Part shown: positions 1-48,549 of the stretch, piece after piece
How positions within the stretch are numbered: position 1 is the stretch's first letter
Layout of the letters: every line of letters begins with the position of its first letter
Source: Acidobacteriota bacterium
GTDB lineage: Bacteria > Acidobacteriota > Terriglobia > Terriglobales > SCQP01
Length of the DNA: 48,549 nt
Assembly (NCBI GenBank): GCA_021818955.1
Contig: JAKASR010000028.1
Location: 1 to 48,549, forward strand
Direction of reading: 5' to 3'
Notes under the pieces: model-generated
What the model was told of the DNA's origin: nothing
Seen by the model: only the letters and a program-made list of their open reading frames with translations
The model's database searches: none
Translations under genes and position numbers: made by a program

Positions 1-127
1 TCGCGGCTACGCCAACCTCCGCTATCTGTTGCTCAAAGCGCAGCGCATGGCAACCACGCGTACCCAATTCCTCGTTCTTCGGAAAGCCGCCTAAAATGCC
101 TACTTTGTCAGATTCTTGCGTAGAACC
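1..127 (+). mobile_element. 3' end of an insertion sequence (ISL3-like), truncated by the window edge
   Basis: This stretch holds the end of a probable transposase followed by a terminal inverted repeat at about 98-127. Read on the minus strand, the repeat begins GGTTCTACGC and contains GAATCTG followed by AAAG. A related repeat with GCAGGAATCTG and AAAG lies at 48423-48449, in front of a transposase-like N-terminus at the other end of the window. Seeing both ends of one element type supports a partial IS copy here. The family name is from memory of acidobacterial ISL3 transposases and has not been searched. Confidence 0.5.
2..94 (+). CDS. Transposase C-terminal fragment (partial)
   Basis: Thirty codons are open from the window edge to a TAA at 92-94. 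The visible residues contain RGYANLRYLLLKAQ and end LRKAA. This resembles the C-terminus of ISL3-type transposases known from acidobacteria, but that is recall and not a database result. The rest of the gene is outside the window. The inverted repeat that begins 4 bp after the stop fits the tight spacing of an IS end. The fragment alone cannot show whether the full copy is intact. Confidence 0.4.
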   Translation, partial: RGYANLRYLLLKAQRMATTRTQFLVLRKAA

Positions 128-384
128 CAAAACTTATAGCCCATGATTATTCAGCTATTAACCGGCGACTAACAATTTGTAACTATTAACTTATTTTAAT
201 GAGAATCGAGACAGCCTGCTATTTCCATTTTTATCGAGCGCATGTGTTAATCCTTTTATTCTCTTCGGTTTGCACATTGCAAAAACTCGTCCATTCGTCA
301 TGTCGTGTCTCATGGCTTCCGCTTGCTTTCCTTGTCCGCCTTCCTTCAGCCGCCGGCTGGCAGATGATGGCTGGTCGCGAGGTT
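95..384. other. Intergenic, AT-richer than the rest; no gene seen
   Basis: Positions about 100-300 are visibly AT-richer than the rest of the window, with runs such as TAACTATTAACTTATTTTAATG. This is consistent with DNA next to a mobile element. The first part is the IS inverted repeat and the remainder is the downstream region of the minus-strand gene ending at 385. Open frames across it on both strands are shadows without ribosome binding sites. No convincing terminator was seen. Confidence 0.6.
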
Positions 385-1134
385 TTAGGGGAACGGCGGC
401 TGTGTCGGCTGCGGGAATTGCGATTGCATCTGGTGCATATGGTGAATGGCGACGAGGGTGAGAATGATGCCGGCGGCCACGGTTGCCGCCAGCAAAATGA
501 TCCCGCCCAAATCTTTGCGCGGGCGGTACACCGGCCGCCGTTCCGCCGCCGGCAGTTGTTGGTCCAGGCGTTCAAGCCGCGCCATCAGCCGGCCCATGGC
601 GCGGTTGAAATTTTTATCGCGGTTCGATTGCAGCAGGGCGTTGCGCACCGGCTCGATCAGGCTCCAGAGCACGATGCGGGTGTGTATATCGCGGATCACC
701 AGCTTCAGCCGCGGCAAAAACTGCGGCCCGGTGCTGTTGCCGTTGGTGACATCGGAGCCTACCGCCGGGCAGGCAAAGCTGATCTCGAAATTCAGCGTGG
801 CCGCGTTCGGCGTGCTGGAGAGTTGATATTTCCCCCATTGCCGCATGGCGCGATAAAACCCGCGGTAGGCGCGGTCGGGCCCCACAAACCATGCGCATTG
901 CACCCCGGCATTGGAAATGAACACCCGCCGCGCAGTGAGAATCTGGCGCGGAATCGGGATCGAGCCTGGAGACTCGCTCGGCGGCGGCGAAGCCGCCGCG
1001 CCGGCTGCCGGCGTACCGGCTGCCGGCGGAGCATTTGGCGTTGCGGCTTGCTGTCCGCCGGCCGGCAACGGCGCCGTGGCGGCCCAGACGGCGGCGCAGA
1101 GCAGGTGAGCCGTTAGGCAACGCATCATGCGCAT
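385..1134 (-). CDS. Unknown secreted or periplasmic protein with a C-terminal membrane anchor
   Basis: The 249-residue protein matches no family I recognise. It starts with a signal-like segment (MRMMRCLTAHLLCAAVW), then an alanine/proline-rich linker at about residues 25-55. A globular core of about 140 residues follows, with a motif around CAWFVGPDRAYRGFY. Near residues 210-235 a hydrophobic helix (LLAATVAAGIILTLVAI) is followed by a His/Gln/Pro tail. The start at 1134 is set by a strong Shine-Dalgarno (AAGGAGG at 1139-1145, 4 nt spacer). An upstream ATG at 1200 has no such site. The layout suggests export with the C-terminus fixed in the inner membrane; this is inference. No neighbour gives a functional hint. 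Confidence 0.75.
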   Translation of the reverse strand: MRMMRCLTAHLLCAAVWAATAPLPAGGQQAATPNAPPAAGTPAAGAAASPPPSESPGSIPIPRQILTARRVFISNAGVQCAWFVGPDRAYRGFYRAMRQWGKYQLSSTPNAATLNFEISFACPAVGSDVTNGNSTGPQFLPRLKLVIRDIHTRIVLWSLIEPVRNALLQSNRDKNFNRAMGRLMARLERLDQQLPAAERRPVYRPRKDLGGIILLAATVAAGIILTLVAIHHMHQMQSQFPQPTQPPFP

Positions 1135-1138
1135 ATCG

Positions 1139-1145
1139 CCTCCTT
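1139..1145 (-). promoter_or_regulatory. Shine-Dalgarno deciding the start of the 385-1134 gene
   Basis: The minus strand reads AAGGAGG here, 4 nt before the ATG at 1134. It is a near-perfect anti-16S match and rules in favour of the shorter form of the protein. Confidence 0.8.
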
Positions 1146-1156
1146 GCGGCCGCGAG

Positions 1157-1186
1157 CCTAAAAGTAAAAGCGGCCGAGCCGCTAAA
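1157..1186. repeat. Dispersed palindromic repeat R1, copy 1
   Basis: This 30-bp segment is identical at 29 of 30 positions to 28721-28750, counted by eye. Its last 24 bases resemble 12121-12144. The core AGCGGC-CGA-GCCGCT can fold as a 6-bp stem with a 3-nt loop. It lies 22 bp upstream of the start of the minus-strand gene, in the gap shared with yacG. Confidence 0.75.
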
Positions 1187-1348
1187 TCTGCCGCTTGCAT
1201 TCATCCCAGCACGCCGAAGTTTAAATTTCGCTGAATGCCGGAAAATTCCACGAAAGTGCCTGGGTGCGCTGAATTCTTGAAACGTAAAGCCTTAACGGCC
1301 GGGCCGCCTATTTACTGGCGGCTGATAGCTGCTAGCTTTATATAAGCC

Positions 1349-1567
1349 ATGCGCCGACGCTGGAAATGTCCGATTTGCCAAAAGCCGGTGCAGCCGCGGG
1401 AGCCCGAGTTTCCCTTTTGCAGCCGGCGCTGCCGGGTGATCGATCTGGGACGCTGGGCCAGCGGCGGCTACGTCGTCTCCACCCCCCTCACCGATCCGGA
1501 AGCCTTCGGCGCGGGCGAATCCAGGCCGGACGATGCGGCGGAAGAGAAAAGGAAAAAGCGAGAATAG
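1349..1567 (+). CDS. yacG: DNA gyrase inhibitor YacG, zinc-ribbon protein
   Basis: The 72-residue protein has the YacG zinc site: C7-x2-C10 and C24-x3-C28, followed by the conserved [11 protein letters not shown] segment. In this family the four cysteines bind zinc and the protein binds GyrB and reduces gyrase-DNA contact. Family members are usually 60-70 residues, so the length fits. The C-terminus is acidic and then basic (EEKRKKRE). The ATG at 1349 has no Shine-Dalgarno; a TTATAT/TATATA stretch sits 4-6 nt upstream, so leaderless initiation is possible. The gene stands alone and converges on the ADOP permease gene, with 21 bp between the stops. Confidence 0.92.
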
Positions 1568-1588
1568 AATCGCGAAGCAGCTTCCCGT

Positions 1589-4408
1589 TCACTCCGAGCG
1601 CAGCGATTGCCACGGATCCAGCCCGGCGGCGCGGCGCGCCGGCAACCAACAGGCGAAACCGGCGAGTACCAGAAAGAGCAGTCCCACCGCCGCCAGCGTT
1701 ACCGGATCGTTGGGCTTGAGCCCATAGAGTCGCGAGGTGATATAGCGGGTCAAGGCTAGCGCGGCGCCCAGTCCGGCGGCAATGCCGGCCAGCGCCAGCA
1801 GCAGCCCGCGTCCGATAATCATGCGCTCGACGTGCGGTTTGGCCGCCCCCAGCGCCATGCGTATGCCGATCTCCCGCCGCCGGCGCGCGACCTCGTAGGC
1901 CAGCAGGCCGTAGAGTCCCAGGTACGCCAGCGCCATCACCAGCAGCGCGAATAGGCCAATCAAGCCGCCGATCAGGCGTTCCTGGTAAATGCTGCGGGCG
2001 ATGATCCGATGTTCCGTGCGCAAATATACGATTGGCGCTTCCGGCGCCACTTGTTTTGTCAGCGCTCGAATCGACGGCATCATCGCCGTCGCTGAGCCGC
2101 GGGTGCGCATGGCAAAAGCGAAATTAGCGAGCTTTTCGGGAAAGTATATCGTCGGTTGCATCTCGTCGCGCAACGACGAGACCAAGCTATTGCCCACTAC
2201 CCCGACGATCTCGCGCGGCGCATGCTTGCTGTCTTGCCACAAGCGCGCGCCTAGCGGGTTAATGCCATGCAGATACTTTTGCGCGAAGGCTTGATTGACG
2301 ATGGCCACCGGTTGCGCCGGAGGGCTATCGGGCGGTGCGAATTCGTGCCAGCGAAAGCGGCGTCCGGCCAATAGCGGAATGCCCAATGTGGCAAAGTATT
2401 TGGGGCCTATTTGCTGGAGGATGGCATCGCCCGCTGATTTTGCGTGTTTGCCCAGGGGTGGATGTAGATAGAAACTCCCGCTGGATAAGCTGCCATTGAG
2501 CGGCACATAACTGACATAGCTGGCGTAAGCCATGCCCGGCAGGGCCGCCAGGCGGCGGCGCAGCTCCGACGCCGTCTGCCAGGCCGGCATGGCGGCGCTG
2601 GAGTTTTTGGAAGATGGTGCCGGCATGGAAGCGTTAGCGTTGTCGATATCGGGAAATTGCAATCGCATGAAGAGCAGATGATTGGGTTGGAAGCCGATGT
2701 TGCGGGTTTCAAGATTCAGTAGTGAGCGCGCCAGCAGCCCGGCGCCGGCAAGCATTAGCACCGCTAGCCCCGCCTGCGCCACCACCAGCAGGTTGCCCGC
2801 GCTCCAGCCGCGGCCTAACGCCCGTTGTTCCGGGTTTTCTTTCAGCGCCGGCGCTATCGCGAACCCGGTCGCGCCCCAGGCCGGCGCCAGGCCGGAAAGT
2901 ATCGCCGCAAGCAGCGTTATCGCCAGCGTGAAGCCCAGCACGCGTAGATCGGGGATGAGATTGAGATTGAGAGCGAAGAATCCGCCGTGGCTGATGAAAT
3001 TCGCCAGCCGCGCCGCGCCGGCATAAGCTAGGCCCACGCCCAGCGCCGCCCCCAGCAACGCTAGCAGCAGACTCTCGGTCAGCAGTTGGCGCAGGATGCG
3101 CCGCCGCCGCGCTCCCAGCGCCAGCCGCATGGCGATTTCGCGCTGCCGTGCGCTGGCCCGCGCCAGGCTGAGCCCGGCGATGTTGGCGCAAGCAATCAGT
3201 AGCACTAGGCCGACCGCGCCCAGCAGCAAGTAGAGGGTGGAAGAGAATTGCCTTGCTAAGAGCCGCAAGCCATGCGCCGCGCTGGTCAGCCGCAATTGCG
3301 GATGATCGCCCGGCTTGAAATTCGGGTGCGCGCCGGTGGTGGTTGCTTGTTGAAAGAGCACGCTGCCGGCCGCCTGCGCCTGCGCCCGCGAAACTCCCGG
3401 CCGCAGCCGTCCCAACAGCTCCAACCCGAACATCTGGTTGCTGGACTGAAACGCTGCATCCTTCGGCGTGATATGGGATAAAAGATTTTGGTCGGCCAGC
3501 GGTAACCAAATGTTTTCATCGAAGCCTAAGTGCAAGCCGTGAAAGCCGCGTGGGGCGACGCCGATGATCGTGACCGGATAGGCATCAACATGAATCTCGC
3601 GCCCGATGATTTTTGGGTTGGCATTGAAACGGCTGCGCCAATAATCGTTGGCCAACACCGCCACCGGTGCGGCCCCGGGACGGTTGTCGGCGGGCCCGAA
3701 AAAGCGGCCCAGCGCCGGCGTCAGGCCCAAGGTCGAGAAAAATTCGCCGGTATCATACCTTCCCCAGGCCAGCCCGGCGCCGCCGCCCGTTTGGACATTG
3801 AACTGCTGCATGCCGTCGGTGGCGAAAACGCCGCTGAAGTCGCGGTGATCGCGCCGGAATCTCCGGTATATCGGGTAACTGAAACTACAGGCTTTGACCG
3901 GCCGAACCGTCGAGGTTCGGAACATGCAATCGCCATAGCTGCTGAACCCTCCATGGAAGAGGAACCCATTGGCTTGCCAGTTGAAAAACACCAGCCGTCC
4001 CGGTTGCGGCACCGGCAGCGGTCGCAGCATGACCGCGTTAAGCAGGCTGAAGATGGCGGTATTGGCCCCGATCGCCAGCGCCAGCGTGAGAATGGCGGCC
4101 GCGGCAAAGCCGGGATTGCGGCGCAACTGGCGCCAGCCGTAGCGCAGATCCTGGCCCAGGCTGGCCAGCCATTCCAGTCCCCAGATCTCGCGGCTGCGTT
4201 CGCGCAGCAGCAGTGGGTTGCCGAAGGCGCGATGTGCGGCGGCGCGGGCTTCGGCTTCGTCCAGCCCGGCCTCGCCCCTAGCCGGCTGGCGCAGCGCCTT
4301 GGCTTTCAGCTCCAGGTGCAGCTCCATTTCCTCGCGTAGCTCGCGGTCGAGCCGTTCGCGATGGAATAGCAAAGCCAGGCGGCGAAAAGTTTGTGACAGC
4401 CAATCCAT
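1589..4408 (-). CDS. ADOP-family ABC transporter permease (MacB/FtsX type)
   Basis: The 939-residue protein is the giant acidobacterial permease type. Residues 1-75 form the charged helical prefix (DRELREEMELHLELK). A first membrane helix at about 101-122 contains LTLALAIGANTAIF. A MacB-like periplasmic domain follows, then three helices, a second periplasmic domain with a conserved VPLNGS segment, and a final FtsX three-helix bundle with RRREIGIRMALGA. MacB-type permeases transmit force to the periplasm for efflux or envelope work and need a separate ATPase, which is not in this window. The start at 4408 has a Shine-Dalgarno (GAGGTGA) 12 bp after the padR stop, so the two genes form an operon. 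The substrate is unknown. Confidence 0.9.
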   Translation of the reverse strand: MDWLSQTFRRLALLFHRERLDRELREEMELHLELKAKALRQPARGEAGLDEAEARAAAHRAFGNPLLLRERSREIWGLEWLASLGQDLRYGWRQLRRNPGFAAAAILTLALAIGANTAIFSLLNAVMLRPLPVPQPGRLVFFNWQANGFLFHGGFSSYGDCMFRTSTVRPVKACSFSYPIYRRFRRDHRDFSGVFATDGMQQFNVQTGGGAGLAWGRYDTGEFFSTLGLTPALGRFFGPADNRPGAAPVAVLANDYWRSRFNANPKIIGREIHVDAYPVTIIGVAPRGFHGLHLGFDENIWLPLADQNLLSHITPKDAAFQSSNQMFGLELLGRLRPGVSRAQAQAAGSVLFQQATTTGAHPNFKPGDHPQLRLTSAAHGLRLLARQFSSTLYLLLGAVGLVLLIACANIAGLSLARASARQREIAMRLALGARRRRILRQLLTESLLLALLGAALGVGLAYAGAARLANFISHGGFFALNLNLIPDLRVLGFTLAITLLAAILSGLAPAWGATGFAIAPALKENPEQRALGRGWSAGNLLVVAQAGLAVLMLAGAGLLARSLLNLETRNIGFQPNHLLFMRLQFPDIDNANASMPAPSSKNSSAAMPAWQTASELRRRLAALPGMAYASYVSYVPLNGSLSSGSFYLHPPLGKHAKSAGDAILQQIGPKYFATLGIPLLAGRRFRWHEFAPPDSPPAQPVAIVNQAFAQKYLHGINPLGARLWQDSKHAPREIVGVVGNSLVSSLRDEMQPTIYFPEKLANFAFAMRTRGSATAMMPSIRALTKQVAPEAPIVYLRTEHRIIARSIYQERLIGGLIGLFALLVMALAYLGLYGLLAYEVARRRREIGIRMALGAAKPHVERMIIGRGLLLALAGIAAGLGAALALTRYITSRLYGLKPNDPVTLAAVGLLFLVLAGFACWLPARRAAGLDPWQSLRSE

Positions 4409-4420
4409 ATTTCACCTCGC

Positions 4421-4747
4421 TTAGGCCGGCTCGATCACCTGCCGGATCGCGGTCACCGTGCGCTCGAATTCCTCCAGCTCCAGGCTTAGTTGCTTTTTGC
4501 CCGCGGTGGTAAGGCGGTAATAGCGCGCGCGCCGGTTATTTTTCGAAACTCGCCACTCGCCCGCGATCCAGCCCTTCAGCAGCATGCGCTGTAGGGCGGG
4601 GTAGAGCGAGCCTTCCTCCACCTGCAAGACCTCGGAGGAAAGTTGGGCGATGCGCTGCGCGATGCCGTAGCCGTGTTGCGGCCCCGATTGCAAAGTTTTC
4701 AGGATTAGCAGATGCAGCGTGCCGGGCGGAATTTCGGTGCGGGCCAT
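4421..4747 (-). CDS. PadR-family transcriptional regulator
   Basis: The 108-residue protein is a complete PadR winged-helix regulator. It has GTLHLLILKTL in the first helix, HGYGIAQRI, the wing-proximal segment EEGSLYPALQRM, and a basic wing KNNRRARYYRLT. The short C-terminal helix is the expected dimerisation arm. PadR proteins are usually repressors of the operon they head. Here it is the first gene of a two-gene operon with the ADOP permease, 12 bp apart. A perfect 23-bp palindrome lies 13 bp upstream of its ATG and is the obvious candidate operator, so autorepression is likely. No effector can be read from the sequence. Confidence 0.95.
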   Translation of the reverse strand: MARTEIPPGTLHLLILKTLQSGPQHGYGIAQRIAQLSSEVLQVEEGSLYPALQRMLLKGWIAGEWRVSKNNRRARYYRLTTAGKKQLSLELEEFERTVTAIRQVIEPA

Positions 4748-4760
4748 CGACGGCTTTCCC

Positions 4761-4783
4761 CTTCCATAGACTGTCTATGGAAG
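4761..4783. promoter_or_regulatory. Perfect palindrome, candidate PadR operator
   Basis: Two 11-bp arms, CTTCCATAGAC and GTCTATGGAAG, are separated by one T and are exact reverse complements. The site is 13 bp upstream of the padR ATG and its GGAAG end runs into the weak ribosome binding region. Binding there would block the padR-ADOP operon directly. The assignment to PadR is inference from position and symmetry. Confidence 0.75.
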
Positions 4784-4979
4784 GAACTATGCGGCAACGG
4801 GAACAGGCAGTCAAGCCGAAAAAGTGATGAGGTTAAAATGTGGGTTGGTATACCCCGGTGTCGGTAAGATTTGAAAAGTCAGTAAAAAGCCTGAAAATCA
4901 GCATTTGCGAACCGAAAATTTCAAGCGGGCGTGCTAAACTGGCTTGTTTTTCCACTCAAAAACTTTCCGGGTGTGCCCC

Positions 4980-6917
4980 ATGAAAATCCGCGCCGCTTGC
5001 GTTGCAATCTTCTCGAGCCTGCTTTCGCTGGCTGCTTCCGGGCAGTATTACCGTGGCACGTACATTCCGCAATATGCCTATCCCATCCAGGCGGCGGCGT
5101 CGCTGGCGCCGGAATCGCATCCGGCGGTGCTCCAGGTGGACGCCAGCCAGGCTTGGCGCGGGCTGCTGTTCGTCACTGAAACGATTCCGGTGAAGCCGGG
5201 GGCCACTAATACGCTGGTCTATCCCAAGTGGGTGCCGGGCGAGCATGGGCCCACCGGACCGATTGACGAGCTGGCCGGCTTGCGCTTCACGGCCGGCGGC
5301 CGCGCCCTGCCGTTTCACCGCGACAGCGCGCGCATGTACGCCTTTCATGTCGCCGTGCCCGCCGGCGCAAGCAAAATCACGGCGCATTTCATTGCCATCA
5401 TGAACGAGGCCGGCGATACCATGGCCACCCACACGATTGCCATCCTTAACTGGAACCGGGCGCTGCTTTACCAGGACGGGGTGGATTCCCACACCTGGTT
5501 CATTCGCCCGTCGATCACGCTGCCGGCGGGCTGGCAGTACGGCACCGCGTTGAATGAAAGCGGGCCGACTGCGGGCGCGACCGCGCATTTCCGCACCATC
5601 AGCCTGGCCATGCTGGTGGATTCCCCGCTGGATATGGGCCGCTACGTCCGCAAATGGCAGCTCGGCGAGATCGGCGGCGCGGCGGTCTATATGGACGTTT
5701 TCGCCGGCCAGCCCAAAGATCTCGATGTGCCCGCCGACGTGCTGGCCGCCTACAAGCGCATTCCCGCCGAAGCCGCCACGCTCTACGGCTCTCATCACTT
5801 CGCCAATTACCACGCCCTGCTGACCTTGAGCAATGCCATTGGCTTCCAGGGCATTGAGCATCATCAGTCCAGCGACGACCGCGCACCGGCCAGCTTTTTA
5901 ACCAACAAGAGCCTGGAATTGATCGGCGGCGATCTGATCACGCACGAGTTTTCGCATTCCTGGAACGGCAAGTACCGCCGCCCCGCCGACCTCGCTACCC
6001 CCAACTTCCAGGTCCCCATGCGCACCGACTTGCTCTGGGTTTACGAGGGCATGAACCAATACCTCGGCGACCTGCTCTCGTTCCGCGCCGGCATCCGCGA
6101 TCCGAAAGATTATCCGGAATATCTGGCGCAGTTGTATGCGCAGCTCGCTACCGAGCCGGGACGCAAAACCACGCCCTTGATCGCCACCACCACCGCCGCG
6201 CCTTTTCTCTATCAGGCGCGCAACGCCTATTCTTCGATCAGCCGCAACTCGGGCGATTTTTACGACGAAGGCGAGCTGGTCTGGCTCGATGTGGATACCC
6301 TCATCCGCCAGCTTACCCATGACCAAAAATCGCTCGCGACCTTTCTCCATCTCTATTCCGCGCCGGCCGCGACCGGACCGATCACCAAAACCTATACCCT
6401 CGCCGATATCGAGCGCCTGCTTAACCAGGTCGTGCCGTATGACTGGCACGGCTTCTTCCAGCGGCACATTTACCGCATCTCGCCGCTGCCGCCCACGGCG
6501 GAACTGGCGCGCGCCGGCTGGAAGCTGGTCTATAACGCGCAGCCGAATAAATTTCTGGCCGCGCGGGCGGGACGCCTGCGCGGCGGCGTAATCGCCTGGT
6601 ACGATCTGGGCTTCAATGTGGATGGCCGCGGCGTGATCGGCTCGCTGCGCCAAGGCTCGCCGGCCTGGAACGCCGGATTAGCCGAAGGCGATCGCATCGC
6701 CGCCGTCAACGACCACCAGTTCAGCGGCGCCCAACTGACCTACGCCATCACCCAGGCGCTGCATAATCCCCAGCCGATCGTATTGCGGGTGGTGGGCTCG
6801 GGTTGGTTCCAGAAGGTCGAGATCGACTACCACGGCGGGGTGCGCTATCCGCATCTGCAGCGGCTGCCGGGCGTCCCCGATATGCTGGCGCGCATCATGG
6901 CCGCGCATGGAAAATAG
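4980..6917 (+). CDS. Secreted M61-family metallopeptidase with PDZ domain
   Basis: The 645-residue protein begins with a signal peptide (MKIRAACVAIFSSLLSLAASG, shown in part). It has an N-terminal beta domain, then a thermolysin-like catalytic domain. The zinc site is HEFSH (H322, E323, H326), followed by WNGKYRRP and the third ligand region VYEGMNQYLG (E356). A PDZ domain at about residues 540-620 contains GSPAWNAGLAEGDRI. This order is that of M61 glycyl aminopeptidases, which trim Gly/Ala from peptide N-termini. I chose the ATG at 4980 because it opens the signal peptide; a start at 4944 would add 12 residues ahead of it. Its promoter region is shared with padR, but no link is evident. Confidence 0.92.
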   Translation: MKIRAACVAIFSSLLSLAASGQYYRGTYIPQYAYPIQAAASLAPESHPAVLQVDASQAWRGLLFVTETIPVKPGATNTLVYPKWVPGEHGPTGPIDELAGLRFTAGGRALPFHRDSARMYAFHVAVPAGASKITAHFIAIMNEAGDTMATHTIAILNWNRALLYQDGVDSHTWFIRPSITLPAGWQYGTALNESGPTAGATAHFRTISLAMLVDSPLDMGRYVRKWQLGEIGGAAVYMDVFAGQPKDLDVPADVLAAYKRIPAEAATLYGSHHFANYHALLTLSNAIGFQGIEHHQSSDDRAPASFLTNKSLELIGGDLITHEFSHSWNGKYRRPADLATPNFQVPMRTDLLWVYEGMNQYLGDLLSFRAGIRDPKDYPEYLAQLYAQLATEPGRKTTPLIATTTAAPFLYQARNAYSSISRNSGDFYDEGELVWLDVDTLIRQLTHDQKSLATFLHLYSAPAATGPITKTYTLADIERLLNQVVPYDWHGFFQRHIYRISPLPPTAELARAGWKLVYNAQPNKFLAARAGRLRGGVIAWYDLGFNVDGRGVIGSLRQGSPAWNAGLAEGDRIAAVNDHQFSGAQLTYAITQALHNPQPIVLRVVGSGWFQKVEIDYHGGVRYPHLQRLPGVPDMLARIMAAHGK

Positions 6918-6952
6918 CTAATACGCGTCGGGCGGCAGTTTTCGTCCCAGGC

Positions 6953-7003
6953 AATTTCGCCGAAATTGTGCTTGAAGTCCGCTCAATTTCGAAGCAATTG
7001 CCT
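6953..7003. repeat. Inverted-repeat structure R3, copy 1
   Basis: Outer arms AGGCAATT and AATTGCCT enclose two smaller palindromes built on CAATTTCG/CGAAATTG and CAATTTCGAAGCAATTG. The segment 6984-7002 matches 28684-28702 at 18 of 19 positions. It lies between the converging M61 and M50 genes. There is no T-tract on either strand, so an ordinary intrinsic terminator is not supported. Confidence 0.6.
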
Positions 7004-7041
7004 CAAGCCCTGCCCGCGAGCCGGCGCCGCGCCGCACTTTT

Positions 7042-7953
7042 TCAGCGCACTACCAGCGCGGGAGCGACCCACTCGCCGAAAGCATGGGCGCGGCCGCAAT
7101 CGGTACAGCGAATGCGCGCTTGATCGAAACGCGCGCCGCAGTGCGGGCAGGCGGCGGCGGAACGGAATCCGTCGAACGCCTGGCCGCATCCTCCGCATTG
7201 CCAGAACTCGCCCGCCAGCGGCGCGCTGCGGCACCAGGGACAGGCGAAGTCGGCATGGCGCGGGAGTTTGGAGCGCCGCCACAGCTCCAGCGCATGCCGC
7301 AGCCCGCCCCAGCAGTTCAGCAGGATAAACACCGCGATCGCGCCTAGCCAGATGTCGTGCGCCTGCAAGGCCAGTACGAAAAACGCGGCGACGCCGATGA
7401 AGCCGATCGCCGAGGCCACCATCAGGCTGCGGGCGCGGCCCAGCACAAACCACAGCAGCGAACGCAAAATCTGCCCGCCATCGAGCGGATAGACGGGAAG
7501 AATATTGAAGATCAGCAGGCCAAGATTGATCCAATAGACGGCATGCAGCAGTTGAATCAGGTTGGCATTGCCCGCGGCCAGCGTGGGCGCCAGCGAGGAG
7601 AGGATCGCCAGCACCGGGAAGAGAGCGACATTGACCAGCGGGCCGGCGGCTATGCTCCAGAGCATCGCCGCGGCGGTGGGCGGCGGATCTACATAGGCGA
7701 CGCCCCCCAGCGGCCAGAGCACGATCCGGTCGGCCGTGCCGCCCACCGAGCGGCAGGCGAGCGAGTGGCCGTACTCGTGCATGGTGATGATGAAAAATAA
7801 AGCCAGGAATTCCAGAGCGTTCCAGAGGATCGAGGTGTAGACGTGCGAGCGGGCTTGAATCTCGATGAACGCTACGATCAGCCAGGACCAGTGCAAATAA
7901 ACGTCAATGCCGAAAAGTCTGAACAGATGCCAGGAAGAGCTGCGTAAAGACAT
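7042..7953 (-). CDS. M50 site-2-type membrane metalloprotease with C-terminal zinc ribbons
   Basis: The 303-residue protein has the M50 zinc site HEYGH (59-63) in a hydrophobic helix. The second site, NILPVYPLDGGQ, lies in a later helix and supplies the aspartate ligand. These proteases cut membrane-embedded substrates. The last 65 residues are unusual: four CxxC pairs (CPWC, CGGC, CPHC, CTDC) that would form two zinc ribbons on the cytosolic side. I chose ATG 7953; a TTG at 7980 is possible, and neither has a clear Shine-Dalgarno. The gene converges with the M61 peptidase. The usual rhomboid or PDZ partner genes are not adjacent. Confidence 0.88.
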   Translation of the reverse strand: MSLRSSSWHLFRLFGIDVYLHWSWLIVAFIEIQARSHVYTSILWNALEFLALFFIITMHEYGHSLACRSVGGTADRIVLWPLGGVAYVDPPPTAAAMLWSIAAGPLVNVALFPVLAILSSLAPTLAAGNANLIQLLHAVYWINLGLLIFNILPVYPLDGGQILRSLLWFVLGRARSLMVASAIGFIGVAAFFVLALQAHDIWLGAIAVFILLNCWGGLRHALELWRRSKLPRHADFACPWCRSAPLAGEFWQCGGCGQAFDGFRSAAACPHCGARFDQARIRCTDCGRAHAFGEWVAPALVVR

Positions 7954-8098
7954 GGATTTATACAATTGTAAGCTTTTCAACCCCGGCTCAAGGCCTGTCC
8001 GCCTGGTGGCAATGGTCCAGCTTGCATCTTGTTTTCAGCATCTAACCTGAATTCCGAAACGCGTTGGCGTCGAACGTCACCCTAATTCGATCGTATCC

Positions 8099-9718
8099 AT
8101 GTTCAATGTTGCCGTGTTTTTCCACCGCTGTTCCAGGCGCATAAGTATTGCTTTCACATTCTTGCTGGCCGGAATCTTGGGGGGCGTGCCGGCCATCGCC
8201 GCGGCCCAACAGGGCGGGGTGAGCGTGCTGACCCAGCACAACGACAACCATCGCACCGGCGCTAACTTGCAGGAAACGCGGTTGACCCCGGCCAATGTCA
8301 ATCGCCGCCAGTTTGGCCTGCTGTTTAAAGACGAGGTGGATGATCAGATTTATGGCCAGCCGCTGGTCGTGGCCGGCGTGAAGATCGGCGGCGGCGTTCA
8401 CGATATCGTAGTGGTCGCCACCGTCAACAACAGCGTGTATGCCTTCGACGCCGATCATCCCGGACCGGCCTACTGGCAGAACAATTTCGGCCCGGCCGCC
8501 AGTGTGAATGACGCCTACTTCGGCTGCGCCGACTTGAACGGTAAATTCGGCATCGTCGGCACCCCGGTGATCGACCCCGCCCACCGCACCCTGTATGTGG
8601 TTTCACTGTCGGTGGAGCATGCTCATTTCGTGCAGAAGCTGCACGCGCTCAGCCTGCGCACCGGGCAAGAGCGCAAGCCGGGGCCCGTGGTGATTTCCGC
8701 CGACGGCTTCAACCCGCTGCGCCAGAACCAGCGCCCGGCGCTGCTGCTGGATCGCGGCGTCGTTTACATCGGTTATTCCTCGCATTGCGATAACGGCTTC
8801 TACCATGGCTTACTTTTTGCCTACGATACGCGCACGCTGCGGCGAATCGCGGTCTTCAACGTCACCCCTACCGGCAACGGCGGCAGCATCTGGCAATCGG
8901 GACAGGGGCCGGCGGCGGACTCGCACGGCAATATTTACTTCACCACCAGCAACGGCGATTGGGACGGCCGCTGGAATTTTTCCGAGAGCCTGCTCAAGCT
9001 CTCCACCCGTTTTGGATTGGCGCTATCCGACTGGTTCACCCCTTCCAATTACCCCCTGCTCAATCATGCCGATCTCGATCTGGACTCCTCCGGCGTGCTG
9101 CTGATTCCCGGCCTGCATCTGGCCACCGCCGATGGCAAGCAGGGCATGCTGTATCTGCTCAACACCCGCCATCTCGGCCACTTGGGCGATGCCGCGGCCG
9201 TGCAAACCCTGCAAGCCTCGATCACCGAGTTGAACGGCGGGCCGGTGTATTGGGATGGCGCCCGGGTGGGGCCGGCGATTTATGTCTGGGGACAGGACGA
9301 CGTGCTGCGCGGCTACCGCCTGATCGGCGGGCGGCTCGAGACGCGGCCCTTCGCGCATGGCGACATTACCAGCGGCTTTCCCGGTGGCATGCTCTCGCTC
9401 TCGGCCAACGGCAAGCACGATGGCATCGTTTGGGCGAACACGCTGGCGCGGCAGGGCTCGCAGCACCACTATGGCGTGCATCATTTCGCCAACCTGGGCG
9501 TGCTGCGCGCTTATCCCGCTCGCCATCCCAGCCAGGAGCTTTGGGACAGCGATCGGCATTTCACCCGCGACCATTGCGGCAATATCTCCAAAAACGCGCC
9601 GCCGACCATCGCCAATGGCAAGGTCTATCTCGCCAGCTTCGGCCAGCGGCAGTCCGGCACCGGACGCTTGTGCGTCTATGGCCTGCTGCCTGGCGTCAGC
9701 GGCGCTGCAAAAAAATAA
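8099..9718 (+). CDS. Secreted PQQ-like beta-propeller protein
   Basis: The 539-residue protein starts with an extended signal peptide ending near PAIAAAQQ. The mature part begins VSVLTQHNDNHRTGANL, typical of a group annotated as PQQ-binding-like propellers in acidobacteria. Blade-like repeats can be seen: GQPLVVAGV, VVVATVNNSVYAFDAD, GIVGTPVID, and GNIYFTTSNGDW. Such eight-bladed proteins can hold PQQ in dehydrogenases, but this one has no obvious vicinal cysteines and no cytochrome c CxxCH motif. An enzymatic role is therefore not shown; a carbohydrate-binding or scaffold role is equally possible. No Shine-Dalgarno precedes the ATG. It is transcribed divergently from the M50 gene. Confidence 0.78.
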   Translation: MFNVAVFFHRCSRRISIAFTFLLAGILGGVPAIAAAQQGGVSVLTQHNDNHRTGANLQETRLTPANVNRRQFGLLFKDEVDDQIYGQPLVVAGVKIGGGVHDIVVVATVNNSVYAFDADHPGPAYWQNNFGPAASVNDAYFGCADLNGKFGIVGTPVIDPAHRTLYVVSLSVEHAHFVQKLHALSLRTGQERKPGPVVISADGFNPLRQNQRPALLLDRGVVYIGYSSHCDNGFYHGLLFAYDTRTLRRIAVFNVTPTGNGGSIWQSGQGPAADSHGNIYFTTSNGDWDGRWNFSESLLKLSTRFGLALSDWFTPSNYPLLNHADLDLDSSGVLLIPGLHLATADGKQGMLYLLNTRHLGHLGDAAAVQTLQASITELNGGPVYWDGARVGPAIYVWGQDDVLRGYRLIGGRLETRPFAHGDITSGFPGGMLSLSANGKHDGIVWANTLARQGSQHHYGVHHFANLGVLRAYPARHPSQELWDSDRHFTRDHCGNISKNAPPTIANGKVYLASFGQRQSGTGRLCVYGLLPGVSGAAKK

Positions 9719-10017
9719 GCGGCTCGAACGATGCGGCGGAAAGAAGCAAATGCGCGGCAGCCGAATGAGAGAAAATTCATTAAAAACTTTTAAGCAAATT
9801 CATTGGATTAAGAATAAGTACTTAGTTGAAAAGCTAACTTGCAGCCCTCGCCGGGCAGCAGGGTTGCGCCGGAGCCGCGCAGATTCCATGCGGGCGCGGG
9901 CTGAAAAAATGAAAACTATTGCATTAAGGCGGGAGCCGCCGTCCACCTATAAACACCCACGCCGCACGGTGCATCTACCCGAATAAGTCGAATCCCCCGA
10001 ATGGAGGAACACTCCGC
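9719..10017. other. Intergenic region with direct repeats upstream of the outer-membrane protein gene
   Basis: The 299-bp gap contains the 9-bp direct repeat AAATTCATT at 9773-9781 and 9796-9804, exactly 23 bp apart, in a locally AT-rich tract. A TATAAA at 9949-9954 may be the -10 element of the outer-membrane protein gene. The ribosome binding site GGAGGA lies just before the next ATG. No small gene could be supported. Confidence 0.5.
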
Positions 10018-10692
10018 ATGCAGATGTTGCACTTTCGTAAACTCGTTATCCCGCTCGCGGCCGGCCTGGGGCTGGCGCTCACTACCGGCGCCTGGGCGCA
10101 ACAATCCGCGGGCGCAACCCCGCCCGATCAGCAGCATTCTGAGCTTTCAGCCCAGGCCACCGGCGTATTCTGGCGCTCCACCAATATCAGCAATGTCACT
10201 TCCGGCGAAATCGATCAGCACATCGCCACCAACTCGGTGGGATTGCTTCTCGGCTACCGCTATCACTTCAATTCCTGGGAAGCGCTGGAAGCGGAATTCG
10301 GCTACACCCAAAACGGGCAGCGCTACTATACCCCGGCAACGGCGGGCGGCGCCTCGGGCGCGGCCTATGCCATCAATTCGCGTATGTTCGATGTGGACGC
10401 CAACGAGGTGATCACCACCCCCAGCCTGCTGGGCATCTTCCAGCCGTTCGTGCTGGCCGGCGGCGGCATGCTCGGATTTGTCCCGCGCGCCAACCCTTAC
10501 GGCGCCAATAACCAGTGGCGTCCGATGTTTGATTACGGCGCCGGTTTGGATTTTCATATCTTTCACCTGGGCGCGCGGCTGGAATACCGCGGGCTGATCT
10601 TCAAAGTCCCCGATTTCGGCTTGGCCGCGCTGAACACGAATAAATTCACGCATATCGCGTCGCCCTCGCTGGGCCTGGTATTCACCTGGTAA
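10018..10692 (+). CDS. Outer-membrane beta-barrel protein
   Basis: The 224-residue protein has a signal peptide ending at TTGAWAQQ. It then alternates hydrophobic and polar residues with many aromatic residues, as in small eight-stranded barrels of the OmpA/OmpW type. Examples are VGLLLGYRYHFNSWEALEAEFGY and, near the end, FHLGARLEYRGLIF. The final residues SLGLVFTW end in an aromatic, which is the usual Bam recognition signal. The start at 10018 has a good Shine-Dalgarno (GGAGGA, about 9 nt upstream). It is a single gene converging on the MFS transporter gene, with a strong hairpin between them. The ligand is unknown. Confidence 0.85.
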   Translation: MQMLHFRKLVIPLAAGLGLALTTGAWAQQSAGATPPDQQHSELSAQATGVFWRSTNISNVTSGEIDQHIATNSVGLLLGYRYHFNSWEALEAEFGYTQNGQRYYTPATAGGASGAAYAINSRMFDVDANEVITTPSLLGIFQPFVLAGGGMLGFVPRANPYGANNQWRPMFDYGAGLDFHIFHLGARLEYRGLIFKVPDFGLAALNTNKFTHIASPSLGLVFTW

Positions 10693-10730
10693 GACGGCGT
10701 CGCTTTTTCGAGGCTGAATCCACAGGCTGA

Positions 10731-10751
10731 AGCGGGGGCTTTGCCCCCGCT
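10731..10751. terminator. Hairpin between converging genes, possible terminator
   Basis: The arms AGCGGGGGC and GCCCCCGCT form a 9-bp stem with a TTT loop, 38 bp after the outer-membrane protein stop and 32 bp beyond the MFS stop. Neither strand has a clear T-tract, so classical intrinsic termination is uncertain. Confidence 0.5.
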
Positions 10752-10782
10752 GGCGGCGCGCGCGGCGCGGCCGCGATTACAG

Positions 10783-12054
10783 TCAGCGTGAACGGCCGGC
10801 CGGACCGCAAGCCTCGAGGTGACGCGCGCCGCGCCAGAAAAACGCCGCCCCGCCCAGCATGACCGGCAGCACCAGCGCCATGGCGAGCGGGAGATTGTGG
10901 GTGCGGTCGGCAAGCCAGCCGATAAGCGTGGGCGAAATGGCGTCGCCGAGCAGATGGATCAAGACCAGGTTGAGGCCGAAGGCGGTGGCGCGCACCTCGG
11001 CCGGGACGGAGTTGACGACGGCGGCATTCATCGGTCCGCCATTGAACAGCAGCAGAAACTCGGCCAGAAAGATGGCGGGCAGAAACAGTCGCGGGCCGGG
11101 AACAAACAGCGCCAGCGCGCCCACCGGCACGCCTGCCAGCAGGCTCCAGGCGGAGACCGAGTAGAGCGCGCCGGGGTGGCGGCGCAAACGGCGGTCGGCA
11201 AACCAGCCGCCGGCCAGGGTGGCGCCGATGCCGTTGATCAGAGTAAAGACGCCGATCAGCAGGTTGGCGCGCAGCGGCGGCAAGTGGCGTGCCTGAATTA
11301 AAAAGGAAGGCAGCCAGACCGAGTAGGCGCCCAGGGTAAAAGTGGTGAGCGCCATGCCCAGGGTGGCGTTCAAAAAAAGCGGGTTGGCCAGCAAACGCCG
11401 GTAGATGCGCCAACCGAAGGCGGCGGGCGTCGCCGGCGCCGATTCCCCCGCGTCTTCCGCCGCGCCGCGCTCCGGCTCGGCCATGGTCAATAGCGAGAGC
11501 GCCAGCAAAAGGCCAGGCACGGCGCCGACATAAAAGACGCTGCGCCAGCCCCAGCGCGCCGCCACCCAGCCGCCCAGGATGTAACCCAGCGCCATGCCCA
11601 CCGGAATGGCGGCGTTAAAGACCGCCAATGCGCGGCTGCGCTGGCGGGAATTGAACAGATCGCCAATTACCGCCGGGACGATGCAAGCGTAGGCGGCTTC
11701 GCCAATCCCCACCAGGGCGCGGGCGGCAAGCAGCCAATCATAAGTGGGCGCCCAGCCGCTGAGCAGGGTGGCCAGGCTCCAGAGCACCACGCCGGCGGCG
11801 ATAATCCGGCGGCGGGAATAGCGGTCCGCCAGCCAGCCGATCGGCGGCGAGGCCAGCATGTACACGATGAAAAACGCGCTTACCAGCATTCCGGCCTGCG
11901 CGCCGCTGATGCCAAACGTATGGCGGATCGAGGGCAGCACCGGCGGCACCAGGTAACGGTCGAGATAGTTGACCAGGTTGATGCCGGTCAGCAGGCCCAG
12001 CAGCCAAAATGCATGCTGGCGAGGTGCGGCACGGGAAGGAGTATGGGCGGCCAT
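10783..12054 (-). CDS. MFS transporter, spinster-like
   Basis: The 423-residue protein has 12 likely membrane helices. The major facilitator signature between helices 2 and 3 is GWLADRYSRRRII, and the second half contains GGWFADRRLRR. The opening INLVNYLDRYLVPPVLP is typical of the Spns-like branch, which moves lipids or organic anions; the substrate here cannot be read. I chose ATG 12054 over an in-frame ATG at 12129, which would add 25 low-complexity residues that run towards the GH105 gene. The gene is divergent from the GH105 gene, which may hint at sugar-acid uptake. Confidence in the family is high; in the substrate it is low. Confidence 0.88.
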   Translation of the reverse strand: MAAHTPSRAAPRQHAFWLLGLLTGINLVNYLDRYLVPPVLPSIRHTFGISGAQAGMLVSAFFIVYMLASPPIGWLADRYSRRRIIAAGVVLWSLATLLSGWAPTYDWLLAARALVGIGEAAYACIVPAVIGDLFNSRQRSRALAVFNAAIPVGMALGYILGGWVAARWGWRSVFYVGAVPGLLLALSLLTMAEPERGAAEDAGESAPATPAAFGWRIYRRLLANPLFLNATLGMALTTFTLGAYSVWLPSFLIQARHLPPLRANLLIGVFTLINGIGATLAGGWFADRRLRRHPGALYSVSAWSLLAGVPVGALALFVPGPRLFLPAIFLAEFLLLFNGGPMNAAVVNSVPAEVRATAFGLNLVLIHLLGDAISPTLIGWLADRTHNLPLAMALVLPVMLGGAAFFWRGARHLEACGPAGRSR

Positions 12055-12120
12055 GCGAAAAGTTTGCCGTTGCCAGTATCCGGTTTCCCCGGACCGGTTT
12101 CCAGCAAAGAAGAAGAGAAG

Positions 12121-12144
12121 AAAAGTCAAAGCGGCCGTGCCGCT
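12121..12144. repeat. Dispersed palindromic repeat R1, copy 3
   Basis: These 24 bases match the 3' part of the 28721-28750 copy at 23 of 24 positions. The palindromic core is AGCGGC-CGT-GCCGCT. The copy ends 9 bp before the TATAAT of the GH105 gene, so it occupies the place of the -35 region. Confidence 0.7.
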
Positions 12145-12153
12145 CTTCTGGCC

Positions 12154-12165
12154 TATAATCGCGGC
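12154..12165 (+). promoter_or_regulatory. -10 box of a probable leaderless promoter (GH105 gene)
   Basis: A perfect TATAAT is followed by only CGCGGC and then the ATG at 12166. A transcription start 6-7 nt after the -10 box would place +1 on the start codon. The same 15 bases, TATAATCGCGGCATG, recur at 13457. No clear -35 hexamer is present at 17 nt spacing. Confidence 0.7.
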
Positions 12166-13398
12166 ATGTTGCGCCGCGCAGGGTTAAAATCTCTCGCCTT
12201 CCTGTTCCTGAGCGCGGCGGCCGCGGCGATGGGGGCGGCGCCTATTATTCGAGCGGCGGCGCAGTATCGGCCCGCGGCTGCCAGTCACCCCATCCCGCCG
12301 GAGGAACAGCAGGGAATTGACCGCGACATTGCCCGGCACATCGGCAGCGCCCCGGCGCATCCGGGGCCGAAGGCGCAGCTCTCGGGCTCGCTGCGGCCGG
12401 CCGCGGTGCGCGCCGCGATGCGCCAAGTCGCCGCTTGGGAACTGCGGCAGTCGCGGCCCTACTTCGGCCGCACCTGGACCTGGAGCGTGCTCTACGCCGG
12501 CTTCATGGCGGCCGCGCGGGCGCTGCACGAGCCCCGCTATCGCCAGGCCATGGCGGCAATGGCGGAGCATTATCGCTGGACCCTGCGCTCGCCGCACCCC
12601 AGCGCCGACGACCAAAGCCTGGCCCAGACCTATTTGGAGTTGTATTTGCTGAAGCCGGCTCCGGAGAAAATCGCGCCCACGCGCGCCGCGCTGGCCAATC
12701 TGCTCGCCGGCGAAGGCCCGCCGATTCCCGCCGCACAGGCGAAGATCCCCTGGTGGTGGTGCGATGCGCTGTTCATGGCGCCGCCGGTCTGGGCGCGCAT
12801 GTATCGGGCCACGCATGATCGGAAATATCTCGACTATCTCGACCGGCATTGGCGGCAGAGCTGGCGCCGGCTCTATGACCGGCAGCGCCATCTTTACTAT
12901 CGTGATATCACTTATCTGCACCAAACCGGACCGCGCGGGCAGCCGGTCTTCTGGTCGCGGGGCGAAGGCTGGGTAATGGGCGGGCTGGCGCGGACGCTCG
13001 CCTATCTGCCCAAGCGCGATCGCGGTTACGGGCGTTATGTCCGGCAGTTGCGCCAAATGGCCGCGGCGCTGGCCGCATTGCAGGATCCGCGCAACGGCTT
13101 ATGGCATGCCGATCTGCTCGATGCGAAAGACTACCCGCGGCCGGAAACTTCCGGTTCCGCGCTGATCACCTTCGCGCTGGCCTGGGGCGTGAATCACGGC
13201 TTACTTCAGCGCGCCCGCTATCAGCCGGTGATTGCCCGCGCCTGGCGGGGACTGGTCGGCCAGATCTATGCCGACGGCCGGCTGGGCAATATCCAGCAAA
13301 CCGGCGCGGCGCCGGCCTATTATCGCCCATCGTCGAGCTTTAATTACGGCATTGGCGCCTTTTTGCTGGCGGGCTCGCAGGTGGTGCGATTGAAATGA
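12166..13398 (+). CDS. GH105 (YteR-like) unsaturated rhamnogalacturonyl hydrolase, secreted
   Basis: The 410-residue protein begins with a signal peptide (MLRRAGLKSLAFLFLSAA, shown in part). It then has the all-alpha barrel of GH88/GH105. Diagnostic motifs are WWWCDALFMAPP (W196-, with D200), RKYLDYLDRHW, WSRGEGWVMGGLAR (W263-), GLWHADLLD, and PETSGSALITFALAWGVN. Enzymes of this family remove the unsaturated uronic acid from rhamnogalacturonan or related disaccharides by hydrating the double bond. The product would suit uptake by a neighbouring transporter, but that link is inference. The start is fixed by the signal peptide and by the TATAAT 6 nt upstream. In-frame codons back to 11920 are open but not protein-like. 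Confidence 0.9.
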   Translation: MLRRAGLKSLAFLFLSAAAAAMGAAPIIRAAAQYRPAAASHPIPPEEQQGIDRDIARHIGSAPAHPGPKAQLSGSLRPAAVRAAMRQVAAWELRQSRPYFGRTWTWSVLYAGFMAAARALHEPRYRQAMAAMAEHYRWTLRSPHPSADDQSLAQTYLELYLLKPAPEKIAPTRAALANLLAGEGPPIPAAQAKIPWWWCDALFMAPPVWARMYRATHDRKYLDYLDRHWRQSWRRLYDRQRHLYYRDITYLHQTGPRGQPVFWSRGEGWVMGGLARTLAYLPKRDRGYGRYVRQLRQMAAALAALQDPRNGLWHADLLDAKDYPRPETSGSALITFALAWGVNHGLLQRARYQPVIARAWRGLVGQIYADGRLGNIQQTGAAPAYYRPSSSFNYGIGAFLLAGSQVVRLK

Positions 13399-13456
13399 GA
13401 AAAAGAAGCCGGGGAAACGAATAACGGTTGAACTCCCTTGCCCCTGTTTCCTGACT

Positions 13457-13468
13457 TATAATCGCGGC
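13457..13468 (+). promoter_or_regulatory. -10 box of a probable leaderless promoter (amidohydrolase gene)
   Basis: TATAAT is followed by CGCGGC and the ATG at 13469. This is the same arrangement and the same bases as at 12154. A TTGAAC at 13428-13433 is too far away (23 nt) for a normal -35 element. Confidence 0.7.
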
Positions 13469-14836
13469 ATGAAAAACCCGAAATGGCTCAAACTATTGCC
13501 GCTGGCGCTGGCGCTGGCGGGAGCCCGGGCGGCGCCGGCGCAAACTGCGGCGGCGATGCCGGCCCCGGTGACGGTGCTGGAAGCGGCGCACGTGTTTTTG
13601 CCGGGCAGCGGGCGCACGTTGACGCCGGGCATGGTCGTTATCCGCGGGCGAAAGATCGAGGCGGTGGGCGGCAGGCTGGCCGTGCCGGCGGGAGCGCGGC
13701 TGGTGCGCCTGCCGGGGCTGACGCTGCTGCCGGGCCTGATTGACTGCCATGTGCACCTGTTTCTGCATCCCGGGCGGGCGGAAGACATGCAGACGGTGCG
13801 CGAGTCGGCGGCGCAGCGCACGGTGCAGGCGGTGCTGGCGGCGAAGGCCGATTTGTGGGCGGGCTTTACCAGCGCGCGCGACATGGGCACTGAAGGCGTA
13901 GGCTCGGCCTCGACCGCGATCCGCGCGGCCATCAATGCCGGCGAGATTCCCGGGCCGCGGCTCTGGGTCTGCGCCAACGCGATTTCCATTCTCGGCGGCC
14001 ATGAGGACGCGCTCGGCTTCAATCCGGCCCTTTCCATCCCCTCCAATGCCGATTACGCCAACACCACCCACGAGCTGATCCAGACCATTCGCGAGCAGAT
14101 CAAGCAGGGGGCGACCTTTATCAAAATTTACGAGACCGGGCGCGACCAGTTCATCGGCAATCATTTCTTCACCCCCTACCAGTACACCGAGCGGCAACTC
14201 GCGGCGGCGGTGCGGGAGGCGGCGCGGCAGCGAGAGCGCGTCGCCGTGCACGTCATGGGCGAACCGGGCGCGCTTTATGCCGCCCAGGCGGGGGTAATGT
14301 CGCTCGATCACGCGGTGCAACTCAGCCCGCAGACGATGCGCATCATGCGCCAGAAACATATTCCCGCCGTGCCCACCTTCGCCGTCTTCGAGGCTTTCGC
14401 CCGCACGGGCGCGACCCCCGCCGCGCGGGCGTTCATGCGCCGTTTCCTCGCTTACAAAATCGCTCAATTCCATCGTCAAATCGCCGCCGGCATCGATTTT
14501 GCCGCCGGCTCCGATGTCGGCCCCTTTCCGCATGGAACCCAGACCAGCGAGTTTGTCTATCTGCATCGCTACGGGCTTTCGGCGTTGCGCACGCTGCAGG
14601 CGGGCACCACGGTGGCGGCGGCGATGCTGGGGGCAAGCGATCTTCTCGGCCGCTTGCGCGCCGGCTATGCCGCCGACGTGATCGGCGTGCCGGGAAATCC
14701 GCTGGCCAACGTCAGCCTGCTCGAGCACGTTCAATTTGTGATGAAGGCGGGCACGATCTACCGCCTGCCCGGCCAGCCCAACTGGCTGAAAAAATATTGG
14801 GCGATGCCGGTGAACGCGCCGGGCGCCAAGTTTTAA
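13469..14836 (+). CDS. Secreted amidohydrolase (imidazolonepropionase/prolidase-like)
   Basis: The 455-residue protein has a signal peptide ending near AAPAQT, then the amidohydrolase fold. The metal site is visible: H94-V-H96 after GLIDC, the lysine in FIKIYETG (candidate carbamylated ligand), the histidine in VAVHVMG, the histidine in SLDHAVQ, and D349 in AAGSDVG. The C-terminal beta segment GYAADVIGVPGNPL closes the composite domain. This group includes exported Xaa-Pro dipeptidases and related cyclic-amide hydrolases; the true substrate is not determined. The gene uses the same leaderless-type promoter as the GH105 gene just upstream, so the two may be co-regulated. Confidence 0.88.
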   Translation: MKNPKWLKLLPLALALAGARAAPAQTAAAMPAPVTVLEAAHVFLPGSGRTLTPGMVVIRGRKIEAVGGRLAVPAGARLVRLPGLTLLPGLIDCHVHLFLHPGRAEDMQTVRESAAQRTVQAVLAAKADLWAGFTSARDMGTEGVGSASTAIRAAINAGEIPGPRLWVCANAISILGGHEDALGFNPALSIPSNADYANTTHELIQTIREQIKQGATFIKIYETGRDQFIGNHFFTPYQYTERQLAAAVREAARQRERVAVHVMGEPGALYAAQAGVMSLDHAVQLSPQTMRIMRQKHIPAVPTFAVFEAFARTGATPAARAFMRRFLAYKIAQFHRQIAAGIDFAAGSDVGPFPHGTQTSEFVYLHRYGLSALRTLQAGTTVAAAMLGASDLLGRLRAGYAADVIGVPGNPLANVSLLEHVQFVMKAGTIYRLPGQPNWLKKYWAMPVNAPGAKF

Positions 14837-14916
14837 GAAGGTTCGGGAGACAGGCGACAGAAGCCAGGCGAAGTGGAATCCGGAAATTTCCTTGTGCAGC
14901 CCGCCAGCGGAAAGTC

Positions 14917-15462
14917 TCAGCCGGCGCGGGGGGCGACAGGGCGGCGCATGAGCAGCGCGTCTTCCACCGGGGAGTGGTAATAGCGGGTGCGGCGGCCGTA
15001 AATTTCAAAGCCGCGATGCAGGTAAAACTGCTGCGCCGCGAGGTTGCTGGCGCGGACTTCCAGAAAAAGGCGATGGAGGCGGCGGTTGACCGCCAGCGAT
15101 AGGCTGTCGGCGAGCAAGGCGTGGCCGAACCCGTGGCGCTGCCAGCGGGGATCGACGGCCAGCGACTGGATTTCCGCATCCATGCCCACGATTTGCATGA
15201 TCAGGTAGCCGGCCAGCCAGAGCGGCAGCTCGGCGTGCGCCGCGGGCGAATCGACGCCAATGGCTTCGCCGCCAAAACTGCCGGCGAGAGGCGGCGTGTA
15301 TTCCAACTCGAGCACGCGCGCCACCTGCAGCCAGGGGCGCTGGCGGGCGGCGTCGAGAATGTCGCGCATCAACGCCTCGCTCCAGGCGGAAGGGCCAAAG
15401 GCTTCGCGCGTCAGTTCCATCAGCCGCGGCAGATCGTCGGGTTGGGCGGGGCGAATGCGCAT
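14917..15462 (-). CDS. rimI: Ribosomal-protein-alanine N-acetyltransferase RimI
   Basis: The 181-residue protein has the GNAT fold. It opens IRPAQPDDLPRLMELTREAF, has the acetyl-CoA loop in SLAVDPRWQRHGFGHALL, and then LEVRASNLAAQQFYLHRGFEIYGRR with the catalytic-region tyrosine. In the family, RimI acetylates the N-terminal alanine of ribosomal protein bS18. It is about 30 residues longer than usual, with a loop at about 50-75 (residues around GGEAIGVDSPAAHAELPLW). The start lies 6 bp after the tsaB stop, so the two are co-transcribed, a common arrangement. Confidence 0.88.
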   Translation of the reverse strand: MRIRPAQPDDLPRLMELTREAFGPSAWSEALMRDILDAARQRPWLQVARVLELEYTPPLAGSFGGEAIGVDSPAAHAELPLWLAGYLIMQIVGMDAEIQSLAVDPRWQRHGFGHALLADSLSLAVNRRLHRLFLEVRASNLAAQQFYLHRGFEIYGRRTRYYHSPVEDALLMRRPVAPRAG

Positions 15463-15468
15463 GCAGGC

Positions 15469-16377
15469 TCAACGCTCGGGCCGCGTTTGCGCCCGCAAGC
15501 GGGGTAGCGAGATCAGCTCAGCGTCGGAGCGGCGAATATAGAGCGCATCGAGTTCGAGCGCGCCGGCGGCGCGTCCCGCGGTGAGCAGCGGACCGGCCAG
15601 GCGGCCGACTCCCGAAGCCAGTAATCCGGGACGCGGGCGCAAGCGTGCAGCCGTTAATCCAAGCTTCGCGCCCAGTCCGGCGTCGAGCAGGTAAACCGGC
15701 CAGGCGGGCAGGTGGGCAAGCCGGCGAGTGAAATGTTCCAGGCTTTCCAAGCCTTCTGCGGCCACGCCCTGGATGGCGGCCGCGGCAGGAGGGCCGGCGG
15801 ACGGGGCCGCGCCGGGCTCGCGGCGCGCGCCCGTTATGGGCGTGGCAGCCGCGACGCTTGCGCGCGCGTCCGGCGCGAGCGCGCCGGCGGCGCGTGCGGC
15901 CGCCCCTTGCGCGGCGGCGGCTTCCTCGGCGGGATCCACCTCCGGCGGCGGCCCGGCCAGCGCCGCGGCGAGTGGGCCGCGAGGGTAGATGCCGAAATAG
16001 ACTTCGCCGCGCAAGGCATCGAGCAAGGCGATGGCGGGCGCATCGAGCGGCGGCGGCGCGGCATGCGGATCCGCGGCCGCGGCCAGCGCCACCAGGGTCG
16101 AGACGGCGATGGCCGGCTTGCCCCAAGCCTCGATCATGCCTTTTACCGCGGCCAGGCCGACGCGCACGCCGGTGAACGAGCCCGGTCCGGCGGCGGCGGC
16201 GACGGCATCCAACTCGCCCGGCTGCCAGCCGAGCTGGCCCAGCAAGGCCACGATGGCGGGCAGCAATTGCATGGAATAGGCTTCCGGTTGGAGCGCGCGA
16301 TACGCCGCCAGGCGCTCATTTTCGAAGAGCGCCACCGAGCCGGCGTCGGTTGTGGTTTCAAGCGCGATCAGGCGCAT
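15469..16377 (-). CDS. tsaB: tRNA t6A synthesis protein TsaB, with an alanine-rich insertion
   Basis: The 302-residue protein shows the TsaB N-lobe: LIALETTTDAGSVALF, and AAAAGPGSFTGVRVGLAAVKG. TsaB is the non-catalytic ASKHA partner of TsaD in threonylcarbamoylation of tRNA A37. Typical length is 220-240 residues. The excess lies at about residues 140-215, a low-complexity Ala/Pro/Gly/Glu stretch that separates YFGIYPRG from HFTRRLAHLPAW. The final part, ELDALYIRRSDAEL, is the family's normal end. rimI follows after 6 bp. Another t6A gene, tsaC, is at 33225. No Shine-Dalgarno was seen at this ATG. Confidence 0.9.
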   Translation of the reverse strand: MRLIALETTTDAGSVALFENERLAAYRALQPEAYSMQLLPAIVALLGQLGWQPGELDAVAAAAGPGSFTGVRVGLAAVKGMIEAWGKPAIAVSTLVALAAAADPHAAPPPLDAPAIALLDALRGEVYFGIYPRGPLAAALAGPPPEVDPAEEAAAAQGAAARAAGALAPDARASVAAATPITGARREPGAAPSAGPPAAAAIQGVAAEGLESLEHFTRRLAHLPAWPVYLLDAGLGAKLGLTAARLRPRPGLLASGVGRLAGPLLTAGRAAGALELDALYIRRSDAELISLPRLRAQTRPER

Positions 16378-16475
16378 AAAAACAAGCTATCAGCTTTCAG
16401 CCGCCCGCCGCCAGCGAATGGGAAAAAACTGGAAATTGTCAGAAATATAAAGATAACCGTAATGAAACGCCGGGC

Positions 16476-16745
16476 TTATTCAGTTGGCTTCGAGCCATTT
16501 CGATGGCGGACGAGCTTGTCTACGGTTTCGATGCAGGCATTCAATTTGGAATCGGCCTGCTCCCGGGCTTCGGTCAATCGTTCAATAGGATGGGTTAACG
16601 AAAAGCAGACGTCCACCAGTTGATTGATTCTGGTGGAATTGTTTTCAATCAGCCGGGAATTGGCTTCAATCTGGCGATCGACGCGCGTCAGGCCGGCAGA
16701 CAGTTGCGCTTGTTGATCGAGAATAAAATCGCGCTGCCGTTGCAA
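16476..16745 (-). CDS. Small coiled-coil protein, function unknown
   Basis: The frame encodes a nearly all-helical protein with heptad repeats. It includes ESRLQRQRDFILDQQAQL, IEANSRLIENNSTRINQLVD and EAREQADSKLNACIE, then a basic end. I recognise no family; the pattern resembles small tropomyosin-like or YlqD-like accessory proteins. The start is uncertain. A TTG at 16745 has AGGAAAG just upstream and gives 89 residues. The ATG at 16874 would give 132 residues but overlaps the ADOP C-terminus with a poor-looking N-terminus. The gene is the last of its strand after the ADOP permease and may be translated with it. Confidence 0.5.
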   Translation of the reverse strand: MQRQRDFILDQQAQLSAGLTRVDRQIEANSRLIENNSTRINQLVDVCFSLTHPIERLTEAREQADSKLNACIETVDKLVRHRNGSKPTE

Positions 16746-16803
16746 GCGGCTTTCCTGAGAAGCAAGGGCTTGCCTGAGAGCTGTCTTTGTTGCTGCGGTC
16801 GCG

Positions 16804-19245
16804 TCAGACCTCGCGCAGGGCCTGGCTGGGATCGAGGCGGGCGGCGCGGCGGGCGGGCGCCAGGCTGGCGGCAAAGACGATCAGCGCCAGCAGCAGCGTG
16901 GCGGCCGCCAGCGTGAGCGGATCGCGCGGGGCGACGTTGAATAAGAAATGCCGCAACAAGCCGAGCGCAACCCAGGCGCCGGCCAGTCCCAGGGCGGCGC
17001 CGAGCGCGGCGAGTTTGAGGCTGCGCGCCAGCGTCGCGCGCATCACCTCGCGCGGCGTGGCGCCGAGCGCCATGCGGATGCCGATTTCCCGGGTCTCGCG
17101 GCTGACCGAATAGGAAGCCACCCCATAGACGCCAATGCCGGCCAGCGCCAGCGCCAGCAGGCCCAGGGTGAAAGCCAGGCCGGCGCGAAAACGCTCCGGC
17201 GTAGTCTGGCCCGACATCAATTGGCGAAAAGAATCGACCGAGAATTCTTGCGTGCTCGCCGCCTGGCGTTCGAGCATCCGGCGCAGCGGATGCAGCAGGC
17301 CCGCGGCCGGCGGGCCGGTGCGCGCCAGGAAGCCGATGTAGGGCAGGCTAAGCTGGGCGTAAGGCACATAGACCGCCGGCCGGGGCGGGACATTGAGCGC
17401 GGATTCGATGGTATCGCCCGCCAGGCCGACGATGCGGCAGCCGCCGGGCATCAGTTTTTTACTCAACATCAAATGCCGGCCCAAAGCATTTTCGCCGGGG
17501 AAGGCCTGCGCCGCCATTTTTTGATTGGCAATGCAGACGCGCCCGGCGCCGGCGCCATCGCCGCGGTTGAAATCGCGGCCGGCGAGCAGGGGAATTTGCA
17601 GGGCGGCAAAATAGCCGGGCGAGACCGGGCGTAGCCGAACCGGTGACGCGGCCTTGGCATGTCCGGGGGTTTGGTAGGACGAGCTCAAGCTGATGCGCAT
17701 ATGCGCCATGGGCGGGCTGATGGCGGCGGCGGCGGCGACCACGCCTGGCTGGGTGCGCAGCCGGTCCAGCGTGGCGTTGACGAATTGCTGCCAGCTTTGC
17801 GGCGATGGATATTGCGCCGCCGGCAACTGCAGTTGGCTGAGCAGCAGATGGCGGGGATTGAAGCCGGGGCGTACCGCCAGCACCGCAAACAGGCTGCGGA
17901 CGAGCACGCCGGCGCCGGTGAGCAGCAGCAGCGCCAGCGCCACCTCGGCCACGACCAGCCCCTGGCGCGCGCGCCGCACCGGGCGGGATTCGCCGGCGCT
18001 GCGTCCCCCGGTTGCGGATTGTTGTAGCGCCGCGGGCGAAGTCCAGGCGCCGAATTGCCAGACCGGCAACAGCCCGATCAGCAGCGCGGTCGCCAGCGCG
18101 GCCAGCATCGAGAAGCCGAGCACGTCGCGATTGAACACCACCACATGAAATTGAAACAGGCTGGGTTGGAGCAGAGGATGGAATGCGGCCAGCAAGGCCC
18201 AGGCGACGGCGAGTCCAAGCCCGGCGCCGGGCAGGGTCAAAGCCAGGTTTTCGACAAACAGCTGGCGCGCCAGTTGGGCGCGGCTGGCGCCGAGGGCATG
18301 GCGGGTGGCGATTTCCGGACGGCGGATGGTGATGCGCGCCAGCAGCAGGTTGGCGAGATTGACTGCAGCGATCAGCAGCATCGCGCCGGCGGCGAGAAAC
18401 AGCAGCAGGATGGCGCGCCGCAGTCCATGCCCCACCACCCGCGCCAGTGGCTCTAACGTGAGCGCGCGATGCTGCTTGGGATGATACCGGCGCAAATAGG
18501 CGGTGTAGAGCGTGCGCGCCTGCGCCGCCGCGGCGGCGCGGCCGGCGCCGGACGTCAGTTCGCCGATCGCGCTCAGGATGCCGATATGCAGCGGATTCAG
18601 GTGCAGGCCGGTAAATAACGGCGTTAGCGTGCCGGTAATTTCCTGCCGGCTCAGCGGAATCCAGATATCGGGCGAGCCATCGAGAAAAGGGAAGCGCGCG
18701 CCGGCGGGCAGAACGCCGATGAGGCTAAAGTCGCTGCCCCCCAGCGAGAGCGTTTTGCCTACCGCGGCGGCGGAGGCATGCAGATGCTTTTGCCAGAACT
18801 GATGGCTGACCACTACCACGGCCCGGTTGGCGTCGGCAGCGGAAAAAAGGCGGCCCTGATCGGCGCGTAAGCCGAGCAGCGGAAACAGTGCCGGGCTGAC
18901 GATCGCGCTCAAGGCGGCGTGGGCGTTTCCCGTGCGGCGATAAGTTACCGGCCAGACCATGTAAGCGGAAAGTCGGCGCAGTAGGGAAGCCTGATCGCGC
19001 AGGCGGGCGAACTCGGCGTAAGTCAGGCCTTGATGGCTGCCATGCGCGTCGATCGGCTGAAGGCTCAGCAGGCGTCCGGCATGCGGATAAGGCAGCGGGT
19101 GCAGCAACACCGCGTCGGCGACGCTAAAGATGGCGGTGTTGGCGCCGATGCCCAGCGCCAGCGTCAGCACTCCCACCAGCGCGAAGCCGGGCGATTTGGC
19201 TAAAAGGCGGAGCCCGTAGCGCAAATCCTGGAAAAGCGAGTGCAT
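16804..19245 (-). CDS. ADOP-family ABC transporter permease, short form
   Basis: The 813-residue protein is a second MacB/FtsX giant permease. It lacks the charged N-terminal prefix of the first one and starts at MHSLFQDLRYGLRLL, with a membrane helix at about 21-41 (LTLALGIGANTAIFS). It has a large periplasmic domain, a central helix group with RPEIATRHALGASRAQLARQ, a second periplasmic domain, and a terminal bundle with SRETREIGIRMALGATPREV. The start at 19245 is preceded by GGGGA. No padR gene adjoins it and no ATPase is visible, so regulation and partner are unknown. It diverges from mutS. Confidence 0.9.
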   Translation of the reverse strand: MHSLFQDLRYGLRLLAKSPGFALVGVLTLALGIGANTAIFSVADAVLLHPLPYPHAGRLLSLQPIDAHGSHQGLTYAEFARLRDQASLLRRLSAYMVWPVTYRRTGNAHAALSAIVSPALFPLLGLRADQGRLFSAADANRAVVVVSHQFWQKHLHASAAAVGKTLSLGGSDFSLIGVLPAGARFPFLDGSPDIWIPLSRQEITGTLTPLFTGLHLNPLHIGILSAIGELTSGAGRAAAAAQARTLYTAYLRRYHPKQHRALTLEPLARVVGHGLRRAILLLFLAAGAMLLIAAVNLANLLLARITIRRPEIATRHALGASRAQLARQLFVENLALTLPGAGLGLAVAWALLAAFHPLLQPSLFQFHVVVFNRDVLGFSMLAALATALLIGLLPVWQFGAWTSPAALQQSATGGRSAGESRPVRRARQGLVVAEVALALLLLTGAGVLVRSLFAVLAVRPGFNPRHLLLSQLQLPAAQYPSPQSWQQFVNATLDRLRTQPGVVAAAAAISPPMAHMRISLSSSYQTPGHAKAASPVRLRPVSPGYFAALQIPLLAGRDFNRGDGAGAGRVCIANQKMAAQAFPGENALGRHLMLSKKLMPGGCRIVGLAGDTIESALNVPPRPAVYVPYAQLSLPYIGFLARTGPPAAGLLHPLRRMLERQAASTQEFSVDSFRQLMSGQTTPERFRAGLAFTLGLLALALAGIGVYGVASYSVSRETREIGIRMALGATPREVMRATLARSLKLAALGAALGLAGAWVALGLLRHFLFNVAPRDPLTLAAATLLLALIVFAASLAPARRAARLDPSQALREV

Positions 19246-19327
19246 GAAAATTCCCCATACGGACCGCCGAGCCGGCGGCGCTCGTTCAAAGTCATGATAA
19301 GCCCGCGGCGGAAGCCCGGGGGCGGTT

Positions 19328-19359
19328 TACAATGCAAGAGCAATCCCGCGCAGCGGGAT
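19328..19359 (+). promoter_or_regulatory. mutS -10 box and leader hairpin
   Basis: TACAAT at 19328-19333 is a plausible -10 element. In the short leader, ATCCCGC and GCGGGAT (19343-19359) form a perfect 7-bp stem with a GCA loop, ending 11 nt before the mutS ATG. The hairpin could affect translation initiation. Both calls are from sequence pattern only. Confidence 0.45.
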
Positions 19360-19370
19360 GATTTTCAGTC

Positions 19371-22082
19371 ATGCCTGAGGCGCCTTCCACGCCGCTGATG
19401 CGGCAATATCACACCATCAAGCAGGCCCATCCCGGGGCGCTGCTGTTTTTTCGCCTGGGAGATTTTTACGAGCTGTTTTTCGATGATGCGGTGCTGGCGG
19501 CCAGGGAATTGGAAATTACGCTGACGGCGCGCAACAAGGAAAAGGGCACGCCGATACCGATGTGCGGCGTGCCCTACCACGCGGCGGAAAACTATATTGC
19601 CCGGCTGATCCAGAAAGGCTACAAGGTGGCCATCTGCGATCAGATGGAAGATCCGCGGCTGGCCAAGCAACTGGTCAAGCGCGAGGTGACGCGGGTGGTG
19701 ACGCCGGGCACGGCGATTCCGCCCGGCGGCGCCGCCGGCGTGAATCAATATCTGGCGGCGCTGGCGCGGCAGGGCGGCGGCGCGGAGGAGCGCATCGGGC
19801 TGGCGCTGCTCGACCTTTCCACCGGCGAGTTTCGCGCCACCGAGTTCAGCGGCAATGAGGCCGAGACGCGGGCGGCGGAAGAACTGGAGCAATGGAAGCC
19901 GCGCGAGTTGCTGCACTCGAGCGTTGCGCCGCTGTTCGAGCAGCATCCGCCGCAGGTGAACGGCATGGCGCGCACTCCGCTCGACGCCTGGATCTTCGAG
20001 CCGGAGCGGGCGCGGCGCGAGCTGGAAGCGCATTTTGGCGTGCTCGCGCTCGAAGGCTATGGCCTGGCGGGCAAGGAACTGGCGGCGGCCGCCGCGGGCG
20101 CGCTGGTGCATTACGCCAAGGAAACCCAGCGCAGCCAGATCGAGCACGTCGACCGGCTGGGTTATTACGAGCGCGGCGAGGGCCTGATGCTCGATGCCGT
20201 GACCTGCCGCAACCTGGAGCTGGATGAATCCATCTTCGGCGGCGACGAGGGCGTTACGCTGCGCGCGGTGCTGGATGAAACCCTGACCGCGATGGGCAAG
20301 CGGCTGCTGCGCCAATGGCTGCTGCGCCCCGCCAACCGGCGCGATGAAATTGAAGCGCGCCTCGACGCGGTCGAGCGGCTGCGCTCGGGCTGGGAGCGGC
20401 GCGAGCGGCTGCGGCGCGCGCTCGACGGCATTCAGGATCTGGAGCGGCTGCTTAGCCGTGCCGCGCTGCGCTCGGCTTCGCCCCGCGATTTGCTGGCGCT
20501 CAAGGATTCGCTCGACCGCCTGCCCGCGGTCAAAGCGGCGGCGGGCGCGGCCAACGAGACCAAAGTGGATGCGGTCGCGGCCACGGCCGTGGCCGAAGCG
20601 GAAACACCCGCTCCAACCGCCGGCGCGTACGGCCCGGAAACCGAACCGCCAGCGCCGTCCGGCGCTGGACGGCTGCGGCAATTACAGGCGGAGCTGAGCG
20701 AGATGCGGCCGCTGCGCGAGCGCATCGGCCGCACCCTGGCCGACTCGCCCCCGGCGCAGGTGGCCGAGGGCGGCGCCATCCGCGCCGGCTTCAATGCCGA
20801 GCTGGACGAGCTGCGCGCGCTGCGCCAGGACGCGCGCGCGGTGCTGGCGCGCCTGGAACAGCGCGAGCGGGAGCGCACCGGGATCGCCTCGCTCAAGCTG
20901 CGCTTCAATTCCGTTTTTGGCTACTACATCGAGGTCTCCAAGCCCAACCTGGCGCTGGTGCCCGCCGATTACGAGCGCAAGCAGACGCTGGTCAACGCCG
21001 AACGCTTCACCACCGGCGAGTTGAAAGAATACGAGCGCAAGATTTTGGGCGCGGAAGAGAAGATTGCCGAGCTCGAGCAGCGCATCTTTCACGAGCTGCG
21101 CGCCGCCGCCGCGCTGGCCGCGCCCGAGGTGCGGCGCAATGCCCGCGCTCTGGCCGAGTTGGATGTGCTCGCCAACTTCGCTCACTTGGCCGCATCGCGA
21201 AACTACTGCCGTCCGGAGTTAACCGAAAACGGCGAGCTGGAAATACGCGGCGGGCGGCATCCGGTGATTGAACAACTGGCCGACACCCGCTTTGTCCCCA
21301 ACGATGCCTGGATGGATGCCGAACAGCGGGTGCTGCTGCTGACCGGTCCCAACATGGGCGGCAAAAGCACTTACTTGCGCCAGGTGGCGCTGGCGTCGGT
21401 GATGGCGCAAATGGGCGCGTTCGTGGCCGCCGACCGGGCCCGGCTGCCGCTCCTGGACCGCATCTTCACCCGCATCGGCGCGGGCGATAACCTGGCGCGC
21501 GGGCGTTCGACTTTTATGATCGAGATGGCCGAGACCGCGGCGATTTTGAACAGCGCCACGCGCGACAGCCTGGTGCTGCTCGACGAGGTCGGGCGCGGCA
21601 CCTCCACCTACGACGGTCTGGCGCTGGCTTGGGCGGTGGTCGAGTATTTGCACGACCGCGCCGGCGCTAAAACCTTGTTTGCCACCCATTATCACGAGCT
21701 GACCGGCCTGGCCCGCTATCTTAGCGGCGTGCGCAACCTGCACGTCGCGGTGAGCGAAACTCCGGCCGGCATCAGCTTCCTGCGCCAGGTCAAGCCGGGC
21801 GAGGCCAGCCGCAGCTATGGCATCGAAGTGGCCAAGCTGGCCGGGCTGCCGCCGGAAGTGATTGCACGGGCGCGCGCCGTGCTGCGCCAGCACGAGCAGG
21901 CCGAGCGCAAGGCCAGCGAGAAGCTGGAAACGCCGCCGGAAGCGCCGCCGCAGTTGATGCTGTTTACTCCGCTCAGCCGGAAAATCGTCGAGCGGCTGCG
22001 CGAGATTGACGCCGACCGCCTGACCCCGCTTGAAGCGCTGAACCTGCTGGCGGAATTGCAACGCGAGCTGGAAGAGGAATGA
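19371..22082 (+). CDS. mutS: DNA mismatch repair protein MutS
   Basis: The 903-residue protein is a full MutS. The mismatch-reading motif F32-Y33-E34 lies in [12 protein letters not shown]. The connector, lever and clamp domains follow. The ATPase has Walker A GPNMGGKS (659-666), the ABC-like signature region, and Walker [17 protein letters not shown]. It binds mismatches and, with MutL, starts repair. Typical length is about 855-870 residues. The excess is mainly an Ala/Pro/Glu low-complexity stretch at about 385-432 in the lever region. anmK overlaps its stop by 4 bp, so the two are translationally coupled. No mutL is in the window. Confidence 0.97.
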
Positions 22083-23245
22083 AAAAGGCGGGTACGGGCA
22101 TGCTGGTAGCCGGAGTCATGTCGGGCACTTCAGGGGATGGAGTGGATGTCGCGCTGGTGGAAATTCGCGGGCGCGGCTGGAGGCGGCGCGTCAAGCTGGC
22201 CGCATTCGAGAGCTGGCCTTACCGCGCGCGCGAGCGGGCGGCGATTCTGCGGGCGGCGAATGCGGCGGCGATTTCCGTGGCCGAACTGGCGCGCTTGAAC
22301 GTCTGGCTGGGCGAGCGCTTTGCCGCAGCGGTGGAGCGCGCCTGCCGCCGCGCCGGGCTGGAGCCTCAAACGCTCGCTCTGGTCGCCAGCCATGGGCAGA
22401 CGCTCTATCACCAGGGGCGCCCGCAGCCGTATTTGGGCCAGCGGCTGGCGGCCACCTGGCAGGCGGGCGAGCCGGCGGCGATCGCGGCGCGGCTGGGGGT
22501 GCCGGTGGTGGCGAATTTCCGCGCCCTGGATGTGGCGCTTGGCGGCCAGGGCGCGCCGCTGGCGCCTTTTCTCGATTATTTAATGCTGCGCTCGCCGCGC
22601 CGCGCGCGAGCCGCGCTGAATATCGGCGGCATCGCTAATTTGACCCTGCTGCCGGCCGGGTGCCCGCCGGAGAGCGTGCGCGCCTTCGATACCGGCCCCG
22701 GCAACATGGTGCTCGACGCGCTGGCGGAAGAATTTCTCGGACGCCGCTACGACCGCGACGGCAAGCTTGCCGCGCAAGGCAAAACCCACGCGGGGTTGCT
22801 GGCCGAACTGCTGCGCGACCGGTTTTACCGCCGCCCGCCGCCGAAAAGCGCCGGCCGCGAGCAGTACGGGCGCGAGTTCGTTCAGCGCCTTTTGCGGCAG
22901 GCCCGGCGGTTGCGGCTTTCACCGGCCGATATCATGGCCACTGCCGCCGAATTGACCGCGCGGACGATCGCGCTGGGCTTGCAGTGGAATGACCATGATG
23001 CCGGCTGGGAAATCATCGCCTCGGGCGGCGGTGTACGCAACCGCGAGCTGATGCGCCGGCTCGAGCGCGCCGCGCCCGGCTGCCGCTTTCTTAACTCCGG
23101 CGAGTTCGGCCTGCCGGCGGACGCCAAAGAAGCGATTTTGATGGCGGTGCTCGGGCATGCCGCCTGGTGCAAGGAGCCCGGCAATCTGCCCAGCGTCACC
23201 GGCGCCCGCCGCCCGGCGCGGCTGGGCCAACTGCAATGGACGTGA
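22079..23245 (+). CDS. anmK: Anhydro-N-acetylmuramic acid kinase
   Basis: The 388-residue protein has the AnmK ASKHA kinase motifs. These are [15 protein letters not shown] near the N-terminus, [36 protein letters not shown], and the C-terminal [14 protein letters not shown]. AnmK opens and phosphorylates 1,6-anhydro-MurNAc, giving MurNAc-6-phosphate for cell-wall recycling in the cytosol. Length is normal (about 370-390). The ATG overlaps the mutS stop (ATGA). An internal ATG eight codons in is also possible. MurQ is not in this window. The gene converges on the nucleotidyltransferase gene with only 6 bp between stops. Confidence 0.95.
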
Positions 23246-23251
23246 AGCTGA

Positions 23252-23686
23252 TTAATCTAAGGCCTCAAGGTCGGCAAGATCTTTCATTCGTCCCAGTAAC
23301 TTTTTGTTTTTAATCAAATCTTCTCGGCTGATTAAAGGTACTTCCATACCATCGAGTTTATGCATATTACGACGATTCCAAGCTTCGGCAAAATGGATTC
23401 CCGTGAGTTCGGTTAGCAGATCAATCCGTATGGGGGCAATGCCGATCTGGAAGACACTGCCGGGGGAAGCAAAATCCGCAGCCGATAGATTTTTAAGTGG
23501 CGCGCCGAATTTGATTAAGGCCTGCATGACGCGGTGTGCGTTTTCCAATTCCGGCTCAATCCATAAGTCCAGATCTCCGGTGGCCCGGGGGTGCCCGTAA
23601 AAGGCCAACGCATAGGCGCCCACCACAAGGAAACGTACCTGGGCTTTAGCGAACGCGTTTAATAATGCGGCGAAGTCCGGGTTCAT
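23252..23686 (-). CDS. Nucleotidyltransferase-fold protein
   Basis: The 144-residue protein has a minimal nucleotidyltransferase motif: FLVVGAYALAFYGHPRATGDLDLWIE, shown in part here as GAYALAFYGHPRATGDLDL. The G-A and D-L-D positions match the glycine and the metal-binding aspartates. The C-terminal ISREDLIKNKKLLGRMKDLAD, shown in part, is typical of MNT/AbiEii-like or DUF6036 proteins, where a third acidic residue and a lysine help bind nucleotide. Its start overlaps the end of the upstream small gene by 41 bp, so the two are coupled. Such pairs can be toxin-antitoxin modules, but no HEPN partner is visible, so that role is only a possibility. Confidence 0.8.
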   Translation of the reverse strand: MNPDFAALLNAFAKAQVRFLVVGAYALAFYGHPRATGDLDLWIEPELENAHRVMQALIKFGAPLKNLSAADFASPGSVFQIGIAPIRIDLLTELTGIHFAEAWNRRNMHKLDGMEVPLISREDLIKNKKLLGRMKDLADLEALD

Positions 23687-23858
23687 GCGGGTATTTACCG
23701 GCTATGCGGTAAAGCTCCTCGCTCAATTTCCAGGTGATCTTCCAGCGCTCTTCGGCGGAAAGCGCTCGCCATTGGCGGCGGGATTCGGCTTCCGCCTCGG
23801 AGAAAGATGAGAACTTTTGGATCGAAATCTTACGGCGCGAATCCGGGCGCTCACCCAT
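23646..23858 (-). CDS. Small charged protein paired with the nucleotidyltransferase
   Basis: The 70-residue protein is rich in Arg, Glu and Trp, with the segment SRRQWRALSAEERWKITWKL. I cannot name the family. Its last 41 bp overlap the nucleotidyltransferase gene in another frame, so translation is probably coupled. No Shine-Dalgarno is at a usable distance. Instead TATGAT lies 7 nt upstream of the ATG, which fits a leaderless transcript. The pair sits between anmK and the isomerase gene on the minus strand. It could be an antitoxin-like or regulatory partner; this is inference. Confidence 0.65.
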   Translation of the reverse strand: MGERPDSRRKISIQKFSSFSEAEAESRRQWRALSAEERWKITWKLSEELYRIAGKYPHEPGLRRIIKRVR

Positions 23859-23871
23859 GCCTTAGATCATA
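23859..23871 (-). promoter_or_regulatory. -10 box of a probable leaderless promoter
   Basis: On the minus strand TATGAT (one mismatch from TATAAT) is followed by CTAAGGC and the ATG at 23858. The AAGG is too close to the ATG to act as a normal ribosome binding site. Confidence 0.5.
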
Positions 23872-23913
23872 GCGCGCCCTGGCCGCATCGAAGTTCCGGA
23901 ATCCGGCCTTATT

Positions 23914-24753
23914 TTACAGCCGCACCGTCTTCATGTACTTCAGGCTGGCGACGATGCCCTGGGGCGCTTCGCGGCTTTCGTCTTCCACAAAATAATGCCG
24001 CACGCCGATGCGCATGGCTTCGCGCAGAATGCCCTTGATATCCAGGATGCCCTGGCCGAGCGGGACGCAGTCTTCGTTGGACGTGGGGCCGTTGAAGGGC
24101 GCGCCGCTGGGGGTGCCGCGGCGCATATCTTTGAGGTGCATCAATTTGAAGCGGCGGGGGTAGCGCTTCAAATAAGTGACCGGGTCCTGGCCGCCGCGCT
24201 TGACCCAGAACACGTCCATTTCCTGAAACACATTGGGATGGGTAAGCGCCACCAGACGATCGAAGCCGGGCTTGCCGGCAATCGGGGTGAAGGCGTTGAC
24301 CTCGGCGTGAAAGGCAAAGTGCAGCCGGTGCGGACGCAGCGCCGCCGCCCAGCGGTTGAAATCGGCCGCCGCCTGGCGCACATCGCTCATTTCCAGCCGA
24401 TGGCCCTTTTGCGGCAGCTCGGGACAAACCAGCCAGCGCGCGCCCAGCGTTTTGGCTTCATGGATGGTGTCGTCCAGATGATCGCGGTAGCGGGCGTAGG
24501 CGTTGTGCATGCCGGCGCAGCGCAGGCCGCTGGCGCGCACGGCGCGGTGGAAGGCCGCGAGTGAGAGCCCGTCGAGGCCGGCGGTCTCGATTTCGGTGTA
24601 GCCGATCTGGCGCACCCGGTGCAGCCAAGTGGAGACATGGCCGGGAAGCTGGTGACGCAGGCTGTAAAGCTGCAGTCCATAAGGGCCGGGAAAATGGTGG
24701 GGCGAGCCGGCGGGCGCCAGCAGCGAGCGCAACAGGTGGTCGAGAGAGTTCAC
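23914..24753 (-). CDS. Sugar phosphate isomerase/epimerase, xylose isomerase-like TIM barrel
   Basis: The 279-residue protein has the AP-endonuclease-2/xylose isomerase-like fold. It opens YGLQLYSLRHQLPG and contains VRQIGYTEIETAGLDG, RLHFAFHAEVNAF, FQEMDVFWVKRGGQDP and KLMHLKDMRRG; the last three carry the usual metal ligands (Glu/His/Asp). It ends with YFVEDESREAPQGIVAS. Family members isomerise or epimerise sugars or polyols; the substrate is not known. The start is a GTG at 24753. No export signal is present. A CATAAT lies 6 nt upstream of the GTG, the leaderless geometry seen elsewhere here. Confidence 0.85.
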   Translation of the reverse strand: MNSLDHLLRSLLAPAGSPHHFPGPYGLQLYSLRHQLPGHVSTWLHRVRQIGYTEIETAGLDGLSLAAFHRAVRASGLRCAGMHNAYARYRDHLDDTIHEAKTLGARWLVCPELPQKGHRLEMSDVRQAAADFNRWAAALRPHRLHFAFHAEVNAFTPIAGKPGFDRLVALTHPNVFQEMDVFWVKRGGQDPVTYLKRYPRRFKLMHLKDMRRGTPSGAPFNGPTSNEDCVPLGQGILDIKGILREAMRIGVRHYFVEDESREAPQGIVASLKYMKTVRL

Positions 24754-24765
24754 GGGCGCATTATG
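24754..24765 (-). promoter_or_regulatory. -10 box of a probable leaderless promoter (isomerase gene)
   Basis: On the minus strand CATAAT (one mismatch from TATAAT) is followed by GCGCCC and the GTG at 24753. The spacing is the same as at 12154 and 13457. Confidence 0.5.
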
Positions 24766-24898
24766 CCAGTAAAAGCGCCCGGTTTCCAGTCACAGTTTTC
24801 CGCCGCTTGCGATCGCAGCGGATAAACGTGCCAATCAGGCTGGCGCGGCGGCGCCGGCACTCGGCGGGCGGCGCGCGCGCCGGTGTTGAAATGGGCGG

Positions 24899-25894
24899 CT
24901 ACGGCGCCAGTTTTTTAAGCCGCGCGCGCATGACATAGGCCAGGCCGGGGGTGGCAGGTCCGGGATGGCGGCGGGCGGCGGCTTTGAGCAGGTTCATGAA
25001 ATAGAGGCGGTCCCAGGCGCTGCTGAAATCCGCCAGCACCGGCAGGGTGCTTATCGTGGCCAGGCCGCGACCGAAGCGGAAGCTGAACAGCGGACGGCAG
25101 CCGAGCCGGGGAGCGCGATAACGGCCGATGGCGAGCATGCGTCCGCCCAGCGAGAGCGGCAGAATCATCGGCTGGCGACGCAGGTCATAGCCTTGTTGCG
25201 GGCGCAGTGCGCGGCTGAGGGTGGCGCGGGCGGCGCCGTCGAGCGAGCGGGCGAGGCGCGGGACGGAAAAGAAATTGGCGTCGCAGCGGGCGGCGTTCCA
25301 GGGCGTCAGATGGATTGCCAGCGGCCAGGCGGGCGCGGCTTCGGGCTCGATTAGCGAGAGCAGCAGCAGGTTGCTGCCCTGCGCGACTTCCTGCCAGAGC
25401 CGTTGATAATCCTTCCAGCTAAGATTGCTGCGGGCGAGCACGATCAGGCGCGGCGGCGCGCCCGAGATCCCGCTCTCCACTTCGAAACCGTGAGCGCGCA
25501 GATAACTGCTCACGTCCTCCGGCAGTCCCAGCTCCTGCACCGGCAGCACGCCGCCGTACCAGGGCGGCGGCGGCGCGAGCGCGGTTAACGCGAGCCGGCT
25601 GCGCCGGCCGCCGGCCGAGGCGCTGAGCTGGTAGCGCCCGGGCCGCGGCAGGGTAAATGCCGTCCGGCCGCTGGTGCGGGTACGCCAAATCAACTTGCCG
25701 GAGGCATTGCGCAAGACCCATCGTGCCGGTTGCTTGGGCGGAGGCTCGAGCCAGGCGGCGGCGGATTCGCCGGCTTCAAGATGGCGGGCGCTGACTTGTA
25801 GGTGCACGGGCGCTTGCGCGCCCGTGCAGGAAGAAAAGTTCAACACCGCCGCGCCATACAGGAACAGCAACATTCCTCGGCAACGGCGCGGCAT
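24899..25894 (-). CDS. Unknown exported protein with beta-sandwich and Rossmann-like parts
   Basis: The 331-residue protein has an N-terminal export signal ending near FSSCTGAQ, where the cysteine could be a lipid attachment site, though the lipobox is poor. Residues 30-110 look like a beta-sandwich (VHLQVSARHLEAGESAAAW). Residues 120-200 have an alternating alpha/beta pattern resembling the hydrolase-associated glutamine-amidotransferase-like domains (VLPVQELGLPEDVSSYLRAHG). I do not recognise a named family. It starts 3 bp after the stop of the TPR gene, so the two are an operon and the product may act at the same membrane. Confidence 0.7.
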   Translation of the reverse strand: MPRRCRGMLLFLYGAAVLNFSSCTGAQAPVHLQVSARHLEAGESAAAWLEPPPKQPARWVLRNASGKLIWRTRTSGRTAFTLPRPGRYQLSASAGGRRSRLALTALAPPPPWYGGVLPVQELGLPEDVSSYLRAHGFEVESGISGAPPRLIVLARSNLSWKDYQRLWQEVAQGSNLLLLSLIEPEAAPAWPLAIHLTPWNAARCDANFFSVPRLARSLDGAARATLSRALRPQQGYDLRRQPMILPLSLGGRMLAIGRYRAPRLGCRPLFSFRFGRGLATISTLPVLADFSSAWDRLYFMNLLKAAARRHPGPATPGLAYVMRARLKKLAP

Positions 25895-25897
25895 AGC

Positions 25898-26599
25898 TTA
25901 CGGATTTTGCCCCAGGCGCTGCGCCGCGGCCTGGGCGGTTTGGGAATTGGGATATTGCTGCACGATCTGGCGGTAGAGTTGTTGCGCGGCGCTCGGATCG
26001 CGATGGCTTTCGATGCCGGCCAGTTGCCAGAGGATGGTGGCGCGCGGCACGGCGGGGGCGGGATGGGCGAGCAGTTGACGGAATTGAGTGGCGGCTTCGG
26101 CGTCGTTCCCCTGGCTGAGTTCGTAATTGGCCAGCGCCGCGCGGGCCAGCGCAGCCAGGTTGGCGTGCGAGCTGCCGCTCAAGCGCTTCAGCCCGGCGGC
26201 GCCGCGCGCGCCATGGCCGGCGTCAATTTCGGCCAGCGCGCTGTAATAGCGGGCGAGGCGTCCGGGACGGGTGCCGCGATAAGCGGCGGCGGCGCGGAAC
26301 TTGGCCAGCGCCGCTTGGGCGCGGGCGGTCGCGGTGGGAAACGAGGGTTGGCCGTTGGGCAGCGGCTGGGTGGAAATGGTGGCATGGTAAAGCTCGAGCC
26401 CCTGGGCCAACTCGGACTGCGCCTGATGCAAGCGATGCTGGCGCCAGCTCAATCCGCCCCAAACCGCCAGCGCCACCACGACCACGATGACGCCGGCAGT
26501 GATCAGCAGACGACGATGCTCGAGACAATATTCCCAGGCGGCATCGAGTCCGCTCATGAATTCATCGGTTTTCAGTTCCCGCCGGCTAAGATGCGCCAC
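25898..26599 (-). CDS. Membrane-anchored TPR protein, YfgM-like
   Basis: The 233-residue protein has a short cytosolic start (HLSRRELKTDEFMSGLDAAW), one membrane helix at about 30-50 (LLITAGVIVVVVALAVWG), and a periplasmic helical part built from TPR-like repeats with many alanines. This is the layout of YfgM-type proteins, which act as ancillary subunits at the SecYEG translocon. The C-terminal repeat QQLYRQIVQQYPNSQTAQAA is TPR-like. The start is a GTG at 26599 with CAGGAG 8 nt upstream. It heads a two-gene operon with the unknown exported protein. The YfgM equivalence is inference; the partner BamB is not next to it. Confidence 0.78.
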   Translation of the reverse strand: MAHLSRRELKTDEFMSGLDAAWEYCLEHRRLLITAGVIVVVVALAVWGGLSWRQHRLHQAQSELAQGLELYHATISTQPLPNGQPSFPTATARAQAALAKFRAAAAYRGTRPGRLARYYSALAEIDAGHGARGAAGLKRLSGSSHANLAALARAALANYELSQGNDAEAATQFRQLLAHPAPAVPRATILWQLAGIESHRDPSAAQQLYRQIVQQYPNSQTAQAAAQRLGQNP

Positions 26600-26704
26600 G
26601 GTTGCAACTCCTGGAAAGGATTAGATCCGGGAAGCAAAAAAATGCAGCCCCCGTATCTTTTTCCATCCGGCGCGCATCGTATGAGGTTACGCTCACGGGA
26701 GGCC

Positions 26705-26731
26705 TTGCGCGACCGGACAAACTGATATAAT
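26705..26731 (+). promoter_or_regulatory. Promoter of the dksA-like gene
   Basis: An extended -10 element, TGATATAAT, with TATAAT at 26726-26731. TTGCGC at 26705-26710 is a weak -35 with 15 nt spacing. It predicts a leader of about 88 nt before the ATG at 26826. Confidence 0.65.
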
Positions 26732-26825
26732 ACCAAGATTTGATCCGAGCGCGGAAGGCTGCGGCTTGTCGCGCCGGCCGGAGCACGGCGAACGATTTCA
26801 ACGGAGAGGGAAGCCCGAGGGAAAG

Positions 26826-27182
26826 ATGGAAAAGAAACGACTGGAAATGCTGCGGCGGCGGCTGCAACAAAAGCAAGTAGAGTTGACCCGCATGGTGACC
26901 CGCACCGAGCAGGATGGCCGCCTTGCCGATGAGGAAGCCACGCAGGATATCGCCGACAAAGCCATCAATTCTTATACAAAAGAGTTTCTCTTCCATCAAA
27001 GCAACGCCGACCGGCACATGCTGCAAATGGTCAACGAAGCGCTGCAACGGATTCACGATGGCAGCTACGGCCAGTGCGTTACCTGTGGCAGCGAGCTTAA
27101 CCACAAGCGCATCGAAGCGGTGCCCTGGGCGCGCTATTGCATTGAATGCCAGGAAAAAGTCGAGCAGGGCGTCTTGCGCTAA
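26826..27182 (+). CDS. DksA/TraR-family zinc-finger regulator
   Basis: The 118-residue protein has an N-terminal coiled coil and a C-terminal zinc finger with CVTC and CIEC pairs. The coiled-coil tip carries D41-x-x-D44-x-A46 (DIADKA), which in DksA reaches into the RNA polymerase secondary channel and lets it act with ppGpp. It is shorter than E. coli DksA (151). It may be a DksA-like factor or a YocK-type relative; the tip motif favours real DksA activity. I chose ATG 26826 because GAGGG precedes it; a start at 26766 would add 20 basic residues. A promoter with an extended -10 box lies 95 bp upstream. Confidence 0.88.
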   Translation: MEKKRLEMLRRRLQQKQVELTRMVTRTEQDGRLADEEATQDIADKAINSYTKEFLFHQSNADRHMLQMVNEALQRIHDGSYGQCVTCGSELNHKRIEAVPWARYCIECQEKVEQGVLR

Positions 27183-27518
27183 ACCCACCCGCACGGGACC
27201 CATTTCCGCCCAACTAACGGCCGAGTAGAACCCGGGTAGCGGGATCAGCGGCGAGCCTCGCCGGCGCAGCCTTCGCGGTGAGGCGCCACCGGTTTTGGAT
27301 GGAATCATATCCCGCTCCGCGCGGCGGCACGCGCTGCCGCACGCGGATAAAAGCGGCTGTGAGATGTCGCCTGGAGCGCGATATAATAATTCCGCGCGAG
27401 GGACGCCAGTTTGCGGTGAGATGTCCCCGCTTCTCGCCGGCTGCGCGGGCGCTTTCAGCCGTCCTCCAGACAAGCGCCCCTGGGAGCGCTTAGATCGGCC
27501 GCGAAAAAGGAAATCATC
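27183..27518. other. Intergenic region with yebC promoter and a direct repeat
   Basis: The 336-bp gap contains no supported gene. A TATAAT at 27382-27387 is the likely yebC -10 element, with a leader of about 125 nt. The 10-bp sequence GTGAGATGTC occurs at 27359-27368 and again at 27416-27425, flanking that -10 box. Both copies continue into a cytosine-rich end. The repeat could bind a regulator or be chance. Confidence 0.5.
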
Positions 27519-28268
27519 ATGTCCGGACATTCAAAATGGGCCACGATCAAGCATAAAAAAGCAGCCACCGATGCCCGCCGCGGTAAAGCATTTACCCGCC
27601 TGATCAAGGAAATCACCATCGCCGCGCGCAGCGGCGGCGGCGACGTGGATACCAATCCGCGGCTACGCACCGCGGTGCTGGCGGCGAAGGCGGAAAACAT
27701 GCCCGCCGATAATATCAAGCGCGCCATTCAGCGTGGCACCGGCGAGTTGCCGGGCGCGCAATATGAGGAACTGCGGCTGGAAGGCTACGGTCCGGGCGGC
27801 GTGGCGCTGCTGCTGGATATCACCACCGATAACCGCAATCGCACCGTCAGCGAGCTGCGCCACCTGATGTCCAAACACGGCGGCAACCTGGGCGAAGCCG
27901 GCTGCGTAGCCTGGATGTTTCACAAGCAGGGCGACATCAGCGTTGCTAAAGATAAAATCGCTGAAGACGCATTAATGGGGCTGGCCCTCGATGCCGGCGC
28001 CGAAGACCTGCGCGATGACGGCTCGAACTGGGAAATCATTACCCCGCCGGAAACCTACGAACGGGTGATGGAAGCGCTGAAGGCCAACAAGCTGGAGCCG
28101 GAGAACGCCGAGTTAGGCATGCTGCCCCAGAATTATGTCAAGGTCGAGGGCAAAGACGCCGAACAAATGCTGCGTCTGCTCGAAGCGCTCGACGACCATG
28201 ATGACATCCAGCACGTGTATTCGAATTTCGACATGGATGAAAGCCAGATCGCCCAGGCCGTCTCGTAA
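27519..28268 (+). CDS. yebC: YebC/PmpR-family protein
   Basis: The 249-residue protein is a standard YebC family member. It opens MSGHSKWATIKHKKAATDA and contains KAENMPADNIKRAIQRGTG, YGPGGVALLLDITTDNRNR, and EAGCVAWMF. The family was described as transcriptional regulators and more recently as factors that help ribosomes through proline stretches. Length is as expected (240-250). The ribosome binding site is AAGGAAA before the ATG. In many bacteria yebC precedes ruvC, but no ruvC follows here. A strong terminator lies 28 bp after the stop, so it is a single-gene unit. Confidence 0.95.
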   Translation: MSGHSKWATIKHKKAATDARRGKAFTRLIKEITIAARSGGGDVDTNPRLRTAVLAAKAENMPADNIKRAIQRGTGELPGAQYEELRLEGYGPGGVALLLDITTDNRNRTVSELRHLMSKHGGNLGEAGCVAWMFHKQGDISVAKDKIAEDALMGLALDAGAEDLRDDGSNWEIITPPETYERVMEALKANKLEPENAELGMLPQNYVKVEGKDAEQMLRLLEALDDHDDIQHVYSNFDMDESQIAQAVS

Positions 28269-28295
28269 ATCCTCGCCTCGCCAATCATCGAAAAC

Positions 28296-28325
28296 AACGG
28301 GGGCGGAAGCCCCCGTTTTCTTTTG
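28296..28325 (+). terminator. Intrinsic terminator of yebC
   Basis: The arms AACGGGGGC and GCCCCCGTT form a 9-bp stem with a GGAA tetraloop. They are followed by TTCTTTT. This is the clearest classical terminator in the window along with that at 33122. Confidence 0.9.
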
Positions 28326-28451
28326 CGCGGCGGATGCGCAGCATGCATCCCAGGATGCCCATCGTGCACTCCTAAAGAAGATGCAAGCGCCGCCGTAGCG
28401 TGGCTTCCGCGGGGGTGGAAGCCGGCGCCGGCCGCCTCCGCCGGGAGTGCA

Positions 28452-28470
28452 AAGCGATGCTTGTCGCCCC
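28452..28470. repeat. R2 repeat, degenerate copy
   Basis: GCGATGCTTGTCGCCCC within this segment matches the R2 copy at 32406-32431 with one difference. It is shorter than the other two copies. Confidence 0.45.
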
Positions 28471-28676
28471 CAGACCTGGACACGCCGCCGATTTCCGGCG
28501 GGCGTGGCATTGGGAGCCGGGCAGCATTGCGCCGCTGGGCAAGTGCCTGGGGTTATACGCCACCGGTTTCGCTGCGGCTGAGGCGGCGCTTGCAGCCGAG
28601 CGGTGGCGGGTACGTCATGTTCCCCCCATGAGCGCCCGCATGGAGCGTTAACGGCCGAATCGGACAGAAGTTTATG

Positions 28677-28707
28677 CCCTTGGCAATTTCGAAGAAATTG
28701 CCAAGGG
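28677..28707. repeat. Long hairpin R3, copy 2
   Basis: A perfect 14-bp stem (CCCTTGGCAATTTC against GAAATTGCCAAGGG) has a 3-nt GAA loop. Its centre matches the copy at 6984-7002. Without a T-tract it is not an ordinary terminator. Such a stem could protect or process RNA. Confidence 0.75.
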
Positions 28708-28720
28708 GCGGGCGTTAGCG

Positions 28721-28750
28721 CCTAAAAGTCAAAGCGGCCGAGCCGCTAAA
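28721..28750. repeat. Dispersed palindromic repeat R1, copy 2
   Basis: The 30-bp segment matches 1157-1186 at all but one position. It carries the AGCGGC-CGA-GCCGCT core and is 63 bp upstream of the nudix start. Confidence 0.75.
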
Positions 28751-28785
28751 ACGGCGGAACGGTTCCACCACGCTACCATGCATTA

Positions 28786-28809
28786 GACTGAACCTATCGC
28801 CGTTCAGTC
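28786..28809. promoter_or_regulatory. Inverted repeat upstream of the nudix gene
   Basis: GACTGAAC and GTTCAGTC are exact reverse complements 8 bp apart, ending 4 bp before the TTG start at 28814. It could be an operator or a leader hairpin that hides the start codon. Confidence 0.5.
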
Positions 28810-28813
28810 CAAA

Positions 28814-29311
28814 TTGTCTCAGCCCGGCCCGGCCGCGGCGCGTTCTCTCGCCCCGCGGCATACCAGTGCGCGCCTGTATCCGTCTCAGCCTTTAATTGGT
28901 GTGGGCGTGATCGTCTTCGATCGCGGGCGCGTGCTGCTGGTCGAACGCGGGCAGCCACCCCATCGCGGGTTCTGGAGCGTGCCGGGAGGCCTGGTAGAAA
29001 TCGGCGAGCGGCTGCGCGCGGCGGCGCGCCGGGAGGCGCGCGAAGAAACCGGCTTGGCGGTGCGCGTCGGACCAATCGCAGAAGTATTCGAAAGGCTGGA
29101 TTTCGCGCGCGGACGCTGCCGCCGTCACTATATCATCGTGGATTTTCTCGCGCGCGTCCGCGGCGCCAAGGCTTTGCAGGCGCGCTCCGATATCCGCGCG
29201 GCGCGCTGGGTGAGCTGGCGCGCGCTCGCCGGTCTGCGGCTCACGCCCGGGCTGTTGCCGGTGCTGCGGCGCGCGCGGCGACAGGCGCGGCAGGTGGGGT
29301 GGGAAGTTTAG
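28814..29311 (+). CDS. NUDIX hydrolase
   Basis: The 165-residue protein has a complete Nudix box (G-x5-E-x7-REUXEEXGU). It runs from [19 protein letters not shown] to EETGL and is the metal-dependent pyrophosphohydrolase site. The N-terminal [19 protein letters not shown] and [10 protein letters not shown] are typical of the ADP-ribose/NADH-like branch, but the substrate cannot be assigned. The likely start is TTG at 28814; no ATG is available before the domain. The stop abuts the ATG of the cupredoxin gene with no gap, so the two are one operon. Confidence 0.85.
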
Positions 29312-30160
29312 ATGAGAATTCCAGCCCGATCCTCCCCCCTGCAACGGAAGGTCGAGCAGGCGCTCCGGCGGCGCGGGGCCGCGGTCATCGCCGGCTTTGG
29401 ATTAACCTTCGCGCTTGCGGCCTGCCGGCATCAGCACCGGCGGCAGGAAAACCGCAGCGAACTGCGCCCCGCGGCGCCGATGGATCTGCGTCTGGCTGGA
29501 CGCATCTACGGCAGCGTGGATTTCGACGGCGCACCGCCCGCTTTGCCGGCGCTGAAGATGAGCGCCGACCCGTTCTGCGCCAGCCATCATCAAGGCGCGG
29601 TTGCGAATCCCGAACTGGAAATCAATGCCAACCATACCGTCCGCGATGCTTTCGTCTATGTGGCGCACGGGCTGGGCGGTTACCGCTTTCGGCCGCCCGC
29701 TTGGGCGGTCGAGCTGAAGCAGACCGGCTGCATGTTCCAGCCGCACGTGCTCGGCGCCATGGCGGGGCAGAAAATTCAGATCAGCTCCGACGATGCGACT
29801 CCTCATAATGTGCATTTTCTCGGACCGCCGGGGGCGGATTGGAACCTGGCGCTGCCGCCTTCGGCGCCACCGCAGCGGCGGCGTTTTCCAAGCTCCTCCG
29901 CATCCGGCAAACCCATCGAAGTCGTCTGCAATGTGCACCCCTGGATGCGGGCCTGGATTGGCATCCGCCCCAATCCCTACTTTTCGGTGACCGGCGGCAA
30001 TGGCCGCTATCGTTTCCCGCCACTGCCTCCGGGAAATTACACGATCGCGGTCTGGCAGGAGCTTTATGGACTGCGGCAGCGGCAGGTAAAGCTGTTGCCG
30101 CATAGCCATTTGCGTCTGGATTTTCACCTCGGCGGGCGGCCTGGTGGCGGAAACGGGTAA
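29312..30160 (+). CDS. Cupredoxin-like lipoprotein with amicyanin-type copper ligands
   Basis: The 282-residue protein has a lipoprotein signal with lipobox LAAC (C38), so it is probably membrane-anchored. The mature part includes a beta-sandwich with ADPFCASHH (C89) and the segment TPHNVHF (H165, H168). It is followed by the loop C206-N-V-H209-P-W-M212. The spacing C-x2-H-x2-M with an upstream His is that of amicyanin, a type 1 copper protein. The last 70 residues (YFSVTGGNGRYRFPPLPPGN) form a carboxypeptidase-regulatory-like domain. It sits next to heme A synthesis genes, so a role in copper electron transfer or oxidase assembly is likely but inferred. The N-terminal stretch is long and basic. 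Confidence 0.82.
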   Translation: MRIPARSSPLQRKVEQALRRRGAAVIAGFGLTFALAACRHQHRRQENRSELRPAAPMDLRLAGRIYGSVDFDGAPPALPALKMSADPFCASHHQGAVANPELEINANHTVRDAFVYVAHGLGGYRFRPPAWAVELKQTGCMFQPHVLGAMAGQKIQISSDDATPHNVHFLGPPGADWNLALPPSAPPQRRRFPSSSASGKPIEVVCNVHPWMRAWIGIRPNPYFSVTGGNGRYRFPPLPPGNYTIAVWQELYGLRQRQVKLLPHSHLRLDFHLGGRPGGGNG

Positions 30161-30200
30161 AACGGATAGCAAGCACAATCAAAGTGGCGCCAAGCCAGCA

Positions 30201-30206
30201 TATAAT
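30201..30206 (+). promoter_or_regulatory. Candidate -10 box upstream of the heme A cluster
   Basis: A perfect TATAAT lies 90 bp before the 59-residue ORF. ATCAAA 17 nt upstream is only a poor -35 match. A small hairpin CCAGC-AAGC-GCTGG followed by TTTTT at 30242-30260 lies between them and could act as an attenuator. Confidence 0.4.
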
Positions 30207-30295
30207 TAAGGCATCCCCGAAGCAGTCCAGCCGCTCCATTTCCAGCAAGCGCTGGTTTTTCCGGCGGTTTAAAGCGCTCGGGCGTAGTATTCCTC

Positions 30296-30475
30296 ATGGT
30301 GGCTCGAATTTTTGCCGTGATGGTTGATGGGTGCGCCGCAACCGCGCTGCTGCTGGTACTGCGCCATTGGCGGGAGCGGCGTGGCTGGCCGGGCTGGCGC
30401 CTGGACGGCTTGATTTGGACCTTTTTCCCGATCGCGCTGCTGGCCCTGCTGGTTTGGGGGTGGGGATGGCGATAG
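30296..30475 (+). CDS. Small two-helix membrane protein overlapping COX15
   Basis: A 59-residue frame (MVARIFAVMVDGCAATALLL at its start) has two hydrophobic stretches, about 5-22 and 38-58 (GLIWTFFPIALLALLVWGWG). They are joined by a basic, Trp-rich loop, RHWRERRGWPGWR. Its stop lies 10 bp inside the COX15 gene, so translation is coupled. I recognise no family. No Shine-Dalgarno precedes the ATG; TAGTAT lies 5 nt upstream, so a leaderless start is possible. The position suggests a helper of heme A or oxidase assembly. It could instead be a chance frame, but the hydrophobic pattern and overlap argue against that. Confidence 0.6.
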   Translation: MVARIFAVMVDGCAATALLLVLRHWRERRGWPGWRLDGLIWTFFPIALLALLVWGWGWR

Positions 30476-31404
30476 CGGAGAAGAACCCCGCATCCATGGC
30501 CGAATACCGGCCGGGTTTGAACTGGATGATTCGGGGTTGGTCGTGCCTGACGCTGGTGTTAATCACCGTGGGCGCGTTGACGGCGGGCGAGCATGCCGGC
30601 TTATCCATTCCTGATTGGCCGTTGGCCTATGGCCGCCTGGTGCCTCCTTTTATCGGCGGCATTCGTTTTGAGTACACGCATCGCGTGATCGCAACCGTCG
30701 TAGGAATGATCAGCATCATCGTCGCGCTGTGGCTGCAAAAGAAAGAGCAACGGCGCTGGCTGCGTTGGTTGGGATGGGGCGCGGTGTTGGGTGTGATCCT
30801 TCAGGGCGTGTTGGGCGGGTTGACCGTCTTGCTTCGCCAGCCGGATTGGTTGACGGCCTTTCATGCCAGCGTGGCGCAGTTGTTCTTTTTGTTGACGGTG
30901 GCCTTGGCTGTTTTCACCGGCCATGATTGGCTGAGCCTGGCGGGCGAAGAAAATCGAGTGAAAGGCTGGATCGCGCTGGACGGCTGGAGCTTGGCGGCGA
31001 CGCTGGCCATCCTGGCGCAGATTTTGCTCGGCGCGGCTTACCGGCATGATGCGCTTGGCATTCTGCCGCACGTCTGGGGCGCGGTGGTGGTGACCCTATT
31101 GGTGATTACGGCGGCGGCGAAGGCACTGAATCTTGCCGGCGAGCGGCCAGGTTTGCGCGCGCCGGCCCTGCTGCTGCTTTTCATCCTGCTGGCGCAGATC
31201 GGGTTGGGCATCTGGACGTATTTCGTCAAAATAGCCACGCTCAATGCGGCGCAGCCGCCGCCGGCGCGGGTCATTTTAGCGACGCTGCACCTGGTCGGCG
31301 GTTCCTTCCTGTTGGCCACGGCGTTTTGGCTGGCGCTCCGCGCCTGGCAGGCGGGCGCCGGGCGGGCGCCGGAGGCGCGGACGGAAGAGGTGATTGAAGC
31401 ATGA
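30466..31404 (+). CDS. ctaA: Heme A synthase (COX15/CtaA family)
   Basis: The 312-residue membrane protein has about eight helices. The family histidines are all visible: EYTHRVIATVVG, FHASVAQLFF, ILPHVWGAVVV, and ATLHLVGGSF. They bind the heme substrate and cofactor in the two halves. The enzyme oxidises a methyl group of heme O to give heme A for aa3-type oxidases. I chose ATG 30466 because GGGGGTGGGG precedes it; an ATG at 30496 is the next option. ctaB follows with a 4-bp overlap. Confidence 0.93.
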   Translation: MAIAEKNPASMAEYRPGLNWMIRGWSCLTLVLITVGALTAGEHAGLSIPDWPLAYGRLVPPFIGGIRFEYTHRVIATVVGMISIIVALWLQKKEQRRWLRWLGWGAVLGVILQGVLGGLTVLLRQPDWLTAFHASVAQLFFLLTVALAVFTGHDWLSLAGEENRVKGWIALDGWSLAATLAILAQILLGAAYRHDALGILPHVWGAVVVTLLVITAAAKALNLAGERPGLRAPALLLLFILLAQIGLGIWTYFVKIATLNAAQPPPARVILATLHLVGGSFLLATAFWLALRAWQAGAGRAPEARTEEVIEA

Positions 31405-32324
31405 ACCGGCGCATGTTAACGGCGGCAATGCCGGCGAGTTCAGTACGCCAAGTCTCGCTCCAGGCCGGGCAGACACTTGCGGCCTATGGCGAACTGCTGA
31501 AGCCGCGGGTGACCTTCCTGGTGGTGCTCACGGCGCTGGCTTCCGGAGCCTTGGCGGTCGAGCACTGGCCAGGGTGGCTTTGGGCAATCCGCCTCAGCTT
31601 AGGCACCGCGATGGTGGCGGGCGGCACGGCGGCGCTGAATCAGCGTTGGGAACGTGAAGTCGATGCCCGCATGCGCCGCACCGCTGGCCGGCCGTTGCCC
31701 ACGCATCGGCTGACTCCGCGCCAGGCGGCGCTGTTTGGACTGCTGCTCGTCGGCGCCGGATTGGCCTGGCTCGACCGCCTGATCAATCCGTTGACCGCCG
31801 CGCTGGCGGTCATTACTTCAACCACTTACCTGCTGGTGTATACCCCGTTGAAGCGCCGCAGCCCGTTGAGCACGGTGGCGGGCGCATTTCCCGGCGCCGG
31901 GCCGGTGCTGATGGGCTGGGCGGCGGCCAGCGGTTCGCTGGCGCTCGGCGCCTGGGTGTTGTTCGCGGTGCAGTTTCTCTGGCAATTTCCCCATTTCCTG
32001 GCCATTGCCGAGTTGTACCGCGAAGATTACCAGCGTGTCGGCATCTGCATGCTTCCCGTAGTGGATTTGGATGCTCGCGCCACCGGCTTGCAGTTGCGGC
32101 TCTATACGCTGGCGCTGCTGCCGGTCAGCTTGCTGCCGGCGCTGCTGGGGATGGCGCAAGGTCTGTACTTTTTTGCCGCGCTGGCGCTGGGTTTGTGGCT
32201 GCTGCGCGTCGCCTGGCAGACGGCGCGGCAGCCTTCGCCGGCGGCTTCGTTACGGCTGTTGCGCGCCAGCGTAATCTATCTGCCGCTCTTGTTTGGCCTG
32301 CTGGTTTTCGATCATTTGCGTTAA
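31401..32324 (+). CDS. ctaB: Protoheme IX farnesyltransferase (heme O synthase)
   Basis: The 307-residue protein is a UbiA-type prenyltransferase with seven to nine helices. The first polar motif is N-Q-R-W-E-R-E-V-D (NQRWEREVD), where E. coli has N-x3-D-x3-D, so one aspartate is a glutamate. This variant is chemically conservative and I believe it occurs in related proteins. The second motif is in YREDYQRVGICMLPV. PRVTFLVVLTALAS opens the core. It adds the farnesyl group to heme B to make heme O, the substrate of COX15. The ATG overlaps the COX15 stop by 4 bp, so the pair is coupled. Confidence 0.93.
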   Translation: MNRRMLTAAMPASSVRQVSLQAGQTLAAYGELLKPRVTFLVVLTALASGALAVEHWPGWLWAIRLSLGTAMVAGGTAALNQRWEREVDARMRRTAGRPLPTHRLTPRQAALFGLLLVGAGLAWLDRLINPLTAALAVITSTTYLLVYTPLKRRSPLSTVAGAFPGAGPVLMGWAAASGSLALGAWVLFAVQFLWQFPHFLAIAELYREDYQRVGICMLPVVDLDARATGLQLRLYTLALLPVSLLPALLGMAQGLYFFAALALGLWLLRVAWQTARQPSPAASLRLLRASVIYLPLLFGLLVFDHLR

Positions 32325-32405
32325 GTGGTGCATGGTTTCGAATTGGCTTCGTGAAACAGAGAGCGAAGCGCCAAATGCGTGAGGATCGCCGCGCATCCGA
32401 GAACG

Positions 32406-32431
32406 AAGCTATGCGATGCTTATCGCCCCGC
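32406..32431. repeat. R2 repeat, copy 1
   Basis: The 26 bases match 34589-34614 at 24 positions. The segment AAGCTATGCGATGCTT is a near-palindrome. It lies between ctaB and the DUF420 gene. Confidence 0.65.
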
Positions 32432-32480
32432 ATTCCTAAGCTGTTTTTTCCGCTGAGGGCCGATAGCGGATACTTTCCTC

Positions 32481-32900
32481 ATGCCAATTCCCGATTCCTG
32501 GGCGCGCTTGAGCGCGGCCGGCAATGCCGGCAGTCTCGCCTGCCTGCTGGCCGGTTGGTGGCTCATCCGCCATGGGCGGGTGCGCGCCCATCGCCGCGCC
32601 ATGCTCGGCGCGCTGCTCTGCTCGGCGATTTTTCTGCTGGCTTATCTGATGCATCACTGGCGCGCGGGCTTGGTGCGCTACCACGGCGCGGGCTGGGCGC
32701 GCGCCGTCTATTTCACCGTGCTGGCCACGCACACGCCGCTCGCGGCCCTCATTCCGCCGCTCGCGCTGTTTACCTTTTCGCTGGCGGCGCGGCGGCGTTT
32801 CCGGCGCCATCGCCGTTGGGCGCGTTGGACGCTGCCGATCTGGCTGTATGTCTCCACGAGCGGGCTGGTGATCTATTTCATGCTCTATCGCGGCTGGTGA
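32481..32900 (+). CDS. DUF420 membrane protein (CtaM-like)
   Basis: The 139-residue protein has four likely helices. Family features seen are HRRAMLGALLCSAIFL, YLMHHWRAG, TVLATHTPLAALIPPLALF, and RHRRWARWTLPIWLYVSTSG (shown in part). The histidines in HHW and ATH match those in DUF420 proteins. The Bacillus/Staphylococcus CtaM relative is needed for mature heme A-containing oxidase, which agrees with its place after ctaB. There is a 156-bp gap containing an R2 repeat between ctaB and this gene, so it may have its own promoter. Confidence 0.85.
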   Translation: MPIPDSWARLSAAGNAGSLACLLAGWWLIRHGRVRAHRRAMLGALLCSAIFLLAYLMHHWRAGLVRYHGAGWARAVYFTVLATHTPLAALIPPLALFTFSLAARRRFRRHRRWARWTLPIWLYVSTSGLVIYFMLYRGW

Positions 32901-32949
32901 AAACGGCGGCGCTCGGAGTTCTGCTTCCAGCCGCGATGCGATTTTTTTC

Positions 32950-32978
32950 TTGACACCTGCCCGCATCAAATTTATACA
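32950..32978 (+). promoter_or_regulatory. Near-consensus sigma-70 promoter of the lysine peptide gene
   Basis: TTGACA at 32950-32955 and TATACA at 32973-32978 are exactly 17 bp apart. I found no other TTGACA at correct spacing in the window. The predicted leader of about 54 nt contains the palindrome TCGCAT-T-ATGCGA (32995-33007). Confidence 0.85.
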
Positions 32979-33038
32979 TTCAAATCATCCCGTCTCGCAT
33001 TATGCGAAAGGGGAGCATTCGACAACAGGAGAAAAGCT

Positions 33039-33095
33039 ATGGCAAAAGCCACGAAGAAAAAGGCCGCAAAAAAGACGGCGAAGAAAAAGAAGTAA
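33039..33095 (+). CDS. 18-residue lysine/alanine-rich micropeptide
   Basis: The ATG at 33039 opens MAKATKKKAAKKTAKKKK and a TAA. Eleven of the 18 residues are lysine, so it resembles the tail of histone H1-like or HU-like proteins and would bind nucleic acid. The gene is fully equipped: TTGACA-17-TATACA promoter, AGGAG ribosome binding site 7 nt before the ATG, and an 11-bp-stem terminator 26 bp after the stop. That is more signal quality than most genes in this window have, which argues for strong expression. Acidobacterial genomes may encode similar Lys-Ala mini-proteins, but I cannot confirm it. An alternative is that the transcript is a small RNA whose short frame is incidental. Confidence 0.75.
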   Translation: MAKATKKKAAKKTAKKKK

Positions 33096-33121
33096 GCTTG
33101 CCATTTCGGTAAGCCGGTTTG

Positions 33122-33154
33122 AAAGGGGACGGATTTCCGTCCCCTTTTTTCTTT
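33122..33154 (+). terminator. Intrinsic terminator of the lysine peptide gene
   Basis: AAAGGGGACGG and CCGTCCCCTTT form an 11-bp stem with an ATTT loop, followed by TTTCTTT. It closes a transcript of about 160-170 nt from the promoter at 32950. Confidence 0.92.
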
Positions 33155-33224
33155 GCCAGCGCGGATAGAATGGAGACGAACGCCGGCGGGCGGCAAGGCC
33201 CGCGATCGGCGTTCAGGTAAAACC

Positions 33225-33860
33225 ATGAGCGAGGTTCTCAGCCTCAACCCGCGGAATCCGGATGCCGACGGCGTGCGGCGGGTCGTGCAATTTCTGCAGC
33301 GCGGCGAAGTCGTCGCGCTGCCGACCGACACCGTGTATGGACTGGCGGCCAACCCATTCGACCTGGCGGCGGTGGAGCGTATTTACGCGCTGAAGGGCCG
33401 GGCGCACGCCAAACCCCTGTCGCTGCTGGTGCCCGGCATTGCCGCCGCGGAAGAGCTGGCGCGCGAGTTGCCGCCCATCTTCTATGAACTGGCGGAAGCC
33501 TTCTGGCCGGGGCCGCTGACGCTGGTCGTCAAAGCCGCTAGCCCGGTGCCGCTGAAGGTGACGGCGCAGACCGGCCATGTGGCGCTGCGCTTTCCGCTGG
33601 CGCCGATTGCGGTCGCGGTGATGCTGGAAGCGGGATTTCCGGTGACGGCGACCAGCGCCAACCTGAGCGGCATGCCGGAGTGCGCCAGCGCTCAGGAAGT
33701 GGCGTTGCAGTTGGGGCCGGCGTTGCCGTTAATCGTGGATGGCGGCGCGGCGCGCTTGCGCCAGGCCTCCACCCTGGTGGACTTGACCGGCGGAGTGCCG
33801 CGGCTGCTGCGCGAAGGCGTGATCCCGAGCGAGGCGCTGCGAAAATATTTGGCGCTATGA
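33225..33860 (+). CDS. tsaC: L-threonylcarbamoyladenylate synthase (TsaC/Sua5)
   Basis: The 211-residue protein has the YrdC-like nucleotide-binding fold. It contains VVALPTDTVYGLAANPFD, IYALKGRAHAKPLSLLV, FWPGPLTLVV, and VTATSANLSGMPEC. The KxRxxxKPL-like signature is present (K-G-R-A-H-A-K-P-L). It makes threonylcarbamoyl-AMP, the first step of t6A tRNA modification, which TsaB/TsaD then use. The start at ATG 33225 follows CAGG; a start at 33153 would add 24 residues reading through the previous terminator region. The next gene overlaps its stop by 4 bp. Confidence 0.93.
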   Translation: MSEVLSLNPRNPDADGVRRVVQFLQRGEVVALPTDTVYGLAANPFDLAAVERIYALKGRAHAKPLSLLVPGIAAAEELARELPPIFYELAEAFWPGPLTLVVKAASPVPLKVTAQTGHVALRFPLAPIAVAVMLEAGFPVTATSANLSGMPECASAQEVALQLGPALPLIVDGGAARLRQASTLVDLTGGVPRLLREGVIPSEALRKYLAL

Positions 33861-34486
33861 AACCCGCCCCCTCCATGCGCATGCCGCGCCGGCGCTGGCG
33901 CGCCCGGCTGGGATTGGCGCTGCTGGCACTGGCGGCGGCGCTGGCGGGCTATAGCGGCTGGATCTTTCATCAGGTCGAGCGCTCGAGCGGCGGCGACGCG
34001 CTACGGCGCTCGAACGCCATTGTCGTCTTCGGAGCGGCCGAGTATGATGGACATCCCTCGCCGGTGCTGCGCGGCCGCTTACAGCACGCGCTGACGCTCT
34101 ACCGCGCCGGGCTGGCTCCAGTCATGATCGTGACCGGAGGGGCGGGCGGCGATCCGCATTATACCGAGGCCGGCGTCGGTGAAGCCTGGCTGCTCGCGCA
34201 TGGCGTGCCGGCGAAGGCGTTTTCGCTGGATGCGCGTTCCGCCACCACGCCGTCTTCGGTGCGGCGGGTTACGGCGCTGCTGCGGCAGCATGGCTGGCGC
34301 TCCGTGATCGTGGTCAGCGATGGTTACCATCTTTTCCGGCTGGAGCGCTTGTTCCGCGCCGAAGGCATCACCGCCTATGGCTCACCCCGGCAACGGCCCG
34401 TGGGCGCCAGCCGCTGGGGCTGGGACTGGATGGCTTGGCGGCAGGTGATCGCGTACCTGCTCTCGCGCCTGGGCATCAACGTTTGA
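33857..34486 (+). CDS. YdcF/SanA-like DUF218 membrane protein
   Basis: The 209-residue protein has one N-terminal membrane helix (LGLALLALAAALAGYSGWIF) and a DUF218 domain. The domain contains AIVVFGAAEYDGHPSPVLRGR, PVMIVTGGAGG, TEAGVGEAWLLAHGVP, SATTPSSVRRV, and VIVVSDGYHLFRLERLF. DUF218 proteins (YdcF, SanA, ElyC) are implicated in envelope homeostasis; YdcF binds S-adenosylmethionine in vitro. Its ATG overlaps the tsaC stop by 4 bp, so the two are coupled. A direct role in t6A synthesis is not implied. The protein is probably anchored with the domain outside the cytosol. Confidence 0.88.
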   Translation: MKPAPSMRMPRRRWRARLGLALLALAAALAGYSGWIFHQVERSSGGDALRRSNAIVVFGAAEYDGHPSPVLRGRLQHALTLYRAGLAPVMIVTGGAGGDPHYTEAGVGEAWLLAHGVPAKAFSLDARSATTPSSVRRVTALLRQHGWRSVIVVSDGYHLFRLERLFRAEGITAYGSPRQRPVGASRWGWDWMAWRQVIAYLLSRLGINV

Positions 34487-34588
34487 AAATCATGGCCCCA
34501 GCCCCGGCAGAGCCTGGCTGCCGTTATCAGGAGCGCTGCCCGATCGGGAAGTTTTGAGGCGGCAAGGTGAAATCAAGCGCCGATCGCC

Positions 34589-34614
34589 AAGCTATGCGAT
34601 GCTTATTGCCTCGC
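34589..34614. repeat. R2 repeat, copy 2
   Basis: The 26 bases match 32406-32431 except for two C/T changes. The repeat overlaps the presumed promoter of acpP; TATTAT at 34618-34623 follows directly. Confidence 0.65.
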
Positions 34615-34644
34615 TTGTATTATCATGAACCTTTGACTCTAACG

Positions 34645-34661
34645 CCCGTCCTTCAGACGGG
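34645..34661 (+). promoter_or_regulatory. Leader hairpin upstream of acpP
   Basis: CCCGTC and GACGGG pair around a CTTCA loop, ending 17 nt before the acpP ATG. The AGGA ribosome binding region follows. It may stabilise the leader of this highly expressed gene. Confidence 0.45.
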
Positions 34662-34678
34662 GACGACAGGATGGGAGA

Positions 34679-34921
34679 ATGTCTGCAGCAATTGAGGAAA
34701 AAGTCAAACAGATAGTGGCCGAGATGCTGAGCGTCGAGGCCAGCGAAGTCACCCCCAATGCCGCTTTCGTCGAGGACCTGGGCGCCGATTCACTCGATCA
34801 AGTCGAATTAATCATGGCCTTCGAGGAAGCGTTCAAGATTGAGATCCCCGATGAGGATGCGGAAAAGATCCGCCGCGTGCAGGAAGCGGTCGATTACATT
34901 TCCGCGCGGGTCAAGGAGTAA
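34679..34921 (+). CDS. acpP: Acyl carrier protein
   Basis: The 80-residue protein is a typical ACP. S38 in [10 protein letters not shown] is the site for the 4'-phosphopantetheine arm. Helix [22 protein letters not shown], is acidic as expected. It carries growing fatty acyl chains in the cytosol. AGGATGGGAG precedes the ATG. fabF starts 5 bp after its stop, the standard acpP-fabF pair. A hairpin and a copy of the R2 repeat lie in the upstream gap, so its promoter region may be of interest. Confidence 0.98.
34913..34918 (+). promoter_or_regulatory. Shine-Dalgarno deciding the TTG start of fabF
   Basis: AAGGAG lies inside the last codons of acpP and 8 nt before the TTG at 34927. It supports a TTG start rather than the GTG codons that follow. 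Confidence 0.75.
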
Positions 34922-34926
34922 CCCGT

Positions 34927-36174
34927 TTGGCGCAGCGGCGGGTGGTGATTACAGGAGTGGGTCTGGTTTCGCCGCTGGGTTTGACGGCGGGGGATACCTG
35001 GGAGGGGCTGCTTACGGCCCGCAGCGGGATCGCGCCGATTACGCTGTTCGATGCCGCGCAGTTTGCCAGCCGCATCGCCGCCGAGGTCAAGCAGTTCGAT
35101 CCGCTCCAATTCATGGATAAAAAAGACGTTCGCAAAACCGGGCGTTTTATTCAACTGGCCCTGGCCGCGGCCACCGAGGCGGTCCAAGCGGCACGGCTGG
35201 AGATGCCCGCCGAGGATGCGAACCGGGTCGGAGTGTACATCGGTAGCGGCATCGGTGGTTTCGACGTCATTGAGCGCGAGCACCAGGCGCTGCTGGAAGG
35301 CGGTCCGCGCAAGATCTCGCCTTTTTTCATTCCCGCCTCCATCGTCAACCTGGCGGCGGGCCAGGTTTCCATCCGTTTCAACGCCCGCGGACCCAACTCC
35401 GCCACCTGCACCGCCTGTACCTCCAGCGCCCATGCGGTGGGCGATGCCTACCGCATCCTGCAACGGGATGAGGCGGATGTCATGCTTGCCGGCGGCACCG
35501 AAGCGGCGATTACCCCCATGGGGGTGGGCGGCTTCGCCGCCATGCGCGCCCTCTCGACCCGCAACGACGATCCGGCGCACGCCAGCCGTCCTTTCGATAA
35601 AACCCGCGACGGTTTCGTGGTGGGTGAAGGTGCCGGCATTCTGATGTTGGAAGAGTTGGAACATGCTTGCCGGCGGCAAGCCCCCATCCTGGCCGAGATT
35701 GTCGGCTATGGCATGAGCGGCGATGCCTTCCACATCACCATGCCCAGCGAAAACGGCGACGGCGCCTATCGCGCCATGGCTAATACCTTGCGTAGCGCCG
35801 GCATCCGGCCCGAGCAGGTGGACTACATCAATGCCCACGGCACGTCGACGCCCTACAACGATAAGTTCGAGACGCTGGCCATCAAGCGTCTGTTCGGCGA
35901 GCATGCGCGCCGGCTGGCGGTGAGCTCGACCAAATCCATGACCGGGCATTTGCTGGGCGGAGCCGGAGGCCTTGAGGCCGGCATCCTGGCGCTCAGCCTG
36001 CACCATCAGATCGCGCCACCCACCGCCAACTATGAGTTCCCCGATCCGGATTGCGATCTGGATTACGTGCCCAATCAGGCGCGCCCGATGCCGATCCGCT
36101 ACGCTTTATCCAATTCGTTCGGCTTTGGCGGCACCAATGCGGCGCTGCTGTTCCGCCGCTGGGAAGCAGCATGA
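34927..36174 (+). CDS. fabF: Beta-ketoacyl-ACP synthase II
   Basis: The 415-residue protein is a KAS II enzyme. The catalytic triad is C164 (TACTSSAHA), H304 (NAHGTSTPYND) and H341 (KSMTGHLLGGAGG), at nearly the E. coli positions. It elongates acyl-ACP by condensation with malonyl-ACP. The end SNSFGFGGTNAALLFRR is the family's usual C-terminus. The start is TTG at 34927 with AAGGAG 8 nt upstream inside acpP. The next gene overlaps its stop by 4 bp. Confidence 0.97.
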   Translation: MAQRRVVITGVGLVSPLGLTAGDTWEGLLTARSGIAPITLFDAAQFASRIAAEVKQFDPLQFMDKKDVRKTGRFIQLALAAATEAVQAARLEMPAEDANRVGVYIGSGIGGFDVIEREHQALLEGGPRKISPFFIPASIVNLAAGQVSIRFNARGPNSATCTACTSSAHAVGDAYRILQRDEADVMLAGGTEAAITPMGVGGFAAMRALSTRNDDPAHASRPFDKTRDGFVVGEGAGILMLEELEHACRRQAPILAEIVGYGMSGDAFHITMPSENGDGAYRAMANTLRSAGIRPEQVDYINAHGTSTPYNDKFETLAIKRLFGEHARRLAVSSTKSMTGHLLGGAGGLEAGILALSLHHQIAPPTANYEFPDPDCDLDYVPNQARPMPIRYALSNSFGFGGTNAALLFRRWEAA

Positions 36175-36890
36175 ACCGTTGCTCTCACCTGGCGCGGGTA
36201 GCCGCGCTGCTGGGCTGCTGCGCGGGGCTGGCGCTGGCCGGCCAGGCGCCGGCACGAGCAAACTTCCGCGCTTCTCACCACCTGACCGTGAGCGTCACGG
36301 GCAGTTATCGTGCCACGCCGGACGAGGCGGTGTTGGAATTTAATGCCCAAGGCCGGCAAGCCCGGCTCTCGGATGCCTACCGCCAGGCCGAAAGCCAGAC
36401 GGCGATGATTCGGGCGCTATTGCGCCGGCATCATATCTCCGATCAGGCTGCCACCTTTGCTCAATACACCACCGAGCCGGTGATCGATTGGAAAACGCAA
36501 AAACTGACCGGCTATCGCGTGGAGGCCTCGATCGTGGTGCGGCTTGACGATTTTCGGCTGATCGGCGCGATCCTGGCGGATGCGGCCCGGGAAAATCTAA
36601 CCGCATTGCGCAGCCTGAATTTCGTTTTGCGGCATCCAGGGGCTGCCAAACAGAAAGCTATCGTCGATGCTTACCGCAAAGCTCGCGGCGAAGCGGCTAC
36701 GCTGGCCGCGGCCGCCGGTGAACGCTTGGGCCGGCTGCAACAAGCGCAACTGGATGTCAATCTGTTTACGCCGCGGCCAATGATGATGCAGGCACAGGCC
36801 GCGGCGCCTGCGCCGGCGCTACCCGGCAATTTTCAGCCGCGGCGCATTCCCGTCCAGGCCCGCCTGACCGCCGTCTTCGCCCTGCGCTGA
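36171..36890 (+). CDS. SIMPL-domain (DUF541) exported protein
   Basis: The 239-residue protein has a signal peptide ending near GQAPARAN. The SIMPL domain starts LTVSVTGSYRATPDEAVLEF and includes the periodic helix SQTAMIRALLRRH and the strand TGYRVEASIVVRLDD. SIMPL proteins are periplasmic or outer-membrane proteins of unclear function, some linked to oxidative-stress or adhesion. The C-terminal part has an Ala/Met/Pro segment (MMMQAQAAAPAPALPG). The ATG overlaps the fabF stop (ATGA), so the gene is co-translated with fatty acid synthesis genes, an unusual neighbour. Confidence 0.85.
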   Translation: MNRCSHLARVAALLGCCAGLALAGQAPARANFRASHHLTVSVTGSYRATPDEAVLEFNAQGRQARLSDAYRQAESQTAMIRALLRRHHISDQAATFAQYTTEPVIDWKTQKLTGYRVEASIVVRLDDFRLIGAILADAARENLTALRSLNFVLRHPGAAKQKAIVDAYRKARGEAATLAAAAGERLGRLQQAQLDVNLFTPRPMMMQAQAAAPAPALPGNFQPRRIPVQARLTAVFALR

Positions 36891-36970
36891 GCCGGATATA
36901 AAGTTTGAGCGGCGCCCTTCCGCCAATGCCGGCCGCCAGCCCCTTTCATGTATTCTGGCGCTGATTCGCC

Positions 36971-37960
36971 ATGCCCGATGCCGCCCTGCTACCGCTTTCG
37001 ATTGTCATGCCCACCTGGAATGGGCGGGAGTTGCTGGAGCGCCATCTGCCTGCGGTTATGACCGAGTTGGAAAGCTGGGAAAGCGCCAGCGGCCGGAGCG
37101 GCGAGTTGGTGATCAGCGATGACGGCTCCTGTGACGGCACCGCCGCCTGGCTGGTTGCGCACTGGCCGCGAGTACGGCTGGAACGCAGCCCACGCAATCG
37201 CGGGTTTGCGCCCGCGGTCAATGCGGGCGTTGCCGCCGCGCGGGGTGAATATGTGCTGCTTCTCAACAACGACCTGGACCTGCTGCCCGGCGCGATCGCG
37301 CCGCTGCTCGAGCGGATGGCGGCCGAGCCGGAACTGTTTGGACTGACGCTGCGCGCTGAACGTTGCAGCGGCGAATTCGAAACCGGCGGCAAGTGCGGGC
37401 GCCTGCGGCGCGGTTTTTGGGAAGCCTGGCGCAACTTCGATTGCCCGCCGGGCGCGGCTTGCGGCGACAGTTTCGCTCTGGTCGGCGGCTTTTGTATTTT
37501 CCGCCGCCAGAGCTTCCTGGCGATGGGCGGCCTGGACCAGGATTTCGCGCCCTACTATTGGGAAGACCTGGATCTTTCCTATCGTGCGCGCAAGCGCGGC
37601 TGGCGGCTGGGTTATGAGCCCCGGGCGCGGGTGCGACACGAGATCAGCGCCACGACCCTGCGGCATGCGGGCGCGTTTCGCCGCGCCGCCATTACCGAAC
37701 GCAACCGCTTCTGGTTTCACTGGAAAAATCTGGACCGCAAAAATCTGTTGGCGCATGCCGGCTGGGCGGCAGCCATGTTGCCGCAGATGGCGCTGAAGGG
37801 CAAGTTTAGCTATCATGCCGGCCTGATTCGCGCCTTAGCCGGATTGCCGCGGCTTTTGCGAAAACGGCAGCAAGAGCGTGCGTGCTGGCGGCGGCAGGAC
37901 GCCGAGTTGGAAGTTTTTGCCCCAACCGAGCCGGACCCACGAATTTTTATTCGTATATAA
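36971..37960 (+). CDS. Family 2 glycosyltransferase
   Basis: The 329-residue protein has a GT2 (GT-A) fold. It opens LSIVMPTWNGRELLERHL and has SDDGSCDGTAAWL, RNRGFAPAVNAGVAAARG, and VLLLNNDLDLLPG. The later YWEDLDLSYRARKRGWRL is the acceptor-side motif of rhamnosyl-type enzymes. It transfers a sugar from a nucleotide donor, probably to surface polysaccharide or protein; donor and acceptor are unknown. The C-terminal 90 residues are basic and may bind the membrane face. It stands alone, with no other glycan genes nearby. Confidence 0.9.
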   Translation: MPDAALLPLSIVMPTWNGRELLERHLPAVMTELESWESASGRSGELVISDDGSCDGTAAWLVAHWPRVRLERSPRNRGFAPAVNAGVAAARGEYVLLLNNDLDLLPGAIAPLLERMAAEPELFGLTLRAERCSGEFETGGKCGRLRRGFWEAWRNFDCPPGAACGDSFALVGGFCIFRRQSFLAMGGLDQDFAPYYWEDLDLSYRARKRGWRLGYEPRARVRHEISATTLRHAGAFRRAAITERNRFWFHWKNLDRKNLLAHAGWAAAMLPQMALKGKFSYHAGLIRALAGLPRLLRKRQQERACWRRQDAELEVFAPTEPDPRIFIRI

Positions 37961-38108
37961 AAAGAAACGGGTTTGTGGTGGCGGCGAAGAGATGCCTGAA
38001 TGCCCTTTCCTTTTCCAAACGCGGCGGGCAACAATCCGGTATCCAGGGTTCTTCTACAATAGAAACATGGATCAAGAGGCACGCTAGCCCCGGTCCACGG
38101 AGGTAGTT

Positions 38109-38327
38109 GTGAAACGCTGGATTTTGCCGGCCTTGGCATTGGGAGGGGTGGGATGGCTCCTGTTGAGTGAACGAGGGCGTGAGGTCAGGGAAAAGTTTTC
38201 AGACCAGACGGAAGACTGGCAGGATAATTTGATACGGTTTTCCGGTCACCTGCAGCGGAAATTGGAGGCGGTCCAATCCGGGCTGGAGCAGTTCCAGCAG
38301 GCGATGCGCCAAGGCATTGGCAGCTAA
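38109..38327 (+). CDS. Small YtxH-like membrane-anchored protein
   Basis: The 72-residue protein has one N-terminal membrane helix (LPALALGGVGWLLL) followed by RGREVREKFSDQTEDWQD and a coiled-coil tail LQRKLEAVQSGLEQFQQAM. This resembles YtxH-type proteins, known as stress-associated in Bacillus, but the match is by layout only. The GTG start at 38109 is set by GGAGG 5 nt upstream. A TACAAT about 55 bp upstream may be its -10 element. The Crp/Fnr gene follows after about 165 bp. Confidence 0.72.
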   Translation: MKRWILPALALGGVGWLLLSERGREVREKFSDQTEDWQDNLIRFSGHLQRKLEAVQSGLEQFQQAMRQGIGS

Positions 38328-38478
38328 GCGTTTGGCCTTAATTCACCGGACGGCGCCTGTGAATTGCCAAAAAAAAGCTGCAACTTTTCCTGTTGCCATC
38401 CGTCCTTGTTTATACATGCGCGAACCGGGCAATGTTGCACGGCGCGCGCTATGGCAGTGCCCCATAGGACCATGAGGC

Positions 38479-38485
38479 AAAGGAG
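38479..38485 (+). promoter_or_regulatory. Shine-Dalgarno deciding the GTG start of the Crp/Fnr gene
   Basis: AAAGGAG lies 7 nt before the GTG at 38493. The in-frame ATG codons at 38364 and 38472 lack such a site. Confidence 0.65.
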
Positions 38486-38492
38486 AGTGTGC

Positions 38493-39176
38493 GTGCGTCC
38501 GGCTCCCCTGGTTAAAACTAACGGAAATGGAAGAGCTTCTACTCTCGATTGGGCAACCCTGATTCAAGCCTTGCCCCCTTCGCAGACGGTAACTTTCCCT
38601 CGCGGCAAGACCATCTATCGCACCGAAGAACCGGCGGAAAATATTTCCCTGATTCTGAGCGGCCGGGTGAAGTTAAGCCGGGTTTGCCAGGACGGCCGCG
38701 AGACCGTGCTGGAAATTTTAAAGCCGGGCGAACTGCTGGGCGAGACTGCGGCGCTGGCCGGCGAGCGCCGCCGGGAACAGGCCCAGGCGCTGGATACGGT
38801 GGAACTGCAGTCCTGGCCGTACAGCCTTTGGCGGGCTCAGATGGAAAAAGATCCACGCTGGGGCATGTTCATGGCTACTTGGCTGGCGCGGCGGATTCAA
38901 TCCGCCTATACCCATATTGAGAGCCTCGCTTTCGATCCCATACCTCGCCGCCTGGCCCGCACCATGCTGGAAAACGCGCAGCGGTTTGGCATCCGGCTGG
39001 AAGATGGCCGGCTGCAGCTTGCGCCTTTAACGCATGAGGCGCTGGCGCAGCAGGTCGCAACCTCGCGCGAGATCATCACCCATTACATGAACCAGTTCCG
39101 CCAGCAGGGAATGCTCGATTACTCCCGCAAGAGCATCGAAATCGTTCCCGAACGGCTGGAGATGCTATTGCAATGA
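38493..39176 (+). CDS. Crp/Fnr-family transcriptional regulator
   Basis: The 227-residue protein has a cyclic-nucleotide-binding beta-roll. It contains FPRGKTIYRTEEPAENISLI, ILSGRVKLSRV, and LKPGELLGETAALAGE, which has the phosphate-binding cassette position but not the canonical R-S/T of cAMP-binding Crp. A dimer helix follows, then a winged helix with LTHEALAQQVATSREIITHYM and FRQQGML. There is no N-terminal cysteine cluster, so it is not an iron-sulfur Fnr. The effector is unknown. The start is a GTG at 38493 with AAAGGAG 7 nt upstream; longer forms from 38364 add residues that do not look like the family. Confidence 0.88.
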   Translation: MRPAPLVKTNGNGRASTLDWATLIQALPPSQTVTFPRGKTIYRTEEPAENISLILSGRVKLSRVCQDGRETVLEILKPGELLGETAALAGERRREQAQALDTVELQSWPYSLWRAQMEKDPRWGMFMATWLARRIQSAYTHIESLAFDPIPRRLARTMLENAQRFGIRLEDGRLQLAPLTHEALAQQVATSREIITHYMNQFRQQGMLDYSRKSIEIVPERLEMLLQ

Positions 39177-39204
39177 GGACTTGCAGCCTGGTTGCAAACT
39201 GTCC

Positions 39205-41310
39205 TTAGCCGACTTCCACCAATCCATAATTGCGCTGCCAGCGGGCGCGAACGATTTCCAGCAAACGCCTTTTTTCTTCCTGCCCGGCTTGCCTCCACCA
39301 GGCGCGGGCCTCGCTGTGCGCCACCTCCAATAATTCCTGATCGCGCAAGGGCTGGGCGATGGCGAATTCCGGTAAGCCGCTTTGCCGGGTGCCAAAGAAC
39401 TCGCCCGGGCCGCGCAACTTTAAATCCATTTCCGCCAGCTCGAAGCCATCCTCGCTGGCCTCTACCACTGCCAGCCGCTGCCGGGCTGCCGGCGTAATTT
39501 CTTCCCCGGGCACCAGAAAACAAAAGGCGCGGCGCGCGCCGCTGCTTCTGGGCTGGGGGCGGCCGACGCGACCACGAAGCTGGTGTAGCTGGGCGATGCC
39601 AAACCGCTCCGCCTGATGGATGACCATGACCGTGGCATTGGGCACATCCACGCCGACTTCAATCACCGTGGTCGACACCAATAAATGCAGTTTGCCGCGT
39701 TGGAAGGCCTGCATTACGGCGGATTTTTCCTCGCTGGCTAGCCGCCCGTGCAGCAGGCCTATCTGAAATTCCGGAAATAAGGCGCGCAAGCGGCGCTCCA
39801 TGTCCAGTGCCGGGACGAGGTCGAGCTTTTCGGATTCTTCTATTACCGGGCAGACAACATAAGCCTGGCGGCCGGCGGCCAGCTGGCGGCGAACAAACTC
39901 GTACATCTCCGCCTCGCGCCCGCGCGGCACGATACGGGTGCGGATCGGCAGCCGGCCGGGAGGCCGCAGGCGAAGCAGGCTGGTGTCAAGATCGCCATAG
40001 AAAGCGAGCGCCAGCGTGCGTGGGATGGGGGTCGCGGTCATGACCAGCACATGCGGCGTTTGCTCGCCCTGTCGCATGAGCTGCAGCCGCTGCAGCACGC
40101 CGAAGCGGTGTTGTTCATCCACAATCACCAGCGCCAGACGACGCAGCCGGGCCCGGTTTTCCAGCAGCGCCTGAGTGCCGATAACTAACTCGGGCTCCGG
40201 CGCGGAGCGGGAACGGCGCGCGGCGGAGGTGACCAGCGCCAGCCGATAACCGGGCAGCAGCCGGTGGGCATTCATAAAATGCTGCTCGGCCAATATCTGC
40301 GTGGGCGCCATTAGCGCGGCCTGATAGCCATTGCCAATGGCCATGACGGCCGCCTGCAGCGCGACGATGGTTTTCCCCGAACCCACATCCCCCTGCAGCA
40401 GCCGGCGCATCGGCCGCCCGCCGCCCAAGTCGGCAACAATCTCGCGCATGGCCTGCTTCTGGTCGGCGGTGGGACGGAACGGCAGCAGCCGCCGCAGCCG
40501 CTCGCGAATTTCCGGCGACGGCAGAAGGGGAATGCCGGGCTGGCGCAGCGCGCGCTGGCGTTTGATTTCCAAGCCGGTTTGAAGAAAAAACAATTCTTCC
40601 AGAATCAGGCGCAGATGCCCGGGCGTGCGTGCCGCCTGCAGCAATTCCAGCGAGACGCCCGCGGCGGGAAAGTGTACCTGTTCGAAGGCGGCGCGGCGGG
40701 TGGGCAGATGCAGGCGCTCGATAAATGGAGCCGGCAAAATTTCCGGCAGCGAGGGCGGCAGCGCGCGTAACGCGCGGGCAATCGCCAGGCGCAGGCGGCC
40801 GGAGCTGAGCTCGCCCAGGCTTTCGTAAATCGGCACAATACGGCCCAGCTTGAGCGAATCCGGGACGGAGTCCGGCGAGTGATGCAACAGCTGAAATTCG
40901 GGCTGATTCATTCGCCAGAACAAGCCTTCCGGCTCGGGCTTGCCGTACAATGCCAGCCATTGACCGGTTTGAAAACGATCGCGCAACCAGGCGGCATGGT
41001 ACCAGACGCATTCCAATTCGCCGCTGTCGTCGGCGGCGCGCAGCCGCCCGATTTGCATGCCACCACGGGTGTGCAGTAGCCGAAAGCTGCGGACTTGAGC
41101 CATTACCGTCGCGCTTTCACCCGGGCGCAACTCCTGGATCCGGCAGATGCGGCTGCGGTCTTCATAACGAAACGGCAAATAGGAAAGCAGGTCTTCGACG
41201 CGCGTCAGCCCGCGCGCGGCCAGCAAAAAAGCTTGGCGCGGCCCGACTCCGGAGATGTTTTCCAAGCCGGTATCGAGCGTGAATCCGGTAGCGGTCGAGG
41301 CGGAGGGCAT
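39205..41310 (-). CDS. recG: ATP-dependent DNA helicase RecG
   Basis: The 701-residue protein has the N-terminal wedge domain (GVGPRQAFLLAARGLTRVED, then the OB-fold with VMAQVRSFRLLHTRGGMQIG) that splits forked DNA. Superfamily 2 motifs follow: LLQGDVGSGKTIVALQ (Walker A), LVIVDEQHRFGVLQR (DExH), VLVMTATPIPRTLAL, TTVIEVGVDVPNATVM, and HQLRGRVGRPQ. RecG remodels stalled forks and Holliday junctions. I chose ATG 41310; a TTG five codons upstream at 41325 is possible and neither has a Shine-Dalgarno. It converges on the Crp/Fnr gene and diverges from the secretin gene. Confidence 0.96.
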   Translation of the reverse strand: MPSASTATGFTLDTGLENISGVGPRQAFLLAARGLTRVEDLLSYLPFRYEDRSRICRIQELRPGESATVMAQVRSFRLLHTRGGMQIGRLRAADDSGELECVWYHAAWLRDRFQTGQWLALYGKPEPEGLFWRMNQPEFQLLHHSPDSVPDSLKLGRIVPIYESLGELSSGRLRLAIARALRALPPSLPEILPAPFIERLHLPTRRAAFEQVHFPAAGVSLELLQAARTPGHLRLILEELFFLQTGLEIKRQRALRQPGIPLLPSPEIRERLRRLLPFRPTADQKQAMREIVADLGGGRPMRRLLQGDVGSGKTIVALQAAVMAIGNGYQAALMAPTQILAEQHFMNAHRLLPGYRLALVTSAARRSRSAPEPELVIGTQALLENRARLRRLALVIVDEQHRFGVLQRLQLMRQGEQTPHVLVMTATPIPRTLALAFYGDLDTSLLRLRPPGRLPIRTRIVPRGREAEMYEFVRRQLAAGRQAYVVCPVIEESEKLDLVPALDMERRLRALFPEFQIGLLHGRLASEEKSAVMQAFQRGKLHLLVSTTVIEVGVDVPNATVMVIHQAERFGIAQLHQLRGRVGRPQPRSSGARRAFCFLVPGEEITPAARQRLAVVEASEDGFELAEMDLKLRGPGEFFGTRQSGLPEFAIAQPLRDQELLEVAHSEARAWWRQAGQEEKRRLLEIVRARWQRNYGLVEVG

Positions 41311-41325
41311 GCGAGGTTGATTCAA

Positions 41326-41670
41326 GCTTCGATATGAAGCATAGCCCGGTGGCGCTGAATGCAGTTACCGGGAAGATGTCTTTGCCACAATAATGATGTT
41401 GACGGGCAGTGAGTGAAATTACGCCATCAATTCCATTTTGCCAAATATGGCAGCCTGGCAAAATGGACGTAGGCAGTTGAATTCAAAGGGTCTTTTCGTT
41501 TTTGCCAGAGTTGGCGAAAAGGGTTTCTCTTGGCGATATGGGTTGTCTCGCAGTAAAAAGCTTAATTTTTCAAAGATTTAATCCAGGCCAGCTTTAAAAA
41601 ATCCCTGGCATGGAGAGAACTGGCATTCTCCTATCGAGGCGAAAGGATTCTGCTACTCTGTCCAGAAGAG
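41326..41670. other. Divergent promoter region between recG and the secretin gene
   Basis: This 345-bp gap has several palindromes and is AT-richer than its flanks. CCATTTTGCCA and TGGCAAAATGG (41433-41466) form an 11-bp perfect inverted repeat with a 12-bp loop. Inside it is TTTTGCCA-AATA-TGGCA, and a second similar site TTTTGCCA-GAGT-TGGCG lies at 41500-41516. A smaller hairpin GAGAA-CTGGCA-TTCTC is at 41614-41629. No gene is supported here. Confidence 0.6.
41433..41516. promoter_or_regulatory. Paired operator-like palindromes upstream of the secretin gene
   Basis: Two sites share TTTTGCCA-N4-TGGC, centred 64 bp apart (41436-41452 and 41500-41516). The first is nested within the 11-bp inverted repeat. 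Equal half-sites and spacing suggest a dimeric DNA-binding protein, unidentified here. It could act on recG, the secretin gene or both. Confidence 0.5.
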
Positions 41671-43704
41671 ATGGCTGGAAAGTCTCAACTCAATCCTGAC
41701 ACTCAACTTCCGCAGATACGGCCCACGAATTGGCGGCCGTGTTTTTGGCTGGGACTTTGCCTGCTCATGGCTACGCGCGGCGCAGCCACAGTTCCCGGCA
41801 AGCAGGATCGCAAATCCGCGGCATCCAGCCTTTCCTTAACCGACCGCGTTTGGATGGCGCGGGTGCGCGCCGAAATCATGCGTGGCAATTACGATGCCGC
41901 CTACCTGCGTGCCCGCCGAGGCCAAAAGCGCCATCCTATGGATGCTTTGCGCAAAGCGGCCAGTAATCTCTTGTTGCGCGAGGCGGTTGAATCGCATTTA
42001 GCGGCGGGCGTGCGGCTGCGGCAAGCCGGGCGCCTTTGGCAAGCGGCGCTGCAGTTTCGCACCGCGCTGGCGCTCGATCCTGCCAACTATGACGCCCGTC
42101 AGGCGTTGGAAGCGGATATGCCGGATCTGCAGCCGCCCGCCGGCCGCTTTCGCCTGAATGTGCAGCAAGCCGCGCCCTTGCCGGCGTTGCATTTCGTGGC
42201 TGGCCGCCACGCCTTTCAATTTGACGGAACAACTTGGAATTTACTGCACGTAGTTGCCCGCGCTTATGGCTTGCGGGCGTTTATCGATAAAAAACTTCCC
42301 AATAGCCCGGTGCGCTTTCGTTTGGGGCCGGCGGCGTTGGGGCAATGCCTGATCGCATTACGAGACCAGTTGGGGGTCGCCTGGAACGCGCTCGGCCCGC
42401 ACACGATTTTCTTCGGGCCGGCTGCGGATCAAGCCAAATTTACCCCGATCGGCCTGCGGACGTTTTACCTGGCGCGCGGCCTCGATCAGCCACAGCGCCT
42501 GCAGGAAATTGCCCAGGCGCTGCGCCTGATGCTCGATCTGCGCTGGATACAACTTGATCCCGCGCGGGGTGCGATTGTCTGCCGCGGCACGGCAGCCCAA
42601 CTCGATGCGGCGGAACAGCTCCTGGCGAATTTATCCCGGCCCGGCGGACAAGTGATGCTGGACGTCCGGATTGTGGAGGTCACCCACTCGGTCGCAACCC
42701 AAATCGGCGTGAATCCGCATACGCAGTTTCAAGTCTTTAGCCTGGCTCCGCTGTTGGCGGGACTGGGACAATCCGGCAATCTGCAAAGCCTGATTCAACA
42801 GTTGTTTTCGCAAGGCGGGCTGAACGGCATTTTAAGTTCCGGCCAGCTCTCGCAGGAATTGCAGCAATTGCAGCAGCAACTGTCGCCTCTCTTGAATACT
42901 CCTTTCGCCGTCTTCGGCGGGGGCGCCACGTTGATGGCGGTGACCTGGCCCCCGACCGTGGCGAATTTCAGCTTCCAGCACGGCCGCAGCCGGACCTTGG
43001 AAACTGCCTGGCTGCGCGCCAACTCCAGCCAGCAGGCCACGTTGCGCATCGGTGAACGCTATCCGGTCGTCAACGCCAGCTTCGCGCCGATTTACCTGAA
43101 TTCAGCCGTGCAGCAGGTGCTCGGCAACAAAAGTTATATCCAGCCCTTTCCATCGTTCACCTTCGTCAATCTCGGACTGAACCTCAAGTTGAAGCCGGTT
43201 GTCGAATCGAAGGGGCGGGTGCAGGTCTCGATTCAGGCCCGGGTGCGGTCGCTGACCGGGCAATATAGTAACAATATCCCGGTCCTGAGCGACCGCTCGC
43301 TGACCACGCATTTGAGTTTGCGCGAGGGCAAGCCGGCGGTCATCGCCGGCCTGTTTACTCATCAGGAGATGCAATCCTTGGCCGGCGTTCCCGGCATTGC
43401 GCGCCTGCCGGTGATCGGACGCTTGTTTTCCAGCCTCCAAAATCAAAACAGCGACGATCAACTGCTGGTGTTCATCACCCCCCATATTCTGGCCAGCAAT
43501 GATCGGCGGGGCCGCGATATCTGGCTCCCGCCCGGTTTCAATGGCGGGCAGCAAGCTGCAGGATATTATGCTCCGGCCTATCCCCGCCCACCGATTTACC
43601 GGCCGCCGGGCGCGCCGCCGCCGGGCCTGCCACCCTTCGGCCTGCCGTCACGGCCGCCAATTACGCCGCGCTCAAACCCGCCTCACAACTCATTGCCGCG
43701 ATAG
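41671..43704 (+). CDS. Secretin-domain protein with TPR-like N-terminus and proline-rich tail
   Basis: The 677-residue protein has a signal-like segment (about 20-40), a TPR-like unit (GRLWQAALQFRTALALDPAN), a short N1-type secretin domain, and the secretin homology domain. The signature VPGIARLPVIGRLF followed by DDQLLVFITPHIL is diagnostic of GspD/PilQ-type outer-membrane channels. A Gln/Leu-rich stretch (QELQQLQQQLSPLLN) lies in the middle. The last 60 residues are Pro/Tyr-rich (YRPPGAPPPGLPPFGLP). No ATPase, inner-membrane platform or pseudopilin genes are adjacent, so it is an orphan secretin here. It may serve type II secretion or pili encoded elsewhere. Confidence 0.88.
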   Translation: MAGKSQLNPDTQLPQIRPTNWRPCFWLGLCLLMATRGAATVPGKQDRKSAASSLSLTDRVWMARVRAEIMRGNYDAAYLRARRGQKRHPMDALRKAASNLLLREAVESHLAAGVRLRQAGRLWQAALQFRTALALDPANYDARQALEADMPDLQPPAGRFRLNVQQAAPLPALHFVAGRHAFQFDGTTWNLLHVVARAYGLRAFIDKKLPNSPVRFRLGPAALGQCLIALRDQLGVAWNALGPHTIFFGPAADQAKFTPIGLRTFYLARGLDQPQRLQEIAQALRLMLDLRWIQLDPARGAIVCRGTAAQLDAAEQLLANLSRPGGQVMLDVRIVEVTHSVATQIGVNPHTQFQVFSLAPLLAGLGQSGNLQSLIQQLFSQGGLNGILSSGQLSQELQQLQQQLSPLLNTPFAVFGGGATLMAVTWPPTVANFSFQHGRSRTLETAWLRANSSQQATLRIGERYPVVNASFAPIYLNSAVQQVLGNKSYIQPFPSFTFVNLGLNLKLKPVVESKGRVQVSIQARVRSLTGQYSNNIPVLSDRSLTTHLSLREGKPAVIAGLFTHQEMQSLAGVPGIARLPVIGRLFSSLQNQNSDDQLLVFITPHILASNDRRGRDIWLPPGFNGGQQAAGYYAPAYPRPPIYRPPGAPPPGLPPFGLPSRPPITPRSNPPHNSLPR

Positions 43705-43791
43705 AAGCCGGCGGCTCGAATGGCTGGCCGCAATGGCGCGGGTAAAATCTATGCGGTCCGGGGTGAATCGTCGATGTCAACCTGTGTATTT

Positions 43792-45903
43792 TTAGCGAGA
43801 TCCGCTCAGGTCGGGAAAAACGATTTGGCCTGAGTTTGTATGGCGGATGATGGCCATGCGGGGCAGAATCGGCCAGGCGGGACGGCGCAGCACCATATCC
43901 ACCTGCCGCCAGAACTGGCGAAATAAGGGATATTCGACGGCGGAAATCGAGCTCGCCCTTTGCGCCACGGTGTCGGAAACCTGTAAGCGGCCGTTTTGAC
44001 AATCGACGCTGACGCGCAGACTGCCAAAGTCAGTCACGCGTGACCACTGCGGTAGCGAGAGGGAGGCCGGGCAGGCGCGCGGCAATTGTAATGACCAGCT
44101 ATCCTGCGTGCGCCAGCGCAAATTTAATTTCAGCGGCTGGCGTCGCCGCTCGGTAAATGCCAGCGCGGAGACGTAGTTGGTGCGCAGCCAGGCAACATCG
44201 AGCGGGGTGGGCAGATCGGGCACCCAGCCATGAAAGCGGGCTTGGAATACCGGCGCTTGCGGAGATAATCCTTTAACCTGAAGCCTGCGGACGACGGCTT
44301 CCGGAACGGCAAAACGCAACCAGGCTTGCACTCGCTGCCGCCTTCCGGGGACATGGGCGCAGCGGGCGCGCCAACTGGGCGCATCGGCGCCGCTGACGCT
44401 CACCGAGCCGCTCAGCTCGTAGCCGCCGGTGGGATTGGGACGCAACTGGAAGCGGCGGGTAGTTAAATTAACCCGCGCCGCGGCGATCGGGACTTGCACT
44501 AAATGGCGCTGGCCGGGCCGCAAGATCAATGCCAGCGCGCCCTGATCGGAGGAGGGCAGACTGGTGCTTTGAAATGCCGGGGCGGTCGTGTCAATCCACA
44601 GCGGCGGTTCATTTAGAGCGCGCCCGGGCACATACACGATAGCGTGATCGAAGGCGGCCATGGTGGCGGCGCCTTTGGCCAGGCGTCCCATGCGGCGGGT
44701 GCGCAAGAGCGCAACGTCGGCGGGTATTCCTTCCAGGCGCAGCCAGGTGGCGAGCAGCAAGGCGCCATCCTTGCAGTCGCCGCGGCGCGCGCGCCATACC
44801 GAGGCAACCGAATCGGGGAAAAAGGCGTGAGGCCCGGTCTCATCCCCGGCATAGCGAAGCCGGCGGGCGAGAATGGCGCGGATGCGTTGCAGCGTTGCCG
44901 CGGGTGCTTGGCCGGGCGGCGCCAGTTGCAACCATTTGGCGCGAAGGGCGGGCGCAAGGCGGGAAGGTTGGCGCAGGTAATTCAGGTACCACTTGACCAG
45001 CGCTTGCCAGGAACGAAACGAAGACGCCTGCACAAAGGGCGAGCGATCTGTAACCGAAGGGCCTTCATTTTCGGAATAGAAGGCGGGCAATGCCCCGGCT
45101 TGCCATTCCCAGCCGTAAAGTCCATTTCGTTTCCAGGTCAGCGGCGGCGCCAGGCGCGATTGGCTAACGGCAAGCGGGAAGCAAGATTCCAGCACATAGC
45201 GTACCTGGCGCGCCGGATAACCGGAGCGGAAGGCGAATAGATCTCCCAAATACTTGCCTGCCAACATCGTCCAACTCGAGCGCAAGCGGGGCGAGAGGCA
45301 ATAAATGATATTGACGATGTCGCCCGGTTGCAATCCGGAAAAGCGTAGCCGGCGCGATTGCGATCCGGAGTCATACGGACGGGTGCGGCCCTCATCGCGT
45401 CCCCTGCCGGCCAGTTTTCCATCGTGAAAGATGTCTGCCCGCCAGAGTTGAAACCGGTTGCGCGAGGCGTCGTACCAGATGTCATCCAAGCCCAGGTCGC
45501 GCGCGCCTTCCTCCGACTCCACTTGAAAGACTCGCTGCACGACCTGGGTAGAGAGCCCGCTCACGCCCACTCGTTCAAAGCGCAAATGGTACAGCTCGAT
45601 GATGTCCGCGTCCTGAGCATAATCCGGCGAAGCGCTGTTCCCGGGGACCGGGGCGGAAAGCTGTGCGCTGGCTGCGGTGAGCCGTAGCGGATGGCGGACA
45701 TGAAAAACCCAGGCTTGTGCGCGTTTCAACCAAACGGATTCTGATGGGCTGCTTGTCGGCGGCGCGCCAAATAGGACGGGGCTGGCAAAAAGAATCAAGA
45801 GCGTGGCAGCCACGCCCGCGCGAACGAAGCGGCTCCGTACACGCTCATGAGATTCAGGCAGTTCCGGCAACCGAGGCGCACCCTGAAACCACCACGGAAT
45901 CAA
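43792..45903 (-). CDS. DUF3857/transglutaminase-fold exported protein
   Basis: The 703-residue protein has an N-terminal membrane or signal helix (GVAATLLILFASPVLFG), then a DUF3857 beta domain. A transglutaminase-like core follows with a Cys in RRGDCKDGALLLATWLRLEG, a His in AAFDHAIVYVPG, and an Asp in PLWIDTTAP; these are the Cys-His-Asp positions of the fold. The C-terminal 200 residues are a beta-rich domain (DUF2569/3858-like). Function is unknown; some relatives may be proteases or peptide cross-linkers. The likely start is TTG at 45903, with GGATAGGG upstream, since no ATG precedes the helix. It diverges from a TgpA-type gene of the same superfamily. Confidence 0.85.
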   Translation of the reverse strand: MIPWWFQGAPRLPELPESHERVRSRFVRAGVAATLLILFASPVLFGAPPTSSPSESVWLKRAQAWVFHVRHPLRLTAASAQLSAPVPGNSASPDYAQDADIIELYHLRFERVGVSGLSTQVVQRVFQVESEEGARDLGLDDIWYDASRNRFQLWRADIFHDGKLAGRGRDEGRTRPYDSGSQSRRLRFSGLQPGDIVNIIYCLSPRLRSSWTMLAGKYLGDLFAFRSGYPARQVRYVLESCFPLAVSQSRLAPPLTWKRNGLYGWEWQAGALPAFYSENEGPSVTDRSPFVQASSFRSWQALVKWYLNYLRQPSRLAPALRAKWLQLAPPGQAPAATLQRIRAILARRLRYAGDETGPHAFFPDSVASVWRARRGDCKDGALLLATWLRLEGIPADVALLRTRRMGRLAKGAATMAAFDHAIVYVPGRALNEPPLWIDTTAPAFQSTSLPSSDQGALALILRPGQRHLVQVPIAAARVNLTTRRFQLRPNPTGGYELSGSVSVSGADAPSWRARCAHVPGRRQRVQAWLRFAVPEAVVRRLQVKGLSPQAPVFQARFHGWVPDLPTPLDVAWLRTNYVSALAFTERRRQPLKLNLRWRTQDSWSLQLPRACPASLSLPQWSRVTDFGSLRVSVDCQNGRLQVSDTVAQRASSISAVEYPLFRQFWRQVDMVLRRPAWPILPRMAIIRHTNSGQIVFPDLSGSR

Positions 45904-46148
45904 CCCTATCCAGTGGCGGGGAATTCAGGCCTCAGTCTCAATCAGGCAATGCCTGCCAGCCCATAAGGTACTCACCTTAGATGGGGTCTGGAAACCGCTC
46001 AGGCCCGGCTTGGGCGAAGATTCGCGATAACGGATAATAGTTGAGCGTTCATCGGATCCACCTCCGGCGAAAAAGAGTAAGAGTAGATGAACGTCCCGGA
46101 GTAAAAGCGATGGCGCTTGCCGGGAAAGCGGCTTTTCCCGCTTAATGC

Positions 46149-46160
46149 TAGACTGCGCCT
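46149..46160 (+). promoter_or_regulatory. -10 box of a probable leaderless promoter (TgpA gene)
   Basis: TAGACT (two mismatches), preceded by TGC to give an extended -10 form, is followed by GCGCCT and the ATG at 46161. This is the same spacing as at 12154 and 13457. Confidence 0.5.
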
Positions 46161-48392
46161 ATGTGGGGAGAAAGCAGGTCAAGCGCGTCCCCAGCGTCAA
46201 TTCGTCCCTATTTTGAGGCTCTGTTGCTGTTGCTGCTGGCGACAGGGTTTTTAACCCTGGTGGCGACAGGGCGACTGGGTTGGATCTGGATCGGGCTGGG
46301 TGCGGCCGGCTTGCTGGTGCGCGGTGGACTGCTGGCACGCGGCATTCACCCCCGCCTGCCTGCGCACTGGGTCAGCATCGCCACCCTGCTTTATATCCTT
46401 TTTTTTGCCGCTGACCTGATGCTGCTCGGCAGCTCCTTTATCGCCGCCTGCGTCCATTTGGTCTTGTTTGCCGCGCTCGTCAAGTTGTTCGCCGCCGAAC
46501 GCTCGCGCGATTATCTCTATCTCTGCATTCTGGCCTTCCTGGAAGTACTGGCTGCAACCACCCTGACCGTGGGAGCGGGCTTTTTGGTGTTTTTTGCCCT
46601 CTTCCTGCTCCTGCTGGTGGCCACCTTTGTGGCTTATGAGATGTTCCGGGGCGAACAGGCCGGTGGCGAGCGCACCCGCGTGGATCATCATTTTTCCACC
46701 CGCCGTATCCGTCGCGGCCTGGCGGGCATTTCCATCACGATGGCGTTAGCCATCGGGGTGGTGGGTGCCAGCCTGTTTTTCTTGCTCCCCCGCTTGTCAT
46801 TTCAATACTGGAATCCGCTGCTATCGCGCAATGCTATTTCCGGCTTCAGCAATGACGTGCATCTGGGCGAAGTGCGCAATCTGGAAGAAAGCAACCAGGT
46901 GGTGATGCATATCGGCTTGCTTGGGCCTGAAGCAAGCATGCCCGCAATGCGTAACCTGGCTCAGCGCATCCTTTGGCGCGGGCGCGTGTTGAACCGGTTT
47001 CACGGCGACCGCTGGCTGGATACGGCCCGCCCTTATATTGCAACCACCAATTTCGGCCGGTTGACATTCCCGGCGGTGCTCTATCCGGGCAAGCGAACCC
47101 AATTGCTGCAATACCGGATCATGATGGAGCCAATCGGCGCCGACGTGCTCTTCCTGGCTCCCGGAACTCGCGCGCTCATGACGCCCCTGCGGGACCTGGT
47201 GATCGACTCCGGCCAGACGATTGCGCCCATGGATCTTGCCCCGCTAGGCGCCGGCACCGGCGGTTTATCGTACACCGCCGTATCCGATGTTGGTTTGCCT
47301 CCCGCCGCCATACTTCGCCACGCCGGCAACCGCTATCCCCGCCCAATCCGCCGCCGATATCTGCAACTTCCCCGCAGCCTTGATCCTCGCATTGCCCGCC
47401 TGGCGCAAACCATCGTGACGTCTTCGCGCCCCGATGCCTGGGACCGCATGCAGGCTTTAAAGCGCTATCTGCGCACGCATTACCGCTACACCCTGAATGG
47501 TTTGCCGGGCGGACGCGACCCGCTGGCGGATTTTTTGTTGGTGGATCACGCCGGCGATTGTGAATACTTTGCTTCGGCGCTGGCGATTCTCGGCCGGACG
47601 CTCGGCATCCCCACCCGCGTGGTTACCGGGTTTATAACCGGCCCATATAATCACCTCTCGCATGAATATTTGATCCGCGGGCGCGAAGCCCACGCCTGGG
47701 TGGAAGTTTATTTCCCCCCTCCGCCGCGCACTGGAATGGACACAGGCATCTGGGTTCCGTTCGACGCTACCCCGCCTACCGCGGAATCCGGCTTCACCGG
47801 CCCATGGGGAAGATTGCAGTTGCTGTTCGATGCGGCCCAAACCTTCTGGCAGGATTGGGTGATCAACTACGATTTTTCCCATCAGGTACGGCTGGCGCTG
47901 CAGTTGCGGCGGGATTGGGTCAGCCAGCGCCATCACCTGTTTAGTTCCTTGCGCGACCAGGCGCTGTCCTGGCGCCATCGGTTGGCCATCTGGTGGCGTC
48001 ATCCACATCCTGGTGCTGCCCGGTGGCGCTGGTTTTTGGGCTGGCTGGCGCTGCTAGCTGCACTGTTCGGAGTGCGTCCGCTGTGGCGCCGCCTCCGCTC
48101 CGCCAATCGCGATAATCCAATCTTCCAGGAATGGGAGCGCCGTCAGGCCACTGCCTATTACCGCCGATTGCAGGCCGTGCTGCGCCGCGCCGGCTATGCG
48201 CGCCCCCCCTCCTGCACCGCGCCAGAGTTGGCCGAATTGGTGCGGGAAATGCAGGTGCAGCCGGCGCTCGACGAGTTTATGCAGGATTATGAAGCGGTGC
48301 GTTTCGGCAATCATGCGGGCAGGCTGCAATTGCTGCCCCAACGCCTGCGCATAATCCGGAAACTACTCCGCGCCCCTGCCGTGGCGCGTTAG
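46161..48392 (+). CDS. TgpA-like transglutaminase membrane protein (DUF3488 plus DUF4129)
   Basis: The 743-residue protein has about six N-terminal helices (DUF3488; first one LLLLLLATGFLTLVATG), then an extracytoplasmic transglutaminase domain. Its triad is C467 (AGDCEYFASALAILGR), H511 (REAHAWVEVYF) and D535 (WVPFDATPP). A helix near residues 610-635 (FLGWLALLAALFGVRPLW) precedes a DUF4129 C-terminal part. Pseudomonas TgpA is an essential periplasmic transglutaminase of unclear substrate. TgpA genes usually lie beside a MoxR ATPase and a DUF58 protein, but neither is seen here. The start has no Shine-Dalgarno; TAGACT lies 6 nt upstream. Confidence 0.92.
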   Translation: MWGESRSSASPASIRPYFEALLLLLLATGFLTLVATGRLGWIWIGLGAAGLLVRGGLLARGIHPRLPAHWVSIATLLYILFFAADLMLLGSSFIAACVHLVLFAALVKLFAAERSRDYLYLCILAFLEVLAATTLTVGAGFLVFFALFLLLLVATFVAYEMFRGEQAGGERTRVDHHFSTRRIRRGLAGISITMALAIGVVGASLFFLLPRLSFQYWNPLLSRNAISGFSNDVHLGEVRNLEESNQVVMHIGLLGPEASMPAMRNLAQRILWRGRVLNRFHGDRWLDTARPYIATTNFGRLTFPAVLYPGKRTQLLQYRIMMEPIGADVLFLAPGTRALMTPLRDLVIDSGQTIAPMDLAPLGAGTGGLSYTAVSDVGLPPAAILRHAGNRYPRPIRRRYLQLPRSLDPRIARLAQTIVTSSRPDAWDRMQALKRYLRTHYRYTLNGLPGGRDPLADFLLVDHAGDCEYFASALAILGRTLGIPTRVVTGFITGPYNHLSHEYLIRGREAHAWVEVYFPPPPRTGMDTGIWVPFDATPPTAESGFTGPWGRLQLLFDAAQTFWQDWVINYDFSHQVRLALQLRRDWVSQRHHLFSSLRDQALSWRHRLAIWWRHPHPGAARWRWFLGWLALLAALFGVRPLWRRLRSANRDNPIFQEWERRQATAYYRRLQAVLRRAGYARPPSCTAPELAELVREMQVQPALDEFMQDYEAVRFGNHAGRLQLLPQRLRIIRKLLRAPAVAR

Positions 48393-48422
48393 AAGTTATC
48401 GCCTGAATGGGCAAAGTATTAT

Positions 48423-48549
48423 GGGTGCTGAGCAGGAATCTGTAAAGGCTTAAAACCGAGCGGGATGGATTTCGATGGGGCAATTTTCGTACACTGCCGA
48501 TCGTGACTGCAAACCAGGACTGGACGCGGATATTGGGTTGGCCGGGGTA
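48423..48549 (+). mobile_element. 5' end of an insertion sequence (ISL3-like), truncated by the window edge
   Basis: The inverted repeat at 48423-48449 (GGGTGCTGAG, then GCAGGAATCTG and AAAGGC) resembles the reverse complement of the repeat at 98-127. A transposase-like reading frame follows 54 bp later. It is the left end of an element of the same type as the right end seen at 1-127. The transposition target duplication cannot be determined because both copies are cut by the window edges. Confidence 0.5.
48503..48549 (+). CDS. Transposase N-terminal fragment (partial)
   Basis: A GTG at 48503 opens a frame beginning VTANQDWTRILGWPG and reaching the window edge. From memory this resembles the start of acidobacterial ISL3 transposases, where LGWPGY is followed by a conserved tract. 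Only 15 codons are visible, so the call rests on context. An ATG at 48475 starts another frame. No Shine-Dalgarno was seen. Confidence 0.4.
   Translation, partial: MTANQDWTRILGWPG

What the first reader, a model, noticed from the sequence alone, without database searches (positions are those of the whole stretch)
32950..33154. Free-standing, strongly signalled gene for an 18-residue lysine peptide
A near-consensus promoter (TTGACA, 17 bp, TATACA), a good ribosome binding site (AGGAG, 7 nt), an 18-codon frame with 11 lysines, and an 11-bp-stem terminator with T-run follow one another in about 205 bp. Few other genes here have such complete signals. A leader palindrome (TCGCAT-T-ATGCGA) lies between promoter and start. 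The product would be a tiny polycation, perhaps nucleic-acid binding, or the transcript may be a small RNA. Genes this short are normally missed.
Basis: partly seen in the sequence, partly recalled or inferred. Interest (0 to 1): 0.72.

Follow-up and report, generated by a model that had tools for sequence, protein, structure and literature searches.

The report
Core acidobacterial gene for lysine micropeptide
A gene only 18 codons long, missed by ordinary annotation, makes a tiny almost pure lysine-alanine peptide; relatives with the same promoter, leader and terminator occur in nearly every relative checked in its order of soil bacteria, and two genera keep the RNA after losing the peptide.

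Summary
It is a real gene. Relatives with the same layout (T-tract, TTGACA-17-TATAC promoter, 5' hairpin, GGAGAA ribosome site, 11-28-residue Lys/Ala frame, terminator) occur across the order and in at least six other families of the class. A promoter/leader model hits 174 of 299 class genomes; one order-wide pattern hits 94 of 130 genomes in 33 of 39 genera. A paralogue (MAAKKKAAKKPAKKKK) lies elsewhere in the same genome. Changes between relatives are mostly synonymous (60 vs 29; 21% expected; p about 1e-20), so the peptide is selected. In this family the gene always lies upstream of tsaC, which suggested a t6A-sensing leader peptide. Elsewhere it sits beside unrelated, often convergent genes, so a trans-acting product is likelier: probably a free-standing histone-H1-tail-like polycation that binds nucleic acids. 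In two genera (g12, g14) and one more species, promoter, hairpin, GGGAG box and terminator persist without any lysine frame, and the transcript is better conserved than its flanks. The RNA may therefore also act by itself. Function is inferred; no expression data exist here.

The parts
32943..32955 (+). T-tract and -35 box (TTTTTTCTTGACA-like; TTGACA 32950-32955)
   Evidence: Sequence. T-tract and CTTGAC are invariant or nearly so in 26 aligned A-type genes; all 66 family members have a promoter of at least 9/12 at a similar distance.
32973..32978 (+). -10 box TATACA, 17-bp spacer
   Evidence: Sequence; TATA invariant in alignment A3.
32989..33013 (+). 5' leader hairpin P1 (TCGCAT/ATGCGA, extended by CCC/GGGG)
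   Evidence: A hairpin of different sequence at the same place in relatives; compensatory changes counted.
33027..33031 (+). Ribosome binding site AGGAG, 7 nt before ATG; part of the GGAGAA..AG box
   Evidence: GGAGAA and the following G are invariant in 26 sequences.
33039..33095 (+). 18-codon frame MAKATKKKAAKKTAKKKK (10 Lys, 5 Ala, 2 Thr)
   Evidence: Conserved in all relatives of the family; synonymous changes in excess.
33096..33114 (+). Small stem GCTTGCC/GGTAAGC just after the stop codon (only in this genus; GGCAAGC in the sister species)
   Evidence: sister sequence.
33122..33153 (+). Intrinsic terminator GGGGACGG-loop-CCGTCCCC plus T-run
   Evidence: GGGGACG/CGTCCCC recurs across much of the order and in another class of the phylum.
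33225..33860 (+). Context: tsaC, L-threonylcarbamoyladenylate synthase, the constant downstream neighbour in this family (f1)
   Evidence: TIGR00057 170.5 bits, cut-off 123.2; synteny.

Best explanation
The segment is a complete, independent small gene: strong housekeeping-type promoter, about 165-nt mRNA with a 5' hairpin and free ribosome site, an 18-codon frame, and a terminator. The peptide (+10 from lysine, no acidic or bulky hydrophobic residue except the start Met) most likely acts in trans as a disordered, histone-H1-tail-like polycation that binds cellular polyanions, most probably DNA or RNA. SHOWN: the signals, their conservation across the class, selection on the peptide, independence from any fixed neighbour, a paralogue in the same genome. 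INFERRED: strong expression (from signal quality), nucleic-acid binding (from composition and from known H1-like tails). POSSIBLE: the transcript has a second, peptide-independent role.
For: Same layout with varying peptides in this family and the order (94 of 130 genomes and 33 of 39 genera, 1 control hit). Class-wide strict pattern: 31 of 399 genomes, no control hit. Model R1: 174 of 299 class genomes at E<=0.05; all hits inspected outside g12/g14/G039 carried a Lys-rich frame (one in f6 expanded to 76 aa), several with a different N-terminus (MKNATKK) that the model had not seen. Composition fixed while sequence and length vary: K 55%, A 31%, T 8%, P 4%. 17 independent pairs: codon-position differences 13/5/71, 60 synonymous vs 29 not, 21% expected, p about 1e-20. 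Neighbours differ between families and are often convergent. Paralogue B in G000 and relatives. Tiny Lys genes with ribosome site and terminator also in an Omnitrophota and a Bdellovibrionales record. Published analogy: the KPAA tail of AlgP resembles H1 and peptides of it bind DNA (PMC9239181).
Against: No RNA, ribosome or protein data. Nucleic-acid binding rests on composition alone. The peptide is lost in genera g12 and g14 and in G039 while the transcript stays, so it is not indispensable. Constant linkage to tsaC in this family is not explained by a purely trans-acting role.
Confidence: 0.6

Rival explanations
1. The RNA is the main product: a class-wide small regulatory RNA (or, beside rsmE and tsaC, a leader) in which the lysine frame is a secondary, dispensable passenger.
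For: In g12 (4 species) and g14 (9 species), plus G039, the promoter, P1 hairpin, GGGAG box and terminator persist with no Lys frame; in g12 no ATG/GTG/TTG lies between GGGAG and terminator. Transcript identity 0.73 against flanks 0.35 and 0.44 in g12; 0.57 against 0.42 and 0.27 in g14. AGGCAA repeats occur there and in the 3' UTR of 22 of 45 coding members. Leader hairpin covaries.
Against: In coding members the frame is selected as protein and ribosome site and start codon are among the best-kept elements. The non-coding forms are confined to a few genera, and in g12 and g14 they sit upstream of rsmE, so they may be derived leaders there.
Confidence: 0.2
2. Leader-peptide attenuator of tsaC: slow decoding of the AAR/ACN (ANN) codons when t6A is scarce relieves termination and raises TsaC, the enzyme that starts t6A synthesis.
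For: In every genome of this family where the locus was seen, the gene lies directly upstream of tsaC although the upstream neighbour changes. In G006, G004 and G002 tsaC starts 11-36 nt after the terminator stem, leaving little room for a promoter. Precedent: modified t6A in tRNA-Thr affects attenuation at thrL (PMC4132733).
Against: Orthologues in other families lie beside unrelated or convergent genes; tsaC of the sister family has no such leader; no conserved antiterminator pairing was seen; a paralogue with a very similar peptide lies between purE and rplU or atpF-like genes.
Confidence: 0.06
3. A ribosome-bound micro-protein, comparable in size and charge to bacterial bTHX, that fills an rRNA pocket.
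For: Size and charge fit; some neighbours in various lineages are translation genes (tsaC, rsmE, rplU, miaA).
Against: Length varies from 11 to 28 residues (76 in one species) with freely varying order of K and A, unlike a peptide fitted to one site; no Pfam or NCBIfam match.
Confidence: 0.1
4. A chance low-complexity frame between genes.
For: None beyond low complexity.
Against: No comparable frame in 60 shuffles; class-wide conservation of all signals; synonymous excess.
Confidence: 0.01

Closest known systems
Histone-H1-like lysine-rich bacterial proteins (AlgP C-terminal tail; Hc1/Hc2)
   Same: K/A/P/T composition, AKK and KKPAKK motifs, presumed disorder, strong positive charge
   Different: Those are tails or whole proteins many times longer, annotated, often with another domain; here the whole product is 11-28 residues with its own strong promoter, and no profile in Pfam or NCBIfam matches
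Dual-function RNAs (such as SgrS/SgrT or VcdRP, PMC8672173)
   Same: Short structured transcript with a micro-frame and a terminator, in which RNA and peptide may both act
   Different: No base-pairing target is known here; the peptide is a polycation; RNA-only versions exist in whole genera
Amino-acid leader peptides (ThrL-type attenuators)
   Same: Short frame rich in one residue, followed by a terminator, here ahead of tsaC
   Different: No conserved antiterminator, no fixed downstream gene outside this family
bTHX, 26-residue basic ribosomal protein of Thermus (from memory)
   Same: Tiny and lysine/arginine-rich
   Different: No sequence similarity recalled; length not constant here

Membership tests
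Histone-H1-like proteins | Lys/Ala/Pro-rich disordered composition with KKxAKK-type repeats | tested here: met
   K 55%, A 31%, T 8%, P 4% over 76 collected copies, 11-25 aa
Histone-H1-like proteins | Match to a curated family model | tested here: not met
   No Pfam or NCBIfam match for 22- and 25-aa members; none in Pfam for a 76-aa member. The 18-aa form itself is too short for the tool.
Histone-H1-like proteins | Binds DNA and condenses the nucleoid | not testable with these tools
   Needs binding assays
Leader-peptide attenuator | Conserved downstream gene regulated in cis | tested here: not met
   tsaC only in this family; other or convergent neighbours elsewhere
Leader-peptide attenuator | Alternative antiterminator pairing | tested here: inconclusive
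   One 8-nt alternative (33007-33014 with 33140-33147) exists in this window but the sequence is absent in the sister species; no systematic search was made
Dual-function RNA | Frame under selection as protein | tested here: met
   60 synonymous vs 29 non-synonymous, 21% expected
Dual-function RNA | RNA conserved or active independently of the frame | tested here: inconclusive
   ORF-less transcripts better conserved than flanks in g12 and g14; activity not testable, and they may be cis leaders of rsmE
Known Rfam families | Covariance-model match above the gathering score | tested here: not met
   None at these loci in 26 loci searched; weak CsrC hits (16-17 bits vs 61) are chance level

The most novel reading that the evidence does not exclude
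An ancient dual-function RNA, core to a major soil phylum: its peptide part is the smallest known H1-type nucleic-acid-binding protein (11-28 residues), and its RNA part is selected independently, so that two genera have turned it into a purely non-coding RNA.
Probability: 0.35. Interest if true: 0.88.

Novelty: new variant of a known kind. Interest (0 to 1): 0.72.

Why it matters
A gene present in nearly all sampled members of a dominant soil order is below the size cut-off of ordinary gene finders and, as far as the searches here show, has no family name. It would give a minimal natural H1-tail peptide, possibly usable to study chromatin-like compaction in bacteria, and a lineage series (coding, expanded to 76 aa, ORF-less) in which the coding and non-coding roles of one transcript can be separated by comparing species.

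Tried and rejected
(1) tsaC-specific t6A attenuator: attractive from local synteny and codon content, dropped when orthologues in other families proved to lie beside unrelated genes. (2) Lysine-biosynthesis or lysyl-tRNA attenuator: no such neighbour among the contexts read. (3) Known RNA family: none in Rfam; the weak CsrC matches look like composition. (4) CsrA regulation through ANGGA at the ribosome site: not pursued, because the motif is not kept in g12 or in this family. (5) Searching by protein: low complexity and the 20-residue limit make this useless; promoter/ribosome-site DNA patterns and a leader model worked instead. (6) N-terminal pattern MAKATKK class-wide: matches outside the family were chance frames, most from one shared region. 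(8) Papers: no report of such a peptide found in searches on related terms.

Full report
Check of the observation. The frame is MAKATKKKAAKKTAKKKK; it has 10 lysines, not 11. No frame of 12-30 codons with 45% or more Lys appears in 60 dinucleotide shuffles of the window, and only this one in the real window. The 172-nt transcript folds far better than shuffles (z -4.8). GC drops locally to 0.47 against about 0.65-0.7 around.

Where it is. The window is contig C39 of a 3.8-Mb, 96% complete genome. Its same-family genomes (f1) share contig lengths with records titled 'Acidobacteria bacterium', 'Acidobacteriales bacterium' and 'Terriglobia bacterium', all metagenome-assembled, so the phylum is Acidobacteriota. 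Upstream genes are CtaA/COX15, a UbiA-family prenyltransferase (CtaB-like) and DUF420; downstream are tsaC, DUF218, acyl carrier protein and a ketoacyl synthase.

Family-level conservation. A DNA search found the same gene in relatives, and reading the loci showed full conservation of layout: G001 MAKATKKKAAKKTAKKKK, G002 MAKATKKPAKKAAKKTATKKKK, G003 MAKATKKPAKKAATTTKKKTAKKK, G004 MAKATKKPAKKAVKKAAPKKKKK, G005 MPTKKPAKKAAKKPAAKKKTSKKKK, G006 MAKATKKPAKKAAKKTAKKKK, G012 MATKKPAKKAAKKPAAKKTSKKK, G013 MAKATKKPAKKAAKKKTSKKK. Against the sister species the frame differs at three bases, all synonymous. In all these genomes the next gene is tsaC, although the upstream gene is DUF420 in only some. A second gene of the same kind (type B: MAAKKKAAKKPAKKKK in G000:C28:123393-123453) lies downstream of purE, ahead of rplU or atpF-like genes (gene names of B neighbours read by eye from the translations).

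Beyond the family. A strict class-wide pattern (ribosome site, M[APST]xKK, KK-stop) matched 31 of 399 genomes with no match to the reversed control pattern, and nearly all the frames behind the matches are lysine peptides of 11-20 residues. The A-type ribosome site plus start matched 94 of 130 genomes of the order, 33 of 39 genera, with one control match; 30 of the loci were read, and all but one chance match (L240) were 13-24-residue lysine peptides with the same promoter, hairpin and a GGGGGACGC/GCGTCCCCC-type terminator. A sequence-only model of promoter, leader and first codons (26 sequences) matched 174 of 299 class genomes at E<=0.05 per genome (E-values are rough). Of 40 hits fetched, those outside g12, g14 and G039 carry a lysine-rich frame: f6 MKNATKKAAAKKAAPAKKKK and the like (one species expanded to 76 residues), f5 MAAKKKAKKKR (11), f8, f10, f11, f14, f3. 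Two genomes of other families of the phylum, outside the class, have MATKKKAAKKAAKKTTKKKAAKK and a 28-residue form with the same GGGGACGCC/GGCGTCCCC terminator. Tiny stand-alone lysine frames with ribosome site and terminator also turned up in an Omnitrophota record (MAKATKKKATKKAAKRK) and a Bdellovibrionales record (MAKATKKKAAKKTTKKKATKKK); whether those are homologous or convergent is unknown.

Peptide or RNA. In 17 independent pairs of equal length, differences fall 13/5/71 on codon positions 1/2/3; 60 are synonymous and 29 not, where 21% synonymous is expected (p about 1e-20). So the frame is selected as peptide. What is kept is composition, the start M[AP]x or MKNATKK, and a lysine-rich end, not order or length. 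The 5' leader is also constrained: a hairpin just after the start of transcription is kept with compensatory changes (12 pairs, 8 sequences; 84% of cells paired versus 30-43% when slid; covariation score 0.34 versus 0.22 in shuffles), and different families use different stem sequences at the same place.

The unexpected part. Model hits in genera g12 and g14 and in G039 have the promoter, the hairpin, GGGAG and the terminator, but no lysine frame. In g12 ATG has become ACG (GGGAGAATAGGCAAATGGCAAC in coding relatives, GGGAGCGCAGGCAAACGCAAC here, read by eye) and no ATG, GTG or TTG lies between GGGAG and terminator in any of four species. In some g14 species a GTG or ATG frame is possible but has no good ribosome site and runs into the terminator. 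Yet transcript identity is 0.73 in g12 (flanks 0.35, 0.44) and 0.57 in g14 (flanks 0.42, 0.27). Both genera keep the locus just upstream of rsmE (PUA_4 domain; distances), as do coding members L242 and L243, which supports orthology. AGGCAA repeats fill the place of the frame and also occur in the 3' UTR of 22 of 45 coding members (about 29 nt long on average). The simplest reading is that the RNA does something by itself; a cis role at rsmE is the alternative.

Rejected: a tsaC attenuator. Constant linkage to tsaC in f1, tsaC starts only 11-36 nt after the terminator stem in G006, G004 and G002, and a frame made of ANN and GCN codons ahead of an enzyme of t6A synthesis made this worth testing; thrL shows that t6A-type modifications can affect attenuation (PMC4132733). 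But orthologues are next to thiolase-like genes, rsmE, apt, convergent methyltransferase-like genes and others, and tsaC in the sister family lacks the leader. At most tsaC is co-transcribed by read-through in this one family.

Most likely mechanism. A short, probably stable and well-translated mRNA makes a peptide with about +10 charge and nothing else. Such a peptide can hardly be an enzyme or a membrane protein; binding to DNA, RNA or other polyanions is what K/A/P-rich tails do (AlgP: PMC9239181). That it binds nucleic acid in this organism is inference. Confidence: real gene 0.95 or more; peptide made and selected about 0.9; trans-acting polyanion binder about 0.6; independent RNA role about 0.35.

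Limits. No expression data. Patterns and model were built from the genes themselves, so counts are lower bounds for divergent members and not an unbiased census. The absence of published reports rests on an open-access library and a few searches.

Noticed in passing
G000:C28:123393-123453 (L002), own genome, outside the window: Paralogue type B, MAAKKKAAKKPAKKKK, with its own promoter (TTGACT, TATATC), double leader hairpin, AAGGAGG site and GGATGCGC terminator; after purE, before an atpF-like gene.
   Followed up: yes
L376 (G198), family f6: The same locus carries a 76-residue K/A/T repeat version (MKYATKKAAKKATKK...), apparently expanded from the usual 20-25 residues.
   Followed up: partly
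L328 (G559), another class of the phylum: 28-residue form ending in CCC (MATKKKAAKKPAAKKKVAKKKATKKCCC): a lysine peptide with three terminal cysteines, perhaps metal- or redox-linked.
   Followed up: no
L369, L371, L406, L407 (g12); L364, L366-L368, L402-L405, L408 (g14); L365 (G039): ORF-less versions of the transcript with AGGCAA repeats and kept hairpin/terminator; in g12 and g14 upstream of rsmE.
   Followed up: partly
B-type leaders, for example L277-L279, L283, L284 (f2): Leaders contain a hairpin-like CCTTCAAGGGAGAAGG element, so GGGAG recurs in B ahead of the true ribosome site.
   Followed up: no
L128 (Omnitrophota), L134 (Bdellovibrionales): Stand-alone 17- and 22-residue MAKATKKK... 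frames with ribosome site and terminator in unrelated phyla.
   Followed up: partly
window 33096-33114: Extra 7-bp stem directly after the stop codon, kept in the sister species with a G-U to G-C change; not seen in the other genera.
   Followed up: no
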